Assembly (NCBI RefSeq): GCF_032391395.1
Contig: NZ_CP135916.1
Span: forward strand, 2,697,001 to 2,761,000
Source of the DNA: Sphingomonas sp. Y38-1Y
GTDB taxonomy: Bacteria; Pseudomonadota; Alphaproteobacteria; Sphingomonadales; Sphingomonadaceae
Direction: 5' to 3'
Length of the DNA: 64,000 nt
Positions 1 through 64,000 of this stretch are shown piece after piece. Numbering within the stretch: position 1 is the stretch's first letter; each line of letters opens with the position of its first letter. The notes under the pieces were generated by a model that saw only the letters and a list, made by a program, of their open reading frames with translations, did not search any database and was not told the origin of the DNA. The position numbers and the translations under genes were made by a program.

Positions 1-97
1 CCTGGAAGGGAGGGGGCGGGGGTGGGTCGGCCTGCGAGGGACGGTGAAGCCCATCACTGGCAGACCCACCCCAACCCCTCCCTTCCAGGGAGGGGCT
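1..97. repeat. double-hairpin palindromic repeat, cut by window edge
   Basis: The left arm (from base 1, rich in GGGAGGGGG and GGGGGTGGG) and the right arm (about 64-97, CCCACCCC then CCCTCCCTTCC) are inverted copies of each other. The same arm design is seen at 19195-19300 and 22465-22568. It lies just downstream of queE. The left end may extend beyond the window. Nothing else is seen in bases 1-123. Confidence 0.7.
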
Positions 98-123
98 AGA
101 AGGTGCCGCTGGGGAACGAGCCA

Positions 124-756
124 TCACCGCAATCCCAGAAGCTTGTGCGTCTGGAGCGACAACCGCCACCGCGGTCGCTCCATCGCGAACGCGGTCGCCG
201 CGTCCCAACTGGCACGACCCGCCGCGTCGTCCAGCGGCTGGACGAGGAAGTGACGAAAGTCCCAGCGCTCGATCTCGGCGACGTCGGTGCCCGGCTGCGG
301 CCAGACCAGCTTCAGTTCGTCGCCGGTGCGCTGGACGACCTCGCTTCCCGCCTTGGGGCTGATGCAGACCCAATCGATGCCGGGGTGGACGGGCAAGGTG
401 CCGTTGCTCTCGATCGCGATGGTGAAATGCGCGTCGTGCAGCGCATGGATCAGCGCGTCGTCGACCTGAAGCATCGGCTCGCCGCCGGTCAGCACGACGA
501 AGCGCCCTTCTTCACCCTCGCCCCACGCCTCGACTACTGCCGCAGCGAGCGCCGCCGCATCGGCGAAGCGCGCGCCGCCGCCGCCGTCCATCCCGACGAA
601 ATCGGTATCGCAGAACTTACAGATCGCGCTCGCGCGGTCTTCCTCACGCCCCGACCAGAGGTTGCAGCCGGCAAAGCGCACGAACACCGCGCGGCGACCG
701 GCATGGAATCCCTCGCCCTGAAGCGTCAGGAACAATTCCTTGACGGCGTAGCTCAT
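124..756 (-). CDS. queE: 7-carboxy-7-deazaguanine synthase QueE
   Basis: This 210-residue radical-SAM enzyme converts 6-carboxy-tetrahydropterin to 7-carboxy-7-deazaguanine, a step towards queuosine. The N-terminus [15 protein letters not shown] is the family signature. The iron-sulfur cysteines are C31, C46 and C49, the C-x14-C-x2-C spacing of one QueE subgroup rather than the usual CxxxCxxC. A GGEP motif follows near residue 90. The ATG at 756 overlaps the queC stop by four bases (ATGA), so translation is probably coupled. Longer upstream reading in this frame is only the antisense shadow of queC. Family assignment is secure. Confidence 0.95.
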
Positions 757-1439
757 GGCCGGACGGCGTAACGGGTCGGGTCGGGCAGCCCCGCTTCCTC
801 GAACCCCTTGGAGCGTAGCCGGCAGCTGTCGCACAGCCCGCAATGCAGCCCGCCGGGCGCGGGGTCGTAGCAGGACCAGCTCATGCCGGCGTCCAAGCCT
901 AGTCGCGCGGCCTCGGCGGCGATATCGGCCTTGGTCATGTGCTGGAGGGGGGCGTGGATCTTGAACGGCTCGCCCTCGACACCCGCCTTGGTCGCGATCT
1001 CGGCCAGGCCTTCGAACGCAGAGATGAACTCCGGGCGGCAATCGGGATAGCCCGAATAGTCGAGCGCGTTGACGCCGATGAACAGGTCGCGCGCCCCCGC
1101 CGCCTCGGCCCAGCCGAGCGCCAAGCTGAGGAAGATGGTGTTGCGCGCGGGCACATAGGTGACGGGAATGTCGGCGCCGACGCCGCCCTTCGGCACGTCG
1201 ATGTCTGCGGTCAGCGCCGACCCGCCGAACGCCGAGAGGTCGAGCGGCAGGACGACGTGCCGCTCGGCACCCAGCGCGCGGGCAATGCGACGCGCGGCGG
1301 CAAGCTCGACCTGATGCCGCTGATTATAGTCGACCGACAGCGCCAGCAGCCGGAACCCCGCTTCCCGCGCCAGCGCCGCCGACACCATCGAATCGAGCCC
1401 CCCGGAGACGAGGGCAACGGCAATCGGCGCGGCGGACAT
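753..1439 (-). CDS. queC: 7-cyano-7-deazaguanine synthase QueC
   Basis: This 228-residue ATP-dependent ligase makes preQ0 from the QueE product. The nucleotide-binding P-loop SGGLDS lies at residues 12-17. The C-terminal zinc site is C190, C200, C203 and C206 (CGLCDSC). Length is normal for the family. It is the first gene of a queC-queE pair. No recognisable preQ1 riboswitch was found in the 82 bases upstream, which separate it from the co-directional MFS gene. Confidence 0.96.
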
Positions 1440-1521
1440 GTTCGGTTCTCGAGACTGTGAAAGGGGGCGCCGCCTCTCCTGGCCTGCGCCACTCTTCTTT
1501 GGTGACGCCCTGCCCCCGTGT

Positions 1522-2811
1522 CTAGTCCTCCCCGATCGCGCTGTTGGCCCGCGTGTCGCGCATCCTGAGGTACACGATCAACGACACGCCGATCATCGCG
1601 GTCACGTACCAGTAGAAGCCCCGCTCCCAGCCATTGTCCTTGAACGACAGCGCGACGAACTCAGCCGTCCCGCCGAAGATGGTGTTGGCCAGCGCATAGG
1701 GAAGCGCGACGCCCAGCGCGCGGACATGCGCCGGGAACAGCTCGGCCTTCACCACCGCGTTGATCGAGGTATAGCCGGTGACGATCACCAGCGCCGCCAT
1801 CACCAGCGCGCCCGCCGTCCAAACGTCGCGCGTCTGCTCCAGCGCGGCGAAGATCGGATAGGTGAACAGCACGCCGGCGATGCCGAAGCCGATCATCAGC
1901 GGCTTGCGCCCCACCCGGTCGGACAGCGCGCCCGCGAACGGCTGAAGGCACATGAAGACGAACAGGGTGACGGCGTTGATCTGGCTCGCAGCCTCTCGGC
2001 TGAACCCGCTGGTGTTGACCAGGAACTTCTGCATGTAGATCGAATAGGCATAGAAGGCGAGCGTACCGCCCGCGGTCAGCAGCATGACCAGCCCGAACTC
2101 ACGCGGGTGGCGCTTCAGCAGCATCAGCGCGCCCGACTTCTCCGCGCCCGCGGCTTTCGCGTTCTTGTAGCTCTCGGTCTCGGCCAGGCCGCGGCGGATG
2201 CGGAACACGACGATCGCCAGCACCGCGCCGATCGCGAAGGGGATGCGCCATCCCCACGCCTCCAGCGCCGCCGGCGACATCGTCGCCTGAAGAATCAGGA
2301 GCAGCGAGATGGCAAGAAGCTGTCCCGAAATCAGCGTGACGTACTGGAACGAGGAGAAGAAGCCGCGCCGATCGCGCCCGGCCATCTCCGACAGGTACGT
2401 CGCCGACGCGCCATATTCGCCGCCGACCGACAGCCCCTGCATCAGTCGCGCGATGACCAACAGCGCTGGCGCCGCCAGCCCGATCGTCTCGTATCCCGGC
2501 GTCAGCGCGATGATGAGCGAGCCGGCGCACATCAGCGTCACCGACAGCGTCAGCCCCGCTTTCCGCCCATGCCGGTCGGCATAGATGCCCATGATCCACG
2601 CGCCGACCGGCCGCATGATGAAACCCACCGCGAACACCGCGGCGGCGCTCAGAAGCTGCGCGGTGCGATCCCCCTGCGGAAAGAAGTGCGGCGCGAAATA
2701 GAGGGTGAAGGCCGAATAGACATACCAGTCGAACCATTCGACCATGTTGCCCGTCGACCCGCCGATGATCGATTTCAGGCGGTGGCGGCGATCGTCGGTC
2801 GCATCGGTCAT
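1522..2811 (-). CDS. MFS transporter, alpha-ketoglutarate permease (KgtP/ProP-like)
   Basis: A 429-residue major facilitator of the metabolite:H+ symporter group. It begins with [17 protein letters not shown], typical of KgtP, ShiA and ProP. The loop 2-3 motif DRHGRKAGL and its C-half copy DRVGRKPLM are present, with about 12 hydrophobic segments. The ATG at 2811 is chosen because a GGAG box lies six bases upstream; ATGs at 2823 and 2826 are alternatives. It is third in a dctA-porin-MFS run, 20 bp after the porin, so a dicarboxylate such as 2-oxoglutarate is the likely substrate. Substrate is inferred from family and context. Confidence 0.85.
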
Positions 2812-2831
2812 CACACTCTCCATCATCCTGA

Positions 2832-4325
2832 TTAGAAGCGGAAGCTGATCCAGCCCGCAAGGAAGTCCGAGCTCGAATAGCCCGCCTTGGTCAGCGACGG
2901 TCCTGCGGCCAGATGCTCGTAGCGGGCGGTCAGCGAGAGCCGCGGCGCGATCGACCACACGGCCTGGAGCCGCGCGACGTCGGCGATCTTGGCGTCGGCG
3001 ACGTTCTGCGTGCCCGCGAATGGCTGGCCGTTGGCGCGATAGACCGCGTCGCGCACGTCGTCGCGCCAGGCGAGTTGATACTCGGCGGTGACACGCAACT
3101 TCCTGGCCGGCGAGAAGGTGAAGTTCGGCGCCACCGTGATGAGGTTCGAAGGCGTTAGATAGAGCTGGTAGCTGTAATAGATGTTGTTGCCGAACGGCGC
3201 ATAGGCATTGCGAAGCTTGCCCTCGCCATAGCCGCCCCCGCCGCTCGCATAATCGGCGTGGAAGCCGATCCGCGGCGCCGTCGCCTTGTCGCCAAGGCGA
3301 TAGGTCTGCGCGAAGAAGGCGTGCCAGGCGTCGATGTCCTGGTCGATATACGTCCCCCATTGATGGTTGACCGACCAGTCGACGTTGACCCGACCGACAT
3401 CGCCCCACAGCCGCGCACCGGCATAGAAACGCTCCGCCGGCCCGATCCGGCCGCCCCACGCGCCTACGTCATTGCGGCGGCGCCAGACAAAGGGATCGAA
3501 GTAGAGCGACGACTTGCCGAACCAGTTCTTCGGCAGCACGAACCCGGCGGTCACGCCCGAGAAGCGGCGGGCGGGATCGACGATGTCGTCCTCGGGGCCG
3601 AGATCGCCATATTGGGTGGGCTTGAGGTCGAACAGGTCGACGCGCACCTTCGACCCGCGCGCCCACAGCCGCAGGCCGTTCAGCGTATAGCGGATGGTGT
3701 TGTTATCGCGCTGGGAGACGAGCAGGTTCGGACCGTCGGTGAACTCCTGCCGGCCATAGCGTGCGCCGACATCGACGCCGCCGACCTCCGCCTTGGCCTC
3801 GGCGAAATATTGCTGGAACACGAACTCGTTATCCAGCGTCGCCGCGGGCACGCCCAGGTTGCGGCCCGAGATGCCGCCATGCGCGACCTCGCCGAAGAAG
3901 CGCAGGTGCGGCCCGACATGCAGGTCGGCGCCCAGGAACAGCCGGCGAATATCCTGTCGCTGATGGCTGGTCTCGCGAAGGTTCGGGTTGCTCGTCATGT
4001 TGACGCGCAGCCGCGCCTCGCCCGACAGTGTCAGATAGACGTCGCCGTCATCGTCGAGCGGTAGAAATTTCAGTCGGTCGAGCGGATCGTCGCGCTTCGT
4101 GGGGTCGCGCATCACCCGCCAATCCTCGGCCCAGCGGGAGAGGTTGTAGCCGTTCGTCGTCGCGCCGTCGCCTGTGGCGGCATTGGGATAGCTGCTGACG
4201 GTCGGATTGGCCGGGTTGCGGGTCTGCCCCGCTTCGCTCGGCGCCGTCTGAGCGACAGCGGGAACGCCGAGCAGCAGCGTCGCCAGTCCCGTGGCGCCGC
4301 GAAGGGCGCGCTTCATGCGGATCAT
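2832..4325 (-). CDS. outer-membrane beta-barrel, alginate-export (AlgE-like) family
   Basis: A 497-residue precursor with a signal peptide of about 25 residues ending near VPAVAQ. The mature part starts with the YNLSRWAEDWRVMRDP-type N-terminus of the alginate-export porin family. Alternating hydrophobic/aromatic strands follow, ending in a C-terminal phenylalanine (ISFRF) as expected for BamA recognition. The ATG at 4325 follows AAGGA by eight bases. It lies 11 bp after dctA and 20 bp before the MFS gene. This argues that it is a diffusion channel for organic acids rather than an alginate secretion pore; no alginate genes are in the window. Family secure, substrate inferred. Confidence 0.85.
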   Translation of the reverse strand: MIRMKRALRGATGLATLLLGVPAVAQTAPSEAGQTRNPANPTVSSYPNAATGDGATTNGYNLSRWAEDWRVMRDPTKRDDPLDRLKFLPLDDDGDVYLTLSGEARLRVNMTSNPNLRETSHQRQDIRRLFLGADLHVGPHLRFFGEVAHGGISGRNLGVPAATLDNEFVFQQYFAEAKAEVGGVDVGARYGRQEFTDGPNLLVSQRDNNTIRYTLNGLRLWARGSKVRVDLFDLKPTQYGDLGPEDDIVDPARRFSGVTAGFVLPKNWFGKSSLYFDPFVWRRRNDVGAWGGRIGPAERFYAGARLWGDVGRVNVDWSVNHQWGTYIDQDIDAWHAFFAQTYRLGDKATAPRIGFHADYASGGGGYGEGKLRNAYAPFGNNIYYSYQLYLTPSNLITVAPNFTFSPARKLRVTAEYQLAWRDDVRDAVYRANGQPFAGTQNVADAKIADVARLQAVWSIAPRLSLTARYEHLAAGPSLTKAGYSSSDFLAGWISFRF

Positions 4326-4336
4326 GATCGCCGTCC

Positions 4337-5668
4337 TTATTCGGCCGGAACGGCGTCGGCGGGCATCTGGTCGACGCGCGGTGCCTTGCCGGAGAGCGCG
4401 AGCGCGAGTTGCTCGCGGTCGAGGCGGCCTTCCCAGCGCGAGACGACGACGGTGGCGACGGCGTTGCCGATGAAGTTGGTGAGGCTGCGGCACTCGGACA
4501 TGAAGCGGTCGACGCCCAGGATCAGCGCCATGCCCGCGACCGGCACCGACGGGACGATCGACAGCGTGGCGGCCAGCGTGATGAACCCAGCGCCCGTCAC
4601 CCCCGCCGCGCCCTTGGACGACAGCATCGCCACGGCGAGCAGCATCAGCTGCTGCCCCAGGGTGAGCTCGACCCCCACCGCCTGTGCGATGAACAGCGCC
4701 GCCAGCGTCATGTAGATGTTGGTGCCGTCCAGGTTGAAGCTGTAGCCGGTCGGCACGACGAGGCCGACGATCGACTTGGGACAGCCGGCGCGCTCCATCT
4801 TCTCGATGAGGCTGGGCAGCGCGCTCTCGGACGAGGAGGTGCCGAGGACGAGCAGCAGCTCGGCCTTGAGATAGGCGATCAGCTGGAAGATCGAGAAGCC
4901 CGCCCAGGCCGACACCGCACCCAGCACGACCACGACGAACAGGACGCTGGTGAGATAGAAGGTGCCGACCAACGCGGCGAGGTTGGCGAGCGTGCCGACG
5001 CCGTACTTGCCGATGGTGAACGCCATCGCGCCGAACGCGCCGATGGGGGCGGCCTTCATCAGGATCGCGACGACCTTGAACACGGCCAGCGACACGTCCT
5101 CGAGCGCGTGGAGCAGCTTCTCGCCGCGCTCCCCGATCATCGCGAGACCGATGCCGAACAGGATTGCGACGAACAACGTCTGCAGGATGTTGCCCGCGGC
5201 GAGGCCGCTGACGAAGCTGTCGGGGATGATGCCGAGGAGAAAGCCCGTCAGCGTCGTTTCATGCGCCTTGGCGGCATAGTCGGCGACCTTGCCCGCATCG
5301 AGCGTCGCCGGATCGATGTTGAGGCTGGCGCCGGGCTGGATGACGTTGCCGACGATCAGCCCGACGATCAGCGCCAGCGTCGAGAAGAACAGGAAGTACG
5401 CGAATGCCTTGCCCGCGACGCGGCCGACCGAGGCGAGGTCGCGCATGCCGGCGATGCCGGTGACGATCGTCAGGAAGATGACGGGGGCGATGATCATCTT
5501 GACCAGCTTGATGAACCCGTCGCCGATCGGCTTCAGCGCCTCGCCCGTCGCCGGGGCGAAATGGCCCAGGAGCACGCCGGCCGCGATCGCCACCAGCACC
5601 TGGACGTAGAGATGCGCGTACCACGGGCGCGGCGCCGTGACGGCGGGGGTGGTGTCGATCGGAACCAT
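4337..5668 (-). CDS. dctA: C4-dicarboxylate transporter DctA
   Basis: A 443-residue dicarboxylate/amino acid:cation symporter that imports succinate, fumarate and malate across the inner membrane. Visible family marks are [19 protein letters not shown], the serine-rich hairpin [10 protein letters not shown], and [14 protein letters not shown], which carries the substrate-binding region. The ATG at 5668 has an AGGAGAGG ribosome-binding site. Upstream in-frame codons are not needed for a full-length DctA. It is the first gene of the dctA-porin-MFS run and divergent from dctB-dctD, the usual dicarboxylate sensing arrangement. Confidence 0.96.
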
Positions 5669-5779
5669 CTGACCTCTCCTTCCGCCACTGTCGGGCGGAT
5701 CGATGAACGTCTTCAAGGTGCGACAGGTAGACATGCGGACCGAACAATTTTTAGCGATCGCCGCTTTTCGCCGGATTAC

Positions 5780-5796
5780 TGCGGTTTTTGCGCCGA
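5780..5796 (-). promoter_or_regulatory. weak sigma-54-like element upstream of dctA
   Basis: Read on the minus strand, TCGGCGCAAAAACCGCA has GG and GC separated by ten bases, the sigma-54 spacing, but few other consensus positions. It sits between the paired palindromes and dctA. Because the local DctD lacks the sigma-54 contact loop, a sigma-70 type promoter is at least as likely. Confidence 0.2.
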
Positions 5797-5822
5797 TCAC
5801 GATTGTGCCGACTGCATGCGGC

Positions 5823-5870
5823 ATGCGAGAATCTGCATCCGGCCGGAAGGCCGAGTGCAAGGATTTGCAC
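5823..5870. promoter_or_regulatory. paired palindromes, probable DctD binding sites
   Basis: Two related 16-bp dyads lie in the dctA-dctB gap: ATGCGAGAATCTGCAT at 5823-5838 and GTGCAAGGATTTGCAC at 5855-5870. They agree at 11 of 16 positions and every difference is a transition. Their centres are 32 bp apart, close to three helical turns, so both face the same side of the DNA. The distal one ends 28 bp before the dctB start, so the sites could also act on dctBD. Confidence 0.55.
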
Positions 5871-5898
5871 AGCTCCGCCGACGCGCTAGACCCGCGGC

Positions 5899-7578
5899 AT
5901 GACTCGCGCCCGCTCAGGCATGATCTGGCTTGCCGCGATCCTGGCGACGGCATCGCTCGCCGCGCTCGCGGCGGGCTGGATCGCAGGCGAGCGATCGACG
6001 ACAAGCCTGCTCGATGCGACCCAGGCCGATGCGCGGCTGCGCGCCGCGCTGCTCGACAGCGAGCTTGCCCGCTATCGCCTGATGCCGCTCGCGCTTTCCG
6101 ACGATTCCGATGTCGTCGCCGCGCTCGCGGGCCGCGAGCCCGCACGCCATGCGCTCGACAACAAGCTGGAGGCGCTGGCGCGCGAGACCGGCGCATCGGT
6201 GATCTACGTCGTCGATCCCCGCGGGATCGCGATCGCCGCCAGCAACTGGCGCACGCCGGTCAGCTTCGTCGGCAACGATTATGGATTTCGGCGCTATGTC
6301 GCGGATGCGCAGCGATCGGGCGCCGCGACGCAATTCGCCCGCGGCACCGTCAGCGGCAAGCCCGGCCTTTTCTTCGCCCAGCGCACCGACGCCGGCGGCA
6401 CCGTCGTCGTCAAGCTCGAGTTCGACCGTGTCCAGTCCGACTGGGCGCGGGCGGGCGGCGAAACCATCGTCCGCAACGCCGCGGGCATGGTCGTCGTCAG
6501 CAGCCGCCCTGAATGGGTGTTCCGGCGCACGCGAGACCTGTCGGCGACCGAACGCGCGGCCCTTGCCGCCGATAGCAGCCTGCCACCGGGTGCGCTCGCC
6601 CCCCTCCCCCCGACGCGAGGCAGCGTCGCGAGCACCGTTCCCACCGCGCAGCCCGGCTGGGCGCTGACGCTGCGCCGCCCCACCGCCGCCGCCGTTGCGC
6701 CCACCGTCCGCATCGCCGCGACCGGCGCGGCGCTGGCGGTCATCGCGATCGGCGCGCTCGCCTGGGGCCTGCGCCAGCGCGCCGCGCTCGCCCGCCGCCG
6801 TACCGCCGAGCTCGAGGATGCCGTCGCCGCCCGCACCGCCGCGCTGACGCGCGAGATGGAGGAGCGCGCGAGCAGCGAAGCGCGCGCCGCCGATCTGCGC
6901 GAAGGGCTGCGCCAGGCAAACCGCCTCGCCACGCTGGGCCAGGTCACCGCCAGCGTCGCGCACGAGACCGCGCAGCCCGTCGCGGCGATCCGCACCTATG
7001 CCCAGACGAGCGCGATGCTGCTCGATCGCGGTGACGAGGCGGCGGTTCGCGACAATCTCACCGCGATCGCGCGCCTCTCCGACCGCATCGGCACCGTGAC
7101 CGAGCGGCTGCGTGGCTTCGCGCGGCGGCGTCCGGGCACGCTACGCCCGATCGCGCTGGTCGAGGTTGTCGAGGGCGCAGGCCTGATCCTCAAGGAACAG
7201 CTTCGCCGCATCACCTTCGACCAGCCGTCAATCGATCCGGCGCTGACGATCATCGGCGGGCGCGTCCGGCTGGAACAGGTGCTCGTCAACCTCATCCAGA
7301 ATGCGCTGGAGGCGCTCCGCGACGCCCCCGATCCCCGCATCGTCCTCGCGGTCGAGCCGGGCGCGCGGGAGGTCGTGCTGAGCGTCACCGACAACGGACC
7401 CGGCGTGCCTGCCGACGTTGCCGAGCGGCTGTTCACGCCCTTCGTCACCAGCCGTGCGGAAGGTCTTGGCCTCGGCCTCGTCATCGCGCACGACATCATG
7501 GTCGAGCTGGGCGGCGCGCTGCGCCACGTGCCCACCGACCGGGGTGCGCGGTTCGAGATCGTAATGGTGCGCGCATGA
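5899..7578 (+). CDS. dctB: C4-dicarboxylate sensor histidine kinase DctB
   Basis: A 559-residue membrane sensor kinase. It has an N-terminal membrane segment (about 8-28), a periplasmic tandem-PAS dicarboxylate sensor (about 30-265, with the SNW and [11 protein letters not shown] motifs of DctB), a second membrane segment (about 272-292), a coiled linker, and a kinase core. The phospho-acceptor is H355 in [16 protein letters not shown]. The N-box ([12 protein letters not shown]), G1 box (DNGPGVP) and G2 box (GLGLGL) are intact. It overlaps dctD by four bases. It should report periplasmic dicarboxylate to the adjacent response regulator. Confidence 0.93.
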
Positions 7579-8834
7579 CCCTGGTCGCACTGGTGGACGA
7601 CGACGAGGATCTGCGCCGCGCGACGACGCAGCTGCTGACGCTGGCCGGCCATCAGGTTCAGACCCATGAAGCGGCCGCACCCGCGCTGGCGGCGATCGGC
7701 GCGGACTTCGAAGGCGTCGTCGTCACCGACATCCGGATGCCGGGCATGTCGGGGCTCGAACTCTTCCGCGCGCTCCATGCCCGTGATGCCGAGCTGCCGG
7801 TGATCCTCGTCACCGGGCACGGCGATGTCGAGATGGCGGTCGGCGCGCTCCGCGAGGGCGCTTGGGACTTCCTGGCCAAGCCGTTCAGCCCCGACGCACT
7901 GCTCGCTGCGGTGACACGCGGTGCCGCGACGCGCGCGCTCGCGCTGGAGAACCGGCGCCTGCGGACGCTGGCGGAGGCGACCGCGGCCGACGAGCTAGTG
8001 GGCGAGAGCGCGGCGATCCGCCGCCTGCGCGCCAGCCTGCCCGCGCTCGCCGACGCCGATCTCGACATCGTGGTCGAAGGCGCAACGGGCACCGGCAAGC
8101 AGCTGCTCGCGCGGATCATCCACCGGTCTGGGCCCCGCGGGCGGCACCGCTTCGCCGTGATCGACTGCGCGGTCCTGTCGGAGAGCGCGCTGCCCGAGCT
8201 GTTTGGCGCGCAGGGGCCGATCGCCCGCGCCGATCGCGGCACGCTGTTCCTCGACAATCTCGACCGCGCGGCGGCGCCGCTCCAGCATCGCCTCGTCCAG
8301 CTGGCCGAGCGGCGGGCGGTGGCGCTGGACGCGCGCGATCCCGTCGGCGTCGATCTTCGCATCGTCGGCGCGATCGACGAGGGCGCGCAGGATCGGCTGC
8401 TGCCTGCGCTCTACCACCGGCTGGCCGCGGTGACACTGCGCCTACCGCCGCTAGCCGAGCGGCCGGAGGATGTGGCGCTGCTCGCCGCGCATTTCCTCAC
8501 CGCCCATGCCGCGCGCCGCGGGATGGCGCCGCCGCCGCTCGGCACCGCCGCCGCGCTCGCTGCTCGCCGCGACTGGCCGGGCAATGTCCGCGAGCTGGAG
8601 GCGGCAACCGAGCGCCTGCTCCTCGGGCTGGACGAGGCGGCGGGGGAAACGGCGGACCTGCCCCTCCCCGACCGCGTCCGCGCCTTCGAACGCGCCGCCA
8701 TCGAAGAAGCCGTGACGCGTACCGTCGGCGACGTCGCGCAGGCGATCCGGCTGCTCGGGATCCCGCGCGAGACCTTCTACTATCGGGTGAAGCGCCTGGG
8801 CATCGACCTCAAGCGGCTGCGCGGCGACGGGTGA
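7575..8834 (+). CDS. dctD: DctD-like NtrC-family response regulator, degenerate AAA+ domain
   Basis: A 419-residue regulator: receiver (about 1-120, phospho-acceptor D52 in VTDIRMPG, conserved K102), AAA+ domain (about 140-345), and Fis-type helix-turn-helix (about 375-415). Walker A is present as GATGTGKQ (169-176). The stretch [20 protein letters not shown] (209-228) lacks the roughly 15 residues that normally carry the GAFTGA sigma-54 contact loop, and the Walker B acid pair is D227-N228 instead of DE. It therefore probably cannot drive sigma-54 open-complex formation, and may act as a sigma-70 activator or a repressor. It is coupled to dctB by an ATGA overlap. Orthology to DctD rests on context. 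Confidence 0.85.
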
Positions 8835-8853
8835 CTGTTTGGGACGGGTGAGT

Positions 8854-8930
<77 letters not shown>

Positions 8931-9079
8931 ACCGAGTGGGTGCGCCTAGACGAACGTGGGGCGGGACGCAATCGCGGTGCCGCGGGCAGAGGCCGCGTCG
9001 TCGAACGCGGCTTTTCGCCGCGCCGGCCGCAGCGCCGCCAGGGCGGGCGCAAGCTTCACTTCCCGCCTGCGCGCGGCGC

Positions 9080-9155
9080 TGGTGGGCCCGGCAGGATTCG
9101 AACCCGCAACCTAGCCGTTATGAGCGGCCAGCTCTAACCGTTGAGCTACAGGCCC
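9080..9155 (-). tRNA. tRNA with CAT anticodon, probably tRNA-Ile2
   Basis: A 76-base cloverleaf with acceptor GGGCCTG/CGGGCCC, anticodon loop CTCATAA, T-loop GGTTCGAATCC and encoded CCA. CAT can mean Met, fMet or lysidine-modified Ile2. The GGGCCTGTAGCTCA start resembles alphaproteobacterial Ile2 rather than elongator Met, and it lacks initiator features. The 149 bp between it and tRNA-Pro hold no recognised feature. Confidence 0.9.
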
Positions 9156-9179
9156 CCAGCCCCGCTCGCCTAGCGGAAG

Positions 9180-10208
9180 TCACGCCGCCTGGGCAAGGCG
9201 CGGCGCGGTTGCGGCGGCGACGAGTTCGGCCTCGCCCGCCGGCCGCACACCGCGAGCCTCGAGCCGATCGAGCACCGCGTCCCACCAGGCGTGGAAACGC
9301 GCCACGTCGGCGGCATCGCGAACATAGGGGGTCATCCCCGGAACGATCGTCGGCGAGTGGAAGGAGAAGTTGAGAAGCTCGACGCCGTCATCGACCGCGC
9401 GGTCGATCGCGCGCAGCGCCTCGGGCAGCGGCATCTCTTCGGGCGTCAGCGCGATCCGGTCGAGCAGGCCGAGGCGAGAAGCGACGCCGCGGCCGCGCGG
9501 CAGCCGGCCGAGCAAGTCGTAGAGCCCCGCCCCGCCCCCGCGCAGCGCGCCCAGCCACACCGTCGTCAGCGGCAGCTCCAGCAGCGCTTGGTCCGTGCCG
9601 GCGCGGAAGGCGTGGTTGCCGACATGGCGGAAATCGGGGCCGCCTTCGTGGAGATAGCAGAAGCCCGACCGCATCGAGCTGTCGATGACATAGCCGCGCT
9701 CGGCGAGCAGCGAGAGCGTCGCCGGGCCCATGCCATAACGACCGGCACGGAAGATGCGCGGCGCGCGGTCGAACGCCGTCTCGATCGCGGCGCCCAGCAG
9801 GTCGAGCTTGGCCCCTTCGAGTGCAGGCGGCAGGTTGCCGGCGAAGCTGTTGGTGCGGTTCACCAGCTCTTCGTGCGGCGGATTGACCCACGGATGAAGG
9901 TGCGCGCCGATCGCGCTGACGCCGTCCTCCAGAAGCGCGCGCAGCACCGCAATCGACGACGGCGTGGTCGCAACGGGGTGATCGACCAGATAGGTGATTG
10001 GCACGCCGCGCTCGGCGAAGCGGCGGTGGAGGTCAGGCAGCGCATCGATGGCGGTTACGCCGCGCGCCTCACGCGAGAAGGGCGCGTTCCAATCGAACTC
10101 CTCCTCGGTATCGACGAAGATCGAGAAGCGGGTGCCGAACTCCTGGGGCCAGGCGAAGCGGGGGCCGACGGGCGGGGCAGCGGCGGCGGGCAGCGATGCG
10201 GTCGACAT
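9180..10208 (-). CDS. polysaccharide deacetylase family protein (WalW-like)
   Basis: A 342-residue protein of the NodB/polysaccharide-deacetylase fold, of the kind named WalW in sphingomonads. FSIFVDTEEEFDW (about 28-40) provides the metal-binding aspartate, and AIGAHLHPWVNPP gives the histidine pair. A C-terminal LNFSFHSPTIVPG segment carries the second catalytic histidine region. No clear signal peptide is seen, so action on a cytoplasmic or lipid-linked glycan is possible. Start ATG at 10208; the ribosome-binding site is weak. Substrate unknown. It ends 25 bp from tRNA-Ile2. Confidence 0.8.
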   Translation of the reverse strand: MSTASLPAAAAPPVGPRFAWPQEFGTRFSIFVDTEEEFDWNAPFSREARGVTAIDALPDLHRRFAERGVPITYLVDHPVATTPSSIAVLRALLEDGVSAIGAHLHPWVNPPHEELVNRTNSFAGNLPPALEGAKLDLLGAAIETAFDRAPRIFRAGRYGMGPATLSLLAERGYVIDSSMRSGFCYLHEGGPDFRHVGNHAFRAGTDQALLELPLTTVWLGALRGGGAGLYDLLGRLPRGRGVASRLGLLDRIALTPEEMPLPEALRAIDRAVDDGVELLNFSFHSPTIVPGMTPYVRDAADVARFHAWWDAVLDRLEARGVRPAGEAELVAAATAPRLAQAA

Positions 10209-10233
10209 GACCGCGGTTGCTACCGCGCCAGCG

Positions 10234-11988
10234 TCAAGATTTGGTTGCCGCGCGGGCGCCGTCCTGACCCGCGGCCGGCAACCGCACCTCGATCGCCTCT
10301 GTGCCGAAGACGATGTCGCCGCCAAGCTCTCTCGCGAGATTGTCGGCCAGGCGGAGCGCGAAGGCGGTGCCGAGCGGCAGCGCGGCGAACGCGGCGTCAT
10401 CGTGGCTGACCTCGCCGCCGGCCTCTGCCTGTTCGGGCAAGTGGGCAGGACGGGTGATCGACAGAGTCGTGCGCTCGCCGGCCGGGGCCAGCGTCATGGC
10501 CAGCCGCTCGCCGCGAGTCGTCGCCGAGAGCAGCGTGGCGAGCAGGCGGCCGAACAGGCGCTCGATCGCGTGCCGGTCGCCCTGCACGCCCGCGTCCTGG
10601 TCGGGCAGCGCCAGCGTGGCGCCGCGAAGCTCGGCCAGCGGCGCGAGGTCGTGCGCAACGGAGCCGAGCACCGCGCGCAGCGACACGGCCTCTGGCCGGA
10701 GCGTCAGCGCATCGCTCTCGATCCGCGCGGCGAGATCGAGATCGTCGATCGCGCCGAGGAGATCGCGGGCATGGCGATGGATCGACTGCGCACGGTCGCG
10801 ATAGGGGTCGGAGACCGGTCCCAGCATCTGGAGCGAGATCATCTCCGAGAAGCCGATGATCGCGTTGGTCGGCGTGCGCAGCTCGTGGACGAGCTGGCGC
10901 AGCGCGTCGGGCGCGGGTGCCGGGCGCGGCGTTGCCGTCTCGCCCGGATGCGGACGGCGGGCGGTACCGCGATAGCCGATGAAGCGGCCGGAGGCGGGAT
11001 CGAACGCCGGCATTGCCGACATCAGCCACTCGCCCGCCGCCGCGCCATTGCCGCCGATGACGAGATGCGCGTCGCGGAAGCGTTCGCGCTGGCGGAACGC
11101 GCCGGCCGCGACGCCGTCGACACGGGCCATCCCGCCGCCGCCGGCGAGGCGAAGCGACAGGCCGATCAGCGCGGCGCGACCGGGGCCGTCCGCCCAGTGG
11201 ATCAACCCCTCCGCATCGGTCTCGAACCGGATGCGCGAGGCGGGCGGCACCGGATCGGCGGCGGGGCGATCACGCTCGCGCGAGGCCTGGAACGCGTCGA
11301 TGCGCGCAACCACGTCAGCGATGCGAAACGGCCCCTCCGGCACGGGCTCGGGTGCGGGCGGCGGTGCGGGCTCGGCCTCGCTGCGGCGCACCGCTTCGGC
11401 AACGACGGGCAGCGTGAACGCGGCCGAGCCGAGGCTGGTGAAGTTCGACGGGATCGGAAAGGCGCGGCGAACCGGTTCGGGCGCTGGGTCAGGCTCGACG
11501 ACCGACAGTGCGGCCACCGGCGCTTCCACCACGACGGGCGCGTCATCCTGGATCACCCGCTCGTCGGCGAGGACGAAGTCGACCGGGCCGAAGCTGTCGA
11601 GCGCGCGCCGCACTTCGGCGTCGAGGTCGCGGCGGTGGCGCAGGATCGCGCGGGCGGGCGGCGCGATCTCGCCCAGCAGCGAGCGCCATTCGTCGGGAGC
11701 GAGCCGCGCGGTGCGAAGGACGGGCGCTGCGACCGCCAGCTCATCCCGCGCGAACAGGCGAACGAGTGCAAAGGGCGGATTCGCAAAGGCTAGACCCCGT
11801 GCCGCCGCCGTCCTATGCGACAGCTCGACCGCGGGTGCGATCGCCTCGAGCGTCTCGATCGCTCGCGCCTCTGCCGCCACCCGGCCCCGACCGATCAGGT
11901 CGACCAGCTGGCGATAGACCGACCGACGCGCCATGGGCGTCGAGAGGTCGGCGGCGAGCACGGTGTCGAGAGTATCGTCGAAGCGCAA
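10234..11988 (-). CDS. PAS-containing histidine kinase-like protein with degenerate ATPase domain
   Basis: A 584-residue cytoplasmic protein. The N-terminal half (about 1-200) is alpha-helical and of no recognised family, followed by a proline/alanine-rich linker, a PAS-like segment (RIRFETDAEGLIHWADG onward), and a HisKA dimerisation domain with H368 in LVHELRTPTNAIIGFSEM. The catalytic part looks eroded: the N-box position reads LFGRLLATLLSAT with no asparagine and no DxGxG box is visible. No ATG gives a sensible start; TTG at 11988 follows an AGGA box. Divergent from the Lrp gene. Probably a phosphotransfer or scaffold protein rather than an active kinase. Confidence 0.7.
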   Translation of the reverse strand: MRFDDTLDTVLAADLSTPMARRSVYRQLVDLIGRGRVAAEARAIETLEAIAPAVELSHRTAAARGLAFANPPFALVRLFARDELAVAAPVLRTARLAPDEWRSLLGEIAPPARAILRHRRDLDAEVRRALDSFGPVDFVLADERVIQDDAPVVVEAPVAALSVVEPDPAPEPVRRAFPIPSNFTSLGSAAFTLPVVAEAVRRSEAEPAPPPAPEPVPEGPFRIADVVARIDAFQASRERDRPAADPVPPASRIRFETDAEGLIHWADGPGRAALIGLSLRLAGGGGMARVDGVAAGAFRQRERFRDAHLVIGGNGAAAGEWLMSAMPAFDPASGRFIGYRGTARRPHPGETATPRPAPAPDALRQLVHELRTPTNAIIGFSEMISLQMLGPVSDPYRDRAQSIHRHARDLLGAIDDLDLAARIESDALTLRPEAVSLRAVLGSVAHDLAPLAELRGATLALPDQDAGVQGDRHAIERLFGRLLATLLSATTRGERLAMTLAPAGERTTLSITRPAHLPEQAEAGGEVSHDDAAFAALPLGTAFALRLADNLARELGGDIVFGTEAIEVRLPAAGQDGARAATKS

Positions 11989-12069
11989 ACTGCCTGGTTC
12001 CTGGGTCGCCGGGGGGCGCCGTGAAGGATTCCTTAACGCTTCCGACTCGACGCAGGAACCATTGTTTCG

Positions 12070-12103
12070 GTCCCAAAATCGACGCGTCGCATTGTGGGAC
12101 AAT
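12070..12103. promoter_or_regulatory. dyad in the divergent promoter region of the Lrp gene
   Basis: GTCCCA at 12070-12075 pairs with TGGGAC at 12095-12100 around a GACGCGTC centre, with one base of asymmetry. An overlapping ATTGT-GGG-ACAAT repeat lies at 12091-12103. Position between two divergent genes suggests an operator, perhaps for the Lrp protein itself. The remainder of 11989-12177 shows nothing else recognisable. Confidence 0.35.
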
Positions 12104-12177
12104 TGCGCGGCCAAGCAATTTTCTTCTAAGGAGCGGCCACGCGCCGCGCTGTTTGTACCAGATTTTCCGGAGCCTGC

Positions 12178-12645
12178 ATGAGCCTCGACCGCATCGACCG
12201 CCAGATCCTCGCCCTGTTGCAGGAGGACGGGCGCATGACCAATGTCGAGCTCGCAGAGCGCGTCGGCCTGACCGCTCCGCCCTGCCTTCGCCGCGTGCGG
12301 GCGCTGGAGGAAGCCGGCGCGATCAAGGGCTATCACGCGGCGCTCGATCCGCTGACGCTCGGCTATGGCATCACCGTCTTCGCGCTGGTCAGCCTGAAGA
12401 GCCAGGCGGAGAGCGACCTGGCCGCATTCGAGCGGCATGTGGCGAACATCCCCGAAGTGCGTGAGTGCCACATGCTCAATGGCGAGATCGATTTCATCCT
12501 CAAGATCGTCGCCGCCGACCTGAAGGGCTTTCAGGAGATGCTGACGACGCAGCTCACCACGGCGGAGAATGTCGCGAGCGTGAAGACGTCGCTGACGATC
12601 CGCACCTCGAAGGCGCTGCCGGGCATCCCTGTCCCCGACGCCTAA
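12178..12645 (+). CDS. Lrp/AsnC family transcriptional regulator
   Basis: A 155-residue regulator with an N-terminal winged helix-turn-helix (LDRIDRQILALLQEDGRMTNVELAERVGL, about 3-31, then the recognition helix APPCLRRVRALEEAG). The C-terminal RAM/AsnC ligand domain carries VRECHMLNGEIDFILKI (about 96-112). Length is typical. The family senses amino acids and forms dodecameric or octameric particles on DNA. Its stop overlaps the convergent membrane protein gene by four bases. Target unknown; the divergent kinase-like gene is a candidate. Confidence 0.9.
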   Translation: MSLDRIDRQILALLQEDGRMTNVELAERVGLTAPPCLRRVRALEEAGAIKGYHAALDPLTLGYGITVFALVSLKSQAESDLAAFERHVANIPEVRECHMLNGEIDFILKIVAADLKGFQEMLTTQLTTAENVASVKTSLTIRTSKALPGIPVPDA

Positions 12646-14903
12646 TCGTCCTTCAGGTCGGCCAGCGGGCCGCTCAGCACGGGGACGATCGACGAATAAT
12701 CGTCGGTCCAGGCGGGCACGTCCTTGCGATAGCGCAGCGGCTCCCAATTGCCGCCTTCGCTGACCAGCACCGCAAGGCTGACGGGATCGCGGGTGAGCGC
12801 GATCCAGTCCGACATCGTCGCTTCCGAATTGTCGGCGACGGTCGGCGCATAGCGGAGCGCCGCGGCATACCAGCCGCGTCCGCGCGCGGTCGCGGTCACG
12901 ACCGGCTCCAGGTCGAGGAAGCGGTTGGAAACGTGGACGAGGAGCAAGCCCTTCTTGCCCAGCACCCGGCCATAGTCGTCCAGCGCTTCGCGCGTCATCA
13001 GGTGCATCGGCACCGCGTCGGACGAGAACGCGTCGAGCGCGAGCAGGTCGAGGCTGTTGGCGGGCTGTGCCGCGATCGACAGCCGCGCGTCCCCAATGAC
13101 GATGCGCGGATTGGGCAGGCAGCGGCCGAGGAAGCCGAACTTGCCGCTGTCCCGCGCGATCCGCACCACCGTCGGATCGATCTCGTAGAAGCGCCAGTCC
13201 TGGCCGGGCTGCGCATAGCAGGCGAGCGTTCCCGTCCCCAGCCCCACCGCGCCAACCCGGGCGTTGGGGCCGAAGAGCGAGGGCAGCACCTGCATCGCCT
13301 GTCCGATGCCCGATCCGGGGACGTAATAGCTGGTCGGCTCGCGCGCCTTGACCGGATCGTCGACGAACTGGACGCCGTGGAGCGTCGTGCCATGGGCCAG
13401 CGTGCGGGTGCCGTTCGCGGGATAGTCGCGGATCGTATAGACGCCGAAATAGCTGCGCGTGCGGGTGTCGCCTTCCCAGCTGATCTGGAGCGCGCGCCAG
13501 CCGCCGAACAGCAGGAGCGAGGCGACGAGCACCGCGACGAACGCCGGCCGCGCGCCGATCACCGCGATGCCGAGCGCGGCGAGGCCGAGAAACGCGGCGC
13601 TCTCGTGCCGCTTGCCCAGCAGCCCGCCCGGATCGTTGAGACCGACCAGCATGATCGCGATCGCCAGGGCGGTGACGATGCCGAGGACGAGCGGCCGCCG
13701 CCGCTCCCACGCGCCCGACAACAGCGGCAGCAACCAGGTCTGCGGCACCAGCAGTCCTGCGGCGACGATCAGGATCGGGTATTCGTACGTCCAGTCGAAC
13801 ACGACCGGCGCGATCAACCCCGCGAACACGCCGCCGAGCGCGCCGCCGACCGACATGGCGAGATAGAAGCCCGTCAGCCGGTCGGGCTCCGGTCGCAGGC
13901 GATAGAGCGCGGTGTGGAGCGCGACCGCGACCATGAACAACAGGCCGAGCGCGATGATCGCGTTGAGGTACGGATATTCGTGCGTCCCGCCGATCATCAC
14001 GCCGCCGAAGACGAGAATCGTCACCGGCGCGAAGGTCGTCAGGAAGTCGGCGACCCGCCGCCCCGCGGCGAACGCGACGCTGAAGCTCAGGAGATAAAGG
14101 CCGAGCGGGAGGACCCAGAGCAGCGGGACCGCGACGATGTCGGTGGTGAGGAAGGTGGAGGTCGCGAGCATCAGCCCTGAGGGGACGAGCGACAGCGCGA
14201 TCCAGTGGGCGACCCAGCCGCGGGTCGGCGCGGCGCTGGTCGGGCGCTCGCGCGCGGCGGCGGGGCCGCGCGGCAGGCCGAACGCGCAGCCGGCGACGAG
14301 CAGTGCGACCAGCGCGTAGCCGCCGCTCCAGAGCCAGCTTTGCGCCGACAGCGCCATGTTGGGCTCGACCAGCAATGGATAGGCGATCAGCCCGGCGAAG
14401 CTGCCGATGTTCGAGGCGGCATAGAGCGCATAGGGGTTCACCCCCGGCGCCGAGGCGGCGAACCAGCGCTGAAGCAACGGCGCCTGGGCCGAGACGGCGA
14501 GAAACAGCGGCCCGATCGACGCGAACAGCAGCCACGGCACCCAGAGCGCGGGCTCGTCACCGGCGGCGGGCTTGGCGTCGGTGAGGCCGATCGGCAGCCA
14601 CAAGGCGGCGACCGCGAGCAGCGCCAGGTGGATGCCCGCCTGCCGCTTGACGCCGAACCGCCCCAGCCAGTGCGCATAGCCATAGCCGCCGAGCAGCAGC
14701 GCCTGATAGACAAGCATCGCCGAGTTCCAGACCGCGGGCGCGCCGCCCAGTCGCGGCAACGCCATCCGCGCGATCATCGGCTGGACGAGGAACAGGAGGA
14801 ACGACCCCGACAGGATCGCGGCCACGAACAGGGGGCGGATGGGCCGGATCGCACGAACGGCACCGCCGCCCGCGCCGCCGTCCCCGTCGGGCTCGATACG
14901 CAT
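12642..14903 (-). CDS. fused MFS-like membrane domain and spermidine-synthase-like protein
   Basis: A 753-residue protein. Residues about 20-470 form roughly a dozen membrane helices resembling an MFS-like transporter domain (RPLFVAAILSGSFLLFLVQPMIARM at the start). The last ~270 residues resemble an aminopropyltransferase/Rossmann methyltransferase fold, with GLGTGTLACYAQPGQDWRFYEIDP as nucleotide motif and LDLLALDAFSSDAVP at the catalytic position. Such fusions are common in bacteria and their reaction is not established; polyamine production should not be assumed. ATG at 14903 follows AAGG by eight bases. Confidence 0.8.
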   Translation of the reverse strand: MRIEPDGDGGAGGGAVRAIRPIRPLFVAAILSGSFLLFLVQPMIARMALPRLGGAPAVWNSAMLVYQALLLGGYGYAHWLGRFGVKRQAGIHLALLAVAALWLPIGLTDAKPAAGDEPALWVPWLLFASIGPLFLAVSAQAPLLQRWFAASAPGVNPYALYAASNIGSFAGLIAYPLLVEPNMALSAQSWLWSGGYALVALLVAGCAFGLPRGPAAARERPTSAAPTRGWVAHWIALSLVPSGLMLATSTFLTTDIVAVPLLWVLPLGLYLLSFSVAFAAGRRVADFLTTFAPVTILVFGGVMIGGTHEYPYLNAIIALGLLFMVAVALHTALYRLRPEPDRLTGFYLAMSVGGALGGVFAGLIAPVVFDWTYEYPILIVAAGLLVPQTWLLPLLSGAWERRRPLVLGIVTALAIAIMLVGLNDPGGLLGKRHESAAFLGLAALGIAVIGARPAFVAVLVASLLLFGGWRALQISWEGDTRTRSYFGVYTIRDYPANGTRTLAHGTTLHGVQFVDDPVKAREPTSYYVPGSGIGQAMQVLPSLFGPNARVGAVGLGTGTLACYAQPGQDWRFYEIDPTVVRIARDSGKFGFLGRCLPNPRIVIGDARLSIAAQPANSLDLLALDAFSSDAVPMHLMTREALDDYGRVLGKKGLLLVHVSNRFLDLEPVVTATARGRGWYAAALRYAPTVADNSEATMSDWIALTRDPVSLAVLVSEGGNWEPLRYRKDVPAWTDDYSSIVPVLSGPLADLKDD

Positions 14904-14913
14904 GGCCCGGACC

Positions 14914-15993
14914 TTAGCGCGCGGGCCTGCGATTGGAAGCGACATCGAGGGCGTAGGCGAGCGCGACCGTCGCGGCGATGCCGATCGCGACCGCGGCGAG
15001 ATAAGCGCCGTGGCCGCTCCCCAGCCGCAGCACCAGCGTGCCAAGGCCATAGGTGAGCAGCACGCCGCCCGCGAAGGTGTCGAGGCTGCGCCGACCGATG
15101 GCGGCGACGGCGGCGTACGGCTGGCGGCGAAGCCAGCCGCCGAGCAGCGTCAGCAGCGAAAGATAGAGAAGGAGGACGAGCACCGCGTGACCGACACGGA
15201 GCACCGTCAGGCCATGACGCGCGTCGAGCCAGGCGGGCTCGATCCCCATCGGCTTGACCACCGCGCCCGCCGCGAACAGCAGGACGAGCGGCAAGGCGAC
15301 GAGCCGGTGCCGGTCGAGCCAGGCGAGCAGGGCCACGTGGATGCGCATCGACCCCAGCGCCATCGGCACGAAAAACATCATCTGCCACGCGAGCCGATCG
15401 GGCAGGCCGTCCTTCATCCCGCCCCCCGCGACGCGATCGATCGTCCAGACCTGTGCGCCGATCCAGATCGCGACCGACAGCGCGATCAGCAGCGCGTTCG
15501 ACCTTCGCTGCACCGCGATCGCGATCGGCGCGGCGAGCATCAGCACGATGTAGAGCTGAAGGATGTCGAGCAGGCGCGGCGCCGACTGAAGCGTCAGGAA
15601 CCGGACGCCCGCGCGGAGCGGATCGGTGACGAAGGCACCGAGGTTCCAGAAGGCGAGCTCCTCCGCCGGCATCAGCGCCGCGAGCGGCAGCACGCAGGCG
15701 AGCAGCGCGAGATTGTAGAGCCACAACCGCCCTGCCCGCTTCCACACCGCGAGCATCGGCGCCGGGCGGCTGAGATAGACGAGCCCGACCATATAGCCCG
15801 ACAGCATCACGAACAGCTCGGCCGCGGTCGACCAGCCCAATCGCGTCGGTGTCGGGATTAGGCCTTCGCGCAGCCCGCCGAGTTCGGCGACCTGTCCCAG
15901 ATGATTGATGAGGATGACGAGGATCGCCACCCCCCTGACGATATCGATGCGCGTCTCGCGCGCGGGCGCGTCAGCCGGGGCGGTCGATGGCAT
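14914..15993 (-). CDS. OpgC-domain acyltransferase-like membrane protein
   Basis: A 359-residue integral membrane protein with about ten hydrophobic helices and the OpgC start RIDIVRGVAILVILINHLGQ. OpgC/MdoC proteins transfer succinyl groups to periplasmic glucans; here the acceptor is unknown. The gene starts inside the end of the upstream GNAT gene (23-bp overlap) and ends 11 bp before the fused membrane protein, so it belongs to the same minus-strand run. Confidence 0.85.
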   Translation of the reverse strand: MPSTAPADAPARETRIDIVRGVAILVILINHLGQVAELGGLREGLIPTPTRLGWSTAAELFVMLSGYMVGLVYLSRPAPMLAVWKRAGRLWLYNLALLACVLPLAALMPAEELAFWNLGAFVTDPLRAGVRFLTLQSAPRLLDILQLYIVLMLAAPIAIAVQRRSNALLIALSVAIWIGAQVWTIDRVAGGGMKDGLPDRLAWQMMFFVPMALGSMRIHVALLAWLDRHRLVALPLVLLFAAGAVVKPMGIEPAWLDARHGLTVLRVGHAVLVLLLYLSLLTLLGGWLRRQPYAAVAAIGRRSLDTFAGGVLLTYGLGTLVLRLGSGHGAYLAAVAIGIAATVALAYALDVASNRRPAR

Positions 15994-16497
15994 AGACGAT
16001 GTGGATCGACAGCGGATCGTCGGGCGCGAGCGCGGGGTGCGAGAAGTCGAGATCGACCTGGCGCCGCATCCCCAGCCGCTCCATCAGCCCCCAGCTTCGG
16101 ACGTTGGCGGGCACGGTGATCGCCGCGACCCGATCGATGCCGTTCGCCCACGCCCAGTCAAGGCTGGCCGCCGCCCCTTCGCGCGCGATGCCTTGCCCCC
16201 AGGCATGGCGGGCGAGGCGCCAGCCGATCTCGACCGCTTCCTCGATCGGCGTACCCTTGGCACCGGGCTTGAGGCCACAGAAGCCGAGAAACGCGCCGTC
16301 TTCGCATCGCTCGATCGCCCAGAAACAATAACCGAACTGCGCCTGAAACCGCTGCTGGCGCTCGATTGCCGCGCGGGTGCCGGCTTCATCGAGGAGCGGC
16401 CCTATGAACGCCATGACGTCGGGATCGCGACCCATCGCGGCGAAGGGCGCGACGTCGGTCTCGCGCCAAGGGCGCAGGATCAGGCGATCGGTCTCGA

Positions 16498-16501
<4 letters not shown>
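15971..16501 (-). CDS. GNAT family N-acetyltransferase (second of a tandem pair)
   Basis: A 176-residue acetyltransferase of the RimJ/RimL type. It begins IETDRLILRPWRETD, and the acetyl-CoA loop lies in HAWGQGIAREGAAASLDWA, followed by NVRSWGLMERLGM. A GTG at 16501 is the start: it overlaps the stop of the preceding GNAT as GTGA, and no ATG fits. It resembles its neighbour throughout, consistent with tandem duplication. Substrate unknown. Confidence 0.85.
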
Positions 16502-18029
<1,528 letters not shown>

Positions 18030-18037
18030 TCAGCGCA

Positions 18038-18595
18038 TCAAGGGGCGCGGTGCCGGAACCGGCGCACGATCAGCCAGCCGGCGACGCCGATGCCCGCGGC
18101 GAGTGCCACCCACTCGACCCCACGCACCAGCCGACCGAGCACCGCCTCGATCGTGTTGCCGAACAGAGTGCCCAGGCTGACGAAGATCGACGCCCACAGG
18201 ATCGCGGCGCACGCGTTGAGGAGGAGGAAGCGGCTCGCCGGGATGGCGGAGGTACCGATCGCCAGCGGGCTGACGGTCCGCAGGCCATAGAGGAAGCGGA
18301 ACGCGAAGACGAAGCCGGTCGGATGCCGCTCGAACGTCGTCATTGCCCTGGCAAAGGCGGGGCGTGCCATCAGCCGGGCGACGCGCGGATGATGGCGGAA
18401 GCGGCGGCCGGCCAGGAAAAAGCACTGGTCGGCGACGAACGACCCCGCCGCCGCCGCGGCGATCGCGGGGCCCACGCCGAACAATCCGTGATGTGCGGCC
18501 ACGCCGCCGAGCACGACGACCGTCTCGCCCTCTACCCCCGCGCCGACGAATAGCGCGGGGAGGCCGAACCGGGCGATCAGCGCCTCGACGCTCAT
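18038..18595 (-). CDS. DedA family membrane protein
   Basis: A 185-residue VTT/DedA-type membrane protein with about five hydrophobic segments. The family marks GVEGETVVVLGGVAAHHG (about 19-36) and FRFLYGLRTVSPLAIGTS (about 98-115) are both present. Relatives are thought to act in membrane lipid flipping or transport and envelope homeostasis. It starts one base after the metH stop, so it is probably co-transcribed with the methionine genes. Confidence 0.87.
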   Translation of the reverse strand: MSVEALIARFGLPALFVGAGVEGETVVVLGGVAAHHGLFGVGPAIAAAAAGSFVADQCFFLAGRRFRHHPRVARLMARPAFARAMTTFERHPTGFVFAFRFLYGLRTVSPLAIGTSAIPASRFLLLNACAAILWASIFVSLGTLFGNTIEAVLGRLVRGVEWVALAAGIGVAGWLIVRRFRHRAP

Positions 18596-18596
18596 G

Positions 18597-21302
<2,706 letters not shown>

Positions 21303-21309
21303 AAGAATT

Positions 21310-21390
21310 CCGTTCGCTTCGAGCGAAGTCGAGAAGCGCTGGTGATGCGCCTGGCCCCGTTTCTCGACTTCGCTCGAAACGAACGGGGTG
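21310..21390. repeat. inverted repeat between the two metH genes
   Basis: The left arm CGTTCGCTTCGAGCGAAGTC and the right arm, reverse-complementary apart from a few bases (GACTTCGCTCGAAACGAACG), enclose about 25 bp. It almost fills the gap between metH part 1 and part 2 and borders the ribosome-binding site of the GTG-started part 2. This family differs from the double-hairpin element. Confidence 0.75.
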
Positions 21391-21407
21391 TGTTCAATTA
21401 ACGCCGA

Positions 21408-22457
21408 TTAGGCCGCCATCGTGAACGGCTCCAGGCCCGCGAGCCGCATCTGTACCGCCACTTCGGGCAGCGCACGCGGGGGCAGGCCCGCCACCGCCTC
21501 GCCGATCGCCTGGATATGCGCGGGGGTCGAGCCGCAGCAGCCGCCCAGGATGTTGACCTGGCCATGCTCGGCCCAGTCGCGCACCAGCCCCGCGGTCGTG
21601 ACCGGCGCCTCGTCATAGGCGCCGAGCTCATTGGGCAGCCCGGCATTCGGATAGACCATGATGAGCGTATCGGCGAGCTTCGACAGCGTCGCCACGTGCG
21701 GGCGAAGCTGCTCTGCACCGAAGGAGCAATTAAGCCCGATCGTCACGGGCCGCGCATGGCGGATCGCGTGCCAGAACGCCTCGACCGTGTGGCCCGACAG
21801 ATTTCGCCCGGAGAGGTCGGTCAGCGTCATCGACAGCATGATCGGCACCTCGCGCCCCAGCGCCTCGCCCGCCTCGATCACCGCCATCACGCCGGCCTTG
21901 GCATTGAGCGTGTCGAACACCGTCTCGATCAGGATGAAGTCCGATCCGCCCTCGATCAGCGCATCGACCTGCTCGCGATAGACGTCCTTCAGATAGTCGA
22001 AGTCGATCTCGCGAAAGCCGGGATCGTTGACGTCGGGCGACAGCGACAGCGTCTTGTTGGTCGGCCCGATCGCGCCGGCGACGAAGCGCGGGCGGCCGTC
22101 CATGGCCTCGAACGCGTCGGCACATTCGCGTGCGATCCGGGCGCTCGCCACGTTGATCTCGCGCACCAGATGCTCGGCGCCGTAGTCGGCCTGGCTGATG
22201 CGATTGGCCGAGAAGGTGTTGGTCGAGACGATGTCCGATCCCGCCTTCAGATAGCTTTCGGTGATGAGCCGCGGCACCTCCGGCTTGGTCAGCGCGAGGA
22301 TGTCGTTGTTGCCCTTCTGGTCATGGGTGAGGCCCAGGTCGCCGGCATAATCGGCCTCGGCCAGCTTCCAGTTCTGGATCTCGGTACCGAACGCGCCGTC
22401 GGTCAGCAGGATGCGCTTGGCCGCTTCGGCAAACAGGCGGGTGCGGGCTGTTTCCAT
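21408..22457 (-). CDS. metH: methionine synthase MetH, homocysteine-binding part
   Basis: A 349-residue homocysteine S-methyltransferase domain, the first module of MetH as a separate protein. It starts RILLTDGAFGTEIQ. Zinc ligands are the cysteine of GLNCSF and the pair in GGCCGSTP near the C-terminus. It must work with the folate/cobalamin part encoded 105 bp downstream. The ATG at 22457 is preceded by a GGAG seven bases away; that box lies at the edge of the repeat at 22465-22568. A TTG at 22463 is the alternative start. Confidence 0.94.
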   Translation of the reverse strand: METARTRLFAEAAKRILLTDGAFGTEIQNWKLAEADYAGDLGLTHDQKGNNDILALTKPEVPRLITESYLKAGSDIVSTNTFSANRISQADYGAEHLVREINVASARIARECADAFEAMDGRPRFVAGAIGPTNKTLSLSPDVNDPGFREIDFDYLKDVYREQVDALIEGGSDFILIETVFDTLNAKAGVMAVIEAGEALGREVPIMLSMTLTDLSGRNLSGHTVEAFWHAIRHARPVTIGLNCSFGAEQLRPHVATLSKLADTLIMVYPNAGLPNELGAYDEAPVTTAGLVRDWAEHGQVNILGGCCGSTPAHIQAIGEAVAGLPPRALPEVAVQMRLAGLEPFTMAA

Positions 22458-22464
22458 CTTCAAT

Positions 22465-22568
22465 CTCCCCCCTCCCGCTTGCGGGAGGGGTCGGGGGTGG
22501 GCCTGTCAGCAATCGGAGCGCAGGCGGCCACGCCCACCCCCGGCCCCTCCCGCAAGCGGGAGGGGGGT
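22465..22568. repeat. double-hairpin palindromic repeat between metF and metH
   Basis: Each end is a hairpin (CCTCCCGCTTGCGGGAGG; CCTCCCGCAAGCGGGAGG) and the ends are inverted with respect to each other across about 35 bp. It fills almost the whole gap between the metF stop and the metH start, and its left end contributes purine-rich bases to the metH ribosome-binding site. Confidence 0.85.
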
Positions 22569-22571
22569 AAG

Positions 22572-23513
22572 TTACGCCGCCGCGCGCGCCTCTTCCGCCT
22601 TGGGGCGAAGGCCCAGGAGGTGGCAGATCGCGTAGCTCAGTTCGGCGCGGTTGAGCGTGTAGAAGTGGTAGTGGCGCACCCCGCCCGCATAGAGCCGGCG
22701 GCACAGCTCGCCCGCGATCGTCGCCGCAACGAGCTGGCGCGCGGCCGGATGCGCGTCGAGCCCGTCGAACAGCCGCCCCATCCAGTCGGGGATCGCCGCG
22801 CCGCACAGCCCGGCGAACTTCTGCGTCTGCGCAAAGTTGGAGACGGGCAGGATGCCGGGCACGATTTCCGCCCCGATCCCCGCCGCCGCCGCGCGGTCAC
22901 GGAAGCGGAAGAAGGTTTCGGGCTCGAAGAAGAACTGCGTCAGCGCGCGGGTGGCGCCGGCATCCAGCTTGCGCTTCAGATTGTCGATGTCTGACGCGGC
23001 GCTCGTCGCCTCCGGATGCGCCTCCGGATAGGCGGCGACCGAAATCTCGAACGGGTGCAGGCGCTTCAGCCCCGCGACGAGGTCGGCGGCGCTGGCATAG
23101 CCCTCGGGATGCGGCACGAAGCGGTCGCCCATCGTCGGCGGATCGCCGCGCAGCGCGACGACGTGGCGCACGCCCGCCGCCCAATATTCGCGCGCGACTG
23201 CATCCACTTCGTCGCGGCTGGCATCGACGCAGGTCAGGTGCGCGGCGGCGGGCACGCTCGTCTCGCGCGCGATGCGGGCGACGGTGCCGTGGGTGCGGTC
23301 GCGGGTGGTACCGCCTGCCCCGTAGGTGACGCTGGCGAAGCGCGGCCCGAGCGGCGCAAGCGTCTGCACCGCGTCCCACATCGCCGCTTCCATCTTGTCG
23401 GTCTTGGGCGGGAAGAACTCGAACGACACGTCGGCATCGCCCGCCACATCGGCGAACAGCGGGCCGTCGAGCGCGCGGCGCGCTTCCTCGAGCTGTCCAA
23501 CGGAAAGCGTCAT
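22572..23513 (-). CDS. metF: 5,10-methylenetetrahydrofolate reductase
   Basis: A 313-residue FAD enzyme that supplies 5-methyl-tetrahydrofolate to MetH. VSFEFFPPKTDKME (about 28-41) is the N-terminal signature with the catalytic glutamate. FASVTYGAGGTTRDRT and VVALRGDPP line the FAD site, and TQFFFEPETFFRFRD follows. The ATG at 23513 overlaps the stop of the regulator gene by four bases. It is second in the regulator-metF-metH-metH operon. Confidence 0.96.
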   Translation of the reverse strand: MTLSVGQLEEARRALDGPLFADVAGDADVSFEFFPPKTDKMEAAMWDAVQTLAPLGPRFASVTYGAGGTTRDRTHGTVARIARETSVPAAAHLTCVDASRDEVDAVAREYWAAGVRHVVALRGDPPTMGDRFVPHPEGYASAADLVAGLKRLHPFEISVAAYPEAHPEATSAASDIDNLKRKLDAGATRALTQFFFEPETFFRFRDRAAAAGIGAEIVPGILPVSNFAQTQKFAGLCGAAIPDWMGRLFDGLDAHPAARQLVAATIAGELCRRLYAGGVRHYHFYTLNRAELSYAICHLLGLRPKAEEARAAA

Positions 23514-24472
23514 GCGGCCTTGACCTCCAATTTGGCGTCGCCCGTCCGGCGCGCCAGCCACAATTTCACGGTAAGCTCGCCGCCCTCCAGCGTCTCGGTC
23601 CGCACCGGCGACAGACCGGCGGCGGCGAACCAGCCGAGCATCTGGTCGTCGGAGAAGCCCAGGCGCGCGTGATTGTCGCGCGTACGCAGTTCCTCGCGCT
23701 CGTGCGGGGCGAAGTCGGCGATCAGGAGCCGCCCCCCTACTCCCAGCACGCGCGCCGCCTCCGTGATGGCGGCGCCCGGCTGCTGCGCGAAGTGGAGGAC
23801 GTGGTGCAGGATCGCGAGGTCGGCGGCACCGTCGGCAAGCGGCAGCGCATAGAGATCGGCCTGGCGAAGCTCAGCGCGGTCGAGCCCCTGCTCGGCCAGC
23901 TTGGCGCGGGCGAGCCGCAGCATTTCCGACGAGCGATCGACGCCGAGCGCGCGCTCCGCCTGCGGCGCGAACAGCTCGAGCATGCGGCCCGTGCCCGTGC
24001 CGATGTCGATGAGCTGTCCGACGCGCTCGCCGCCCAGCACCTGCGCCATCGCGCCCTCGACCGCGCTGTCGGCGACATGGAGGCTGCGGATCGCGTCCCA
24101 GGAGCCGGCATTCGCCTCGAACCATTCGGCGGCCGAGGCGGCGCGATCGGCGCGGACGGCGGCCAGGCGCGCGGTATCGGCGACCGCCCAATGGTCGCTG
24201 CCCGACGCTTCCCAGACGGCGTCGACCGCGGCGAGCAGCGCCGGCATCGCCGCGCCCGCCCCCATCGCGACGAACACCCAGCTGCCTTCCTTGCGGCGGC
24301 GCGCGAGGCCGGCGTCGCACAGGATCTTCACATGACGGCTGACGCGCGGCTGGCTTTGCCCCAGCACCTGCGCGAGTTCGCCGACCGACAGCTCCATCGC
24401 GCGTAGCAGCGCGACGATCCGAAGCCGGGTAGGATCGGCGAGCGCCTGAAAGATTTCGACTGCACCGGACAT
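23510..24472 (-). CDS. ArsR-type regulator fused to SAM-dependent methyltransferase domain (SahR-like)
   Basis: A 320-residue fusion. An ArsR winged helix (about 1-95, LADPTRLRIVALLRAMELSVGELAQVLGQSQPRVSRHVKIL) is followed by a Rossmann methyltransferase-like domain (about 120-315; LIDIGTGTGRMLELF is the SAM/SAH-binding loop). Proteins of this kind heading methionine-cycle operons are S-adenosylhomocysteine-sensing repressors (SahR type), and the gene order supports that here: it leads metF and both metH genes. A perfect palindrome sits eight bases upstream of the ATG at 24472, so autoregulation is likely. SAH sensing is inferred. Confidence 0.87.
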   Translation of the reverse strand: MSGAVEIFQALADPTRLRIVALLRAMELSVGELAQVLGQSQPRVSRHVKILCDAGLARRRKEGSWVFVAMGAGAAMPALLAAVDAVWEASGSDHWAVADTARLAAVRADRAASAAEWFEANAGSWDAIRSLHVADSAVEGAMAQVLGGERVGQLIDIGTGTGRMLELFAPQAERALGVDRSSEMLRLARAKLAEQGLDRAELRQADLYALPLADGAADLAILHHVLHFAQQPGAAITEAARVLGVGGRLLIADFAPHEREELRTRDNHARLGFSDDQMLGWFAAAGLSPVRTETLEGGELTVKLWLARRTGDAKLEVKAA

Positions 24473-24480
24473 AGATGAAG

Positions 24481-24500
24481 ATATAAAGATATCTTTATAT
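24481..24500. promoter_or_regulatory. 20-bp perfect palindrome, operator of the methionine operon
   Basis: ATATAAAGAT followed by its exact reverse complement ATCTTTATAT. It is strikingly AT-rich in a GC-rich genome, directly upstream of the ArsR-methyltransferase gene, and of the length expected for a dimeric winged-helix repressor. It probably controls the whole regulator-metF-metH run. Confidence 0.8.
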
Positions 24501-24606
24501 GCGGTCAATGCCGTTCGCGCGTGTGATCCATGTTTGCGGATGCGGAACGAACCCGCGCGTCCGTGCGTCGTGCTCGCCAGCATTCACTACCGCAAAGGGC
24601 CGACCG

Positions 24607-24951
24607 ATGAAGAAGACCGCGCTGATCCTTCCCGCCTTCGCCGCGCTGGCGCTCGCCGCGTGCAGCGAGAACGCGCAGCAGCAGACGGGCGAGGCCGCGG
24701 GCGCCGTTGCCGCCGACGTCAACGCGACCGTGGGCGATGCCGCTCGCGACGTCCGCGACGCCAGCGCCGAGGCGTTCGACGCGGCCGAGCGCACCGCCGA
24801 CCGTGCCGGCCAGTCGATCGAGAACGGCGCCGATCGCGCCGGTGCGGCGATCGATCGCGGTGCGGACCGCGCGGCCAACGCTGCCGACCGCGCCAAGCGC
24901 GAGACCGGCCAGGAGCTCGAAGAAGCCGGTCGCGACATGCAGAAGAACTGA
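24607..24951 (+). CDS. small alanine/aspartate-rich lipoprotein
   Basis: A 114-residue precursor with a short signal and lipobox LALAAC (cysteine about 19). The rest is charged and helix-prone with repeated DRA(G/A) and AERTADRAG units, reminiscent of surface-associated hydrophilin-like or entericidin-adjacent lipoproteins. No defined family. Start ATG at 24607 is preceded by AAAGGG. Function unknown; likely anchored in a membrane. Confidence 0.7.
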   Translation: MKKTALILPAFAALALAACSENAQQQTGEAAGAVAADVNATVGDAARDVRDASAEAFDAAERTADRAGQSIENGADRAGAAIDRGADRAANAADRAKRETGQELEEAGRDMQKN

Positions 24952-25026
24952 TCCGTCTCGGGATCGTTGTGACGGGGTCGCGCCGCGCCTAGTGCCGGCG
25001 CGACCCTTTGCATTTCTGGAGGTTCG

Positions 25027-25209
25027 ATGCGCCCCCTTGCCGCTGCCCTGCCCCTGTTCCTCCTCGCCGCCTGTGGGGCCGGCGACAACGACCCCGGCCC
25101 GGGCAGCGTGACGCAAAGCGAGGCGCGCGAGCTGAACGAGGCGGCCGAGATGCTGGACGTCAACGCCGTCTCTGCCGAGGCGCTCAACGATACGGGAGAC
25201 GCGCAGTGA
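25027..25209 (+). CDS. very small lipoprotein
   Basis: A 60-residue precursor with signal peptide and lipobox LLAAC (cysteine about 16); the mature part is about 45 acidic residues. The ATG at 25027 follows CTGGAGGTTCG. It overlaps the aldo/keto reductase start as GTGA, suggesting joint translation. No function can be assigned. Confidence 0.65.
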   Translation: MRPLAAALPLFLLAACGAGDNDPGPGSVTQSEARELNEAAEMLDVNAVSAEALNDTGDAQ

Positions 25210-26147
25210 CCGAGAATCGAAGGATCGGCGCGACCGATCTTCACACCCCGCCGATGGTCCTGGGCGGCAACGTTTTCGGCTGGACCACGGACGAGGCGAC
25301 GAGCCATGCGATCCTCGACCGCTTCGTCGGTGCGGGCGGGACGATGATCGACACCGCCGATGTCTATTCGGCGTGGGTCGATGGCCATCAGGGCGGCGAG
25401 AGCGAGGCGGTGATCGGCCGCTGGCTCAAGGCGTCCGGACGGCACGGCGACGTCCTGATCGCGACCAAGGTCGGGATGCTGGGTGACCAGGGCCTGAAGC
25501 CCGACGCGATCGCCGCGGCTTGCGACGCGTCGCTCCAGCGGCTGGGCGTCGACACGATCGACCTCTATTACGCGCATCAGGACGACGAAAGCGTCCCGCA
25601 GGCGGAGATGCTCGGCGCGTTCCAGCGGCTGATCGACGCGGGCAAGGTCCGCCACATCGGCGCATCCAACTTCCACGCGATGCGGTTGAAGTCGGCGCTC
25701 GACATCGCCGCGGCCGAAGGACTTCCGCACTTCCGCGCGCTTCAACCCGAATACAACCTCGTCAGCCGCCACAAGTTCGAGGGCGAGCTTCAGAACCTGT
25801 GCGTCACGCAGAATATCGGCGTCCTGCCCTATTACGGTCTCGCCTCCGGTTTCCTGACCGGCAAGTACCGGACGCGCGACGATCTTTCGAAGAGCGTGCG
25901 CGGCGGGCGGATGGCCGAGCTGCTCGAGGGCAAGGGTGCCGCGGTGCTGGCGGCGATGGATGAGGTCGTCGCCGAAACCGGCGCGACCCATGCACAGGTC
26001 GCACTCGCGTGGCTCGCCGCGCAGCCGGGCATCGTCGCCCCGATCGCCAGCGCCACCAGCACCGCCCAATTGGACGATCTGATCGGCGCCTGGAGCCTCG
26101 AACTTGATGCCGATCAAGTCGAGCGGCTTTCCGACGCCGGAGTCTAG
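25206..26147 (+). CDS. aldo/keto reductase
   Basis: A 313-residue NADPH-dependent oxidoreductase of the AKR (YajO/Tas-like) group, with a TIM-barrel fold. Visible motifs are GGTMIDTADVYSAW (catalytic D and Y), ATKVG (catalytic lysine), DLYYAHQDD (catalytic histidine), GASNF and LQPEYNLV. The GTG at 25206 is chosen because it overlaps the preceding stop by four bases; no better ATG is present. Substrate unknown. Confidence 0.9.
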   Translation: MTENRRIGATDLHTPPMVLGGNVFGWTTDEATSHAILDRFVGAGGTMIDTADVYSAWVDGHQGGESEAVIGRWLKASGRHGDVLIATKVGMLGDQGLKPDAIAAACDASLQRLGVDTIDLYYAHQDDESVPQAEMLGAFQRLIDAGKVRHIGASNFHAMRLKSALDIAAAEGLPHFRALQPEYNLVSRHKFEGELQNLCVTQNIGVLPYYGLASGFLTGKYRTRDDLSKSVRGGRMAELLEGKGAAVLAAMDEVVAETGATHAQVALAWLAAQPGIVAPIASATSTAQLDDLIGAWSLELDADQVERLSDAGV

Positions 26148-26190
26148 CGGTCTACGGAACTCATTGGCGTGATTATACTTTATCAGCGCC

Positions 26191-26895
26191 GTGACTGACC
26201 TAGACGACCCATCCGACACAGCCGATCGCTTCAAGACCATGATCGCCGACAAGTCGTTCCCCTGCGTGGGCGCGAAGTCGGCGCTCGGGCGCGGCCAGCT
26301 CGATCTTCTCTCCGCACGCTCGATCACCAGCGCGTGGGACGACATCGCCATTCACGAGGCGCTGATGCGCTTCGCCTGGGCGTATCGCGAGAACCCGACC
26401 TTGTTCCGCAGCTTCGCGGTGCTGTTCGACGGACCCGACGACCTCGACGAGGCGGGGTTCGAGGCGGCGCTCTGGACGCGGCTGCAATCGCTGACGGACA
26501 AGGACGAGTGGCGAGGCCAAGCCGCCGATCCGCGCGTCAGCAGCGACCCCGCGGATCCGCATTTCGGCATGAGCTTCGGCGGCGAGGCGTTCTTCATCGT
26601 CGGCCTCCACCCCCATGCCAGCCGCCCCGCCCGGCGCTTTGAACGGCCGGCGATCGTCTTCAACCTTCACGATCAGTTCGAGCTCCTCCGCGAGCAGAAC
26701 CGCTACGAACAGCTTCGCGCCTCGATCATCGAGCGCGACGTGGCGCTGGCGGGAAGCGTGAACCCGATGCTCTCGCGTCACGGCGAGACGTCCGAGGCAA
26801 GGCAATATAGCGGCCGCGCGGTCGGCGACGGCTGGCGTTGCCCCTTCCACCGGAGCGGCGGCACCGGCGACGCCGACATGGGCGTCCTGCCATGA
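26191..26895 (+). CDS. YqcI/YcgG family haem-dependent N-hydroxylase-like protein (GntA-like)
   Basis: A 234-residue protein of the YqcI/YcgG family, whose characterised member GntA is a haem-dependent N-hydroxylase of a guanidino compound in guanitoxin synthesis. Conserved blocks seen are FPCVGAKSAL (about 23-32), FFIVGLHPHASRPARRF (about 131-147), IVFNLHDQFELL, SVNPMLSRHGETSEARQYSGR and WRCPF near the end. The GTG start at 26191 has no clear ribosome-binding site. The stop overlaps the DUF1989 gene as ATGA. The rest of the toxin pathway is absent, so the substrate is open. Confidence 0.8.
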   Translation: MTDLDDPSDTADRFKTMIADKSFPCVGAKSALGRGQLDLLSARSITSAWDDIAIHEALMRFAWAYRENPTLFRSFAVLFDGPDDLDEAGFEAALWTRLQSLTDKDEWRGQAADPRVSSDPADPHFGMSFGGEAFFIVGLHPHASRPARRFERPAIVFNLHDQFELLREQNRYEQLRASIIERDVALAGSVNPMLSRHGETSEARQYSGRAVGDGWRCPFHRSGGTGDADMGVLP

Positions 26896-27479
26896 GCGGC
26901 GGCCGGATCGAGCCGCGCAGCGGCACCGCCTTCCTGCTGAACGCGGGGCAGGAACTCACCGTCATCGACCCGATGGGCGGCCAGGTCGCCGACCTTCTCG
27001 CAGTGGCGCGCGACGACGTGCGGGAGATGCTCTCGTCGGGCCGGACGCTCGACTATGCCGAGCGCATCTACCTGACGACGGGCGACAAGCTCTACTCGAA
27101 CCGTTCAAACGTGATGCTGGAGATCGTCGGCGACGATGTCGGGCGTCACGACTTCCTGCTCACCCCGTGCAGCGAGGCGACGTTCCGCCTCTGCTACGAC
27201 AACGAACCCCCGCATCAGGGGTGTCACGGCAATCTCGCCGGGGCGTTGGCGCCCTATGGGATCGAGGAGGACGCGGTCCCGATCGCGTTCAACTGCTTCA
27301 TGAACGTCCCCGTCGATGGGGAGACCGGCCGGTTCAAGGTGCTGCCGCCGCTTAGCAAGCCCGGCGACACCGTGCGCTTCCGGGCGACGATGGACCTGGT
27401 GATCGGCCTAACCGCGTGCTCGGCCCCGGCGAGCAATGGCGGCAGCTTCAAACCGATCGATTGGTGCGTGACAGACTGA
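26892..27479 (+). CDS. DUF1989, urea carboxylase-associated family protein
   Basis: A 195-residue protein of the family found beside urea and guanidine carboxylase genes. Features include GQVADLLAV, LTPCSEATFRLCYDN, GCHGNL, and NCFMNVPVD with conserved cysteines that could bind metal. Its ATG overlaps the GntA-like stop by four bases, indicating a joint function. The pairing points to guanidino or urea nitrogen chemistry. No reaction is established for the family from sequence alone. Confidence 0.8.
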   Translation: MSGGRIEPRSGTAFLLNAGQELTVIDPMGGQVADLLAVARDDVREMLSSGRTLDYAERIYLTTGDKLYSNRSNVMLEIVGDDVGRHDFLLTPCSEATFRLCYDNEPPHQGCHGNLAGALAPYGIEEDAVPIAFNCFMNVPVDGETGRFKVLPPLSKPGDTVRFRATMDLVIGLTACSAPASNGGSFKPIDWCVTD

Positions 27480-27499
27480 TCTGGATTACTGTTATCGAT

Positions 27500-27538
27500 A
27501 ATCACTCGCAAAGTGATTGACAGTGCGAGTGACTCGCA
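27500..27538. promoter_or_regulatory. Fur-like box and a second dyad upstream of the siderophore receptor
   Basis: TGCGAGT-G-ACTCGCA at 27524-27538 is a perfect 7-1-7 inverted repeat, the geometry of Fur boxes, 34 bp before the receptor start. AATCACT-N5-AGTGATT at 27500-27518 is a second perfect dyad just upstream. Both suit iron-dependent repression of the receptor-PiuC-PepSY-ApbE genes. Confidence 0.65.
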
Positions 27539-27572
27539 ATAGCCGAGCCCCGGCAAACAAGAGGGGTTCGGG

Positions 27573-29963
27573 GTGGCACATCAGTGTCTTGCACTTTCGT
27601 GCATCGGTTTTCTGGCAACCGCACCGGCCTATGCCGCAGAGGACGACACGCGTCCTGCCGCACCGGTGAACGATCCGGTCGGCCAGACGCGTCCGGCTGA
27701 CCGCGACATCATCGTGACCGGGCAAAAGGAAGCCGCGCCGCCTCAGGTGGAAAGCCCCAAGGCGACGTCGGACATTCTGGACACGCCGCAGACGATCACC
27801 GTCGTCAGCGAGCAGACGATCCGCAAGCAGAACCTCCAGACGCTGCGCGACGTGCTTCAGACGATTCCCGGTATCACCTTTGGCGCGGGCGAAGGGGGCG
27901 GCGGCTATGGCGATTCGATCAACCTTCGCGGGTTCTCGGCCAACAACGACATCACCATCGATGGCGTCCGCGACAGCGCACAGTACAGCCGCACCGACCC
28001 GTTCAACCTGCAGCAAGTCGAGGTCTATAACGGCGCCAACAGCGTCTTCAACGGATCGGGCAGCGTCGGCGGGACGATCAACCTGGTCAGCAAGGTCCCG
28101 GGCACCGAGACGCTGACGATCGCCCAAGGGTCGGTCGGCACCGACGATTATTATCGCGGCTCGATCGATAGCAATGTGCGCGTGTCGGACTTCGCGGCGG
28201 TGCGCCTGAACGGCATGTACCATCACAACGGCGTGCCCGGCCGCGACGTCGAAACGTTCGAGCGCTGGGGCATCGCACCGTCGGTCACGCTCGGCATCGG
28301 CGGGTCGACCAGCCTGACCATCGCCTATGTCCATCAGGAGGATCGCAACGTCCCGATCTTCGGCGTGCCTTACTTCGACAACGGCATCACCGACGGCTTC
28401 GCCCCCGACTTCGACAAGTCGGGCTATTACGGGATCGAGAATCTCGATCGCCAGGACGTGACGATCGACCGCCTGACCGCGACCTTCCACCACGCGATCG
28501 ACGACAGCCTCAGCGTCCGCAACCTGACCCGCTGGCAGCGCGTCGCGCAGTACAGCGTAACCTCCGCGCCGCAGGGCACCTTCTGCCTAGGCTCGACCGG
28601 GCGGCAGCCGATCGCCACCACGCCGGGCGCGACGGTGGGTGCCGCCTGCCCAGCCAACGTGCCTGCCGGCTTCTACCTGCCCTCGGGTCCGCGCGGCCTC
28701 GTGCGCGATCAGGAGAACCAGCTTCTCTACAACCAGCTCGACCTGCGGCATGAGGCGGGCGGTCGCGGCGGTGTGTACAACATCCTCAACATCGGCGTGT
28801 CCGGCCTCGTCGAGAGTTATCACCTCAACCAGGCGTCGCTGCTGCGCAACGCCGATGGCAGTGCGGTATCGCCGTTGCCGCTGATCGACATTTCCAACCC
28901 GAACACCAATTATTCGGGGCCGATCAACTACACGCTGACCTCACGCGCGCGCAGCGAGACGCGCAACATCGCGGTCTATGCTTTCGACACGCTCGAAATC
29001 GGGCCGATGTTCGAACTGAATGGCGGCGTCCGCTTCGAGCATCAGCATGCGACGTTCCGCAACCTGCCGCTCGCCTTCGTGCCGCCGGGCACGACGCCGC
29101 TGACCCCGCTCCAGCAGCAGCCGCAGGACAGCCGCGAGGACCTGTTCTCCTGGCGGGTTGGCGCCGTGTTCCACCCGGTGCAGGACGTCAGCCTGTACGC
29201 CGGCTATGGCAATGCCAAGACGCCGTCATCGGCGACGGTGCGCCTGGGCTGCGGTGTGCCCGCGACGCTCGGCGGCACCGACCCGTGCGCCGTCGCGCCG
29301 GAAACCGCCAAGAATTACGAGGCGGGGATCAAGGCCGGGCTGTTCGACCGCCGGCTCCAGTTCACCGCCGCCTTCTTCCGCAACGAGCGGACCAATTATC
29401 GCGTGCCGTCGAACGACCCGGCGCTGCCTGCGGGGCTGCAGGTGCTCGACGGGCGCAGCCGCGTCGATGGCATCGCGCTCGGCCTGTCGGGGAACGTCAC
29501 ACCCGCCTGGACCGTATTCGCCAACTACACCTATCTCGACAGCGAAGTGCTCCAGAGCATCTCCGACCGCGATGTGGCGGCCGGCGTCGTCGATCCGCAG
29601 CGGGGCAGCCGCCTCTTCCAGACGCCGGAGCATTCGGGCAGCCTGTTCACCACCTACAAGCTGCCGTTCGGGCTCGAGATCGGCTACGGCCTGACCTATC
29701 AGGGCGGGTTCGCGACCAACGCCCCGGTCGGCCTCAACCGCGTGCAGTTCGAAGTCGACGACTATCTGATCCACCGTGCCTTCGCCGCTTACACGCTTGC
29801 GGATCACTGGACGGTGCAGCTCAACGTCCAGAACTTCACCGACGAGCAGTATATTACTGGAATCCGCAACAATCTGAACGGCACGACCGGCGCGGTGACG
29901 GGCGGATGGGCGACGCCGGGCGACCGGCGGCAGGCGACGCTCAGCCTGTTCTACAGCTTCTGA
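27573..29963 (+). CDS. TonB-dependent siderophore receptor (Fiu-like, catecholate type)
   Basis: A 796-residue outer-membrane receptor. A signal peptide ends near APAYA, then comes DIIVTGQ, the sphingomonad TonB-box-like segment. The plug domain spans about 60-190 (LDTPQTITVVSEQTIRKQ, LRGFSANNDITIDGVRD). A barrel runs to the terminal phenylalanine (ATLSLFYSF). The GTG at 27573 follows GAGGGG. Plug motifs match the Fiu/FhuE-type siderophore group, and the downstream PiuC-type gene is the usual partner of Fiu/PiuA receptors. The ligand is probably a catecholate siderophore; that is inference. Confidence 0.93.
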   Translation: MAHQCLALSCIGFLATAPAYAAEDDTRPAAPVNDPVGQTRPADRDIIVTGQKEAAPPQVESPKATSDILDTPQTITVVSEQTIRKQNLQTLRDVLQTIPGITFGAGEGGGGYGDSINLRGFSANNDITIDGVRDSAQYSRTDPFNLQQVEVYNGANSVFNGSGSVGGTINLVSKVPGTETLTIAQGSVGTDDYYRGSIDSNVRVSDFAAVRLNGMYHHNGVPGRDVETFERWGIAPSVTLGIGGSTSLTIAYVHQEDRNVPIFGVPYFDNGITDGFAPDFDKSGYYGIENLDRQDVTIDRLTATFHHAIDDSLSVRNLTRWQRVAQYSVTSAPQGTFCLGSTGRQPIATTPGATVGAACPANVPAGFYLPSGPRGLVRDQENQLLYNQLDLRHEAGGRGGVYNILNIGVSGLVESYHLNQASLLRNADGSAVSPLPLIDISNPNTNYSGPINYTLTSRARSETRNIAVYAFDTLEIGPMFELNGGVRFEHQHATFRNLPLAFVPPGTTPLTPLQQQPQDSREDLFSWRVGAVFHPVQDVSLYAGYGNAKTPSSATVRLGCGVPATLGGTDPCAVAPETAKNYEAGIKAGLFDRRLQFTAAFFRNERTNYRVPSNDPALPAGLQVLDGRSRVDGIALGLSGNVTPAWTVFANYTYLDSEVLQSISDRDVAAGVVDPQRGSRLFQTPEHSGSLFTTYKLPFGLEIGYGLTYQGGFATNAPVGLNRVQFEVDDYLIHRAFAAYTLADHWTVQLNVQNFTDEQYITGIRNNLNGTTGAVTGGWATPGDRRQATLSLFYSF

Positions 29964-29981
29964 TTTCGATAGGCAGTCGCA

Positions 29982-30665
29982 ATGCTGCTGGCGATCCCCC
30001 AAATTCTCGACGCCGATGGCGTGGCGCGCGTGCGCCGCGTCATCGATGGCGGGCGCTGGATCGACGGCAATGCGACCTCCGGACCCCAGGCGGCGCTCGC
30101 CAAGCGCAACGAGCAGTTGGTCGAGGATGACGCGGCGACGGTCGAGGCGGGGCGCGTCATCCTGGACGCGCTCGGCCGATCGCCGCTGTTCGTCGCGGGC
30201 GCGCTGCCGCTCAAGGTCTTTCCGCCGCTGTTCAACCGCTATGCCGGCGGCCAGGCGTTCGACGTCCATGTCGACAATGCGGTCCGGCTGAAGCGCGGCA
30301 GCGACTTTCGGTTGCGCAGCGACCTGTCGATGACGGTCTTCCTCGCCGATCCCGCCGACTATGATGGCGGCGAGCTGGTGGTCGAGGATTTGTTCGGCGA
30401 GCAACGGGTCAAGCTCGCCGCCGGCGACGCGGTGCTCTATCCCGCGTCCAGTCTGCACCGTGTCGAGCCAGTGACGCGCGGCACCCGTGTCGCCTCGTTC
30501 CTCTGGATCCAGTCGATGGTCCGCGACGATGGCGAGCGGCGCATCCTGTTCGACCTAGACCGCGCGATCCAGCGGGTCGCCGCCGACAAGGGCCAGGGCG
30601 ACCGGTCGGTGGTCGAGCTGACCGGCGTCTATCACAATCTGCTTCGCCGATGGGCCGACGCATGA
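29982..30665 (+). CDS. PiuC/YbiX-type Fe(II)/2-oxoglutarate dioxygenase (PKHX)
   Basis: A 227-residue PKHD-type hydroxylase. The iron ligands are H96 and D98 (FDVHVDNA) and H159 (YPASSLHRV), with R169 expected to hold 2-oxoglutarate. Family members accompany catecholate receptors in iron-uptake operons; their substrate is not settled. It lies 18 bp after the receptor and overlaps the PepSY gene start, so it is in the same operon. Confidence 0.92.
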
Positions 30666-31297
30666 ACGCCCCCACGCCCATCCGCCCCGCCGCCAAGCGC
30701 AACCTGCGCAGCTTCTGGATGCGCCAGTTCCAGACGTGGCACTGGATCAGCGCGGCGATCAGCCTGGCGGCGATGCTGCTGTTCTCGATCACCGGCATCA
30801 CGCTCAACCACGCCTCGACTATCTCGGCCGAGCCGGTGGTAACGCAGCGCACCGGCCAATTGCCCGCGCCGCTGGTCCGCCGCCTGACCGGGAACGGCAG
30901 CGAGCCACTGTCACCCGCCGTCGCTGATGCCGTCGAGAACGCCATCGGCCTCGACGCGATCGGCCGCGCCGCCGAATGGTCGGACGGCGAGGTCTATGTC
31001 GCCCTCCCCCGCCCCGGCGGCGACGCGTGGGTCAGCATCGACCGGACGACCGGCGCGATCGAGGCGGAGGTGACCGACCGCGGCTGGATCGCGTGGGCCA
31101 ATGATCTCCACAAGGGCCGCAACTCGGGCGCCGCCTGGTTCTGGTTCATCGACCTCTTCGCGGTGGCGTGCGTCGTCTTCACCATTACCGGGCTGCTGCT
31201 GCTCCAGATGCATGCGCGCCGCCGCCCCTCCACCTGGCCGATCGTCATCGCGGGGCTCGTCCTGCCCGCCGTGCTGGCGATCTTCTTCATCCATTAA
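30662..31297 (+). CDS. PepSY-associated membrane protein
   Basis: A 211-residue protein with one membrane helix near the N-terminus (about 29-50, [23 protein letters not shown]), a periplasmic PepSY-like domain, and two helices at the C-terminus (about 160-185 and 193-211). WHWISAA and [13 protein letters not shown] are typical of PepSY ferric-reductase-like proteins, and histidines in these helices could bind haem. The ATG at 30662 overlaps the upstream stop; an ATG at 30650 is the alternative. Proposed role: inner-membrane electron carrier for ferric-siderophore reduction. Confidence 0.85.
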
Positions 31298-31307
31298 GGG
31301 AGCCACG

Positions 31308-31787
31308 ATGCGCCTTTCCTCGCTCATGCTGCTCGGCGGCGCGTTCTCGGCCCCAGCGGTCGCCGGGTCGGTGACGATCACCATCCCGCGCCTCAACGTC
31401 GCCGAATATCACCGCCCCTATGTCGCGGTCTGGATCGAGCCCGCCGCCGGCGGCCCCGCGCGTACCATCGCGATCTGGTACGACGTCAAGAAGGGCGGCG
31501 CGGAGCCGGGGACCAAGTGGCTCGCGGACCTGCGCGCCTGGTGGCGCAAGGGCGGGCGCAGCATGAAGCTGCCCGCCAATGGCGTCAGCGGCGCGACGCG
31601 CGCGCCGGGCACCCACACCATCCCGCTGCCCGCGGACATCAAGCCCGGCGACTATGTCCTCAATGTCGAGGCGGCGCGCGAGACCGGCGGGCGCGAGCTC
31701 GTTCGCGTGCCCCTCACCGTCCCGATCAAGCCCGCTCGCGCCGCCGGCAGCCACGAGCTCGGCGCCGTCACCCTCTCCGCCCGCTAA
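31308..31787 (+). CDS. DUF2271 periplasmic protein with flavinylation motif
   Basis: A 159-residue exported protein with a signal peptide ending near PAVAG (about 20). The segment NGVSGATRAPGTH contains SGAT at 94-97, matching the [ST]GA[ST] motif to which ApbE attaches FMN; T97 would be the modified residue. An ApbE gene lies two genes downstream. It is therefore a candidate soluble flavoprotein electron carrier. Function of the family is otherwise undefined. Confidence 0.85.
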   Translation: MRLSSLMLLGGAFSAPAVAGSVTITIPRLNVAEYHRPYVAVWIEPAAGGPARTIAIWYDVKKGGAEPGTKWLADLRAWWRKGGRSMKLPANGVSGATRAPGTHTIPLPADIKPGDYVLNVEAARETGGRELVRVPLTVPIKPARAAGSHELGAVTLSAR

Positions 31788-31798
31788 GGACGTCGCCC

Positions 31799-32641
31799 AT
31801 GAACAAGCTCACCCTCCGCCTGCTCGCCGCCGCGGCGCTCGTTTCGGTGCCCGTCGGCGTTTCCGCGCACCGCCTGTGGCTGCTGCCCTCGGGAACGATC
31901 TTTTCCGGCACCGACAGCTGGGTGACGGTCGACATGGCCGCGTCCAACGACCTGTTCTATGCCGACCATCAGCCCGGCCGGCTGGACGGCATCAAGGTGT
32001 GGCGGCCCGACGGCAGCGACGGGCGGGTACAGAACGGCTCGACCGGCCGCTATCGCTCGGTGTTCGACGTCCAGCTCGATACGCCCGGCACGTGGAAGAT
32101 CGGCATGGCGCAAACCGGCCTGATGGGCAGCTTCAAGGTCGGCGGCGTCGAGAAGCGCGTCGGCGGGCGCCCGCAGATGGGGCCGGATGGCAAGCGCCTG
32201 CCCCCGCTGACCGCCGCCGATATTCCCGCCGACGCAACCGACGTGCAGCTCTCCGAAGCCTCGACCCGCAACGAGATTTTCGTGACCGCGGGCGAGCCGA
32301 CCGACACGGTGCTGAAGCCGATGGGCAAAGGCCTAGAGGTCGAGTGGCGCACCCATCCCGACGAGCTGGTCGCGGGTGAGCCCGCGCAGCTCCGCTTCCT
32401 GATCGACGGCAAGCCCGCTCCGAACCTGAAGGTCACGGTCGTCCCCGGCGGCAAGCGCTATCGCGATGCCGAGGGCGCGCGCGACCTGACGACGGGCGGC
32501 GACGGCATGCTCGCGGTCGATTGGCCGAACGCCGGCATGTACTGGCTGAACGCCGTCGCGGAGGATGCGGCGGCGACGACGCCGCGCGCGACCAAGCGGC
32601 GGATGAGCTACACCACGACGCTCGAGGTGATGACGCCCTGA
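31799..32641 (+). CDS. DUF4198 periplasmic protein
   Basis: A 280-residue exported protein with a signal peptide (about 1-23, ending GVSAH). The mature protein starts HRLWLLPSGT, the hallmark of DUF4198 (CbiK/NikK-like), a family linked to periplasmic metal binding. It has a beta-sandwich-like pattern with PADATDVQLSEASTRNEIFVTAGEPT in the middle. The operon position suggests a metal-handling part in the iron system. Eleven bases separate it from DUF2271. Confidence 0.85.
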   Translation: MNKLTLRLLAAAALVSVPVGVSAHRLWLLPSGTIFSGTDSWVTVDMAASNDLFYADHQPGRLDGIKVWRPDGSDGRVQNGSTGRYRSVFDVQLDTPGTWKIGMAQTGLMGSFKVGGVEKRVGGRPQMGPDGKRLPPLTAADIPADATDVQLSEASTRNEIFVTAGEPTDTVLKPMGKGLEVEWRTHPDELVAGEPAQLRFLIDGKPAPNLKVTVVPGGKRYRDAEGARDLTTGGDGMLAVDWPNAGMYWLNAVAEDAAATTPRATKRRMSYTTTLEVMTP

Positions 32642-33603
32642 CCCCGCGCATCGCGCTCCCCCCGCGGCTGGATGCCGCCGCGCTCGCCGACCATGATCCG
32701 GCGGCGCGTCTCGCGGCGCTCGCGGGCGAGACGATGGGGACGACCTGGCGCATCCTCTATGCCGAGCGCGCCGTGCCTGTCGCGGCGGTGCGCGCGGCGG
32801 TCGAGGCGCGACTGGACGAGCTCGACGCGGCGCTGAGCCATTGGGCACCGGACTCCGCACTGTCGCGCTTCAACCGGTCGGCTGGCGAGTGGGTGACGGT
32901 GCCGCCCGATCTCGCCCATGTCGTCGACGCCGGGCTGGAGCTAGCACGCGTGAGCGGCGGCGCGTTCGATCCGGCGATAGGGGCCCTGGTCGACCTGTGG
33001 GGCTTCGGCCCGCCAGGGCATCAGCCGACGCCGGAGGACGCGGCGATCGCCGCGGCACGCGCTCGTTCGGGATGGCAGCGGCTCGATTGGGATCGCGAGG
33101 GGCGGCGATTGCGCCAGCCCGGCGGCGTCCAGCTCGATCTGTCGGGGGTTGCCAAGGGACATGCCGCCGACGCGCTTGCCGACCTGCTCGCGACATTCGG
33201 ACTCCGGCACTGCATCGTCGAGGTCGGCGGCGAGTTCGCAGGGCGCGGAATGCGGCCGGATGGCGATCCCTGGTGGGTCGAGCTGGAGACACCGCCCGGC
33301 ATGGCGTTGGCGCCCTTGAGAGTGGCGGCTCATCAGGTCGGCGTGGCGACCAGTGGCAGCTATGTCCGCGGCGCCCACAATCTCGACCCGCGCATTGGAC
33401 GAGCGCCTGAGAACGGCGTCGTCGGCGTCAGCGTCGTCGCGCGAACCGCGATGGCTGCCGACGCGCTCGCGTCCGCGATCACTATCGCATGGCCGGATCT
33501 CGCGTCATTGGCGCCGCTTCGCCCGGCGGCGAGGATCATCGCGACCGAAAACGGGAGCGTGCGTGAGCACCTCACCCCCGCCCTCGCCGCGATGATCGAT
33601 TGA
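32638..33603 (+). CDS. apbE: FAD:protein FMN transferase ApbE
   Basis: A 321-residue flavin transferase that attaches FMN covalently to a threonine or serine of exported proteins. Visible motifs are GETMGTTWRI (about 31-40), the ALSRFNRS region, GAFDPAIGALVDLWGFG, and GVQLDLSGVAKGHAADAL. No ATG, GTG or TTG gives a full N-terminus: a CTG at 32638 overlaps the DUF4198 stop as CTGA and is taken as start. The first in-frame ATG (about 32733) would remove the segment before the MGTTW core. No signal peptide is obvious. Its likely target is the SGAT motif of DUF2271. Confidence 0.88.
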   Translation: MTPRIALPPRLDAAALADHDPAARLAALAGETMGTTWRILYAERAVPVAAVRAAVEARLDELDAALSHWAPDSALSRFNRSAGEWVTVPPDLAHVVDAGLELARVSGGAFDPAIGALVDLWGFGPPGHQPTPEDAAIAAARARSGWQRLDWDREGRRLRQPGGVQLDLSGVAKGHAADALADLLATFGLRHCIVEVGGEFAGRGMRPDGDPWWVELETPPGMALAPLRVAAHQVGVATSGSYVRGAHNLDPRIGRAPENGVVGVSVVARTAMAADALASAITIAWPDLASLAPLRPAARIIATENGSVREHLTPALAAMID

Positions 33604-33604
33604 G

Positions 33605-33817
33605 TCAGGCGGCCGCCTTCGAGTCGGCGTCGTCGGGTCCATAGACCTGATCGAGATAATAGCTGGCGAGCACATAGTGCGCCTGCACCACCGCGGGATG
33701 CTCCGCGCGCTGGGCCTGGACGAGTTCCTGTTCGGCTCGGCGGTAGAGATAATCGGTGTCGACGGAGGTTGGAGCGGTAACGCCGGTTTCGCTTGAGGAT
33801 AATGCTTGGTTTTCCAT
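33605..33817 (-). CDS. small hypothetical protein
   Basis: A 70-residue acidic helical protein with DTDYLYRRAEQELVQAQRA and AVVQAHYVLASYYLDQVYG, apparently a helical hairpin. It has no signal or membrane segment. Two starts are possible, ATG at 33817 or 33823, both inside a 16-bp palindrome. It ends one base from apbE on the opposite strand. I know of no function. Confidence 0.65.
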   Translation of the reverse strand: MENQALSSSETGVTAPTSVDTDYLYRRAEQELVQAQRAEHPAVVQAHYVLASYYLDQVYGPDDADSKAAA

Positions 33818-33827
33818 GTACATGGAA
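33812..33827. promoter_or_regulatory. 16-bp perfect palindrome over the start codon
   Basis: TTCCATGTACATGGAA is its own reverse complement and contains the start codons of the 70-residue protein. In the opposite direction it would start a 49-codon frame at 33816-33965 that I do not regard as a gene. The stretch 33828-33961 is less GC-rich than its surroundings and shows nothing else. Confidence 0.4.
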
Positions 33828-33961
33828 CGCTTTGCTCGCTCGATTGGTGCCGCGGTTGGTCGCAAATCGCAGAAACGCGTGATTGCGCACATCTTGGAAG
33901 ATTGGGTATGCCGGCCTCTCAGGCGAGCGGCAGGACGGACGGTGATGATCGAGCAACGGGT

Positions 33962-34978
33962 ATGAGCGACCTCGATCTAACGGCACTGTCCGGCTGGATT
34001 GCGGCACATGCGCCGCAGCTCGGCACAGCCACCGCCGCCGAGAAGTTCGCCGGCGGTCAGTCGAACCCCACGTATCGCATCGACACCAGCAAAGGCGGCG
34101 CGATCGTCCTCCGCCGCAAGCCGTTCGGCCCGATCCTGCCCTCCGCCCACGCGATCGAGCGCGAGTACCGGCTGATCGCCGCGCTCCATGCGACCGGCTT
34201 CCCGGTCCCCGTCCCCATCGCGCTGTGCGAAGATGCGGCGGTGATCGGCGCCGCCTTCTACCTGATGGCAAAGGTCGATGGAACAACGCACTGGGACGGC
34301 ACGCTCCCATCCGTCCCGATGCCCGCACGGCGCCGGCATTATGAAGCGCTGATCGACACCCAGGCGGCGCTGCATCGCCTCGATCCCGATGCGCTCGGCC
34401 TCTCGGACTTTGCACCCCCGGGCAACTATATCGAGCGGCAGGTCGCGCGCTGGACGCGCCAGTACCGCGCCGCACAGACCGACGACATCGCCGAGGTCGA
34501 GCGCCTGATCGAGTGGCTGCCCACCACCTTGCCCGCGCAGGACCGCATCTCGATCATCCATGGCGATTACCGCATCGACAATCTCATCTATGGCGATGAC
34601 GGCGACGTACGCGCGGTGCTCGACTGGGAGCTGGCGACGCTGGGCGATCCGGTCGCCGACTTCGCCTATCTGGCGATGAACTGGGCGATGCCGCGCGACG
34701 GCCGCGCGGGGCTGGCCGGCGTCGACTTCGCGGCCGAGGGATTGCCGACGCTCGACAAGGCGGTGGCGCGCTACTGCGCGGCGACGGGGCGGGCGGGCCT
34801 GCCCAATCTCAACTGGTATTTCGCCTACAACCTCTTCCGCCTGGTCGGCATCGTCCAGGGGATCAAGAAGCGCGTGATCGACGGCAACGCCTCAAGCGAC
34901 CGTGCCGCGGCGATGGCCGAACGCGTGGTCCCGCTCGCGCAGGCGGCATGGGGGCAGGCGAAGCTGGCGGGGGCGTGA
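33962..34978 (+). CDS. phosphotransferase family protein (ACAD10/11-type kinase)
   Basis: A 338-residue APH-fold kinase. The nucleotide loop GGQSNPTYRI (about 26-35) and lysine in VLRRKPFG precede the catalytic loop ISIIHGDYRIDNLIY (HGD at about 200) and the metal-binding VLDWELATLGDP. The LRRKPFGPILPSAHAIEREY stretch is typical of the acyl-CoA-dehydrogenase-10/11-associated group, thought to phosphorylate 4-hydroxy acyl-CoAs. It is not an antibiotic resistance gene by context. Substrate inferred from subgroup only. Confidence 0.85.
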   Translation: MSDLDLTALSGWIAAHAPQLGTATAAEKFAGGQSNPTYRIDTSKGGAIVLRRKPFGPILPSAHAIEREYRLIAALHATGFPVPVPIALCEDAAVIGAAFYLMAKVDGTTHWDGTLPSVPMPARRRHYEALIDTQAALHRLDPDALGLSDFAPPGNYIERQVARWTRQYRAAQTDDIAEVERLIEWLPTTLPAQDRISIIHGDYRIDNLIYGDDGDVRAVLDWELATLGDPVADFAYLAMNWAMPRDGRAGLAGVDFAAEGLPTLDKAVARYCAATGRAGLPNLNWYFAYNLFRLVGIVQGIKKRVIDGNASSDRAAAMAERVVPLAQAAWGQAKLAGA

Positions 34979-34988
34979 GCCTCTCCGG

Positions 34989-35057
34989 CCGTTCGTCCTG
35001 AGCCTGTCGAAGGACGTGTCCCGAACGTACGTGCTTCGACAAGCTCAGCACGAACGG
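34989..35057. repeat. inverted repeat (GTTCG...CGAAC type)
   Basis: The left arm CCGTTCGTCCTGAGCCTGTC and the right arm GACAAGCTCAGCACGAACGG are inverted copies with a few mismatches around a central ACGTAC-like core. It fills the gap between the convergent phosphotransferase and TPR genes and may terminate both transcripts. Confidence 0.8.
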
Positions 35058-35068
35058 GAGAGCGATCG

Positions 35069-35587
35069 TCAGTTCTTGACGGGCGTGCCCGAGGATGGGG
35101 GATTGACCGACTGCTGTGCGGTCGCGGTGATCGGCGGACCCTTGGCGATCGCGGCGGCGAGCAGGGTCGCTTCTCCGCACGGCTTGGTGCCGCACAGCGT
35201 CTTGATCTTGGCAAGGTTCTCGCGCGCCTTCGACACCGCGCCCTTGTCGACCAGCGCCTGACCCTGGCCGGCCAGCGCGGCGGGGTCGTTGGGCTCGATC
35301 GTCAGCGCCTCGCGATAGAAGCGGATCGACTTGCCGGGCAGCTCCTGCGAGCGCGCGACTTCGGCCAGCAGGATGAACGCCTGGCGGTTGCGCGGATCGA
35401 CGACGACGGAGCTTTCGAGCAGGTCGTTGGCAGCGGAGAGGTTGCCCGCCGCGCGCGCCGCCTTCGCGCGCTCCATCAGCGCCAGCGACCGTGCGTCGAT
35501 CTGGTCGTCCGGCCGCTGGCCGTGCAGCGACGTCGACAGGCTGACCGCGGCAAGGGCAAGGGCGACCGATACGCTGGTGAACCGCAT
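35069..35587 (-). CDS. exported tetratricopeptide-repeat protein
   Basis: A 172-residue precursor with a signal peptide (about 1-22, ending SLHG) followed by two or three TPR-like helical repeats (for example RAGNLSAANDLLESSVVVDPRN, SIRFYREALTIEPNDPAALAG) and a proline-rich tail. ATG at 35587. TPR proteins mediate protein contacts; no partner can be named. It lies 31 bp after the RNA methyltransferase gene, so co-transcription is possible. Confidence 0.8.
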   Translation of the reverse strand: MRFTSVSVALALAAVSLSTSLHGQRPDDQIDARSLALMERAKAARAAGNLSAANDLLESSVVVDPRNRQAFILLAEVARSQELPGKSIRFYREALTIEPNDPAALAGQGQALVDKGAVSKARENLAKIKTLCGTKPCGEATLLAAAIAKGPPITATAQQSVNPPSSGTPVKN

Positions 35588-35618
35588 GATGTTCTCCGAA
35601 ACCACACTCACTGGGCTA

Positions 35619-36788
35619 TCACGGCTTATTGAGGACCGCGACAAAAAAGCCGTCGGTCCCATGATGGAGGGGGTCGAGCCGGATTCCAAGGCCATGCGGC
35701 GTTCCCGCGGGCACCGGGGGTGGTGACACGTGCCAGCCGGGGTGACGCGAGAGGAACGCGTCGGCCTGATCGCGCCCCTCGGCATCCAGCAGCGAGCAGA
35801 CGACATGGACCACCCGCCCGCCCGGTCGCACGAGATCGGCGGCGATATCGAGCAGCCGCCCCTGTGTGGCGGTCAGCCACGCCAGCCGGTCGGGCGTCAG
35901 TCGCCACCGCGCCTCCGGATTGCGGCGCCAGGTTCCAGTGCCCGAGCAAGGCGCATCGACGAGGACGAGGTCGGCGCCCTCGCTCCAGTCGGCCAGCGCC
36001 TCCGTCTCACGATTGGGGTTGAGGAGGCGCGTCTCGGCGATCGTCACGCCGGCGCGCTCGGCGCGCGGCGGCAGGCGCTGGAGGCGCGCGCGGTCGCTGT
36101 CGCTAGCGAGGATCGCGCCCTGGTTCGCCATCGCCGCGGCGAGCGCGAGCGTCTTGCCGCCCGCCCCCGCGCACAGGTCGACGACGCGCTCGCCCGGCCG
36201 CGCGGCGCAGGCGAGCGCGACGATCTGGCTGCCGGCGTCCTGCACCTCGATCGCGCCTGCTTCATGCTCGGGCAGGCGCTCGACCTGCGTGTTGGGCGGC
36301 AGGCGAAGCGCGTCGGGCAGGCCGGGGATCGGCTCCGCACCATCGATCGAGACCGATGCTGCGCGCAGGCGATTGATGCGGATGTCGAGCGGCGCGCGGT
36401 CGAGCAATGCCGCCTGGGTCGCCGCGTCGACGCCGGAGGCGGTGAGCGCATCGACCAGCCAGGCCGGCGCGATCCCGGGTTTCGCTGTCGGTTCGCCCTC
36501 GGCAACCGCCGGCGGGCCATAGCCATTGCCGTCGAACGCCGCCGCGATCGCCGGATCGTCGGCGAGTGCGAGCATCGCCGCTCGTCCGCTCGCCGGCACC
36601 TCGCCGCAGCGGCGGATCGCGCGATAGACGAGTTCGCGGATCGCGCGGCGATCCTTCGACCCGGCAAAGCGATGCGCGGCGAACCAGCGCGCGAGCACCG
36701 TATCGGCCGCCGCCCCGCCACCCTTGGCCGCGGCGATGACGAGGTCGAGGATCTCGATGGCCGATTGGACGCGTGCACCCGGGGTCAT
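35619..36788 (-). CDS. RsmB/NOP family rRNA (cytosine-C5) methyltransferase
   Basis: A 389-residue SAM-dependent methyltransferase. An N-terminal NusB-like helical domain (about 1-120) is followed by a PUA-like/RsmB middle. The Rossmann domain has VVDLCAGAGGKTLALAA, LVLVDAPCSGTGTWRRNPE (PC motif) and VVCSLLDAEGRDQ (catalytic cysteine). It is probably the RsmB-type 16S m5C methyltransferase but is shorter than E. coli RsmB. The ATG at 36788 overlaps the stop of a 46-residue gene. Confidence 0.88.
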   Translation of the reverse strand: MTPGARVQSAIEILDLVIAAAKGGGAAADTVLARWFAAHRFAGSKDRRAIRELVYRAIRRCGEVPASGRAAMLALADDPAIAAAFDGNGYGPPAVAEGEPTAKPGIAPAWLVDALTASGVDAATQAALLDRAPLDIRINRLRAASVSIDGAEPIPGLPDALRLPPNTQVERLPEHEAGAIEVQDAGSQIVALACAARPGERVVDLCAGAGGKTLALAAAMANQGAILASDSDRARLQRLPPRAERAGVTIAETRLLNPNRETEALADWSEGADLVLVDAPCSGTGTWRRNPEARWRLTPDRLAWLTATQGRLLDIAADLVRPGGRVVHVVCSLLDAEGRDQADAFLSRHPGWHVSPPPVPAGTPHGLGIRLDPLHHGTDGFFVAVLNKP

Positions 36789-36925
36789 TCGCCGCGCTCC
36801 CTTGCCTGCTCGGCGGCGAGCTTGGCACGCGTCACGTGCCACTTCCGGCGAAGCCAGCGGATGCGCAGGAAGATGTAGAGTCCGGTGATCGCGACGATCA
36901 GCAGGACCTTTTGCTGATCGGTCAT
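36785..36925 (-). CDS. 46-residue single-pass membrane protein
   Basis: The frame starts MTDQQKVLLIVAITGLYIFL and ends in a basic/charged helix (RIRWLRRKWHVTRAKLAAEQARERGE). One N-terminal membrane helix with positive residues on the cytoplasmic side is predicted. Its TGA overlaps the ATG of the methyltransferase gene (ATGA), which argues that it is translated. Function unknown. Confidence 0.6.
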   Translation of the reverse strand: MTDQQKVLLIVAITGLYIFLRIRWLRRKWHVTRAKLAAEQARERGE

Positions 36926-36947
36926 ATGGGGAGGCGGGAAGAAGGTT

Positions 36948-37157
36948 GGTTCACGCAAAGGCGCAAAGACGCGAAGAAGGATTGTTCACGCGGAGGCGCA
37001 GAGGACGCAGAGAGGTTGAGCTTGCCGCGGAGCGGCTCTCCCAAACCACCTGCGTAGAGCGCGCCTGCGGCGCCGTTCAACGCAACTCCTCCGCGTTTCC
37101 GCGCCTCCGCGTGCATAACTGCTTCGCGCCCTTGCGCCTTTGCGTGAACAAACTTCT
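36948..37157. repeat. long inverted repeat (TTCACGCAAAGGCGCAAAG type)
   Basis: GTTCACGCAAAGGCGCAAAG and a second variant TTCACGCGGAGGCGCAGAGG on the left are mirrored on the right by CCTCCGCGTGCATAACTG-like and CTTTGCGTGAACAAAC sequence. It spans about 210 bp and fills the gap between guaB and the small membrane protein gene. No coding sequence is seen in it. Confidence 0.8.
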
Positions 37158-37165
37158 TCCTACCC

Positions 37166-38668
<1,503 letters not shown>

Positions 38669-38714
38669 CTAAACGCGGGGGCCCGGATGCGCTACCCCCC
38701 TGCCCTCGTCTTCC

Positions 38715-39521
38715 TTATCGCCGCGCCAACAGCGCCCGCGCCTGCTCGACATGCATCGTCTCGATCATCCGCCCGCGATAGCGCTCCGCCCCGCCGGTCG
38801 CGGCGGCGATCAGCGCCTCCGCCTCGGCGATCTCGACCTCGCTCGGCCCGAACGCGCGCGCGGCGATATCGATCTGGTTGGGGTGGATCAGCGTCTTGCC
38901 GTCGAAGCCAAGGAGCCGTCCCGCGCTGCAATCCTCCGCCAGCCCCTCTGCGTCCTCCAGCGCGTTGTAAACGCCGTCAAGCGCCCAGCCGCCGCCCGCC
39001 CGTGCCGCGAGCACGATCGCCTGGAGCGCATAGCCGATCCCCGCGCGCCCGCTGTCCGCGGGGACGCCCAGCGTCGCGCGCAGGTCGTTGACGCCGGCGA
39101 TGAGCCCTTCGACGCCGGGCACCGCGGCGATTGCGGGCGCCGCGAGCACCCCCGCGGGCGTCTCGATCATCGCCAGCACCGGCTTGCCCGCCGCCGCCAC
39201 GCGCGCGGCGAGTTCGGCGGTCTCGACCTTTGGCACGACCAGATAGTCCGCCGCCGACGGCGCAACGGCTGCGACGTCCTCTCCGTGACAGCCATGATCC
39301 TCGCCATTGACGCGGATCGCGACCAGCCGCGGTCCGAAGCCTTCCTCCGCCGCGGCGACCGCGGCGGTGCGTGCGCGCGCCTTGTCCTCCTCGCGGACCG
39401 AATCTTCCAGGTCGAGGACGATCATCTCGGCGCCGAGCCCCCGCGCCTTCTCGATCGCGCGGGCATTCGATGCGGGGAGGAACAGCGACGTGCGCGGCGG
39501 TTGGCGAAGGGCGGTGCTCAT
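38715..39521 (-). CDS. CitE-like HpcH/HpaI aldolase/citrate lyase family protein
   Basis: A 268-residue TIM-barrel lyase. RTSLFLPASNARAIEKA and MIVLDLEDSV are the CitE/malyl-CoA-lyase N-terminal marks. VPKVETAE and the metal-binding glutamate/aspartate in IETPAGV and GVNDL follow, and GFDGKTLIHPNQI completes the site. The other citrate lyase subunits are not present, so a CoA-thioester lyase or thioesterase role (citramalyl-/malyl-CoA-like) is more likely than citrate cleavage. Confidence 0.87.
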   Translation of the reverse strand: MSTALRQPPRTSLFLPASNARAIEKARGLGAEMIVLDLEDSVREEDKARARTAAVAAAEEGFGPRLVAIRVNGEDHGCHGEDVAAVAPSAADYLVVPKVETAELAARVAAAGKPVLAMIETPAGVLAAPAIAAVPGVEGLIAGVNDLRATLGVPADSGRAGIGYALQAIVLAARAGGGWALDGVYNALEDAEGLAEDCSAGRLLGFDGKTLIHPNQIDIAARAFGPSEVEIAEAEALIAAATGGAERYRGRMIETMHVEQARALLARR

Positions 39522-39540
39522 GACGCGATCCCTACCCCCG

Positions 39541-39642
39541 CCTCATCTTCCCGTCATCCCGGACTTGATCGGAAATCCCGCTTCTTTCGAACCTGAAACG
39601 AAGAAGCGGGACCCCGGATCAAGTCCGGGGTGACGATGAGGC
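39541..39642. repeat. inverted repeat (CGTCATCCCGGACTTGATC type)
   Basis: CCCGTCATCCCGGACTTGAT and the downstream copy ATCAAGTCCGGGGTGACGAT are inverted, each followed by ATCCCGCTTCTT and AAGAAGCGGGA respectively, around a 14-bp centre. It fills the gap between the CitE-like gene and the SPFH gene. Such elements are widespread between genes in sphingomonads. Confidence 0.85.
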
Positions 39643-39682
39643 GGGATGCGCATAACATGCGACCGCAACACGGAGGGACAAG

Positions 39683-40660
39683 ATGGACGGGATCGTCGGC
39701 GTGCTGGGACTGATCGTGCTGCTGGTGGTCGTGTACCTGTTCGCCAGCATCAAGATCGTGCGCCAGGGCTATCAATACACGATCGAGCATTTCGGCCGCT
39801 TCACCAGCGTCGCGCGACCCGGCTTCAACTTCTATCCCGCCTTCTTCTATCGCGTGGGTCGCCGCGTGAACATGATGGAGCAGGTGATCGACATTCCGGG
39901 GCAGGAGATCATCACCCGCGACAATGCAATGGTCTCGACCGACGGCGTCGTCTTCTTCCAGGTGCTCGACCCCGCCAAGGCCGCGTACGAAGTCTCCGAC
40001 ATGTTCGTGGCGCTGCAACAGATCACGACGACCAACCTGCGCACCGTCATGGGTTCGATGGACCTCGACGAAACGCTGTCGAAGCGTGACGAGATCAACG
40101 CGCGGCTGCTGTCGGTGGTCGACCACGCGACCAATCCCTGGGGCGTCAAGATCACGCGCGTCGAGATCAAGGACATCCGTCCGCCCGCCGACATCGTCAA
40201 CGCGATGGGTCGTCAGATGAAGGCCGAGCGCGAGAAGCGCGCCAACATCCTGGAGGCCGAAGGCAGCCGCGCGAGCGAAATCCTGCGCGCGGAGGGCCAG
40301 AAGCAGGCACGCATCCTGGAGGCCGAGGGTCGGCGCGAATCCGCCTTTCGCGATGCCGAGGCACGCGAACGCGCCGCGGAGGCCGAGGCGAAGGCGACCG
40401 CGCTGGTCAGCGACGCGATCGAGCAGGGATCGGCCCAGGCGATCAACTATTTCGTCGCGCAGAAATATGTCGAGGCGATCGGCAAGTTCGCGACCAGCCC
40501 CAATGCCAAGACCGTGCTGTTCCCGGTCGAGGCAACGCAGCTGATCGGTACGCTGGGCGGCATCGGCGAGCTCGCGCGCGAGGCGCTCGGCCGCGAGCCT
40601 GCGCCCAAGCCGCCGTCCCCGCCGACGCGGCCGGGTGTGCCGCAGGTGCGCGAGGGCTGA
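39683..40660 (+). CDS. SPFH/Band 7 membrane protein (QmcA-like)
   Basis: A 325-residue stomatin/prohibitin-like protein: one N-terminal membrane helix (about 4-22), a Band-7 domain (about 23-190, IVRQGYQYTIEHFGRF, TRDNAMVSTDGVVFFQV), and a long charged coiled coil (about 190-265). The tail is proline-rich. It pairs with the adjacent NfeD protein, an arrangement conserved for membrane-microdomain scaffolds and FtsH-type proteolysis control. Confidence 0.92.
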   Translation: MDGIVGVLGLIVLLVVVYLFASIKIVRQGYQYTIEHFGRFTSVARPGFNFYPAFFYRVGRRVNMMEQVIDIPGQEIITRDNAMVSTDGVVFFQVLDPAKAAYEVSDMFVALQQITTTNLRTVMGSMDLDETLSKRDEINARLLSVVDHATNPWGVKITRVEIKDIRPPADIVNAMGRQMKAEREKRANILEAEGSRASEILRAEGQKQARILEAEGRRESAFRDAEARERAAEAEAKATALVSDAIEQGSAQAINYFVAQKYVEAIGKFATSPNAKTVLFPVEATQLIGTLGGIGELAREALGREPAPKPPSPPTRPGVPQVREG

Positions 40661-40661
40661 G

Positions 40662-41120
40662 TTGGGCGACTGGCTGAGCCAGCCCGGCATTCTCTGGCTG
40701 ATCGGCGCGGTGCTGCTCGCCGGCGTCGAGCTGATGGTGCCGGGCGTGTTCCTCGTCTTCCTCGCCTTTGCCGCGGCGGTGACGGGGGCGTTCACGTTGC
40801 TGTTCCCCGATCTGGGGCTCGGCGGCCAGCTTGCCAGCTTTGCCCTGTGGTCGGCGGCGGCGGTGGCGATCGGGCGGCGCTGGTATGGCGGCGATGCGGT
40901 GGCCTCGTCGGACCCGATGCTCAACGACCGGGCGGCACGCAGCATCGGCGCCACCGTCGTCGCCGCCAGCGACTTCGTGGCGGGCGAAGGGCGCGTGCGG
41001 CTGGGCGATGGCGAGTGGCCCGCGCGGGGGCCGGCGATGCGGACGGGCGCGACCGCGCGCGTCGTCGCCATTGACGGGCTGACGCTCGTCGTCGAACCTG
41101 TGGCTTCGTTGCCGGAGTAA
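40662..41120 (+). CDS. NfeD family protein
   Basis: A 152-residue short NfeD with membrane helices (about 10-75) and a C-terminal OB-fold domain (GATVVAASDFVAGEGRVRLGDGEWPARG). The TTG at 40662 is the start: it follows GAGGG by five bases and one base after the SPFH stop. A full N-terminal helix needs this codon. The partner is the upstream SPFH protein. Confidence 0.88.
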   Translation: MGDWLSQPGILWLIGAVLLAGVELMVPGVFLVFLAFAAAVTGAFTLLFPDLGLGGQLASFALWSAAAVAIGRRWYGGDAVASSDPMLNDRAARSIGATVVAASDFVAGEGRVRLGDGEWPARGPAMRTGATARVVAIDGLTLVVEPVASLPE

Positions 41121-41129
41121 CCAATTCCC

Positions 41130-42944
41130 ATGTCCTCGCCGCTGTCGTTGTCGCGCCGTACCCTCATGTCCGCCGCCGGCTCGGGCCTTGCGCTCGCCGC
41201 GCTGCCCGCCCGTGCTCGCCAGGCGGCGCCCGACCCCAGCGCCGCCGCGCTCGACGCGATCGCCGAGAGCTTCCTCGTCCTCCAGCCCGAGGGCGCAACG
41301 GGCCTGGGCATCGACACCGGCGCGCGCGCGCCGCTCAAGTCGCGCGTGACCGACCGGTCTCAGGCGGGTCGCGACAAGGAAGCGGCGTGGCTGCGCACCG
41401 CGCTCGGCCGCATCGAGACGCTGAAGCCGAGCGAGACGGCGCGCACCGATGTCGAGGTCGCACGCACTGCCTATTCGACCGCGCTGGAGGGCTATGGCTT
41501 TCCCTATGGCGCGATCGACATCGGCGGCTGGCGCAACGGGCCCTATGTCGTCGCGCAGAACATGGGCGCCTATCTCGACGTCCCCAAGTTCCTCGATTCG
41601 AGCCACACGGTCGAGACTGCCGCGGATGCCGAGGCCTATTTGGCGCGGCTGAACGCCTTTGCCGACCAGCTCGATGGCGAAACCGGGCGGCTGGAGAGCG
41701 CGCGCGGCCGCGGCATCGTCGCGTCCGACGTGCTCATGAAGAAGACGCTCGACGGCATCCGCCTGTCGCGCCAGGGGCAGCCGAAGGACTGGCTCGTCGT
41801 CAGCTCGCTCGCCAAGCGGACCGCCGCGATCTCCGGCAACTGGGCCGCGCGCGCCGAAAAGATTGCCGCCACCCGCGTCGCCCCCGCGCTAGACCGCCAG
41901 ATCGCCGAGCTGGAGCAGCACGCCAGGGTCGCCACCGCGGATGCCGGCGTGTGGAAGTTCCGGGACGGCGACGCCTATTACGCCTGGGCACTCCGCGCCT
42001 CGACCACCACCCGCATGAGCCCGGACGAGGTCCATGCGATGGGCCGCGCCGAACTCGCCCGGCTCCAGTCCGAGATGGACGGCATCCTCAAGAAGCTCGG
42101 CTATTCAAGCGGCAGCGTGGGCGCGCGGATGATCGCGCTGGCCAAGGACCCGCGCTACACCTTCCCCAACGACGATGCCGGCCGCGCGCAGATCATGGCG
42201 CTGATCCAGGACCGCATCGCCGACATCCGCACCCGCCTGCCTCGCGCCTTCGCGACGCTGGTCGACGGGCGTGTCGAGGTCCGCCGGATTGCACCCGCCG
42301 AAGAGATCGGCGCGCCGGGCGCCTATGGCGGCGCGGGGTCGATCGACGGCAAGGTACCGGGCCGCTTCTGGATCAACCTGCGCACCACCGACCTGCACAC
42401 CAAATACAGCCTGCCGACGCTGACCTATCACGAGTCGATCCCCGGCCATGTCTGGCAGGGCGAGTACACGCACAAGCTGCCGCTCATCCGCACGCTGATG
42501 GGCTTCAACGCCTATTCGGAGGGCTGGGCGCTCTACGCCGAGCAATTGGCGGGCGAGCTCGGCGTCTATGACGACGATCCGGTCGGACGGCTCGGCTATC
42601 TTCAGTCGATCGCGTTCCGCGCGTGCCGCCTCGTCGTCGACACCGGCCTCCATGCCAAGCGCTGGACGCGGGCGCAGGCGATCCAGTGGTTCGCGGAGAC
42701 CAACGGCTCGGGCCTGGACGAGGTGACGAGCGAGGTCGACCGCTACTGCGCATGGCCGGGCCAGGCGTGCGGCTACAAGGTCGGGCACAGCGAGATCAAT
42801 CGCCTGCGCATGGCGTCGCAGCAGCGGCTGGGCGATCGCTTCGACTTTCGCGGCTACAACGACGTGGTCGTGGGCGGCGGCGGCGTGCCGCTCAACGTCC
42901 TGGCGCAGAATGTCGAGCGGTGGGAGGCGTCACGTCGCGGCTGA
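41130..42944 (+). CDS. DUF885 family exported metallopeptidase-like protein
   Basis: A 604-residue protein with a Tat-type signal (LSRRTLMSAAGSGLALAALPARARQ), cleaved near residue 30. The DUF885 domain contains the zinc-site motif HESIPGH with H434, E435 and H440, and a downstream glutamate in FNAYSEGWALYAEQLA. C-terminal blocks DEVTSEVDRYCAWPGQACGYKVG are family-typical. It likely acts as a periplasmic peptidase. Its stop overlaps the convergent MscS gene by 15 bases. Confidence 0.88.
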   Translation: MSSPLSLSRRTLMSAAGSGLALAALPARARQAAPDPSAAALDAIAESFLVLQPEGATGLGIDTGARAPLKSRVTDRSQAGRDKEAAWLRTALGRIETLKPSETARTDVEVARTAYSTALEGYGFPYGAIDIGGWRNGPYVVAQNMGAYLDVPKFLDSSHTVETAADAEAYLARLNAFADQLDGETGRLESARGRGIVASDVLMKKTLDGIRLSRQGQPKDWLVVSSLAKRTAAISGNWAARAEKIAATRVAPALDRQIAELEQHARVATADAGVWKFRDGDAYYAWALRASTTTRMSPDEVHAMGRAELARLQSEMDGILKKLGYSSGSVGARMIALAKDPRYTFPNDDAGRAQIMALIQDRIADIRTRLPRAFATLVDGRVEVRRIAPAEEIGAPGAYGGAGSIDGKVPGRFWINLRTTDLHTKYSLPTLTYHESIPGHVWQGEYTHKLPLIRTLMGFNAYSEGWALYAEQLAGELGVYDDDPVGRLGYLQSIAFRACRLVVDTGLHAKRWTRAQAIQWFAETNGSGLDEVTSEVDRYCAWPGQACGYKVGHSEINRLRMASQQRLGDRFDFRGYNDVVVGGGGVPLNVLAQNVERWEASRRG

Positions 42945-44009
42945 CGCGGGCGTGCCGTCCACCGCCACGCGGCGGCGCGGCAGCGCCTCCGGCATCTCGT
43001 CGCGGATATAGCCGAGCAGCGCCTCGCGAATGTCGCAGCGCAGGTCGAACGCGGTGCCCGCGTCGCGCGCAGTGGCGAGCACGCGGACCTCGATCGCATC
43101 CGGCTTGGTATCGGTGACCTGGAGCACGAAGGCGCGCCCGTCCCAGCGCGGGTTGGCCTTCACCACCCCCTCCGCATGCGCGCGCAGCCGGTCGATGTTG
43201 GTGGCGGGGTCGAGGTTCAGGAACACCGACCCCAGCAGCTGGCTGGCGTTGCGCGTCCAGTTCTGGAAGGGCTTCTCGAGGAATTGCGAGACCGGCACCA
43301 CCAGCCGCCGCTCGTCCCACAGCGCGACGACCACGTACGTCAGCCGGATCTCCTCGATCCGCCCCCATTCGCCCTCGACGATGACGACGTCGTCCAGCCT
43401 TACGGGTTCGGTGAAGGCCATCTGGATGCCGGCGATCAGGTTCTTGAGGAGCGGCTGCGCAGCGGCACCGACCGCGAGGCCGGCGAGACCCGCCGAGGCC
43501 ATCAGCGTGACGCCGACGCTGCGGATCGAAGGAATGCTGAGCAGCATCAGGCAGATCGTCAGGAAGCCCGCGCCGAACACCGCGATCCGCACCAGGATGG
43601 CGCTGCGCGTCCGCCGCCGCCGTGCGCGCAGATTGTCGGCGACGGTGATGTCGGCATCGAGCTCGATCGCCTTGCCCACCGCGCGGATCATCGCGATCGC
43701 GAGCGAGCCGACCAGCAGCGGCACGATCAGCCCCGCCGCCTGGGTCCACGCCGCATCCGCCGTCTTTGATAGGTCCAGGAAACGGCGCACCGTGGCGAGC
43801 GCGATGCCGACGCCGATCCAGCGCAGCGGCTTTCGCGCATGCGCGACGAAGATGTCGTCCGCCGACCCCGGCGTGCGCCGCGCGATCCGGTCGAGCACGC
43901 GCATGCCGAGCGCATGAATGACGAGCGCGATCAGGACGGCCAGCGCCACCACGCCGATATCGATGACGAAGCCGGGCACGCGCTGGCCCAGGAGCGTTAC
44001 ATGCTGCAT
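42930..44009 (-). CDS. MscS family mechanosensitive ion channel
   Basis: A 359-residue channel protein with four N-terminal membrane helices (about 10-165), the pore helix region (GVTLMASAGLAGLAVGAAAQPLLKNLIAGIQM), and a beta domain with VRLDDVVIVEGEWGRIEEI, the MscS signature. The C-terminal domain ends about residue 340. ATG at 44009 is chosen; one at 44024 is possible; neither has a strong ribosome-binding site. Function: release of solutes on hypo-osmotic shock. Confidence 0.9.
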   Translation of the reverse strand: MQHVTLLGQRVPGFVIDIGVVALAVLIALVIHALGMRVLDRIARRTPGSADDIFVAHARKPLRWIGVGIALATVRRFLDLSKTADAAWTQAAGLIVPLLVGSLAIAMIRAVGKAIELDADITVADNLRARRRRTRSAILVRIAVFGAGFLTICLMLLSIPSIRSVGVTLMASAGLAGLAVGAAAQPLLKNLIAGIQMAFTEPVRLDDVVIVEGEWGRIEEIRLTYVVVALWDERRLVVPVSQFLEKPFQNWTRNASQLLGSVFLNLDPATNIDRLRAHAEGVVKANPRWDGRAFVLQVTDTKPDAIEVRVLATARDAGTAFDLRCDIREALLGYIRDEMPEALPRRRVAVDGTPASAAT

Positions 44010-44103
44010 GCGCGAACAACGCATGGGCGCGATGATGTTCCGAACGTCACAACGTGCTTGACGCTCGCCCCACCCCCCGGTAAGCGGCGCCTCTCGCAAC
44101 GAC

Positions 44104-44178
44104 GGCCCCTTCGTCTAGCGGTTAGGACGTCGCCCTCTCACGGCGAAAACACGAGTTCGATTCTCGTAGGGGTCACCA
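44104..44178 (+). tRNA. tRNA-Glu (anticodon CTC)
   Basis: A 75-base cloverleaf with acceptor GGCCCCT/AGGGGTC (one G-T pair), anticodon loop CTCTCAC on a TCGCC/GGCGA stem, T-loop AGTTCGATTCT and encoded CCA. It is transcribed away from the mechanosensitive channel gene. Confidence 0.96.
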
Positions 44179-44271
44179 GCGACGACGCGGGCGTTACCGG
44201 CCCGCCTCATCCAGCCAGATCCGGAACTTACGTTGAAATATTGCGCTCCTCTGCGAACGCGGAGGATGGCG

Positions 44272-45120
44272 ATGGATCACCGAGTTTCAAGCGTTACGTC
44301 GGAACGGCAGCTGCGTAAGAAGCTGATCGCGGCCGGTGCGGTTGCGGGTGCGGCGGCGATCGCGCTGCTGGCGACGCGCGGGGCGAGGCATCGCGACTTG
44401 CCGGTCACCTATCCACCGCTCGACGTGCCGAAGCCGCTCGCGCCCGACATCTGGGTGGTCGACAGCGGGCCGATCCACGTCGCCGGGCTGAGCCTGCCGC
44501 TACGCATGACCGTTGTTCGGTTGCCGGACGGTGGCCTGCTGCTCCACTCGCCCGTTCGGCACACGCCGGCGCTGGCCGAGGCGCTGGCGCCGATCGGGCC
44601 GGTCCGGCATCTGGTCGCGCCGAACATCGCGCATTGGACGTTCCTGACCGGCTGGCAGGCCGCCTTTCCTGAGGCCGTTACCTGGGCGGTCCCCGCGCTG
44701 CGCAAGCGCGCACCGGTGCGACGATCGGGGGTCCGCATCGACCTTGACCTGAGCGACATCGCGCCGGATGCCTGGTCAGGCGTCATCGACCAGCGGATCG
44801 TCCGCGGCCGCGGCTTCGAGGAGGCCGGCTTCTTCCACAAGCCGAGCGGAACGCTGATCCTGGTCGACCTGATCGAGAATCTGGAGCCGGCCAGGCTGCC
44901 GCCGATCACCTCGGCATTGATGCGGGCCACGCTGGCGACGCGCGAAACGACCGCGCTGCACGTACGCGCCGCCGTCGCGCTGGGTGGTGAGGCGGCGCGC
45001 GATGCGGTCGCGGCGCTCGTCGCCACCGCGCCGACCCGCGTCGTCTTCGCGCACGGGACGATCTTCACCGAGGACGCGGCGCGGCGTCTCCGCCGCGCCT
45101 TCGCGTGGCTGATCGGGTAG
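44272..45120 (+). CDS. DUF4336 family protein
   Basis: A 282-residue protein with an N-terminal membrane anchor (about 20-40, LIAAGAVAGAAAIALLATRG) and a domain resembling a metallo-beta-lactamase fold that has lost most metal ligands (DIWVVDSGPIHVAGLSLPLRMTVVRL, VRHLVAPNIAHWTFLTGW, VVFAHGTIF). The ATG at 44272 has a GGAGG box six bases upstream; one at 44266 lies inside that box spacing. Function unknown. Confidence 0.8.
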   Translation: MDHRVSSVTSERQLRKKLIAAGAVAGAAAIALLATRGARHRDLPVTYPPLDVPKPLAPDIWVVDSGPIHVAGLSLPLRMTVVRLPDGGLLLHSPVRHTPALAEALAPIGPVRHLVAPNIAHWTFLTGWQAAFPEAVTWAVPALRKRAPVRRSGVRIDLDLSDIAPDAWSGVIDQRIVRGRGFEEAGFFHKPSGTLILVDLIENLEPARLPPITSALMRATLATRETTALHVRAAVALGGEAARDAVAALVATAPTRVVFAHGTIFTEDAARRLRRAFAWLIG

Positions 45121-45124
45121 GCGC

Positions 45125-46621
45125 TCAGCCCATCGTCGGAATGACGAAGGCGTTGCTGCCGTCGGGCGACCCGTCGGGCCAGCGCTGCGTCACCGTCTTG
45201 ACCTTGGTCCAGAAGCGCACGCCTTCCATGCCGTGCTGGTTGACGTCACCGAACGCCGAGCGCTTCCACCCGCCGAACGTATGATAAGCGACGGGCACGG
45301 GAATCGGCACGTTGATGCCGACCATGCCGACCTCGACGCGGGCGGCGAATTCGCGCGCGGCGTGGCCGTTGCGGGTGAAGATCGCGACACCGTTGCCGTA
45401 TTGATGCTCGCTCGGCAGGCGCACCGCCGTCTCGAAATCGGGCGCACGGACGATCTGGAGGACGGGACCGAAGATCTCCTCCTGATAGCTCTGCATCTTC
45501 GGCGTCACGCGGTCGAACAGCGACGGACCGATGAAGAACCCTTCCTCATGCCCCTGAAGCGTGAAGCCGCGCCCGTCGACGACCAGCTCGGCGCCCTCGT
45601 CCACCCCGGTCTGGATCCAGTTCTCGACGCGCGCCTTGTGCGCGGCGTTCACGACCGGGCCGTAATGCGCCTCCGCATCGGTGGAGACGCCGACGCGCAG
45701 CTTCTCGATCGCGGGGATCAGCTTTTCGCGCAGCGCGTCGGCGGTCTTGTCGCCGACCGGCACCACGACGGGAAGCGCCATGCACCGCTCCCCTGCCGAG
45801 CCGAACGCCGCGCCCGACAGGTCGTTCACCACTTGGTCGAGGTCGGCGTCTGGCATGACGATGCCATGGTTCTTGGCGCCGCCCATCGCCTGGATGCGCT
45901 TCCCCGCCTCGACGCCGCGGCGATAGACATAGTGGGCGATGTCGGACGAGCCGACGAAGCTTACCGCCGAGATCGCGGGATGGTCGAGGATCGCGTCGAC
46001 CATCTCCTTGTCGCCGTGCACGACCTGGAGAATACCCTCGGGCAGCCCCGCCTCGCGCATCAGCTCGGCCAGGCGAACCGGGACCGAGGGGTCGCGCTCG
46101 CTGGGCTTGAGGATGAAGGCGTTGCCGCAGGCGATCGCGACGCCGAACATCCACATCGGGATCATCGCGGGGAAGTTGAACGGCGTGATGCCCGCGCCGA
46201 TGCCGAGCGGCATCCGCATCGAATAGACGTCGATGCCCGGCCCTGCCCCTTGCGTATATTCGCCCTTCAGCGCGTGCGGGATGCCACAGGCGAACTCGAC
46301 GACCTCAAGGCCGCGCTGGATGTCGCCCTTGGCGTCGGCGATCACCTTGCCATGCTCGGACGAGAGCGTGCGGGCGAGCTCGTCCATGTTCGCCTCGACC
46401 AGTTCCTTGAAGCGGAACATGACGCGGGCGCGGCGCTGGGGGTTGGTGGCGGCCCAGGCGGGCTGCGCGGCACGCGCGGCGGCGACCGCGACCTCCAGCA
46501 ACGCGGCGTCGCCGAGCGAAACCTCGGCCTGCACCTGGCCGCTGTTGGGGTCGAAAACCGGGCTGGTCCGCCCGCTGCCCGCCTCGCCCTGTCCCGCAAT
46601 GAAATGATCGATTGCACGCAT
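45125..46621 (-). CDS. mmsA: CoA-acylating methylmalonate-semialdehyde dehydrogenase
   Basis: A 498-residue aldehyde dehydrogenase that turns methylmalonate semialdehyde (valine, inositol, thymine breakdown) into propionyl-CoA. Motifs: GITPFNFPAMIPMWM, FVGSSDIAHYVY, GGAKNHGIVMPDADL, and the catalytic cysteine in GSAGERCMALPVV. The ATG at 46621 follows AAGGAGA. It is divergent from a LysR regulator. No other valine-pathway genes are in the window. Confidence 0.95.
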   Translation of the reverse strand: MRAIDHFIAGQGEAGSGRTSPVFDPNSGQVQAEVSLGDAALLEVAVAAARAAQPAWAATNPQRRARVMFRFKELVEANMDELARTLSSEHGKVIADAKGDIQRGLEVVEFACGIPHALKGEYTQGAGPGIDVYSMRMPLGIGAGITPFNFPAMIPMWMFGVAIACGNAFILKPSERDPSVPVRLAELMREAGLPEGILQVVHGDKEMVDAILDHPAISAVSFVGSSDIAHYVYRRGVEAGKRIQAMGGAKNHGIVMPDADLDQVVNDLSGAAFGSAGERCMALPVVVPVGDKTADALREKLIPAIEKLRVGVSTDAEAHYGPVVNAAHKARVENWIQTGVDEGAELVVDGRGFTLQGHEEGFFIGPSLFDRVTPKMQSYQEEIFGPVLQIVRAPDFETAVRLPSEHQYGNGVAIFTRNGHAAREFAARVEVGMVGINVPIPVPVAYHTFGGWKRSAFGDVNQHGMEGVRFWTKVKTVTQRWPDGSPDGSNAFVIPTMG

Positions 46622-46652
46622 GCCGTCTCTCCTTGGCAGCTTGCTTGAACGC

Positions 46653-46666
46653 TTGCGCACGTGCAA
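46653..46666. promoter_or_regulatory. dyad between mmsA and lysR
   Basis: TTGC-N6-GCAA (TTGCGCACGTGCAA) in the 79-bp divergent gap. The T-N11-A-like geometry fits a LysR-type binding site that could control both mmsA and the regulator. Confidence 0.45.
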
Positions 46667-46700
46667 TCAACCCGCGATTCTGCAAGGCTGGACTGCATCG

Positions 46701-47609
46701 ATGCAAGAGCGAGCACGCCTCTCCTGGACCGAACTCCAGGACTTCCTCGCGGTTGCGCGCGCGGGCAAATTGGGCGTGGCGGCGCGGACGATCGGCGTCG
46801 ATGCCTCGACGATCGGGCGACGCATCCGCCGCCTTGAGCAGCGACTGGGACGGACGCTGTTCGAGCAGGGACGCGATGGCCAGACACTGACCGATTCGGG
46901 CGAGAAGCTGCTGATCCACGTCGAGGAGATGGATCGCGCCGCCCTGCCGATCGAGGACATGCCCGCCGACGGATCGACCCTCGCGGGGACGCTGCGGATC
47001 AGCGTGTCCGAAGGGTTCGGGACCGGCTTCCTCGCGCGGCACCTGGGTGAGTTCTGCGCCGCGCACCCCAAGCTCACGGTCGAACTCGTCGCCAGCTCGG
47101 GCTTTCTCAGCCCGTCACGGCGCGAAACCGATATCGCAATCATGCTGGCCCGGCCGCGGACCGGGCCCGTCGTCAGCCGCAAGCTCTCCGACTACACCCT
47201 CCACCTTTATGCGGCGAAATCGTACCTGATGGGCGCGCCGCCGATCGGCGAGGCCGACGACCTGCGCCGTCATCCGCTGATCGGCTATGTCCCCGACCTG
47301 CTCTACGCCCCGGAGTTGCGCTATCTGGGCGAGATCGACGCTGCGCTCGAACCGACGATCCAGAGCAGCAGCATCAACGCCCAGCACCGCCTCATCGCGT
47401 CGAGCGCGGGCGTCGGCGTGCTTCCGGACTTCATCGGTGCGCGGGACGAAACGCTCGTGCAGGTTTTGCCGGATCACGCGATCCTGCGGTCCTTCTGGAC
47501 GGTCATGCACCAGGACAATCGCAAGCTGCGGCGCGTCGTCGTGTTCCTCGACTGGCTGACCCTGCTGACCGACCGGGCTGCGCTATGCGCCGCCGGCGAC
47601 GTCGGCTAG
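46701..47609 (+). CDS. LysR family transcriptional regulator
   Basis: A 302-residue regulator with an N-terminal winged helix (LSWTELQDFLAVARAGKLGVAARTIGVDASTIGRRIRRLEQRLG) and a LysR substrate-binding domain (LAGTLRISVSEGFGTGFLARHLGEF onward). The ATG at 46701 is used; in-frame codons upstream would cross the divergent promoter. Divergence from mmsA suggests control of that gene in response to a valine- or inositol-derived acid. Confidence 0.9.
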   Translation: MQERARLSWTELQDFLAVARAGKLGVAARTIGVDASTIGRRIRRLEQRLGRTLFEQGRDGQTLTDSGEKLLIHVEEMDRAALPIEDMPADGSTLAGTLRISVSEGFGTGFLARHLGEFCAAHPKLTVELVASSGFLSPSRRETDIAIMLARPRTGPVVSRKLSDYTLHLYAAKSYLMGAPPIGEADDLRRHPLIGYVPDLLYAPELRYLGEIDAALEPTIQSSSINAQHRLIASSAGVGVLPDFIGARDETLVQVLPDHAILRSFWTVMHQDNRKLRRVVVFLDWLTLLTDRAALCAAGDVG

Positions 47610-47619
47610 CGTGCGGGCG

Positions 47620-48195
47620 ATGACGCCTGCTACCGACCAAGCGATCGCCTTCGACCGCCCCGAAGCCCTGGCCGACTGGCTCGCTGCCAATCACCAGAGC
47701 GCTCGGGAGCTTTGGGTGCGCATCTTCAAGGCGGGATCGGGCGTCGCCAGCGTCACCTGGACCGATTGCGTCGTCGAAGCGATCCGCTTCGGCTGGATCG
47801 ACGGCCAGAAGCAGGCAGGCGATGCCGCATCGTATTTCCAGCGTCTGACGCCGCGGCGCGCCGGCTCGAACTGGTCGGCCAAGAACCGCGATCACGCCGA
47901 CCGCCTCATCGCCGAGGGGCGGATGACCGCCGCCGGCCTCGCGCATGTCGAGGCGGCGCGGGCTGATGCCCGCTGGGACACCGCCTATCAGGGATCGGCG
48001 ACGATGGTGATTCCGCAGGACTTCCTCGACGCGCTCGCCGCCCGGCCCGAAGCACAGGCGTTCTTCGATACGCTGGATCGCAGGAACCTCTACCCGATCT
48101 ATTATCGGCTACAGACCGCCAAGCGCCCGGAGACGCGCGCGCGGCGCATGGCCCAGATCCTCGACCAGCTATCGCGCGGCGAACGCTTCCACTGA
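47620..48195 (+). CDS. YdeI/OmpD-associated family protein
   Basis: A 191-residue protein. The core reads SARELWVRIFKAGSGVASVTWTDCVVEAIRFGWIDGQ, the signature of the bacteriocin-protection YdeI/OmpD-associated family, and it ends in a helical RAARMAQIL-like tail. ATG at 47620 is preferred over a GTG at 47611. The family has no settled biochemical role; tolerance to cationic peptides has been linked to YdeI itself. Confidence 0.85.
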   Translation: MTPATDQAIAFDRPEALADWLAANHQSARELWVRIFKAGSGVASVTWTDCVVEAIRFGWIDGQKQAGDAASYFQRLTPRRAGSNWSAKNRDHADRLIAEGRMTAAGLAHVEAARADARWDTAYQGSATMVIPQDFLDALAARPEAQAFFDTLDRRNLYPIYYRLQTAKRPETRARRMAQILDQLSRGERFH

Positions 48196-48199
48196 GCGA

Positions 48200-48652
48200 T
48201 CAGGCGTCCCGCAGCGGGGTGCCCGACCGTTCGCAGACATATGCCGCCAGTTCCTCGCGCAGCGGCAGGCCGTGGATCGAGCGCAGCGGCCCGTCATGCG
48301 CGACGTCGCTCTCGACGCGTCCGCGGGTCGAAGCAACGCCAACGACGTGGAACAGCCGGCGCGCGCAATCCACCTCGGTCCGTGCATAGGCGACGCGGTC
48401 GCCCTTCTCCTGGCGCATGATCGCGATGCTGGTGCCGACAAGCGTGGTGCGGTGGCGGAGCAGGTAATAGCGCGATTGCGAGTCCGACGGGGTCGGGATG
48501 AGCTGGCCAACGATCTTGAGGTGCTCGGGCCGCGGCGCGGCAACCTCCGTGTCGGCAAGGTTTCTCAGCACCACGGTGCCATTGTCCGTGCTCGCGTCAC
48601 TCGTCCCACACGCTGCCAGCGTCGTCGCGGCCAGCATCACCATCATCCGCAT
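48200..48652 (-). CDS. hypothetical lipoprotein
   Basis: A 150-residue precursor with lipobox TTLAAC (cysteine about 15). The mature part carries NGTVVLRNLADTEVAAP and RYYLLRHRTTLVGTSIAIMRQE; no known family. The ATG at 48652 follows GGAGA; an ATG at 48673 is less likely because it would extend the signal peptide with charged residues. It converges with the YdeI-like gene, four bases apart. Confidence 0.7.
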   Translation of the reverse strand: MRMMVMLAATTLAACGTSDASTDNGTVVLRNLADTEVAAPRPEHLKIVGQLIPTPSDSQSRYYLLRHRTTLVGTSIAIMRQEKGDRVAYARTEVDCARRLFHVVGVASTRGRVESDVAHDGPLRSIHGLPLREELAAYVCERSGTPLRDA

Positions 48653-48682
48653 CGCTCGATCTCTCCTCGTCATTTCAGGGCT

Positions 48683-48802
48683 TCAGCGTGCGCGCAGCAG
48701 CTCGACCGTGACGCACACTCCGACCGCGAGCGCGACAATCAACGCGCTGACGACGTCGTTCCACGACGGTCCGAGCGCGAGCATCAGCGCGGTGAGGTTC
48801 AT
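48683..48802 (-). CDS. possible 39-residue membrane peptide
   Basis: The frame starts MNLTALMLALGPSWNDVVSA and continues with a strongly hydrophobic helix ending VELLRAR. It lies in the 321-bp stretch 48653-48973 that otherwise holds only the gdh terminator. No convincing ribosome-binding site. Could be chance. Confidence 0.3.
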   Translation of the reverse strand: MNLTALMLALGPSWNDVVSALIVALAVGVCVTVELLRAR

Positions 48803-48935
48803 CGATTCGAGCAAGGGGGCACGTCCTTCGAGACTGACGCTACGGCACCGTGGCGTCTTCGAAGGGCAAGCTAGGCGGGGCCGCGTTGCAATACTCGCGG
48901 GGCAACGCAACAAATTGTTTCCGGTAACAGATGGA

Positions 48936-48970
48936 CGGAACGGGCGCGGCGACGAACCGCGCCCGTTCCG
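48936..48970 (-). terminator. hairpin terminator of gdh
   Basis: CGGAACGGGCGCGG and its exact reverse complement CCGCGCCCGTTCCG flank a seven-base loop, four bases after the gdh stop. There is no T-run, so termination would rely on the strong stem. Confidence 0.7.
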
Positions 48971-48973
48971 AAA

Positions 48974-51900
48974 TCAGCGGCCGAGCAGGACGCGCGCCTG
49001 GCCGGCGATCTGCGCGAGCATCGCGGCGCTAGGGGTCGGCGCGCGGCGCGCGCGCGCGACCAGCGACGCGAACTGTTCGACACGCGGCTTGTTGGCCTGA
49101 AGCCAGGCATCCACCGCCGCCTGCGGATCGCCGTCCCGATGCCGCGCGAGGAAGTCGAGGCGAAGCTGCTGGAAATCACGGGCAAGGCCGGCGATCAGCA
49201 GCCGCTCCCACGGATCGCCGGAACCGACCCGCGCCGCATTCGCCTGTGCCCAGTCGAGGCCGAGCGCGTGACCCAGATGCGTAAACGCGCGCGTCAGCAC
49301 CGCCTCCTCCGTCCCCAGCCGCTGGCTGAGATCGGCAAGGCCAACTGCGCCGTCGAGTTCGAAGATGCGGACGACCTTCTTGACTAGCGACGCGGGTGCG
49401 CCCGCGGACTCCAGCCGGGCGGCGATGCGCGCCGACTGTGCGCTCGCTTCCTCGAGCAGCAGCTCGCGGGTCTGGCGGTCGAGGCTGGCGATGCCGGGCT
49501 TCAGCCGCCCGATGACCTCGCCGGGCGACGTGCCGGGGAGTGCGACGCGGAGCAGGTCGGCGATCTGCGACCGGGTGGCCACCGCCACTTCCTCCAGCAG
49601 CGCCAGGCGCGCGCCCTCGGGCATCTCGGCGGTCTCGATCGCTTCCCAGAGCGCGGGCAGGCCGAACAATCGCTCGACGACGACGAACATGCCGGCGATG
49701 TCGGCCATCGACGCGCCCTCCTCCTCGGCAAGCTCGAAGGGGTGGAGCACACCCAGGCGATTGACGACGCGGTTGGCGAGCTTGGTCGCGACAATCTCGC
49801 CGCGAAGGCGATGCTGGCGGATCGCGTCGGCGAACTTCTTCTGCATGGGCCGCGGGAAGGCGGCCATCAGGTCGGGTTCGAGCTCGGCATCCTGACCCAG
49901 ATCGGTGTGCTCGATCGCATCCTGGAGCGCGAGCTTGGCGCTTGCCAGCAGCACGGCGAGCTCGGGGCGGGTGAGCCCCCTGCCCTCCTGCGCCACGCGG
50001 AGCATGTCCTCGTTGGTGCCCAGCCCCTCGACCTGGCGATCCAGCCGGCCGCTCGCCTCCAGGATCTCGATCACGCGGACATAGCTCGGCACCGCGACCG
50101 CACCGTCATTCTCCATGAAGGAGAGCGCGAGCGTCTGGAGGCGGTTGTCCTCCAGCACCAGCTCGGCGACCTCATCGGTCATCGAGACGAGCAGGTCATC
50201 GCGCTTGGCGAGCTTGAGGCGTCCTTCGGTGACCTCGCGATTGAGCGCGATCTTGATGTTGACCTCGTTGTCCGAGCAATCGACGCCCGCCGAATTGTCG
50301 ATGAAGTCGGTGTTGATGCGTCCGCCGCGCGCGGCAAAGGCGATGCGCGCCGCCTGGGTCACGCCCAGGTTTGCACCCTCGCCGATCGCCTTGGCGCGCA
50401 CCTGTTCGGCGTTGACGCGCAGGCGGTCGTTGGCGGGATCGCCGACCTCGGCATTATTTTCGTGCCCCGCCTTGATGTAGGTGCCGATGCCGCCGAACCA
50501 GATGAGGTCGACCGGCGCCTTCAGGATCGCGCCGATCAGCGCGGTGGGGTCGAGCTCCGCCGCGTCGATGCCAAGCAGGTCGCGCACCTGCTTCGACAGC
50601 TTGATCGACTTTTCGGTGCGCGCGAAGACGCCGCCGCCCTTGGAGATGAGCGAAGGGTCGTAATCGGCCCAGCTTGACCGCGGCAGCTGGAACAGCCGGT
50701 CGCGTTCGCCCCAGCTTGCCGCAGCGTCGGGATCGGGGTCGAGGAAGATGTGCCGGTGATCGAACGCGGCACGCAGCCGCACCGCCTTTGACAGCAGCAT
50801 GCCGTTGCCGAACACGTCGCCCGACATGTCGCCGCAGCCGACGACGTCGATCGACTGGGTCTGAACGTCGACGCCCATTTCGAGGAAGTGGCGCTGCACC
50901 GATACCCAGCCGCCCTTGGCGGTGATGCCCATCGCCTTGTGGTCGTATCCCTTCGACCCGCCACTGGCGAAGGCGTCGCCCAGCCAGAAACCGCGCTCCT
51001 GCGCGATCGCGTTGGCGACGTCGCTGAAGCTGGCCGTGCCCTTGTCGGCGGCGACGACGAAATAGGGGTCCTCGCCGTCGTGGATCACGACCTGATCGGG
51101 ATGGACGACCGCGCCCTCGACGATGTTGTCGGTGATCGACAGGAGCGAGCGGATGAAGATGCGATAGCTCTCCGTCCCCTCGGCCAGCCATGCCTCCCGA
51201 TCGGAGGCGGGCGGCAGCTGCTTGGGATAGAAGCCGCCCTTCGCGCCGGTCGGCACGATCACGGCGTTCTTGACCCGCTGCGCCTTCATCAGGCCAAGGA
51301 TCTCGGTGCGGAAGTCGTCGCGCCGGTCCGACCAGCGCAGCCCGCCGCGCGCGACCGGGCCGGCGCGCAGGTGGATGCCCTCCACCCGTGGCGAATAGAC
51401 GAAGATCTCGCGCCAGGGGAGCGGCATCGGCAGACCCGGGACCTTGGCCGAATCGAGCTTGAACGCCAGCGCCTCGTCGGCGGCGGGCGCAAAGGCGTTG
51501 GTGCGAAGCGTCGCGGCGACGACGCCGCCCAGGGCACGGAGGATACGGTCGTCGTCGATCGCGGACACGGCGTCCAGGCCGGCCTCGATCGCCTTTGCCG
51601 CCTTTTCGACCGCAGCCTCGCGACCGTTGGGGCGCGAGGGATCGTGCGCGGCAGAGAACTGCGCGATCAGTCCCGCCGCCACCTTGGGCGCGCGGCGCAG
51701 CGCATCGACGACGGTGGACAGGCCGTAAGCAAGCCCGGTCTGGCGCAGATAGCGGAACCAGGCGCGGTACAGGACGACGGACAGCGGCGAGGTGCCGCTC
51801 TCGACCACCAGCCGGTTGAAGGCGTCGTTCTCGGCGCGGTTTTCCAGCACCGCCTGGATCGCGCCCTCGACCATCGCGTGGTCGATCCGGCGCTCGGCAT

Positions 51901-53608
51901 CGGGCGCGCCGGGCACGTCGACATAGAAGTCGTGGATGACGATCTGTTCGTCGCCCTCGAGCAGGGTCGGCACCTCGGCGATGACGCGGAAGCCGAAATT
52001 CTCGAGCGCGGGCACCGCGTCGGACAGCGGCAGCGCCCCGCCCTGGCGATAAATCTTGATCCGGAAGCGGCCGTCATCGGGATCGTCGTCGGCCAGGATG
52101 CGGACCTGGCGATTGTCCGCCTCCTCCAGCTCGGCGATGCGCAACGTATCCTGCGCCGCCTCTTCGGGCGAGGAGCTGTTGCGATAATTGACGGGGAAGC
52201 TGCTGGCGAAGCGCAGCGCCAGGCGCGCCGCGCGGCCGGCACCGACCAGGTCGACGAGCGAAGCCTCGACCGCCGCCGACCAGCCGCGCATCATCCGCAC
52301 CAGGCGCTGGTCTAGCGCGTCGGCATCGGGCATCCGCCCCGCCCCGCGCAGGTCGAGCGTGTAACGGATGAGCGCGGTCTCGCCGTCCTCCAGGCTGATC
52401 GACCAGCTGAGCAGCGACGCGCTCGCCGCTTCCGCCAGCATCGTCCCGATCGCCTCGCGGCGCCCCGTCGTCAGCTCGTCGCGCGGCAGCCAGACGAAGC
52501 CGAACAGGTGGCGTCCGAGCGCCGACTTGACGAGCACCAGCCTGGGCCGCGGGCGATCCGCGATCGACATCGCCGTCAGCACGAGCTGTTCCAGCGCATC
52601 CTGGTCGAACGCGGTGGTCAGGTCGTGCGGCAGCTCGGTCAGCGCATGCGCCATCGCCTTGCCGGTATGGCCCTTCGGATCGAAGCCGAAGCGGGCGTTG
52701 AGCGCCTTCAGGTTGCGGCGAAGCAGCGGCACCTCGTTCGGCGTCGAGTGAAGCGCCGCGCTGGTCCACAGCCCCGCATGGATCGACAGCCCCGTCACCC
52801 GCTCGCCATCCAGGATCGGCAGCAGGATGAGGTCAAGCGGCACGCGGCGGTGGACGGTCGAGATGCAGTTCGACTTGAGGAGCAGCGGCGACCGCCCGCC
52901 CTTGGCGAACCATTCGGCGGCAAGCTCGCGCGACGACTCTGCCAGAAGCGGCGTCTCCAGCGGCTCGCCGGCGATGCCGATCGCATCGCGCACCCCGCCC
53001 TCGACATCCCAGAATTCATGGCCGAGCAGCGTCATGTTGCCGTTGAGGAACCAGCGCAGCAGCGCCGCGCCCTCGTCATCCTCGGTCCGGTCGGCGTCGG
53101 CCTGAAGCGCGGCCTGAAGCCGGGGCCAGTCGGAGACGGCGCGGCGGACATGAACGAGGTTGCGCTCGAGATCCTCGACCAGCTCCCGGCGCTCCTTCGC
53201 GTCCAGGCGATCCATCTCGATATAGACCATCGATTCGGGCGATCCGCCCTCATCCTCGACCAGCCGCTTGAGCTGCCCCTCGGCGTCGCGCTCGACGCGG
53301 AGCACCGGGTGGACGATCCGCTCGATCGGGCCGCCCGCCGCGCCAATCGTCGCGGCGATCGAGTCGACCAGGAACGGCATGTCGTCGTTGATGACCGCGA
53401 GCCGCATCCGCCGCCGCTCGCCCCGCGCGAACGTGTCGATCGCGATCGATGCCTGGCCGGGCGGGCGCGTCGCCGCCGCCTCCGTCACGAAGCGCACCGC
53501 ATCGGCGCGCTCGGCCTTGTCCAGGCCTTCAGTCTCTCCCGGAAGCGCCCCGTCGAAGAAGCGCGCTGCGATCGCCTTGGCCGGCGTCGTGCCTGTCTTT
53601 TTCAGCAT
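48974..53608 (-). CDS. gdhB: NAD-specific glutamate dehydrogenase, large (~170-180 kDa) type
   Basis: A 1,544-residue enzyme of the large bacterial NAD-GDH family that oxidises glutamate to 2-oxoglutarate and ammonia. The N-terminal ~700 residues are the regulatory part with ACT-like segments ([22 protein letters not shown]). The catalytic half starts near [26 protein letters not shown], has GAKGGFYPK with a catalytic lysine, and [15 protein letters not shown] in the nucleotide domain. ATG at 53608, length typical. It is followed by a strong hairpin. Confidence 0.96.
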   Translation of the reverse strand: [1544 protein letters not shown]

Positions 53609-53653
53609 GGGCGCGGCTATGCGCCCGTTGGCCGATCGTCTCAAGTATTACGA

Positions 53654-54913
53654 TCAGACCCCGGCGCGTCGAATTGCCCGTTCGGTCAGGCCGGTCTCGT
53701 TCTCGACCCGCGCGACGACCTCGAGCATGCCGTCCAGGCCCGCCCGCGCGAGCAGCAGCACGAACTCGTCGTCACCCGCGGCGATCGGTAGCGCCGCGAT
53801 GGGTGCGCGCGCCCGCAGCGTGGCGGCGGCATCGGCCAGCGTGTCCGGGCGCGATGCCGGGCGGCGGGCCGCACGCTCGGCCGCGACGATGCCCTTCACC
53901 CCGCCCTCGGCACCCGAGAGGAATGCGGCGAACGCGTCCGCGGCGATGTCGTGGCGGCGGGCATGGGTCAGCACCGCGCCATATTCGGTCAGCCGCGTCT
54001 TGTCGTGGTTGGCGCCGAACACGAGCTTGACGATCGGCGTCATCGGCGCGCGTGCTTGCGGCTTGAGCCCCGCATCCGCGAGCAGTTCGGCATAGCCTTC
54101 CGCATCGCGCGCCGCCGCCTCGGCAAAGGCATAGGCGCGGTCGAGCGCGCGGTAGAGCGCGGCGCGGGTGCGCTGATCGGCGCTCCCCACGTCCGCGGCA
54201 CAGGCTCGCGCATGGTCGAGCAGGTCGGCCAGGCCAATGTCGGCATCGAGCAGGTCGGGCGTCACCGACGCTTCGTCGACCGGCGGCGCGTCGAAGCCCG
54301 ATGACGGACCATCGGCCCAGGCGGCGGGCGCGGGCGTGTCGATGCGCGGCAGGTCGCGGCGCGCCGCCTCGACCTCGGCGGATAGGCGCGCCTGCGTCTC
54401 GGCGTCGACCATCACCTTCCAGTTGATGACGCCATAGATGAAGTCGATCGTGTCGTCGTCGGACGAGAACGGCATCAGGATGCCGCGATAGAGCGTGTTG
54501 TCGCCGCGCTGGCCGACGAACTCGGCCTCGAAGCCGATCGGCGCGCGATTGGCGATGATCTGAAGATAATGGTCGGTCAGGCGCGACAGCAGCGAGCGGC
54601 TGGGCACTTCGCTGATCTTGCGGATGCCGGCATCGACGCCGCATTCCTCGCGCAGCGACCGGCCGAGATACTGGATCGAAGGATCATCGATCCCTATCGA
54701 GAAATCGAGCAGCACGCTGTTGGCGCCGAAATCGGCGATGTTCGCAGGATCCAGGTCCTCGATCGACGGATAGGCACGCCCGCCGAGCAGCGACACCCAG
54801 TAATTATAGGCGCGCACATGCATGCGGCGCTCGTCCGAGCCGATGTCGAGCGGATGCCCCGCGCCGCCCGCCGCGCCGCTGACCTCCCCGCCCGTGCCCT
54901 GCACCATGTTCAT
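53654..54913 (-). CDS. PAS-domain protein with long C-terminal helical region
   Basis: A 419-residue soluble protein. An N-terminal PAS_5-like domain (about 30-165; MHVRAYNYWVSLLGGRAYPSIEDLDP and RGILMPFSSDDDTIDFIYGVINWK) is known from alphaproteobacterial stress or cell-cycle proteins. The C-terminal half is alanine-rich and helical with no family I recognise. It precedes gdh by 45 bp and may be co-transcribed. Role unknown. Confidence 0.75.
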   Translation of the reverse strand: MNMVQGTGGEVSGAAGGAGHPLDIGSDERRMHVRAYNYWVSLLGGRAYPSIEDLDPANIADFGANSVLLDFSIGIDDPSIQYLGRSLREECGVDAGIRKISEVPSRSLLSRLTDHYLQIIANRAPIGFEAEFVGQRGDNTLYRGILMPFSSDDDTIDFIYGVINWKVMVDAETQARLSAEVEAARRDLPRIDTPAPAAWADGPSSGFDAPPVDEASVTPDLLDADIGLADLLDHARACAADVGSADQRTRAALYRALDRAYAFAEAAARDAEGYAELLADAGLKPQARAPMTPIVKLVFGANHDKTRLTEYGAVLTHARRHDIAADAFAAFLSGAEGGVKGIVAAERAARRPASRPDTLADAAATLRARAPIAALPIAAGDDEFVLLLARAGLDGMLEVVARVENETGLTERAIRRAGV

Positions 54914-55087
54914 GCGGCCATCCTTACCCGGGCAAACGCGCCCCTGCCTGATCCGGCGGCCGTTTTGCAGCGTCCGTGGTAAACGTCGGGTAAAGCCGGC
55001 ACGGGTTCCGGAAGCTCGCGAACCCCGCTTGTCAGCCTCCGCCCTGCCTGCTAAGCGCCCCGCCTCGACGCCTCACCGGCGCCGCGT

Positions 55088-55163
55088 GCCGCCTTAGCTC
55101 AGTTGGTAGAGCATCGCATTCGTAATGCGGGGGTCACAGGTTCGAGTCCTGTAGGCGGCACCA
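55088..55163 (+). tRNA. tRNA-Thr (anticodon CGT)
   Basis: A 76-base cloverleaf with acceptor GCCGCCT/AGGCGGC, anticodon loop TTCGTAA on a TCGCA/TGCGG stem (one T-G pair), T-loop GGTTCGAGTCC and encoded CCA. The 174 bp upstream of it (54914-55087) must hold its promoter; I see no other feature there. Confidence 0.97.
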
Positions 55164-55252
55164 TTCGCGCACCAAGCTGCGCGGTCCCCAATTCAGTTTG
55201 CCCGATCTGGCAGCGCCTTCAGACGCGCCCGAACGTTCGGGAACGAGAATGG

Positions 55253-55284
55253 TGCGTCACCGCTCGATCCGGAGCGGTGACGCA
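55253..55284 (-). terminator. hairpin after the ABC permease operon
   Basis: TGCGTCACCGCT and its exact reverse complement AGCGGTGACGCA flank eight bases. It lies 27 bp beyond the permease stop, and could equally end tRNA-Thr read-through. No T-run follows on either strand. Confidence 0.6.
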
Positions 55285-55311
55285 CGTCCGTTCAGATCGC
55301 CACGGTCGGCC

Positions 55312-57822
55312 CTATTCGTATCGCAGCGCCTTGACCGGGCTCGTCCGTGCGACGCGCCAGGCATGGCCGGCGACGGTTACCACCGCGATCGTCAGCGCGA
55401 GGCCGCCCGCCAACAGGAACGGCACCGGCGTCAGCGTGATGCGCTGGTCGAACCCGTTCAGCCAGTCGCGCATCAGCCACCAGGCGATCGGCCAGGCGAT
55501 CAGGTTGGCGACCAGCACGGGCCGGGTGAACTGCCACACCAGCAGGCGCACGATGTCGGTGTTGCGCGCACCCAGCACCTTGCGGATGCCGATCTCCTTG
55601 GTCCGCCGCTCGGCCGTGAAGGCGGCGAGGCCGAACAGGCCCAGACAGCCGATGACGACGGCGAGGATCGCGAAGGCGGCGAAGAGCTGGCCGCGGGCCG
55701 CCTCCCGGTCATAGAGCTCGCGGACGATGTCGTCGGCGAAGCGGGCCTCGAACGGCACCTGCGGCACGTTGCGCTTCCACACCTGCTCCGCCGCCTCCCG
55801 CACCGCGGCCGGATCGCCTTCGAAGCGGACGACGATGTCGCCGAACCCGTTTCGCTGCATGATGTACATGATCGGTTGGAGCGGGTCGCGGATCGAGCGG
55901 AAGCGCGCGTCCTCGACCACGCCGACGATCGTGACGGGAACCAGCCCGAACTCCTCGATCGTCAGTCCGGCGCGAAGCTCCTTGCCCACCGCATCGGCGG
56001 GGCTCGCGAAGCCCAGCCGCCGTGCCGCCTCTCGCGTCAGGATGACGTTGACGCCGCGCTGCGCCAGCGCCTGTTCGGCGGCGCGAACGACCGGATAGGG
56101 CGTGGTCGCGTCGTCGCGCCCGATGGCTTCCGAAAAGTCGCGGCCGGCGAGCAGCTTCATACCCATTGCCTTGAAGAAGCCGACCTCCACGGCATAGCGG
56201 CCGAGGTCGATGCGATCCTCCGTGCTGCCGGGCTTGTAGACCGTCGTCATCGAGTTGTTCTGGGGCGCGACCGCGATCTGCGTGCGGGCGACCGAGAGGA
56301 CGCCGGGCACGCGGCGAAGCTGTTCGGCCACCTGCTGGTCGCGGCCATCGACGCCGCGAAAGCCCAGATTGCCGATCTGGAGCATGCCGTCGCGCTGATA
56401 GCCGGCGTCGGCGCTGCGCGCATACACCGTCTGCGCATAGATGACGCCGGTGCAGATGATGAGGCCGATCGACACCGCGAACTGGCCGATCACCAGCGCG
56501 CTGCGCAGCTTGCCCGACCCTTGCGCGTCCGCCGCCGACTTGTTGGCCTTGAGGATCTTGGCCGGCTCGAACCGCGCGAGGTAGAAGGCGGGATAGAGGC
56601 CGGCGAGCAGTCCGACGATCAGCGTCAGCCCGACAACCCAGGGCAGTACCCCGCCGGCGCCCAGATAGGTCAGCCGCATGTCCGCCTTCAGAAAGGCGTT
56701 GAACGACGGCAGGATCAGCTCGACCGCTGCCAGCGCGATCAGCATGGCGATGGCGGTGACCAGCACCGCCTCGCTCAGGAACTGGGCGATGAGCTGGCCG
56801 CGGCTGGCGCCCAGCACCTTGCGCAGCGCGACCTCACGCGCCCGCTGCGATGCGCGTGCAGTGGCGAGGTTGGTGAAGTTGACGCACGCCATGCCCAGGA
56901 TCAGCAGCGCGATGATCGCAAAGGTCGTGACGGTGAACCGGTCGTTGCCGGGCACCGCGGAGGCGCGCTGCGCCTCGCCCAGATGGACGTCGCGCAGGCT
57001 CTCCAGCTTGAAGTCCTGATAGTCGCCAGGGTTCACCCGCCTCCCCTCGTTCGGGTAATCGGGGATGTTGCGCTTTTCCCATTCGGCCATCCGCGACTGG
57101 ATCAGCGCGGCATCGTCGGGCGAGCGCAGGCGGACGAAGTTCCAGCCTTGCTGGTTGTCCCATTGCGCCAGCTGCTCGGCCCGGTCGGCGAACTGAGTGC
57201 CGAGGTCGAAGCGCGCGATCGCGTCGGCGGTGAAGCTGGAGTTCTTGGGCCAGTCCTTGAACACGCCGGTGACGCGGTGATCGACGGGACCGGTATTATC
57301 GACGATCGTCAGCGTGCGGCCGGTCGGATCGACGTCGCCGAACCGCTTCTTCGCCTCGCTCTCGCTCAACGCGATCGAGTGGCCGTCGGGAAGCGCGGTC
57401 GAGCCGCTGCCGCGAACGAAGGGCACGTTCATGATCTCGAACAGGTTGCCATCCGCCATGCGCAGATGCTCGATCGTGCTCGCCTGGCCGTCCTGGATCA
57501 CCACGGGGGCGAAGCCGCGGACCCAGACCAGCTTTTCGACCTGATCGGGATAGTCCTTCTTGAGCGTGCGTCCGGCGACGATCGCGCTCATCTGAAGCTT
57601 CATTTCCTCGCCGCCGGTCTCGGTCGCCTGATAATGCGTCTGGAACTGGAACGCGCGGTCGGCGCCCGGCATCCAGTCGTCATAGCTCGTCTCGTACCGC
57701 ACATAGAGAAGGATCAGCAGGCACGCGGCGAGGCCGAGCGCGAGGCCGGCGATGTTGATCGCGGCATAGGCGCGGTTCTTGGCCAATGCGCGCAGGCCGA
57801 CGAGAAGATAGTTGCGCCACAT
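55312..57822 (-). CDS. ABC transporter permease, FtsX/MacB type
   Basis: An 836-residue permease with two FtsX halves. An N-terminal helix (about 20-42) is followed by a MacB periplasmic core (about 50-290), three helices (about 300-430), then a second helix, periplasmic core and three C-terminal helices (about 690-820). The RKVLGAS and RKVLGAR coupling motifs occur once in each half (EVALRKVLGASRGQL; EIGIRKVLGARNTDI), so one chain carries both half-transporters. It works with the adjacent ATPase and adaptor. Substrate unknown. Confidence 0.9.
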   Translation of the reverse strand: MWRNYLLVGLRALAKNRAYAAINIAGLALGLAACLLILLYVRYETSYDDWMPGADRAFQFQTHYQATETGGEEMKLQMSAIVAGRTLKKDYPDQVEKLVWVRGFAPVVIQDGQASTIEHLRMADGNLFEIMNVPFVRGSGSTALPDGHSIALSESEAKKRFGDVDPTGRTLTIVDNTGPVDHRVTGVFKDWPKNSSFTADAIARFDLGTQFADRAEQLAQWDNQQGWNFVRLRSPDDAALIQSRMAEWEKRNIPDYPNEGRRVNPGDYQDFKLESLRDVHLGEAQRASAVPGNDRFTVTTFAIIALLILGMACVNFTNLATARASQRAREVALRKVLGASRGQLIAQFLSEAVLVTAIAMLIALAAVELILPSFNAFLKADMRLTYLGAGGVLPWVVGLTLIVGLLAGLYPAFYLARFEPAKILKANKSAADAQGSGKLRSALVIGQFAVSIGLIICTGVIYAQTVYARSADAGYQRDGMLQIGNLGFRGVDGRDQQVAEQLRRVPGVLSVARTQIAVAPQNNSMTTVYKPGSTEDRIDLGRYAVEVGFFKAMGMKLLAGRDFSEAIGRDDATTPYPVVRAAEQALAQRGVNVILTREAARRLGFASPADAVGKELRAGLTIEEFGLVPVTIVGVVEDARFRSIRDPLQPIMYIMQRNGFGDIVVRFEGDPAAVREAAEQVWKRNVPQVPFEARFADDIVRELYDREAARGQLFAAFAILAVVIGCLGLFGLAAFTAERRTKEIGIRKVLGARNTDIVRLLVWQFTRPVLVANLIAWPIAWWLMRDWLNGFDQRITLTPVPFLLAGGLALTIAVVTVAGHAWRVARTSPVKALRYE

Positions 57823-57851
57823 GAGGACGGCTCCCGAAATCAGAAGAAGGA

Positions 57852-58538
57852 TCAGGCGGCGCGGCGGCGTTCCTGAAGGACCCGGCCGTCCAGCATGTTG
57901 ACGACGCGGCTGGCATAGTCGGCATGCGCGGGCGAGTGGGTGACCATCACGATCGTCGCCCCCTGCCCGTTCAGCGTCTGGAGCATCCGCATCACCTCCT
58001 CGCCATGCGCGGTGTCGAGGTTGCCGGTGGGCTCGTCCGCCAGGATCAGCTTGGGCTCGGCGACGAGCGCGCGGGCGACCGCGACGCGCTGCTGCTGGCC
58101 ACCCGACAGCTGGCTGGGGCGATGGCGCGCGCGGTGGGCGATGCCGACGCGGTCCATCACCGCCTCCGCCCGCCGCCGCCGCTCGGCCGCGGGGACGTCG
58201 TGATAGAGAAGCGCGAGCTCGATATTTTCGCGCACCGTCAACTCGTCGACCAGGTTGAAGCTCTGGAAGATGAAGCCGAGATTGGCTTTTCGCACGCCGG
58301 ACAGCTGCGTCTCGCTCAGCCCCGACACTTCCTGTCCGTCGAAGACGTAGGAGCCGCTCGATGGCCGGTCGAGCATGCCGATCAGGTTGAGCAGCGTCGA
58401 CTTGCCGCACCCCGACGGACCCATGATCGCGACGAACTCGCCCGCACCGACGTCCAGGTCGATGGCGTCGAGCGCCGTCGTCTCGACGGTGTCGGTCTGA
58501 TAGACGCGAGACAATTGGCGCATCTGAAGCATCGTCAT
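57852..58538 (-). CDS. ABC transporter ATP-binding protein, MacB/LolD type
   Basis: A 228-residue ATPase with Walker A GPSGCGKST (about 40-48), Q-loop in FIFQSFNLVDEL, signature LSGGQQQRVAVARAL, Walker B LILADEPTGNLD and H-loop VTHSPAH. The FQSFNL and EPTGNLD wording is typical of MacB/LolD/FtsE mechanotransmission ATPases. ATG at 58538 overlaps the adaptor stop by four bases. It energises the adjoining permease. Confidence 0.94.
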   Translation of the reverse strand: MTMLQMRQLSRVYQTDTVETTALDAIDLDVGAGEFVAIMGPSGCGKSTLLNLIGMLDRPSSGSYVFDGQEVSGLSETQLSGVRKANLGFIFQSFNLVDELTVRENIELALLYHDVPAAERRRRAEAVMDRVGIAHRARHRPSQLSGGQQQRVAVARALVAEPKLILADEPTGNLDTAHGEEVMRMLQTLNGQGATIVMVTHSPAHADYASRVVNMLDGRVLQERRRAA

Positions 58539-59839
58539 TCCTTTGGCGTGGAGAGGTCGAGCCGATCCTTGTCGGCGAAACCGGTATAGGGAGAGGTGAT
58601 GACGCGCTCGCCGGGGTCGAGCCCTTCGAGCACCTCGATCGAGGCGGCATTGCGGCGGCCCAGGCGGACGGGGCGCTTGACCGCGCTCTGCCCGTCGGCG
58701 GCGACGACGAAGACGAAGCGGCCACCGCTTTCGGTATAGAAGGCGCCGTTGGGGATCAGCCGCGCGGGCGCCGGATCGCCGAGCGTCAGCCGCGCCTGAA
58801 GCGTCTGTCCGCGAGAGATGCCCGCGGGCTCTGCCCCGGTGAATTGCAGGTCGACCTGGAACTGGCCGTTCTGCACCTGGGGATAGATCTTCGAGACGCG
58901 CGCGGCATAGGTGCGCCCGGCCAGCTCCACGCTCGCCTTCTGGTCGATGACGATGCGGCCAAGATAGAATTCGTCGACGCCGGCCATCAGCTTGTTGCGG
59001 CCCGGGCTGTCGATCTGGCCAATGCGCTCGCCGCGCGCCAGGCTCTGGCCGACCTGAAGGTCGAACCCCGACAGCTTGCCCGCAACCGGTGCGCGCAGGT
59101 TGAGCGCGGCGAGGTTCGCGCGCGCGATGTCGAGGCCGGCGCGCATCGACCCGATCGAGGCGCGCTGCTGCGACAACTGGCTCGATTGCAGCCGCTCGTC
59201 GTTCGACTGGCTGCGCGCGACGGCGGCCAGGCGCTGCTGCTCGTAGCGATACTGGTCGCTGGTGTCGGCGAACACGCGCCCCGCGACGAAGCCCTTCTGC
59301 GCCAGCGGCGCCTCGCGCTCATATTGCCGCTTGGCGCGCTGAAGGCCGAGCCGCGCCTCCAGCAATGCGCGTTCGTTGGCCAGGCGGGTCTGCGACAGCG
59401 CGAGTTCCTGGCTGCGCATGTTGTTGATCTGCTGCTCGACCTCGGTCTGGCGCGCGAGGGTCGAGAGCTGGAGTTCGGCGTTCGACAGCTCGACGATCGG
59501 CTGGCCGGCGGCAAGGCTGGCGCCGTCCTCGACCAGGATCTTCTCGACCCGCCCCCCCTCGATCGCGTCGAGATAGACGGTGAACAGCGGCGTGACGCGG
59601 GCGCGCAGCGGAATGAAGTCGTCGAAGGTACCGTTGGTCACCTTGGCGATCGTCAGGCGGTCGCTGGAGACCGTCTGGCTGTCGCCGCGCGGGGCGTAGA
59701 GCCAGAAGACGGTCGCGGCGATCGCGACGCCGGCCGCGGCGATCGCCGCCCAGGCCCAGCGCGGCAGGCGCCGGCGCTCGACGACGCGATCCATCGCGCC
59801 GCCGGTCGCGGGGCGGTCGAGCGTGCGGACGGTCGTCAA
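58535..59839 (-). CDS. periplasmic adaptor (HlyD/MacA-type) of the ABC efflux system
   Basis: A 434-residue membrane-fusion protein with one N-terminal membrane helix (about 28-50 from the TTG start), a lipoyl/barrel-sandwich domain (VYLDAIEGGRVEKILVEDGASL and its partner NLRAPVAGKLSGF), a long coiled-coil hairpin (about 120-240), and a C-terminal beta-barrel. The TTG at 59839 overlaps a preceding stop as TTGA and has a GGGGG box; ATG at 59794 gives 419 residues as the alternative. No outer-membrane TolC partner is in the window. Confidence 0.85.
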   Translation of the reverse strand: MTTVRTLDRPATGGAMDRVVERRRLPRWAWAAIAAAGVAIAATVFWLYAPRGDSQTVSSDRLTIAKVTNGTFDDFIPLRARVTPLFTVYLDAIEGGRVEKILVEDGASLAAGQPIVELSNAELQLSTLARQTEVEQQINNMRSQELALSQTRLANERALLEARLGLQRAKRQYEREAPLAQKGFVAGRVFADTSDQYRYEQQRLAAVARSQSNDERLQSSQLSQQRASIGSMRAGLDIARANLAALNLRAPVAGKLSGFDLQVGQSLARGERIGQIDSPGRNKLMAGVDEFYLGRIVIDQKASVELAGRTYAARVSKIYPQVQNGQFQVDLQFTGAEPAGISRGQTLQARLTLGDPAPARLIPNGAFYTESGGRFVFVVAADGQSAVKRPVRLGRRNAASIEVLEGLDPGERVITSPYTGFADKDRLDLSTPKE

Positions 59840-60057
59840 CGCATCGCCCCCATCAGCGAGACCGCAGACCGTCCGATTTCGAACAGGCCTGTCCGGTTTC
59901 GGACAGGGGCGCCGCCGCCGCTGATCGACAGGCGGACCGACGCCAGCTCGAGCTTGAGCTGCCACGGCGCCGCCGGCGCGCCCGCCGGCCGCCAGAGCGC
60001 CGCGCCTGTCAGCGCCAGCAGCGCGAGCGTCGCCGCCACACCCTTTTCCCGGTTCAT
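59836..60057 (-). CDS. possible small exported protein heading the efflux operon
   Basis: A 73-codon frame starting MNREKGVAATLALLALTGAA, which looks like a signal peptide, then a short tail. It starts about 28 bases after the expected sigma-54 transcription start, and its TGA overlaps the adaptor TTG. Against it, two regulatory-looking dyads lie inside it and no family is recognised. It may be a leader rather than a functional protein. Confidence 0.35.
   Translation of the reverse strand: MNREKGVAATLALLALTGAALWRPAGAPAAPWQLKLELASVRLSISGGGAPVRNRTGLFEIGRSAVSLMGAMR
59869..59907. promoter_or_regulatory. tandem dyads, probable binding sites of the NtrC-type regulator
   Basis: Site 1 (59869-59887) contains GTCCGATTTCGAACAGG. 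Site 2 (59888-59907) is the perfect repeat CCTGTCCG-GTTT-CGGACAGG. The two agree at 16 of 19 aligned positions and are 20 bp apart centre to centre. A third copy lies at 60156-60171. Confidence 0.6.
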
Positions 60058-60095
60058 CGTCCCCATTCCCGCATCGTCATCATGGGGATCGAATT

Positions 60096-60112
60096 TGCAG
60101 CTTTCGTGCCAA
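60096..60112 (-). promoter_or_regulatory. sigma-54-type promoter of the ABC efflux operon
   Basis: On the minus strand TTGGCACGAAAGCTGCA fits the sigma-54 consensus (TTGGCACG-N4-TTGC) at every key base, with GG and GC ten bases apart and only one T changed to C near -12. It points at the adaptor-ATPase-permease operon. Confidence 0.75.
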
Positions 60113-60138
60113 GCGCCTCGCGGACCGCTCGAAAGCGA

Positions 60139-60154
60139 CTGGCACGCTTATTGT
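60139..60154 (+). promoter_or_regulatory. sigma-54-like promoter of the regulator gene
   Basis: CTGGCACGCTTATTGT has a perfect -24 element (CTGGCACG) and TTGT at -12 in place of TTGC, with correct spacing. It points at the NtrC-type regulator gene that starts 39 bp further on. Confidence 0.6.
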
Positions 60155-60155
60155 C

Positions 60156-60171
60156 TGTGCGGCTTCGGACA
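60156..60171. promoter_or_regulatory. regulator binding site between the divergent promoters and the regulator gene
   Basis: TGTGCGGCTTCGGACA matches TGTCCGGTTTCGGACA of the site at 59888-59907 at 14 of 16 bases. Its centre is about 53 bp upstream of the minus-strand -24 element, a normal enhancer position, and it overlaps the expected start point of the plus-strand promoter, where it could also repress. Confidence 0.6.
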
Positions 60172-60192
60172 CCCGATGTACGAAAGCGGTCT

Positions 60193-61587
60193 ATGCAGGG
60201 AAATATGGGGCAGCAGGGCAAATACGGGTTGTGCGTCGTCGTCGACGACGATCCCGACATCCTGACCGCGGCGCGACTGGCGCTGCGCGGCTTGTTCGAG
60301 GAAGTGGTGACGTGCGCCGCCCCCGACGAGGCGCGGCGCGTGGTCGAGGCCCGGCGGCCCGACATCGTCCTGCTCGACGCCAATTTCGCGCGCGGCGCGA
60401 CCGATGCAGTCGAGGGGCTGGCGCTGCTCGAACACTTCCTCGCCGCCGATCCCGGCCTCGCCGTCGTGATGATTACCGCGCATGCCGGCATCCATGTCGC
60501 GGTCGAGGCAATGAAGCGCGGTGCCGCCGATTTCGTCGCCAAGCCCTGGTCGAACGACCGCCTGGTCGCCGCCGTGCGCAGCGCCGCCGCCCTGGGCGCC
60601 AGCCGCCGCACGCTCCCGCCCGAAGTACAGAAGTCCGTGCCGCCGCCGGGCAGCAGCGCGCTGATCGGCGGGTCGCCGGCGATGGCGCGCATCCACGCGC
60701 TGATCGGCCGCGCCGCCCCGACCGAGGCGAACGTGCTGGTGCTGGGCGAGAACGGCACCGGCAAGGAGCTCGTCGCGCGCGCGCTCCACGCGCAATCGCG
60801 CCGCGCGGCCAGGCCGATGGTGACGATCGACCTGGGCGCGATCGCGCCCGAGCTGATCGATTCGGAGCTGTTCGGCCATGTGAAGGGCGCTTTCACCGAC
60901 GCGCGTGCCGACCGCGTCGGCCGCATTCAGGCGGCGGATGGCGGCACGCTGTTCCTGGACGAGATCGGCAACCTGCCGCTCCACCTCCAGCCCAAGCTGC
61001 TGACCGCGCTGGAGCAGCGGCGGATCACGCCGGTGGGCGCGAACCGCGAGGTGCCCGTCGACATCCGCGTCGTCGCCGCAACCAACATGACCCCCGCGGC
61101 GCTGCGCGACCCGCGCCATTTCCGCCAGGACCTGCTGTTCCGGCTCAACACCGTCGAGATCGAGTTGCCACCCCTGCGCGAGCGGCGCGAGGATGTGGCG
61201 GGGCTGATCGACCATTATCTCGCGCTCCATGCCGAGCGTTACGGCCGCGCGGTGCCCGCGCTTGCCGCCGGCACGATGGCGGCGCTCTCCGCGGCCGAGT
61301 GGCCCGGCAACGTCCGCGCGCTTCGTCACGCGACCGAACGGGCGGTGATCCTGGGCGGCGAGGCACCGCTCACCGCCGCGGACTTCGGCATCGTCGCCGC
61401 CGCCGGCCCCATCCTCGACGTCAGCGTCGCCGTGCCGGAGGTCGCCGACCTGAATCTCGACCGGGTCGAGCGGCGCCTCGTCGAAACCGCGCTCCGCAAG
61501 CACGGCTACAACATCTCGGCGGCGGCGACCGAACTGGGGCTTTCGCGCGCGGCGCTCTATCGACGCATGGAAAAGCATGGGCTTTGA
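60193..61587 (+). CDS. sigma-54-dependent NtrC-type response regulator
   Basis: A 464-residue regulator: receiver (about 11-130; D62 phospho-acceptor in IVLLDANF, K117), AAA+ (about 155-390) and Fis-type helix-turn-helix (about 435-462, [20 protein letters not shown]). Walker A GENGTGKE is at 185-192, the sigma-54 contact loop GAFTDA at 232-237, Walker B LFLDE at 253-257, and [12 protein letters not shown] supplies the arginine fingers. Unlike the DctD homologue at 7575-8834, all catalytic parts are present. ATG at 60193 chosen; 60205 possible. It overlaps the kinase gene by 11 bases and is divergent from the ABC efflux operon. Confidence 0.92.
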
Positions 61588-62884
61588 CCGCCGCTTCACC
61601 GCGGTCGCACTCGGCTGGGTGGTACTGCTCGGGCTGGGCCTGTCGGCGCTGGCGGCGGCGATCGCGCTTGGCGGCGGCGGGGCGACGCTGATCGTCGCGG
61701 GCGCGGCCGCACTCGGCGGCATGACGGGGCTGCTCCACCATGTCACCCGCACCAACCGTGCGCTGGTGCAGTTCGTGGAGGCGCTGCGGCTAGGCGACAA
61801 CTCCGCGCGGATGGCTCGCGGCGGCGGCGAGAGCTTCGCCGCGCTCGCCGACGCGCTCAACGCCGCGATGCGCGACCTCGACCGCGCGCGCACCCGCGAC
61901 GCGGCCGAGATCCGCTTTCTCGAGGCGCTGCTCGACGACATGCCGATCGCTTTGCTCCTGATCGAAGCGGGCTCGGTACGCCTCGCCAACAAGGCCGCGC
62001 GCGGGTTGTTCGGCGGTGAGGCGGAGGGCGACGCCGGCCGGCTGGCCGCACCGGGCGAGCCGTTCCACGCGATCCTGACCGGCGCGCGTGCAGGCGGCGA
62101 GCCGATCCCCCTCACCCTGCCCGGCGGGACGCAGCGCGCGATCGTCCGCGGCGCCGACCTCGCCCGGCTGGGGATGCCGGTGCGCGCGGTGCTCGTCGAG
62201 CCGATCCAGCAGGCGCTGGACCGCGCAGAGGCAGGCGCGCAGACCGCGATGGTGCGCGTGCTGACGCACGAGATCCTCAACTCGCTGACGCCGATCGTCT
62301 CGCTGGCGGGCACCGCCGCGGTGCTGCTGGGCGAGGATCCTATCGAACTCGACGAGGCGCGGCTGGCGGTCGAGACGCTGGCCCGCCGCGCGGAGTCCAC
62401 GCGCCGCTTCATCGACAGCTATCGCGAGATGGCGCGCCCCGTCGCCGCCCGCCGTCGCCGCTTTGCCGCGGAACCCTTCGCCGCCGAACTCGCGCGGCTG
62501 TTCACGATCGAGTGGCTGGAGCACAAGCTCGATTGGCGCGTCGAGCCGGGGCTGACGATCGATGCCGATCCCGATCTGCTGGCACAGGCGCTGCTCAACC
62601 TCCTGCGCAACGCCGCGCAGGCGAGCGACGCAAGAGAGCGTCGCCGGGTCTCGCTTCGGCTGTACGCGGGCGCGGGCGGCGCGGTGATCGAGGTCGGGGA
62701 CAACGGCCCCGGCATTCCGGAGGCGCTGCGCGGCGACGTCCTCCTCCCCTTCTTCACCACCAAGGCGGAGGGGTCGGGCATCGGTCTTCACCTCGTCCGC
62801 CAGATCGCGATCGCGCATGGCGGGCGACTGGAGATCGCAACCGGCGCGGAAGGCGGCGCGCTGATCCGGTTGCAGGGGTTTTAG
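61577..62884 (+). CDS. membrane sensor histidine kinase, partner of the NtrC-type regulator
   Basis: A 435-residue kinase with two N-terminal membrane helices (about 8-30 and 34-55) separated by a very short loop, so it probably senses within the membrane. A HAMP-like linker and PAS-like segment (about 105-200) precede the kinase core: H231 in VLTHEILNSLTPIVSL, N-box LLNLLRNAAQAS, G1 DNGPGIPEAL, F-box FFTTK and G2 GSGIGLHLVRQIA. All boxes are intact. It overlaps the regulator gene and should phosphorylate it. Confidence 0.92.
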   Translation: MGFDRRFTAVALGWVVLLGLGLSALAAAIALGGGGATLIVAGAAALGGMTGLLHHVTRTNRALVQFVEALRLGDNSARMARGGGESFAALADALNAAMRDLDRARTRDAAEIRFLEALLDDMPIALLLIEAGSVRLANKAARGLFGGEAEGDAGRLAAPGEPFHAILTGARAGGEPIPLTLPGGTQRAIVRGADLARLGMPVRAVLVEPIQQALDRAEAGAQTAMVRVLTHEILNSLTPIVSLAGTAAVLLGEDPIELDEARLAVETLARRAESTRRFIDSYREMARPVAARRRRFAAEPFAAELARLFTIEWLEHKLDWRVEPGLTIDADPDLLAQALLNLLRNAAQASDARERRRVSLRLYAGAGGAVIEVGDNGPGIPEALRGDVLLPFFTTKAEGSGIGLHLVRQIAIAHGGRLEIATGAEGGALIRLQGF

Positions 62885-62887
62885 CCC

Positions 62888-63010
62888 TTCTGGAGTTCCC
62901 CGGCGAAGGCCGGGGTCCAGTTGCAAAGGCTGTCGTTGGCAAGCGCTGCGCACGCTTACCTCGGCTTTCCCGACTGGGCCCCCGCCTCCGCCGGGGCACA
63001 TGCTCCTTGG
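62888..63010. repeat. inverted repeat (TTCCCCGGCGAAGGCCGGGG type)
   Basis: GTTCCCCGGCGAAGGCCGGG near the left end is mirrored by CCCGCCTCCGCCGGGGCACAT-like sequence on the right, around a central stretch of about 70 bp. It separates the kinase gene from the aldo/keto reductase. No gene is seen in 62885-63063. Confidence 0.7.
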
Positions 63011-63063
63011 AATGCCCCCCGCTCCCGATTGAAGCCGCCCGACGATCATGATTAGGAACGGCG

Positions 63064-63957
63064 ATGACCCACCTGATCCCCGACCGCCAGCCACGCCCAT
63101 TGGGACGCAGCGACATCGCCGTCTCGCCGATCGCGTGGGGCATGTGGCGGCTTGGCGGCAGCGTCGCGGCGGTGCGCGGCTGCATCGATGCCGCGCTCGA
63201 CGCCGGCATCACGCTGTTCGATACCGCCGACATCTATGGCTTCGGCTCGCCGATCGGATTCGGTGGGGCGGAGGCGCTGTTCGGGCGGGCACTGGCCGAG
63301 GACGCGTCGCTGCGCGACCGGATGGTGATTGCGACCAAGGGCGGCATCACCCCGCCCCGCCCTTACGACTCCAGCGCCGCTTATCTGGCCGCCGCCTGTG
63401 ACGCTTCGCTCGCCCGGCTCGGGATCGACGTCATCGACCTGTACCAGATCCACCGCCGCGATTTCCTGACGCACCCACAGGAAGTCGCCGGCGCGCTGAC
63501 GCGGATGGTCGAGGCGGGCAAGGTCCGCGCGGTCGGCGTCTCCAACCACAGCCCGGCAGAACTCGCCGCGCTCCAGCGCTTCCTCGACCTGCCGATAGCC
63601 TCGACGCAGCCGGAGTTCTCGCCGCTGCGGGTCGCGCCGCTTTATGACGGCACGCTCGATCAGGCGATGGCGGAGGACATTGCGGTGCTCGCCTGGTCGC
63701 CGCTTGGCGGCGGGCGGCTGACCGATCCCACGCATCCGGTCGCCGCGCTGCTTGCCGAACAGGGTGCCGCTTACGGTGCCGACCCGGTGGCGGCGGCGCT
63801 CAGTTGGGCGATGGTGCATCCGGCGCGGATCATTCCGATCGTCGGATCGCAAACTCCGTCGCGCATCCGTGTCGCCGCCGACGCGCTGCGGATCGAATGG
63901 ACTCGCGATCAATGGTATGCGGTGCTCCAGGCGGGGATCGGCGAGCCCCTGCCATAA
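63064..63957 (+). CDS. aldo/keto reductase
   Basis: A 297-residue reductase of the YdhF-like AKR group. Motifs: GITLFDTADIYGFG (catalytic D and Y), ATKGG (catalytic lysine), DLYQIHRRDF (histidine), VGVSNHSP and IIPIVGSQTPSRI (NADPH phosphate site). ATG at 63064; length normal. It is distinct from the copy at 25206-26147. The final 43 bases of the window contain no gene start I can support. Confidence 0.9.
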   Translation: MTHLIPDRQPRPLGRSDIAVSPIAWGMWRLGGSVAAVRGCIDAALDAGITLFDTADIYGFGSPIGFGGAEALFGRALAEDASLRDRMVIATKGGITPPRPYDSSAAYLAAACDASLARLGIDVIDLYQIHRRDFLTHPQEVAGALTRMVEAGKVRAVGVSNHSPAELAALQRFLDLPIASTQPEFSPLRVAPLYDGTLDQAMAEDIAVLAWSPLGGGRLTDPTHPVAALLAEQGAAYGADPVAAALSWAMVHPARIIPIVGSQTPSRIRVAADALRIEWTRDQWYAVLQAGIGEPLP

Positions 63958-64000
63958 GCTGCCGAGTATCTGGAGTGGACGCGCTGTTGTTTAAGCCAAT

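Follow-up and report, generated by a model that had tools for sequence, protein, structure and literature searches.

RNA polymerase containing sigma-54 does not transcribe before an ATP-driven activator has acted on it, and this silence depends in part on the C at position -12. In E. coli, C-12 is present in 96% of sigma-54 promoters and holds back basal transcription in vitro, C-12 is not strictly kept at the bypass promoters, and bypass was seen with a Region-I-deleted sigma-54 while pervasive bypass in vivo was slight, according to the available part of PMC4551910. The upstream sites of the activator NifA are given as TGT-N10-ACA in the accessible part of PMC4999443, and a 2025 in-silico study links sigma-54 to FtsX-type ABC systems (PMC12316311, available in part). 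A direct literature search for MacB/HlyD exporters under sigma-54/NtrC control gave no match, and the words ABC, efflux and permease are absent from the main text of PMC3162934. Apart from PMC4551910, we noticed no other report of a conserved non-C -12 class in the literature covered, which mostly excluded subscription papers.

The window, meaning the whole stretch of 64,000 nucleotides analysed here, carries an exporter operon and a regulator-kinase pair in divergent arrangement, with the following features.

55312..57822, minus strand: permease of the duplicated FtsX/MacB type, ADOP-like (FtsX and MacB_PCD above cut-offs, two stretches each)
57852..58538, minus strand: ABC ATPase of the MacB/LolD/DarD type (ABC_tran above the Pfam cut-off; DarD model 271 bits, cut-off 375)
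58535..59839, minus strand: HlyD/RND-type periplasmic adaptor, start TTG at 59839 or ATG at about 59794 (HlyD_3 and TIGR01730 above cut-off)
59836..60057, minus strand: leader small ORF of 73 aa with a hydrophobic N terminus, overlapping pair A
59870..59885: second palindrome of pair A (CGTCCGATTTCGAACA), 20 bp from the other pair A palindrome
59890..59905: pair A palindrome (TGTCCGGTTTCGGACA), exact TGTCCG-N4-CGGACA
60096..60111, minus strand: P_prox, predicted canonical sigma-54 promoter of the leader gene and exporter operon (TGGCACGAAAGCTGCA, GG-N10-GC; from sequence, conservation and a palindrome 45 bp away)
60140..60155, plus strand: predicted sigma-54-like promoter of the regulator-kinase pair, non-C -12 class (TGGCACGCTTATTGTC, GG-N10-GT; from sequence, conservation and logo)
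60156..60171: pair B palindrome 1 (TGTGCGGCTTCGGACA), adjoining the plus site; putative enhancer of P_prox and operator of the plus promoter
60177..60192: pair B palindrome 2, degenerate in the window (TGTACGAAAGCGGTCT), 21 bp from palindrome 1
60205..61587, plus strand: NtrC-type response regulator (Response_reg, Sigma54_activat and HTH_8 above Pfam cut-offs)
61577..62884, plus strand: sensor histidine kinase, PAS-like (HATPase_c and PAS_8 above Pfam cut-offs)

The preliminary description had placed two divergent sigma-54 promoters between the efflux operon and its regulator, and both sequences were found where it had put them: TTGGCACGAAAGCTGCA reads on the minus strand at 60112-60096 and CTGGCACGCTTATTGT on the plus strand at 60139-60154, pointing apart with 26 bp between them. 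The AAA+ domain and GAFTDA loop it had ascribed to the regulator were likewise present, the former as the Sigma54_activat match and the latter in the translation. That description is silent on the palindromes, on the leader ORF and on a frameshift in rpoN, outside the window, all of which are described below. The regulator has the receiver, the AAA+ domain with a GAFTGA-type loop (GAFTDA here) and the Fis-type helix of the NtrC-type class, and it scored below the curated cut-offs of TIGR02915 (PEP-CTERM regulator, the best NCBIfam model; 343 bits, cut-off 503) and TIGR01818 (NtrC, NR-I; 329 bits, cut-off 559). The translated N terminus of the kinase, inspected by eye, shows a hydrophobic stretch with a short loop. 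Elsewhere in the window, a second, weaker Sigma54_activat match (74 bits) lies at about 7995-8438 on the plus strand (L011).

Regulator orthologues were found in 24 of 149 genomes in a first pass at E 1e-80. At E 1e-130, one was present in 62 of the 397 family-sample genomes and in 53 of the 201 genus-sample genomes; each of these counts includes the host. The adaptor gene was divergent from the regulator in 111 of 112 loci, and a kinase match was present in 110 of these 111. Two loci were left out, L206 (adaptor match absent in the stretch fetched) and L038 (regulator 40% identical, adaptor match absent). Removal of 11 loci with at least 90% gap identity left 100 non-redundant loci; these share ancestry, so that counts across them depend on one another. 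One genome (G424) carries the regulator locus in two copies (L178 and L216).

Every TGGCA[CT][GA] box in the 100 orthologous gaps was then tallied without any requirement at -12. The 153 minus-strand boxes were followed by GC in 140 cases, GA in 4, GT in 2 and others in 7, and the 86 plus-strand boxes by GA in 69, GT in 11, others in 6 and GC in none. First-order Markov controls gave 2.1 per 100 for a minus -24 box with GC, which 99 of 100 loci have, and 0.06 for a plus -24 box with TTGA or TTGT, which 77 of 100 have; chance resemblance was rejected on these counts for both sites. L017 is a locus in which the canonical minus site was not found. In the window itself, the minus site is GG-N10-GC, with the -24 GG and -12 GC of a canonical sigma-54 promoter; the plus site, which has a perfect -24 box (TGGCACG) and GT at -12, departs from that form. 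The expectation of the preliminary description that GG-N10-GC would be conserved at both positions was thus borne out for the minus strand (GC in 140 of 153 boxes) and not for the plus strand (GC in 0 of 86, GA or GT in 80 of 86). By its own criterion, under which GG/GC pairs that are not conserved speak against a promoter, 0 GC in 86 boxes would weigh against the one on the plus strand; the element itself is nonetheless present in 77 of 100 loci. Because it is kept so widely, and because its variant is common at glnB (see below), we read the plus element as a real but special promoter.

The plus-site logo, built from 75 loci with enough flank, reads TGGCACG.aa.TTGATTGTCCG.t..CG.AC, with palindromes at +16 and +37, the second being weaker and 21 bp further on; upstream of the site there is little conservation. 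In 78 loci with a plus site 30-90 bp from the regulator start, the -12 base is A in 68, T in 10 and C in none. On the regulator tree, parsimony requires at least 5 interchanges between A and T at -12 among the 78 labelled loci, and at least 6 changes in the presence of the plus site over the 100 loci; the tree is a quick one in which 28 of 97 inner branches are weak, and if only the well-supported branches are considered, 4 changes are needed for the T label and 4 for absence. By the tree pattern, the plus site is absent from 22 of 100 loci, and the regulator is therefore expressible without it. Among 15 loci looked at, three (L031, L036 and L212) have a plus site with GC at -12 and an imperfect -24 box.

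The variant was also searched for outside this locus, and 130 of 298 family genomes contain TGGCACG-N4-TTGAT, the reversed-control columns being mostly zero. Thirty copies were fetched, many of which lie inside long open frames; ten were examined, four of which were followed by an in-frame PII gene (L262, L266, L288 and L291) and one, carrying GA at -12, by pspA (L269). In other bacteria glnB, glnK and pspA are sigma-54 targets. For genes putatively labelled glnB or glnK on the basis of two identity classes, boxes of the form TGGCA[CT][GAT] with G at -13 were tallied, and for pspA a slightly looser box. In 50 of 96 listed glnB-type places (30 taken by score, the rest picked; L292-L341), 48 boxes were found in 46 loci, with GA in 32, GT in 5, GG in 4 and GC in 7, so that 41 of 48 were non-C. 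In 40 of 44 listed glnK-type places (L342-L381), 35 boxes were found in 34 loci, all with GC (35 of 35), one of which, at -229, is probably there by chance. For pspA, 26 of 30 loci matched the query and 13 of these had one box each, with GC in 11, GG in 1 and GT in 1; the assignment of pspA to the non-C class that L269 had suggested was not borne out. The idea that a non-C -12 is peculiar to the exporter regulator was rejected, since glnB shares the variant. The host's own glnB site is GC (L322), and its glnK-type gene has a canonical site upstream (L349).

TTGA is also the core of the sigma-70 -35 box TTGACA, and both gene classes could need basal expression; accordingly, the TTGA could be the -35 box of a sigma-70 promoter overlapping the sigma-54 site, with A-12 kept for sigma-70. 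We regard this as highly improbable, given that -10-like hexamers at spacers of 15-19 were found behind 0 of 78 regulator and 2 of 41 glnB promoters, which does not exceed the numbers at other offsets. An overlap of -35 and -10 boxes of this kind is disfavoured, the -10-like boxes not rising above background.

Two tandem pairs of the palindrome TGTCCG-N4-CGGACA flank the promoters, pair A at 59870-59905 and pair B at 60156-60192, and judging by sequence these are probably the sites of the NtrC-type regulator. Among the zero-mismatch matches listed for the host genome, the exact palindrome occurs once, in pair A; with up to 1 mismatch, the genome-wide scan gave 63 forward matches against 22 in the reversed control. 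The palindrome letters were not found in PMC4641369. Neighbouring strong palindromes less than 60 bp apart are spaced by 20-23 bp in 139 of 144 cases. From the minus -24 box to the nearest strong palindrome, 116 of 123 distances fall within the windows 41-46, 53-57, 64-68, 74-78 and 86-91, a count that is inflated by related loci and for which the windows were drawn after the distances had been seen. These windows follow steps of about 11 bp, or about one helical turn, and take up 27 of the 106 positions available; when each of the 29 distinct distances is counted once, the phasing is weaker (Rayleigh p about 0.0003-0.002). P_prox of the window, at 45 bp from its nearest palindrome, lies within a phase window. 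For 17 of 140 canonical minus sites, a strong palindrome 25-130 bp upstream was not found.

At the plus site, a palindrome adjoins downstream, over the expected start, in 59 of the 78 loci with a plus site. In the 19 loci without it, -12 is still GA in 15, GT in 4 and GC in none, and at least 11 of these loci have tandem palindromes immediately upstream of the -24 box. The notion that TTGAT is a conserved flank of the palindrome was rejected on the basis of these 19 loci and of 185 other strong palindromes that lack TTGAT. In either arrangement, the bound regulator could interfere with polymerase at the plus promoter. Since the palindromes are phased upstream of the pump promoters and adjoin the plus site, the bound regulator should activate the pump and limit its own gene.

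A quite unlikely alternative is that the plus element is not a promoter at all, and serves as a decoy or roadblock for sigma-54 polymerase that does not fire, or as the site of another protein such as IHF. The IHF consensus has a WATCAA and a TTR part, and TTGATT is the complement of AATCAA on the minus strand, which fits WATCAA; against this, the logo lacks the TTR half and TGGCACG would go unexplained, and an IHF site was rejected with half of the consensus fitting and the other half not. GC is never found at -12 in the plus-strand boxes, as a non-firing element would allow, and sigma-54 represses at some promoters according to the available part of PMC4551910, although the repression-linked sites described there keep C-12. 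The element is, however, kept in the 19 loci without an adjoining palindrome and takes the same form at glnB.

In 39 of 100 loci, pair A serves a further minus promoter, distal to the first, and 6 more loci have the distal one only. By the same pattern, a distal minus promoter was not found in the window, where pair A is nonetheless kept. Of the 55 loci that lack a distal promoter, 35 have both pair A and the plus site, 11 have neither, 3 have the plus site only and 6 have pair A only (Fisher p 2.5e-5 for these 55 of 100 loci, relatedness uncorrected); three of the six with pair A only have the plus site with imperfect -24 and GC at -12, and in the other three none was found. Given this co-occurrence, pair A may serve the plus promoter. 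The same association would fit a plus element that is a sigma-54 promoter merely weakened by A/T-12 and fully activator-dependent, with basal regulator coming from another promoter. GC in 0 of 86 plus boxes agrees with this, as do the GC-type sites of L031, L036 and L212, whose -24 boxes are imperfect as if weakness were selected. We nevertheless find it somewhat doubtful, because a conserved sigma-70 promoter was not seen behind the plus element, conservation upstream is slight, and the non-C state is common to glnB and not to glnK. It is glnB that is expected to need basal expression.

Collectively, these results bear out the reading of divergent sigma-54 control at the pump promoter, with its canonical minus site in 99 of 100 loci and the divergent layout in 111 of 112. 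As far as comparison of sequences can tell, the reading probably holds for the regulator promoter too, in a special sense, since its -12 is not GC. What is new is the conserved non-C -12 class; the pump and regulator belong to a kind that is widespread.

The rpoN gene of the host (L142, G000:C1:3202023-3202901), which lies beyond the window, has in this assembly a one-base frameshift just before the DNA-binding helix-turn-helix, with the Sigma54_DBD match split over two frames and a one-base gap relative to seven relatives. If the frameshift is real, neither promoter works in this strain. That the switch is dead here for this reason is compatible with every other reading; we hold it to be unlikely. 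The Sigma54_DBD match is unbroken in 104 of 104 other genomes tested (24 of 24 and 80 of 80, the second set being 80 searched of 88 intended), 102 of which bear the locus. On the other side, an indel of one base seen in a single assembly may be an error of that assembly, and the host still has its palindromes, P_prox and the canonical site in front of the glnK-type gene.

Regarding the exporter, the preliminary name "MacAB-like" proved loose. An adaptor, a permease with MacB_PCD and FtsX, and an ABC ATPase are shared with the MacAB macrolide exporter, but ATPase and permease are separate, unfused genes here, and the permease has two FtsX and two MacB_PCD stretches. Against PRK10535 (MacB; cut-off 966 bits), the ATPase scored 237 and the permease 33 bits. 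The darobactin exporter DarBCD resembles the window in that DarD and DarC are the best NCBIfam models of the ATPase and adaptor, and the ADOP duplicated permease in that ADOP is the best NCBIfam model of the permease; each of these scores, however, lies below the curated cut-off (DarC 172 of 450 bits, DarD 271 of 375, DarB 71 of 700, ADOP permease model TIGR03434 311 of 622).

The leader ORF of the window (73 aa) matched no Pfam or NCBIfam family. By a loose rule applied without a shuffled control, a leader-type ORF (hydrophobic N terminus, start within 160 bases of the predicted P_prox start) was counted in 81 of 98 loci. The larger leader proteins of three chosen relatives (L024, L029 and L032) scored 52-73 bits with UrcA TIGR04433 (cut-off 25), a model to which the window ORF gave no match; the first gene of the exporter operon thus belongs to the UrcA family in certain relatives (all 3 tested), and in others it encodes a microprotein that looks unrelated. 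The 3' end of the leader ORF contains the pair A palindromes (59836-59905), which therefore encode part of the leader peptide. Leader peptides of relatives have similar ends, e.g. FDFGQ.

Sigma-54 control had been called a less common mode for such exporters, which now appears doubtful. From 582 candidates that encoded a relative of the regulator, 80 named loci were kept, and in 57 of these 80, from several phyla, matches to the adaptor, ATPase or permease lie upstream on the opposite strand. The sigma-54 link to FtsX-type ABC systems in PMC12316311 likewise speaks against rarity. Upstream motifs were counted in 76 of the 80, the rest having too little upstream sequence or a regulator match that was not strong. 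A palindrome with up to 1 mismatch was present upstream in 35 of 76 (control 1.0), comprising all five sphingomonads (L061-L064 and L076) and 30 of the 71 others. Within the 76, a plus box TGGCACG with TTGA or TTGT was found only in L061 and L062, both Sphingomonas, and in none outside the sphingomonads. At the minus position, four Bacteroidota loci (L072, L079, L080 and L081) carry TGGCAY-N5-TTGGC, that is, GG-N11-GC and not GG-N10-GC.

The sites, their spacing, phasing and conservation, and the gene layout are read directly from sequence. Considering these results, we judge it reasonably probable that the module is a self-contained, sigma-54-dependent envelope-export switch with its own regulator-kinase pair. 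The kinase would sense membrane or envelope stress and, as the domains suggest, phosphorylate the NtrC-type regulator, which, from the position and conservation of the sites, would bind the tandem palindromes TGTCCG-N4-CGGACA. From pair B, it would activate P_prox and hence the small secreted or membrane leader, followed by the adaptor, ABC ATPase and permease. The plus element would be a second sigma-54 promoter, with A or T for C at -12, driving regulator and kinase; by extension from the available part of PMC4551910, the A or T would loosen the silencing of sigma-54 polymerase, and some regulator would therefore always be made. Bound regulator, covering the expected plus start in most loci with a plus site, would turn the pump on and its own gene down, and a positive feedback at the plus promoter may come from pair A. 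More tentatively, we propose that in sphingomonads C-12 marks tight, switch-type promoters (the exporter operon, glnK and pspA) and A/T-12 promoters that leak without activator. Under this code, it is possible, with the same reserve, that a naturally selected activator-independent class of sigma-54 promoter maintains a constant low supply of the regulator and of the PII protein encoded by glnB, and, no more firmly, that the regulator's own sites at the start point add self-limitation. A promoter class that keeps A/T-12 at genes plausibly needing an expression floor would bear on how such circuits start from nothing, and genome scans demanding GG-N10-GC miss such promoters.

Compared with known systems, the locus resembles a sigma-54/NtrC two-component promoter in the GG-N10-GC of P_prox, the GAFTDA activator and the upstream tandem palindromes in helical phase; it differs in that the regulator's own promoter has A or T at -12 (80 of 86 boxes) and in that a palindrome adjoins this promoter downstream (59 of 78 loci). 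NifA has a Fis-type helix, as does the regulator here. TGTCCG-N4-CGGACA shares the TGT-N10-ACA frame of the NifA sites in the accessible part of PMC4999443, whereas the CCG/CGG arms, the tandem pairs at 20-23 bp and a response regulator in place of NifA set the present sites apart. The systems of PMC12316311 are alike in the predicted sigma-54 control of COG0577/COG1136 exporters; in its available text, however, that study names Gammaproteobacteria, Opitutia and Bacteroidia, without this regulator, these sites or the -12 variant. Finally, the E. coli bypass promoters in the available part of PMC4551910 share -24/-12 sites in which C-12 is not strictly kept, but there this concerns eight sites with a mutant sigma, whereas here the variant is family-wide and found at defined genes.
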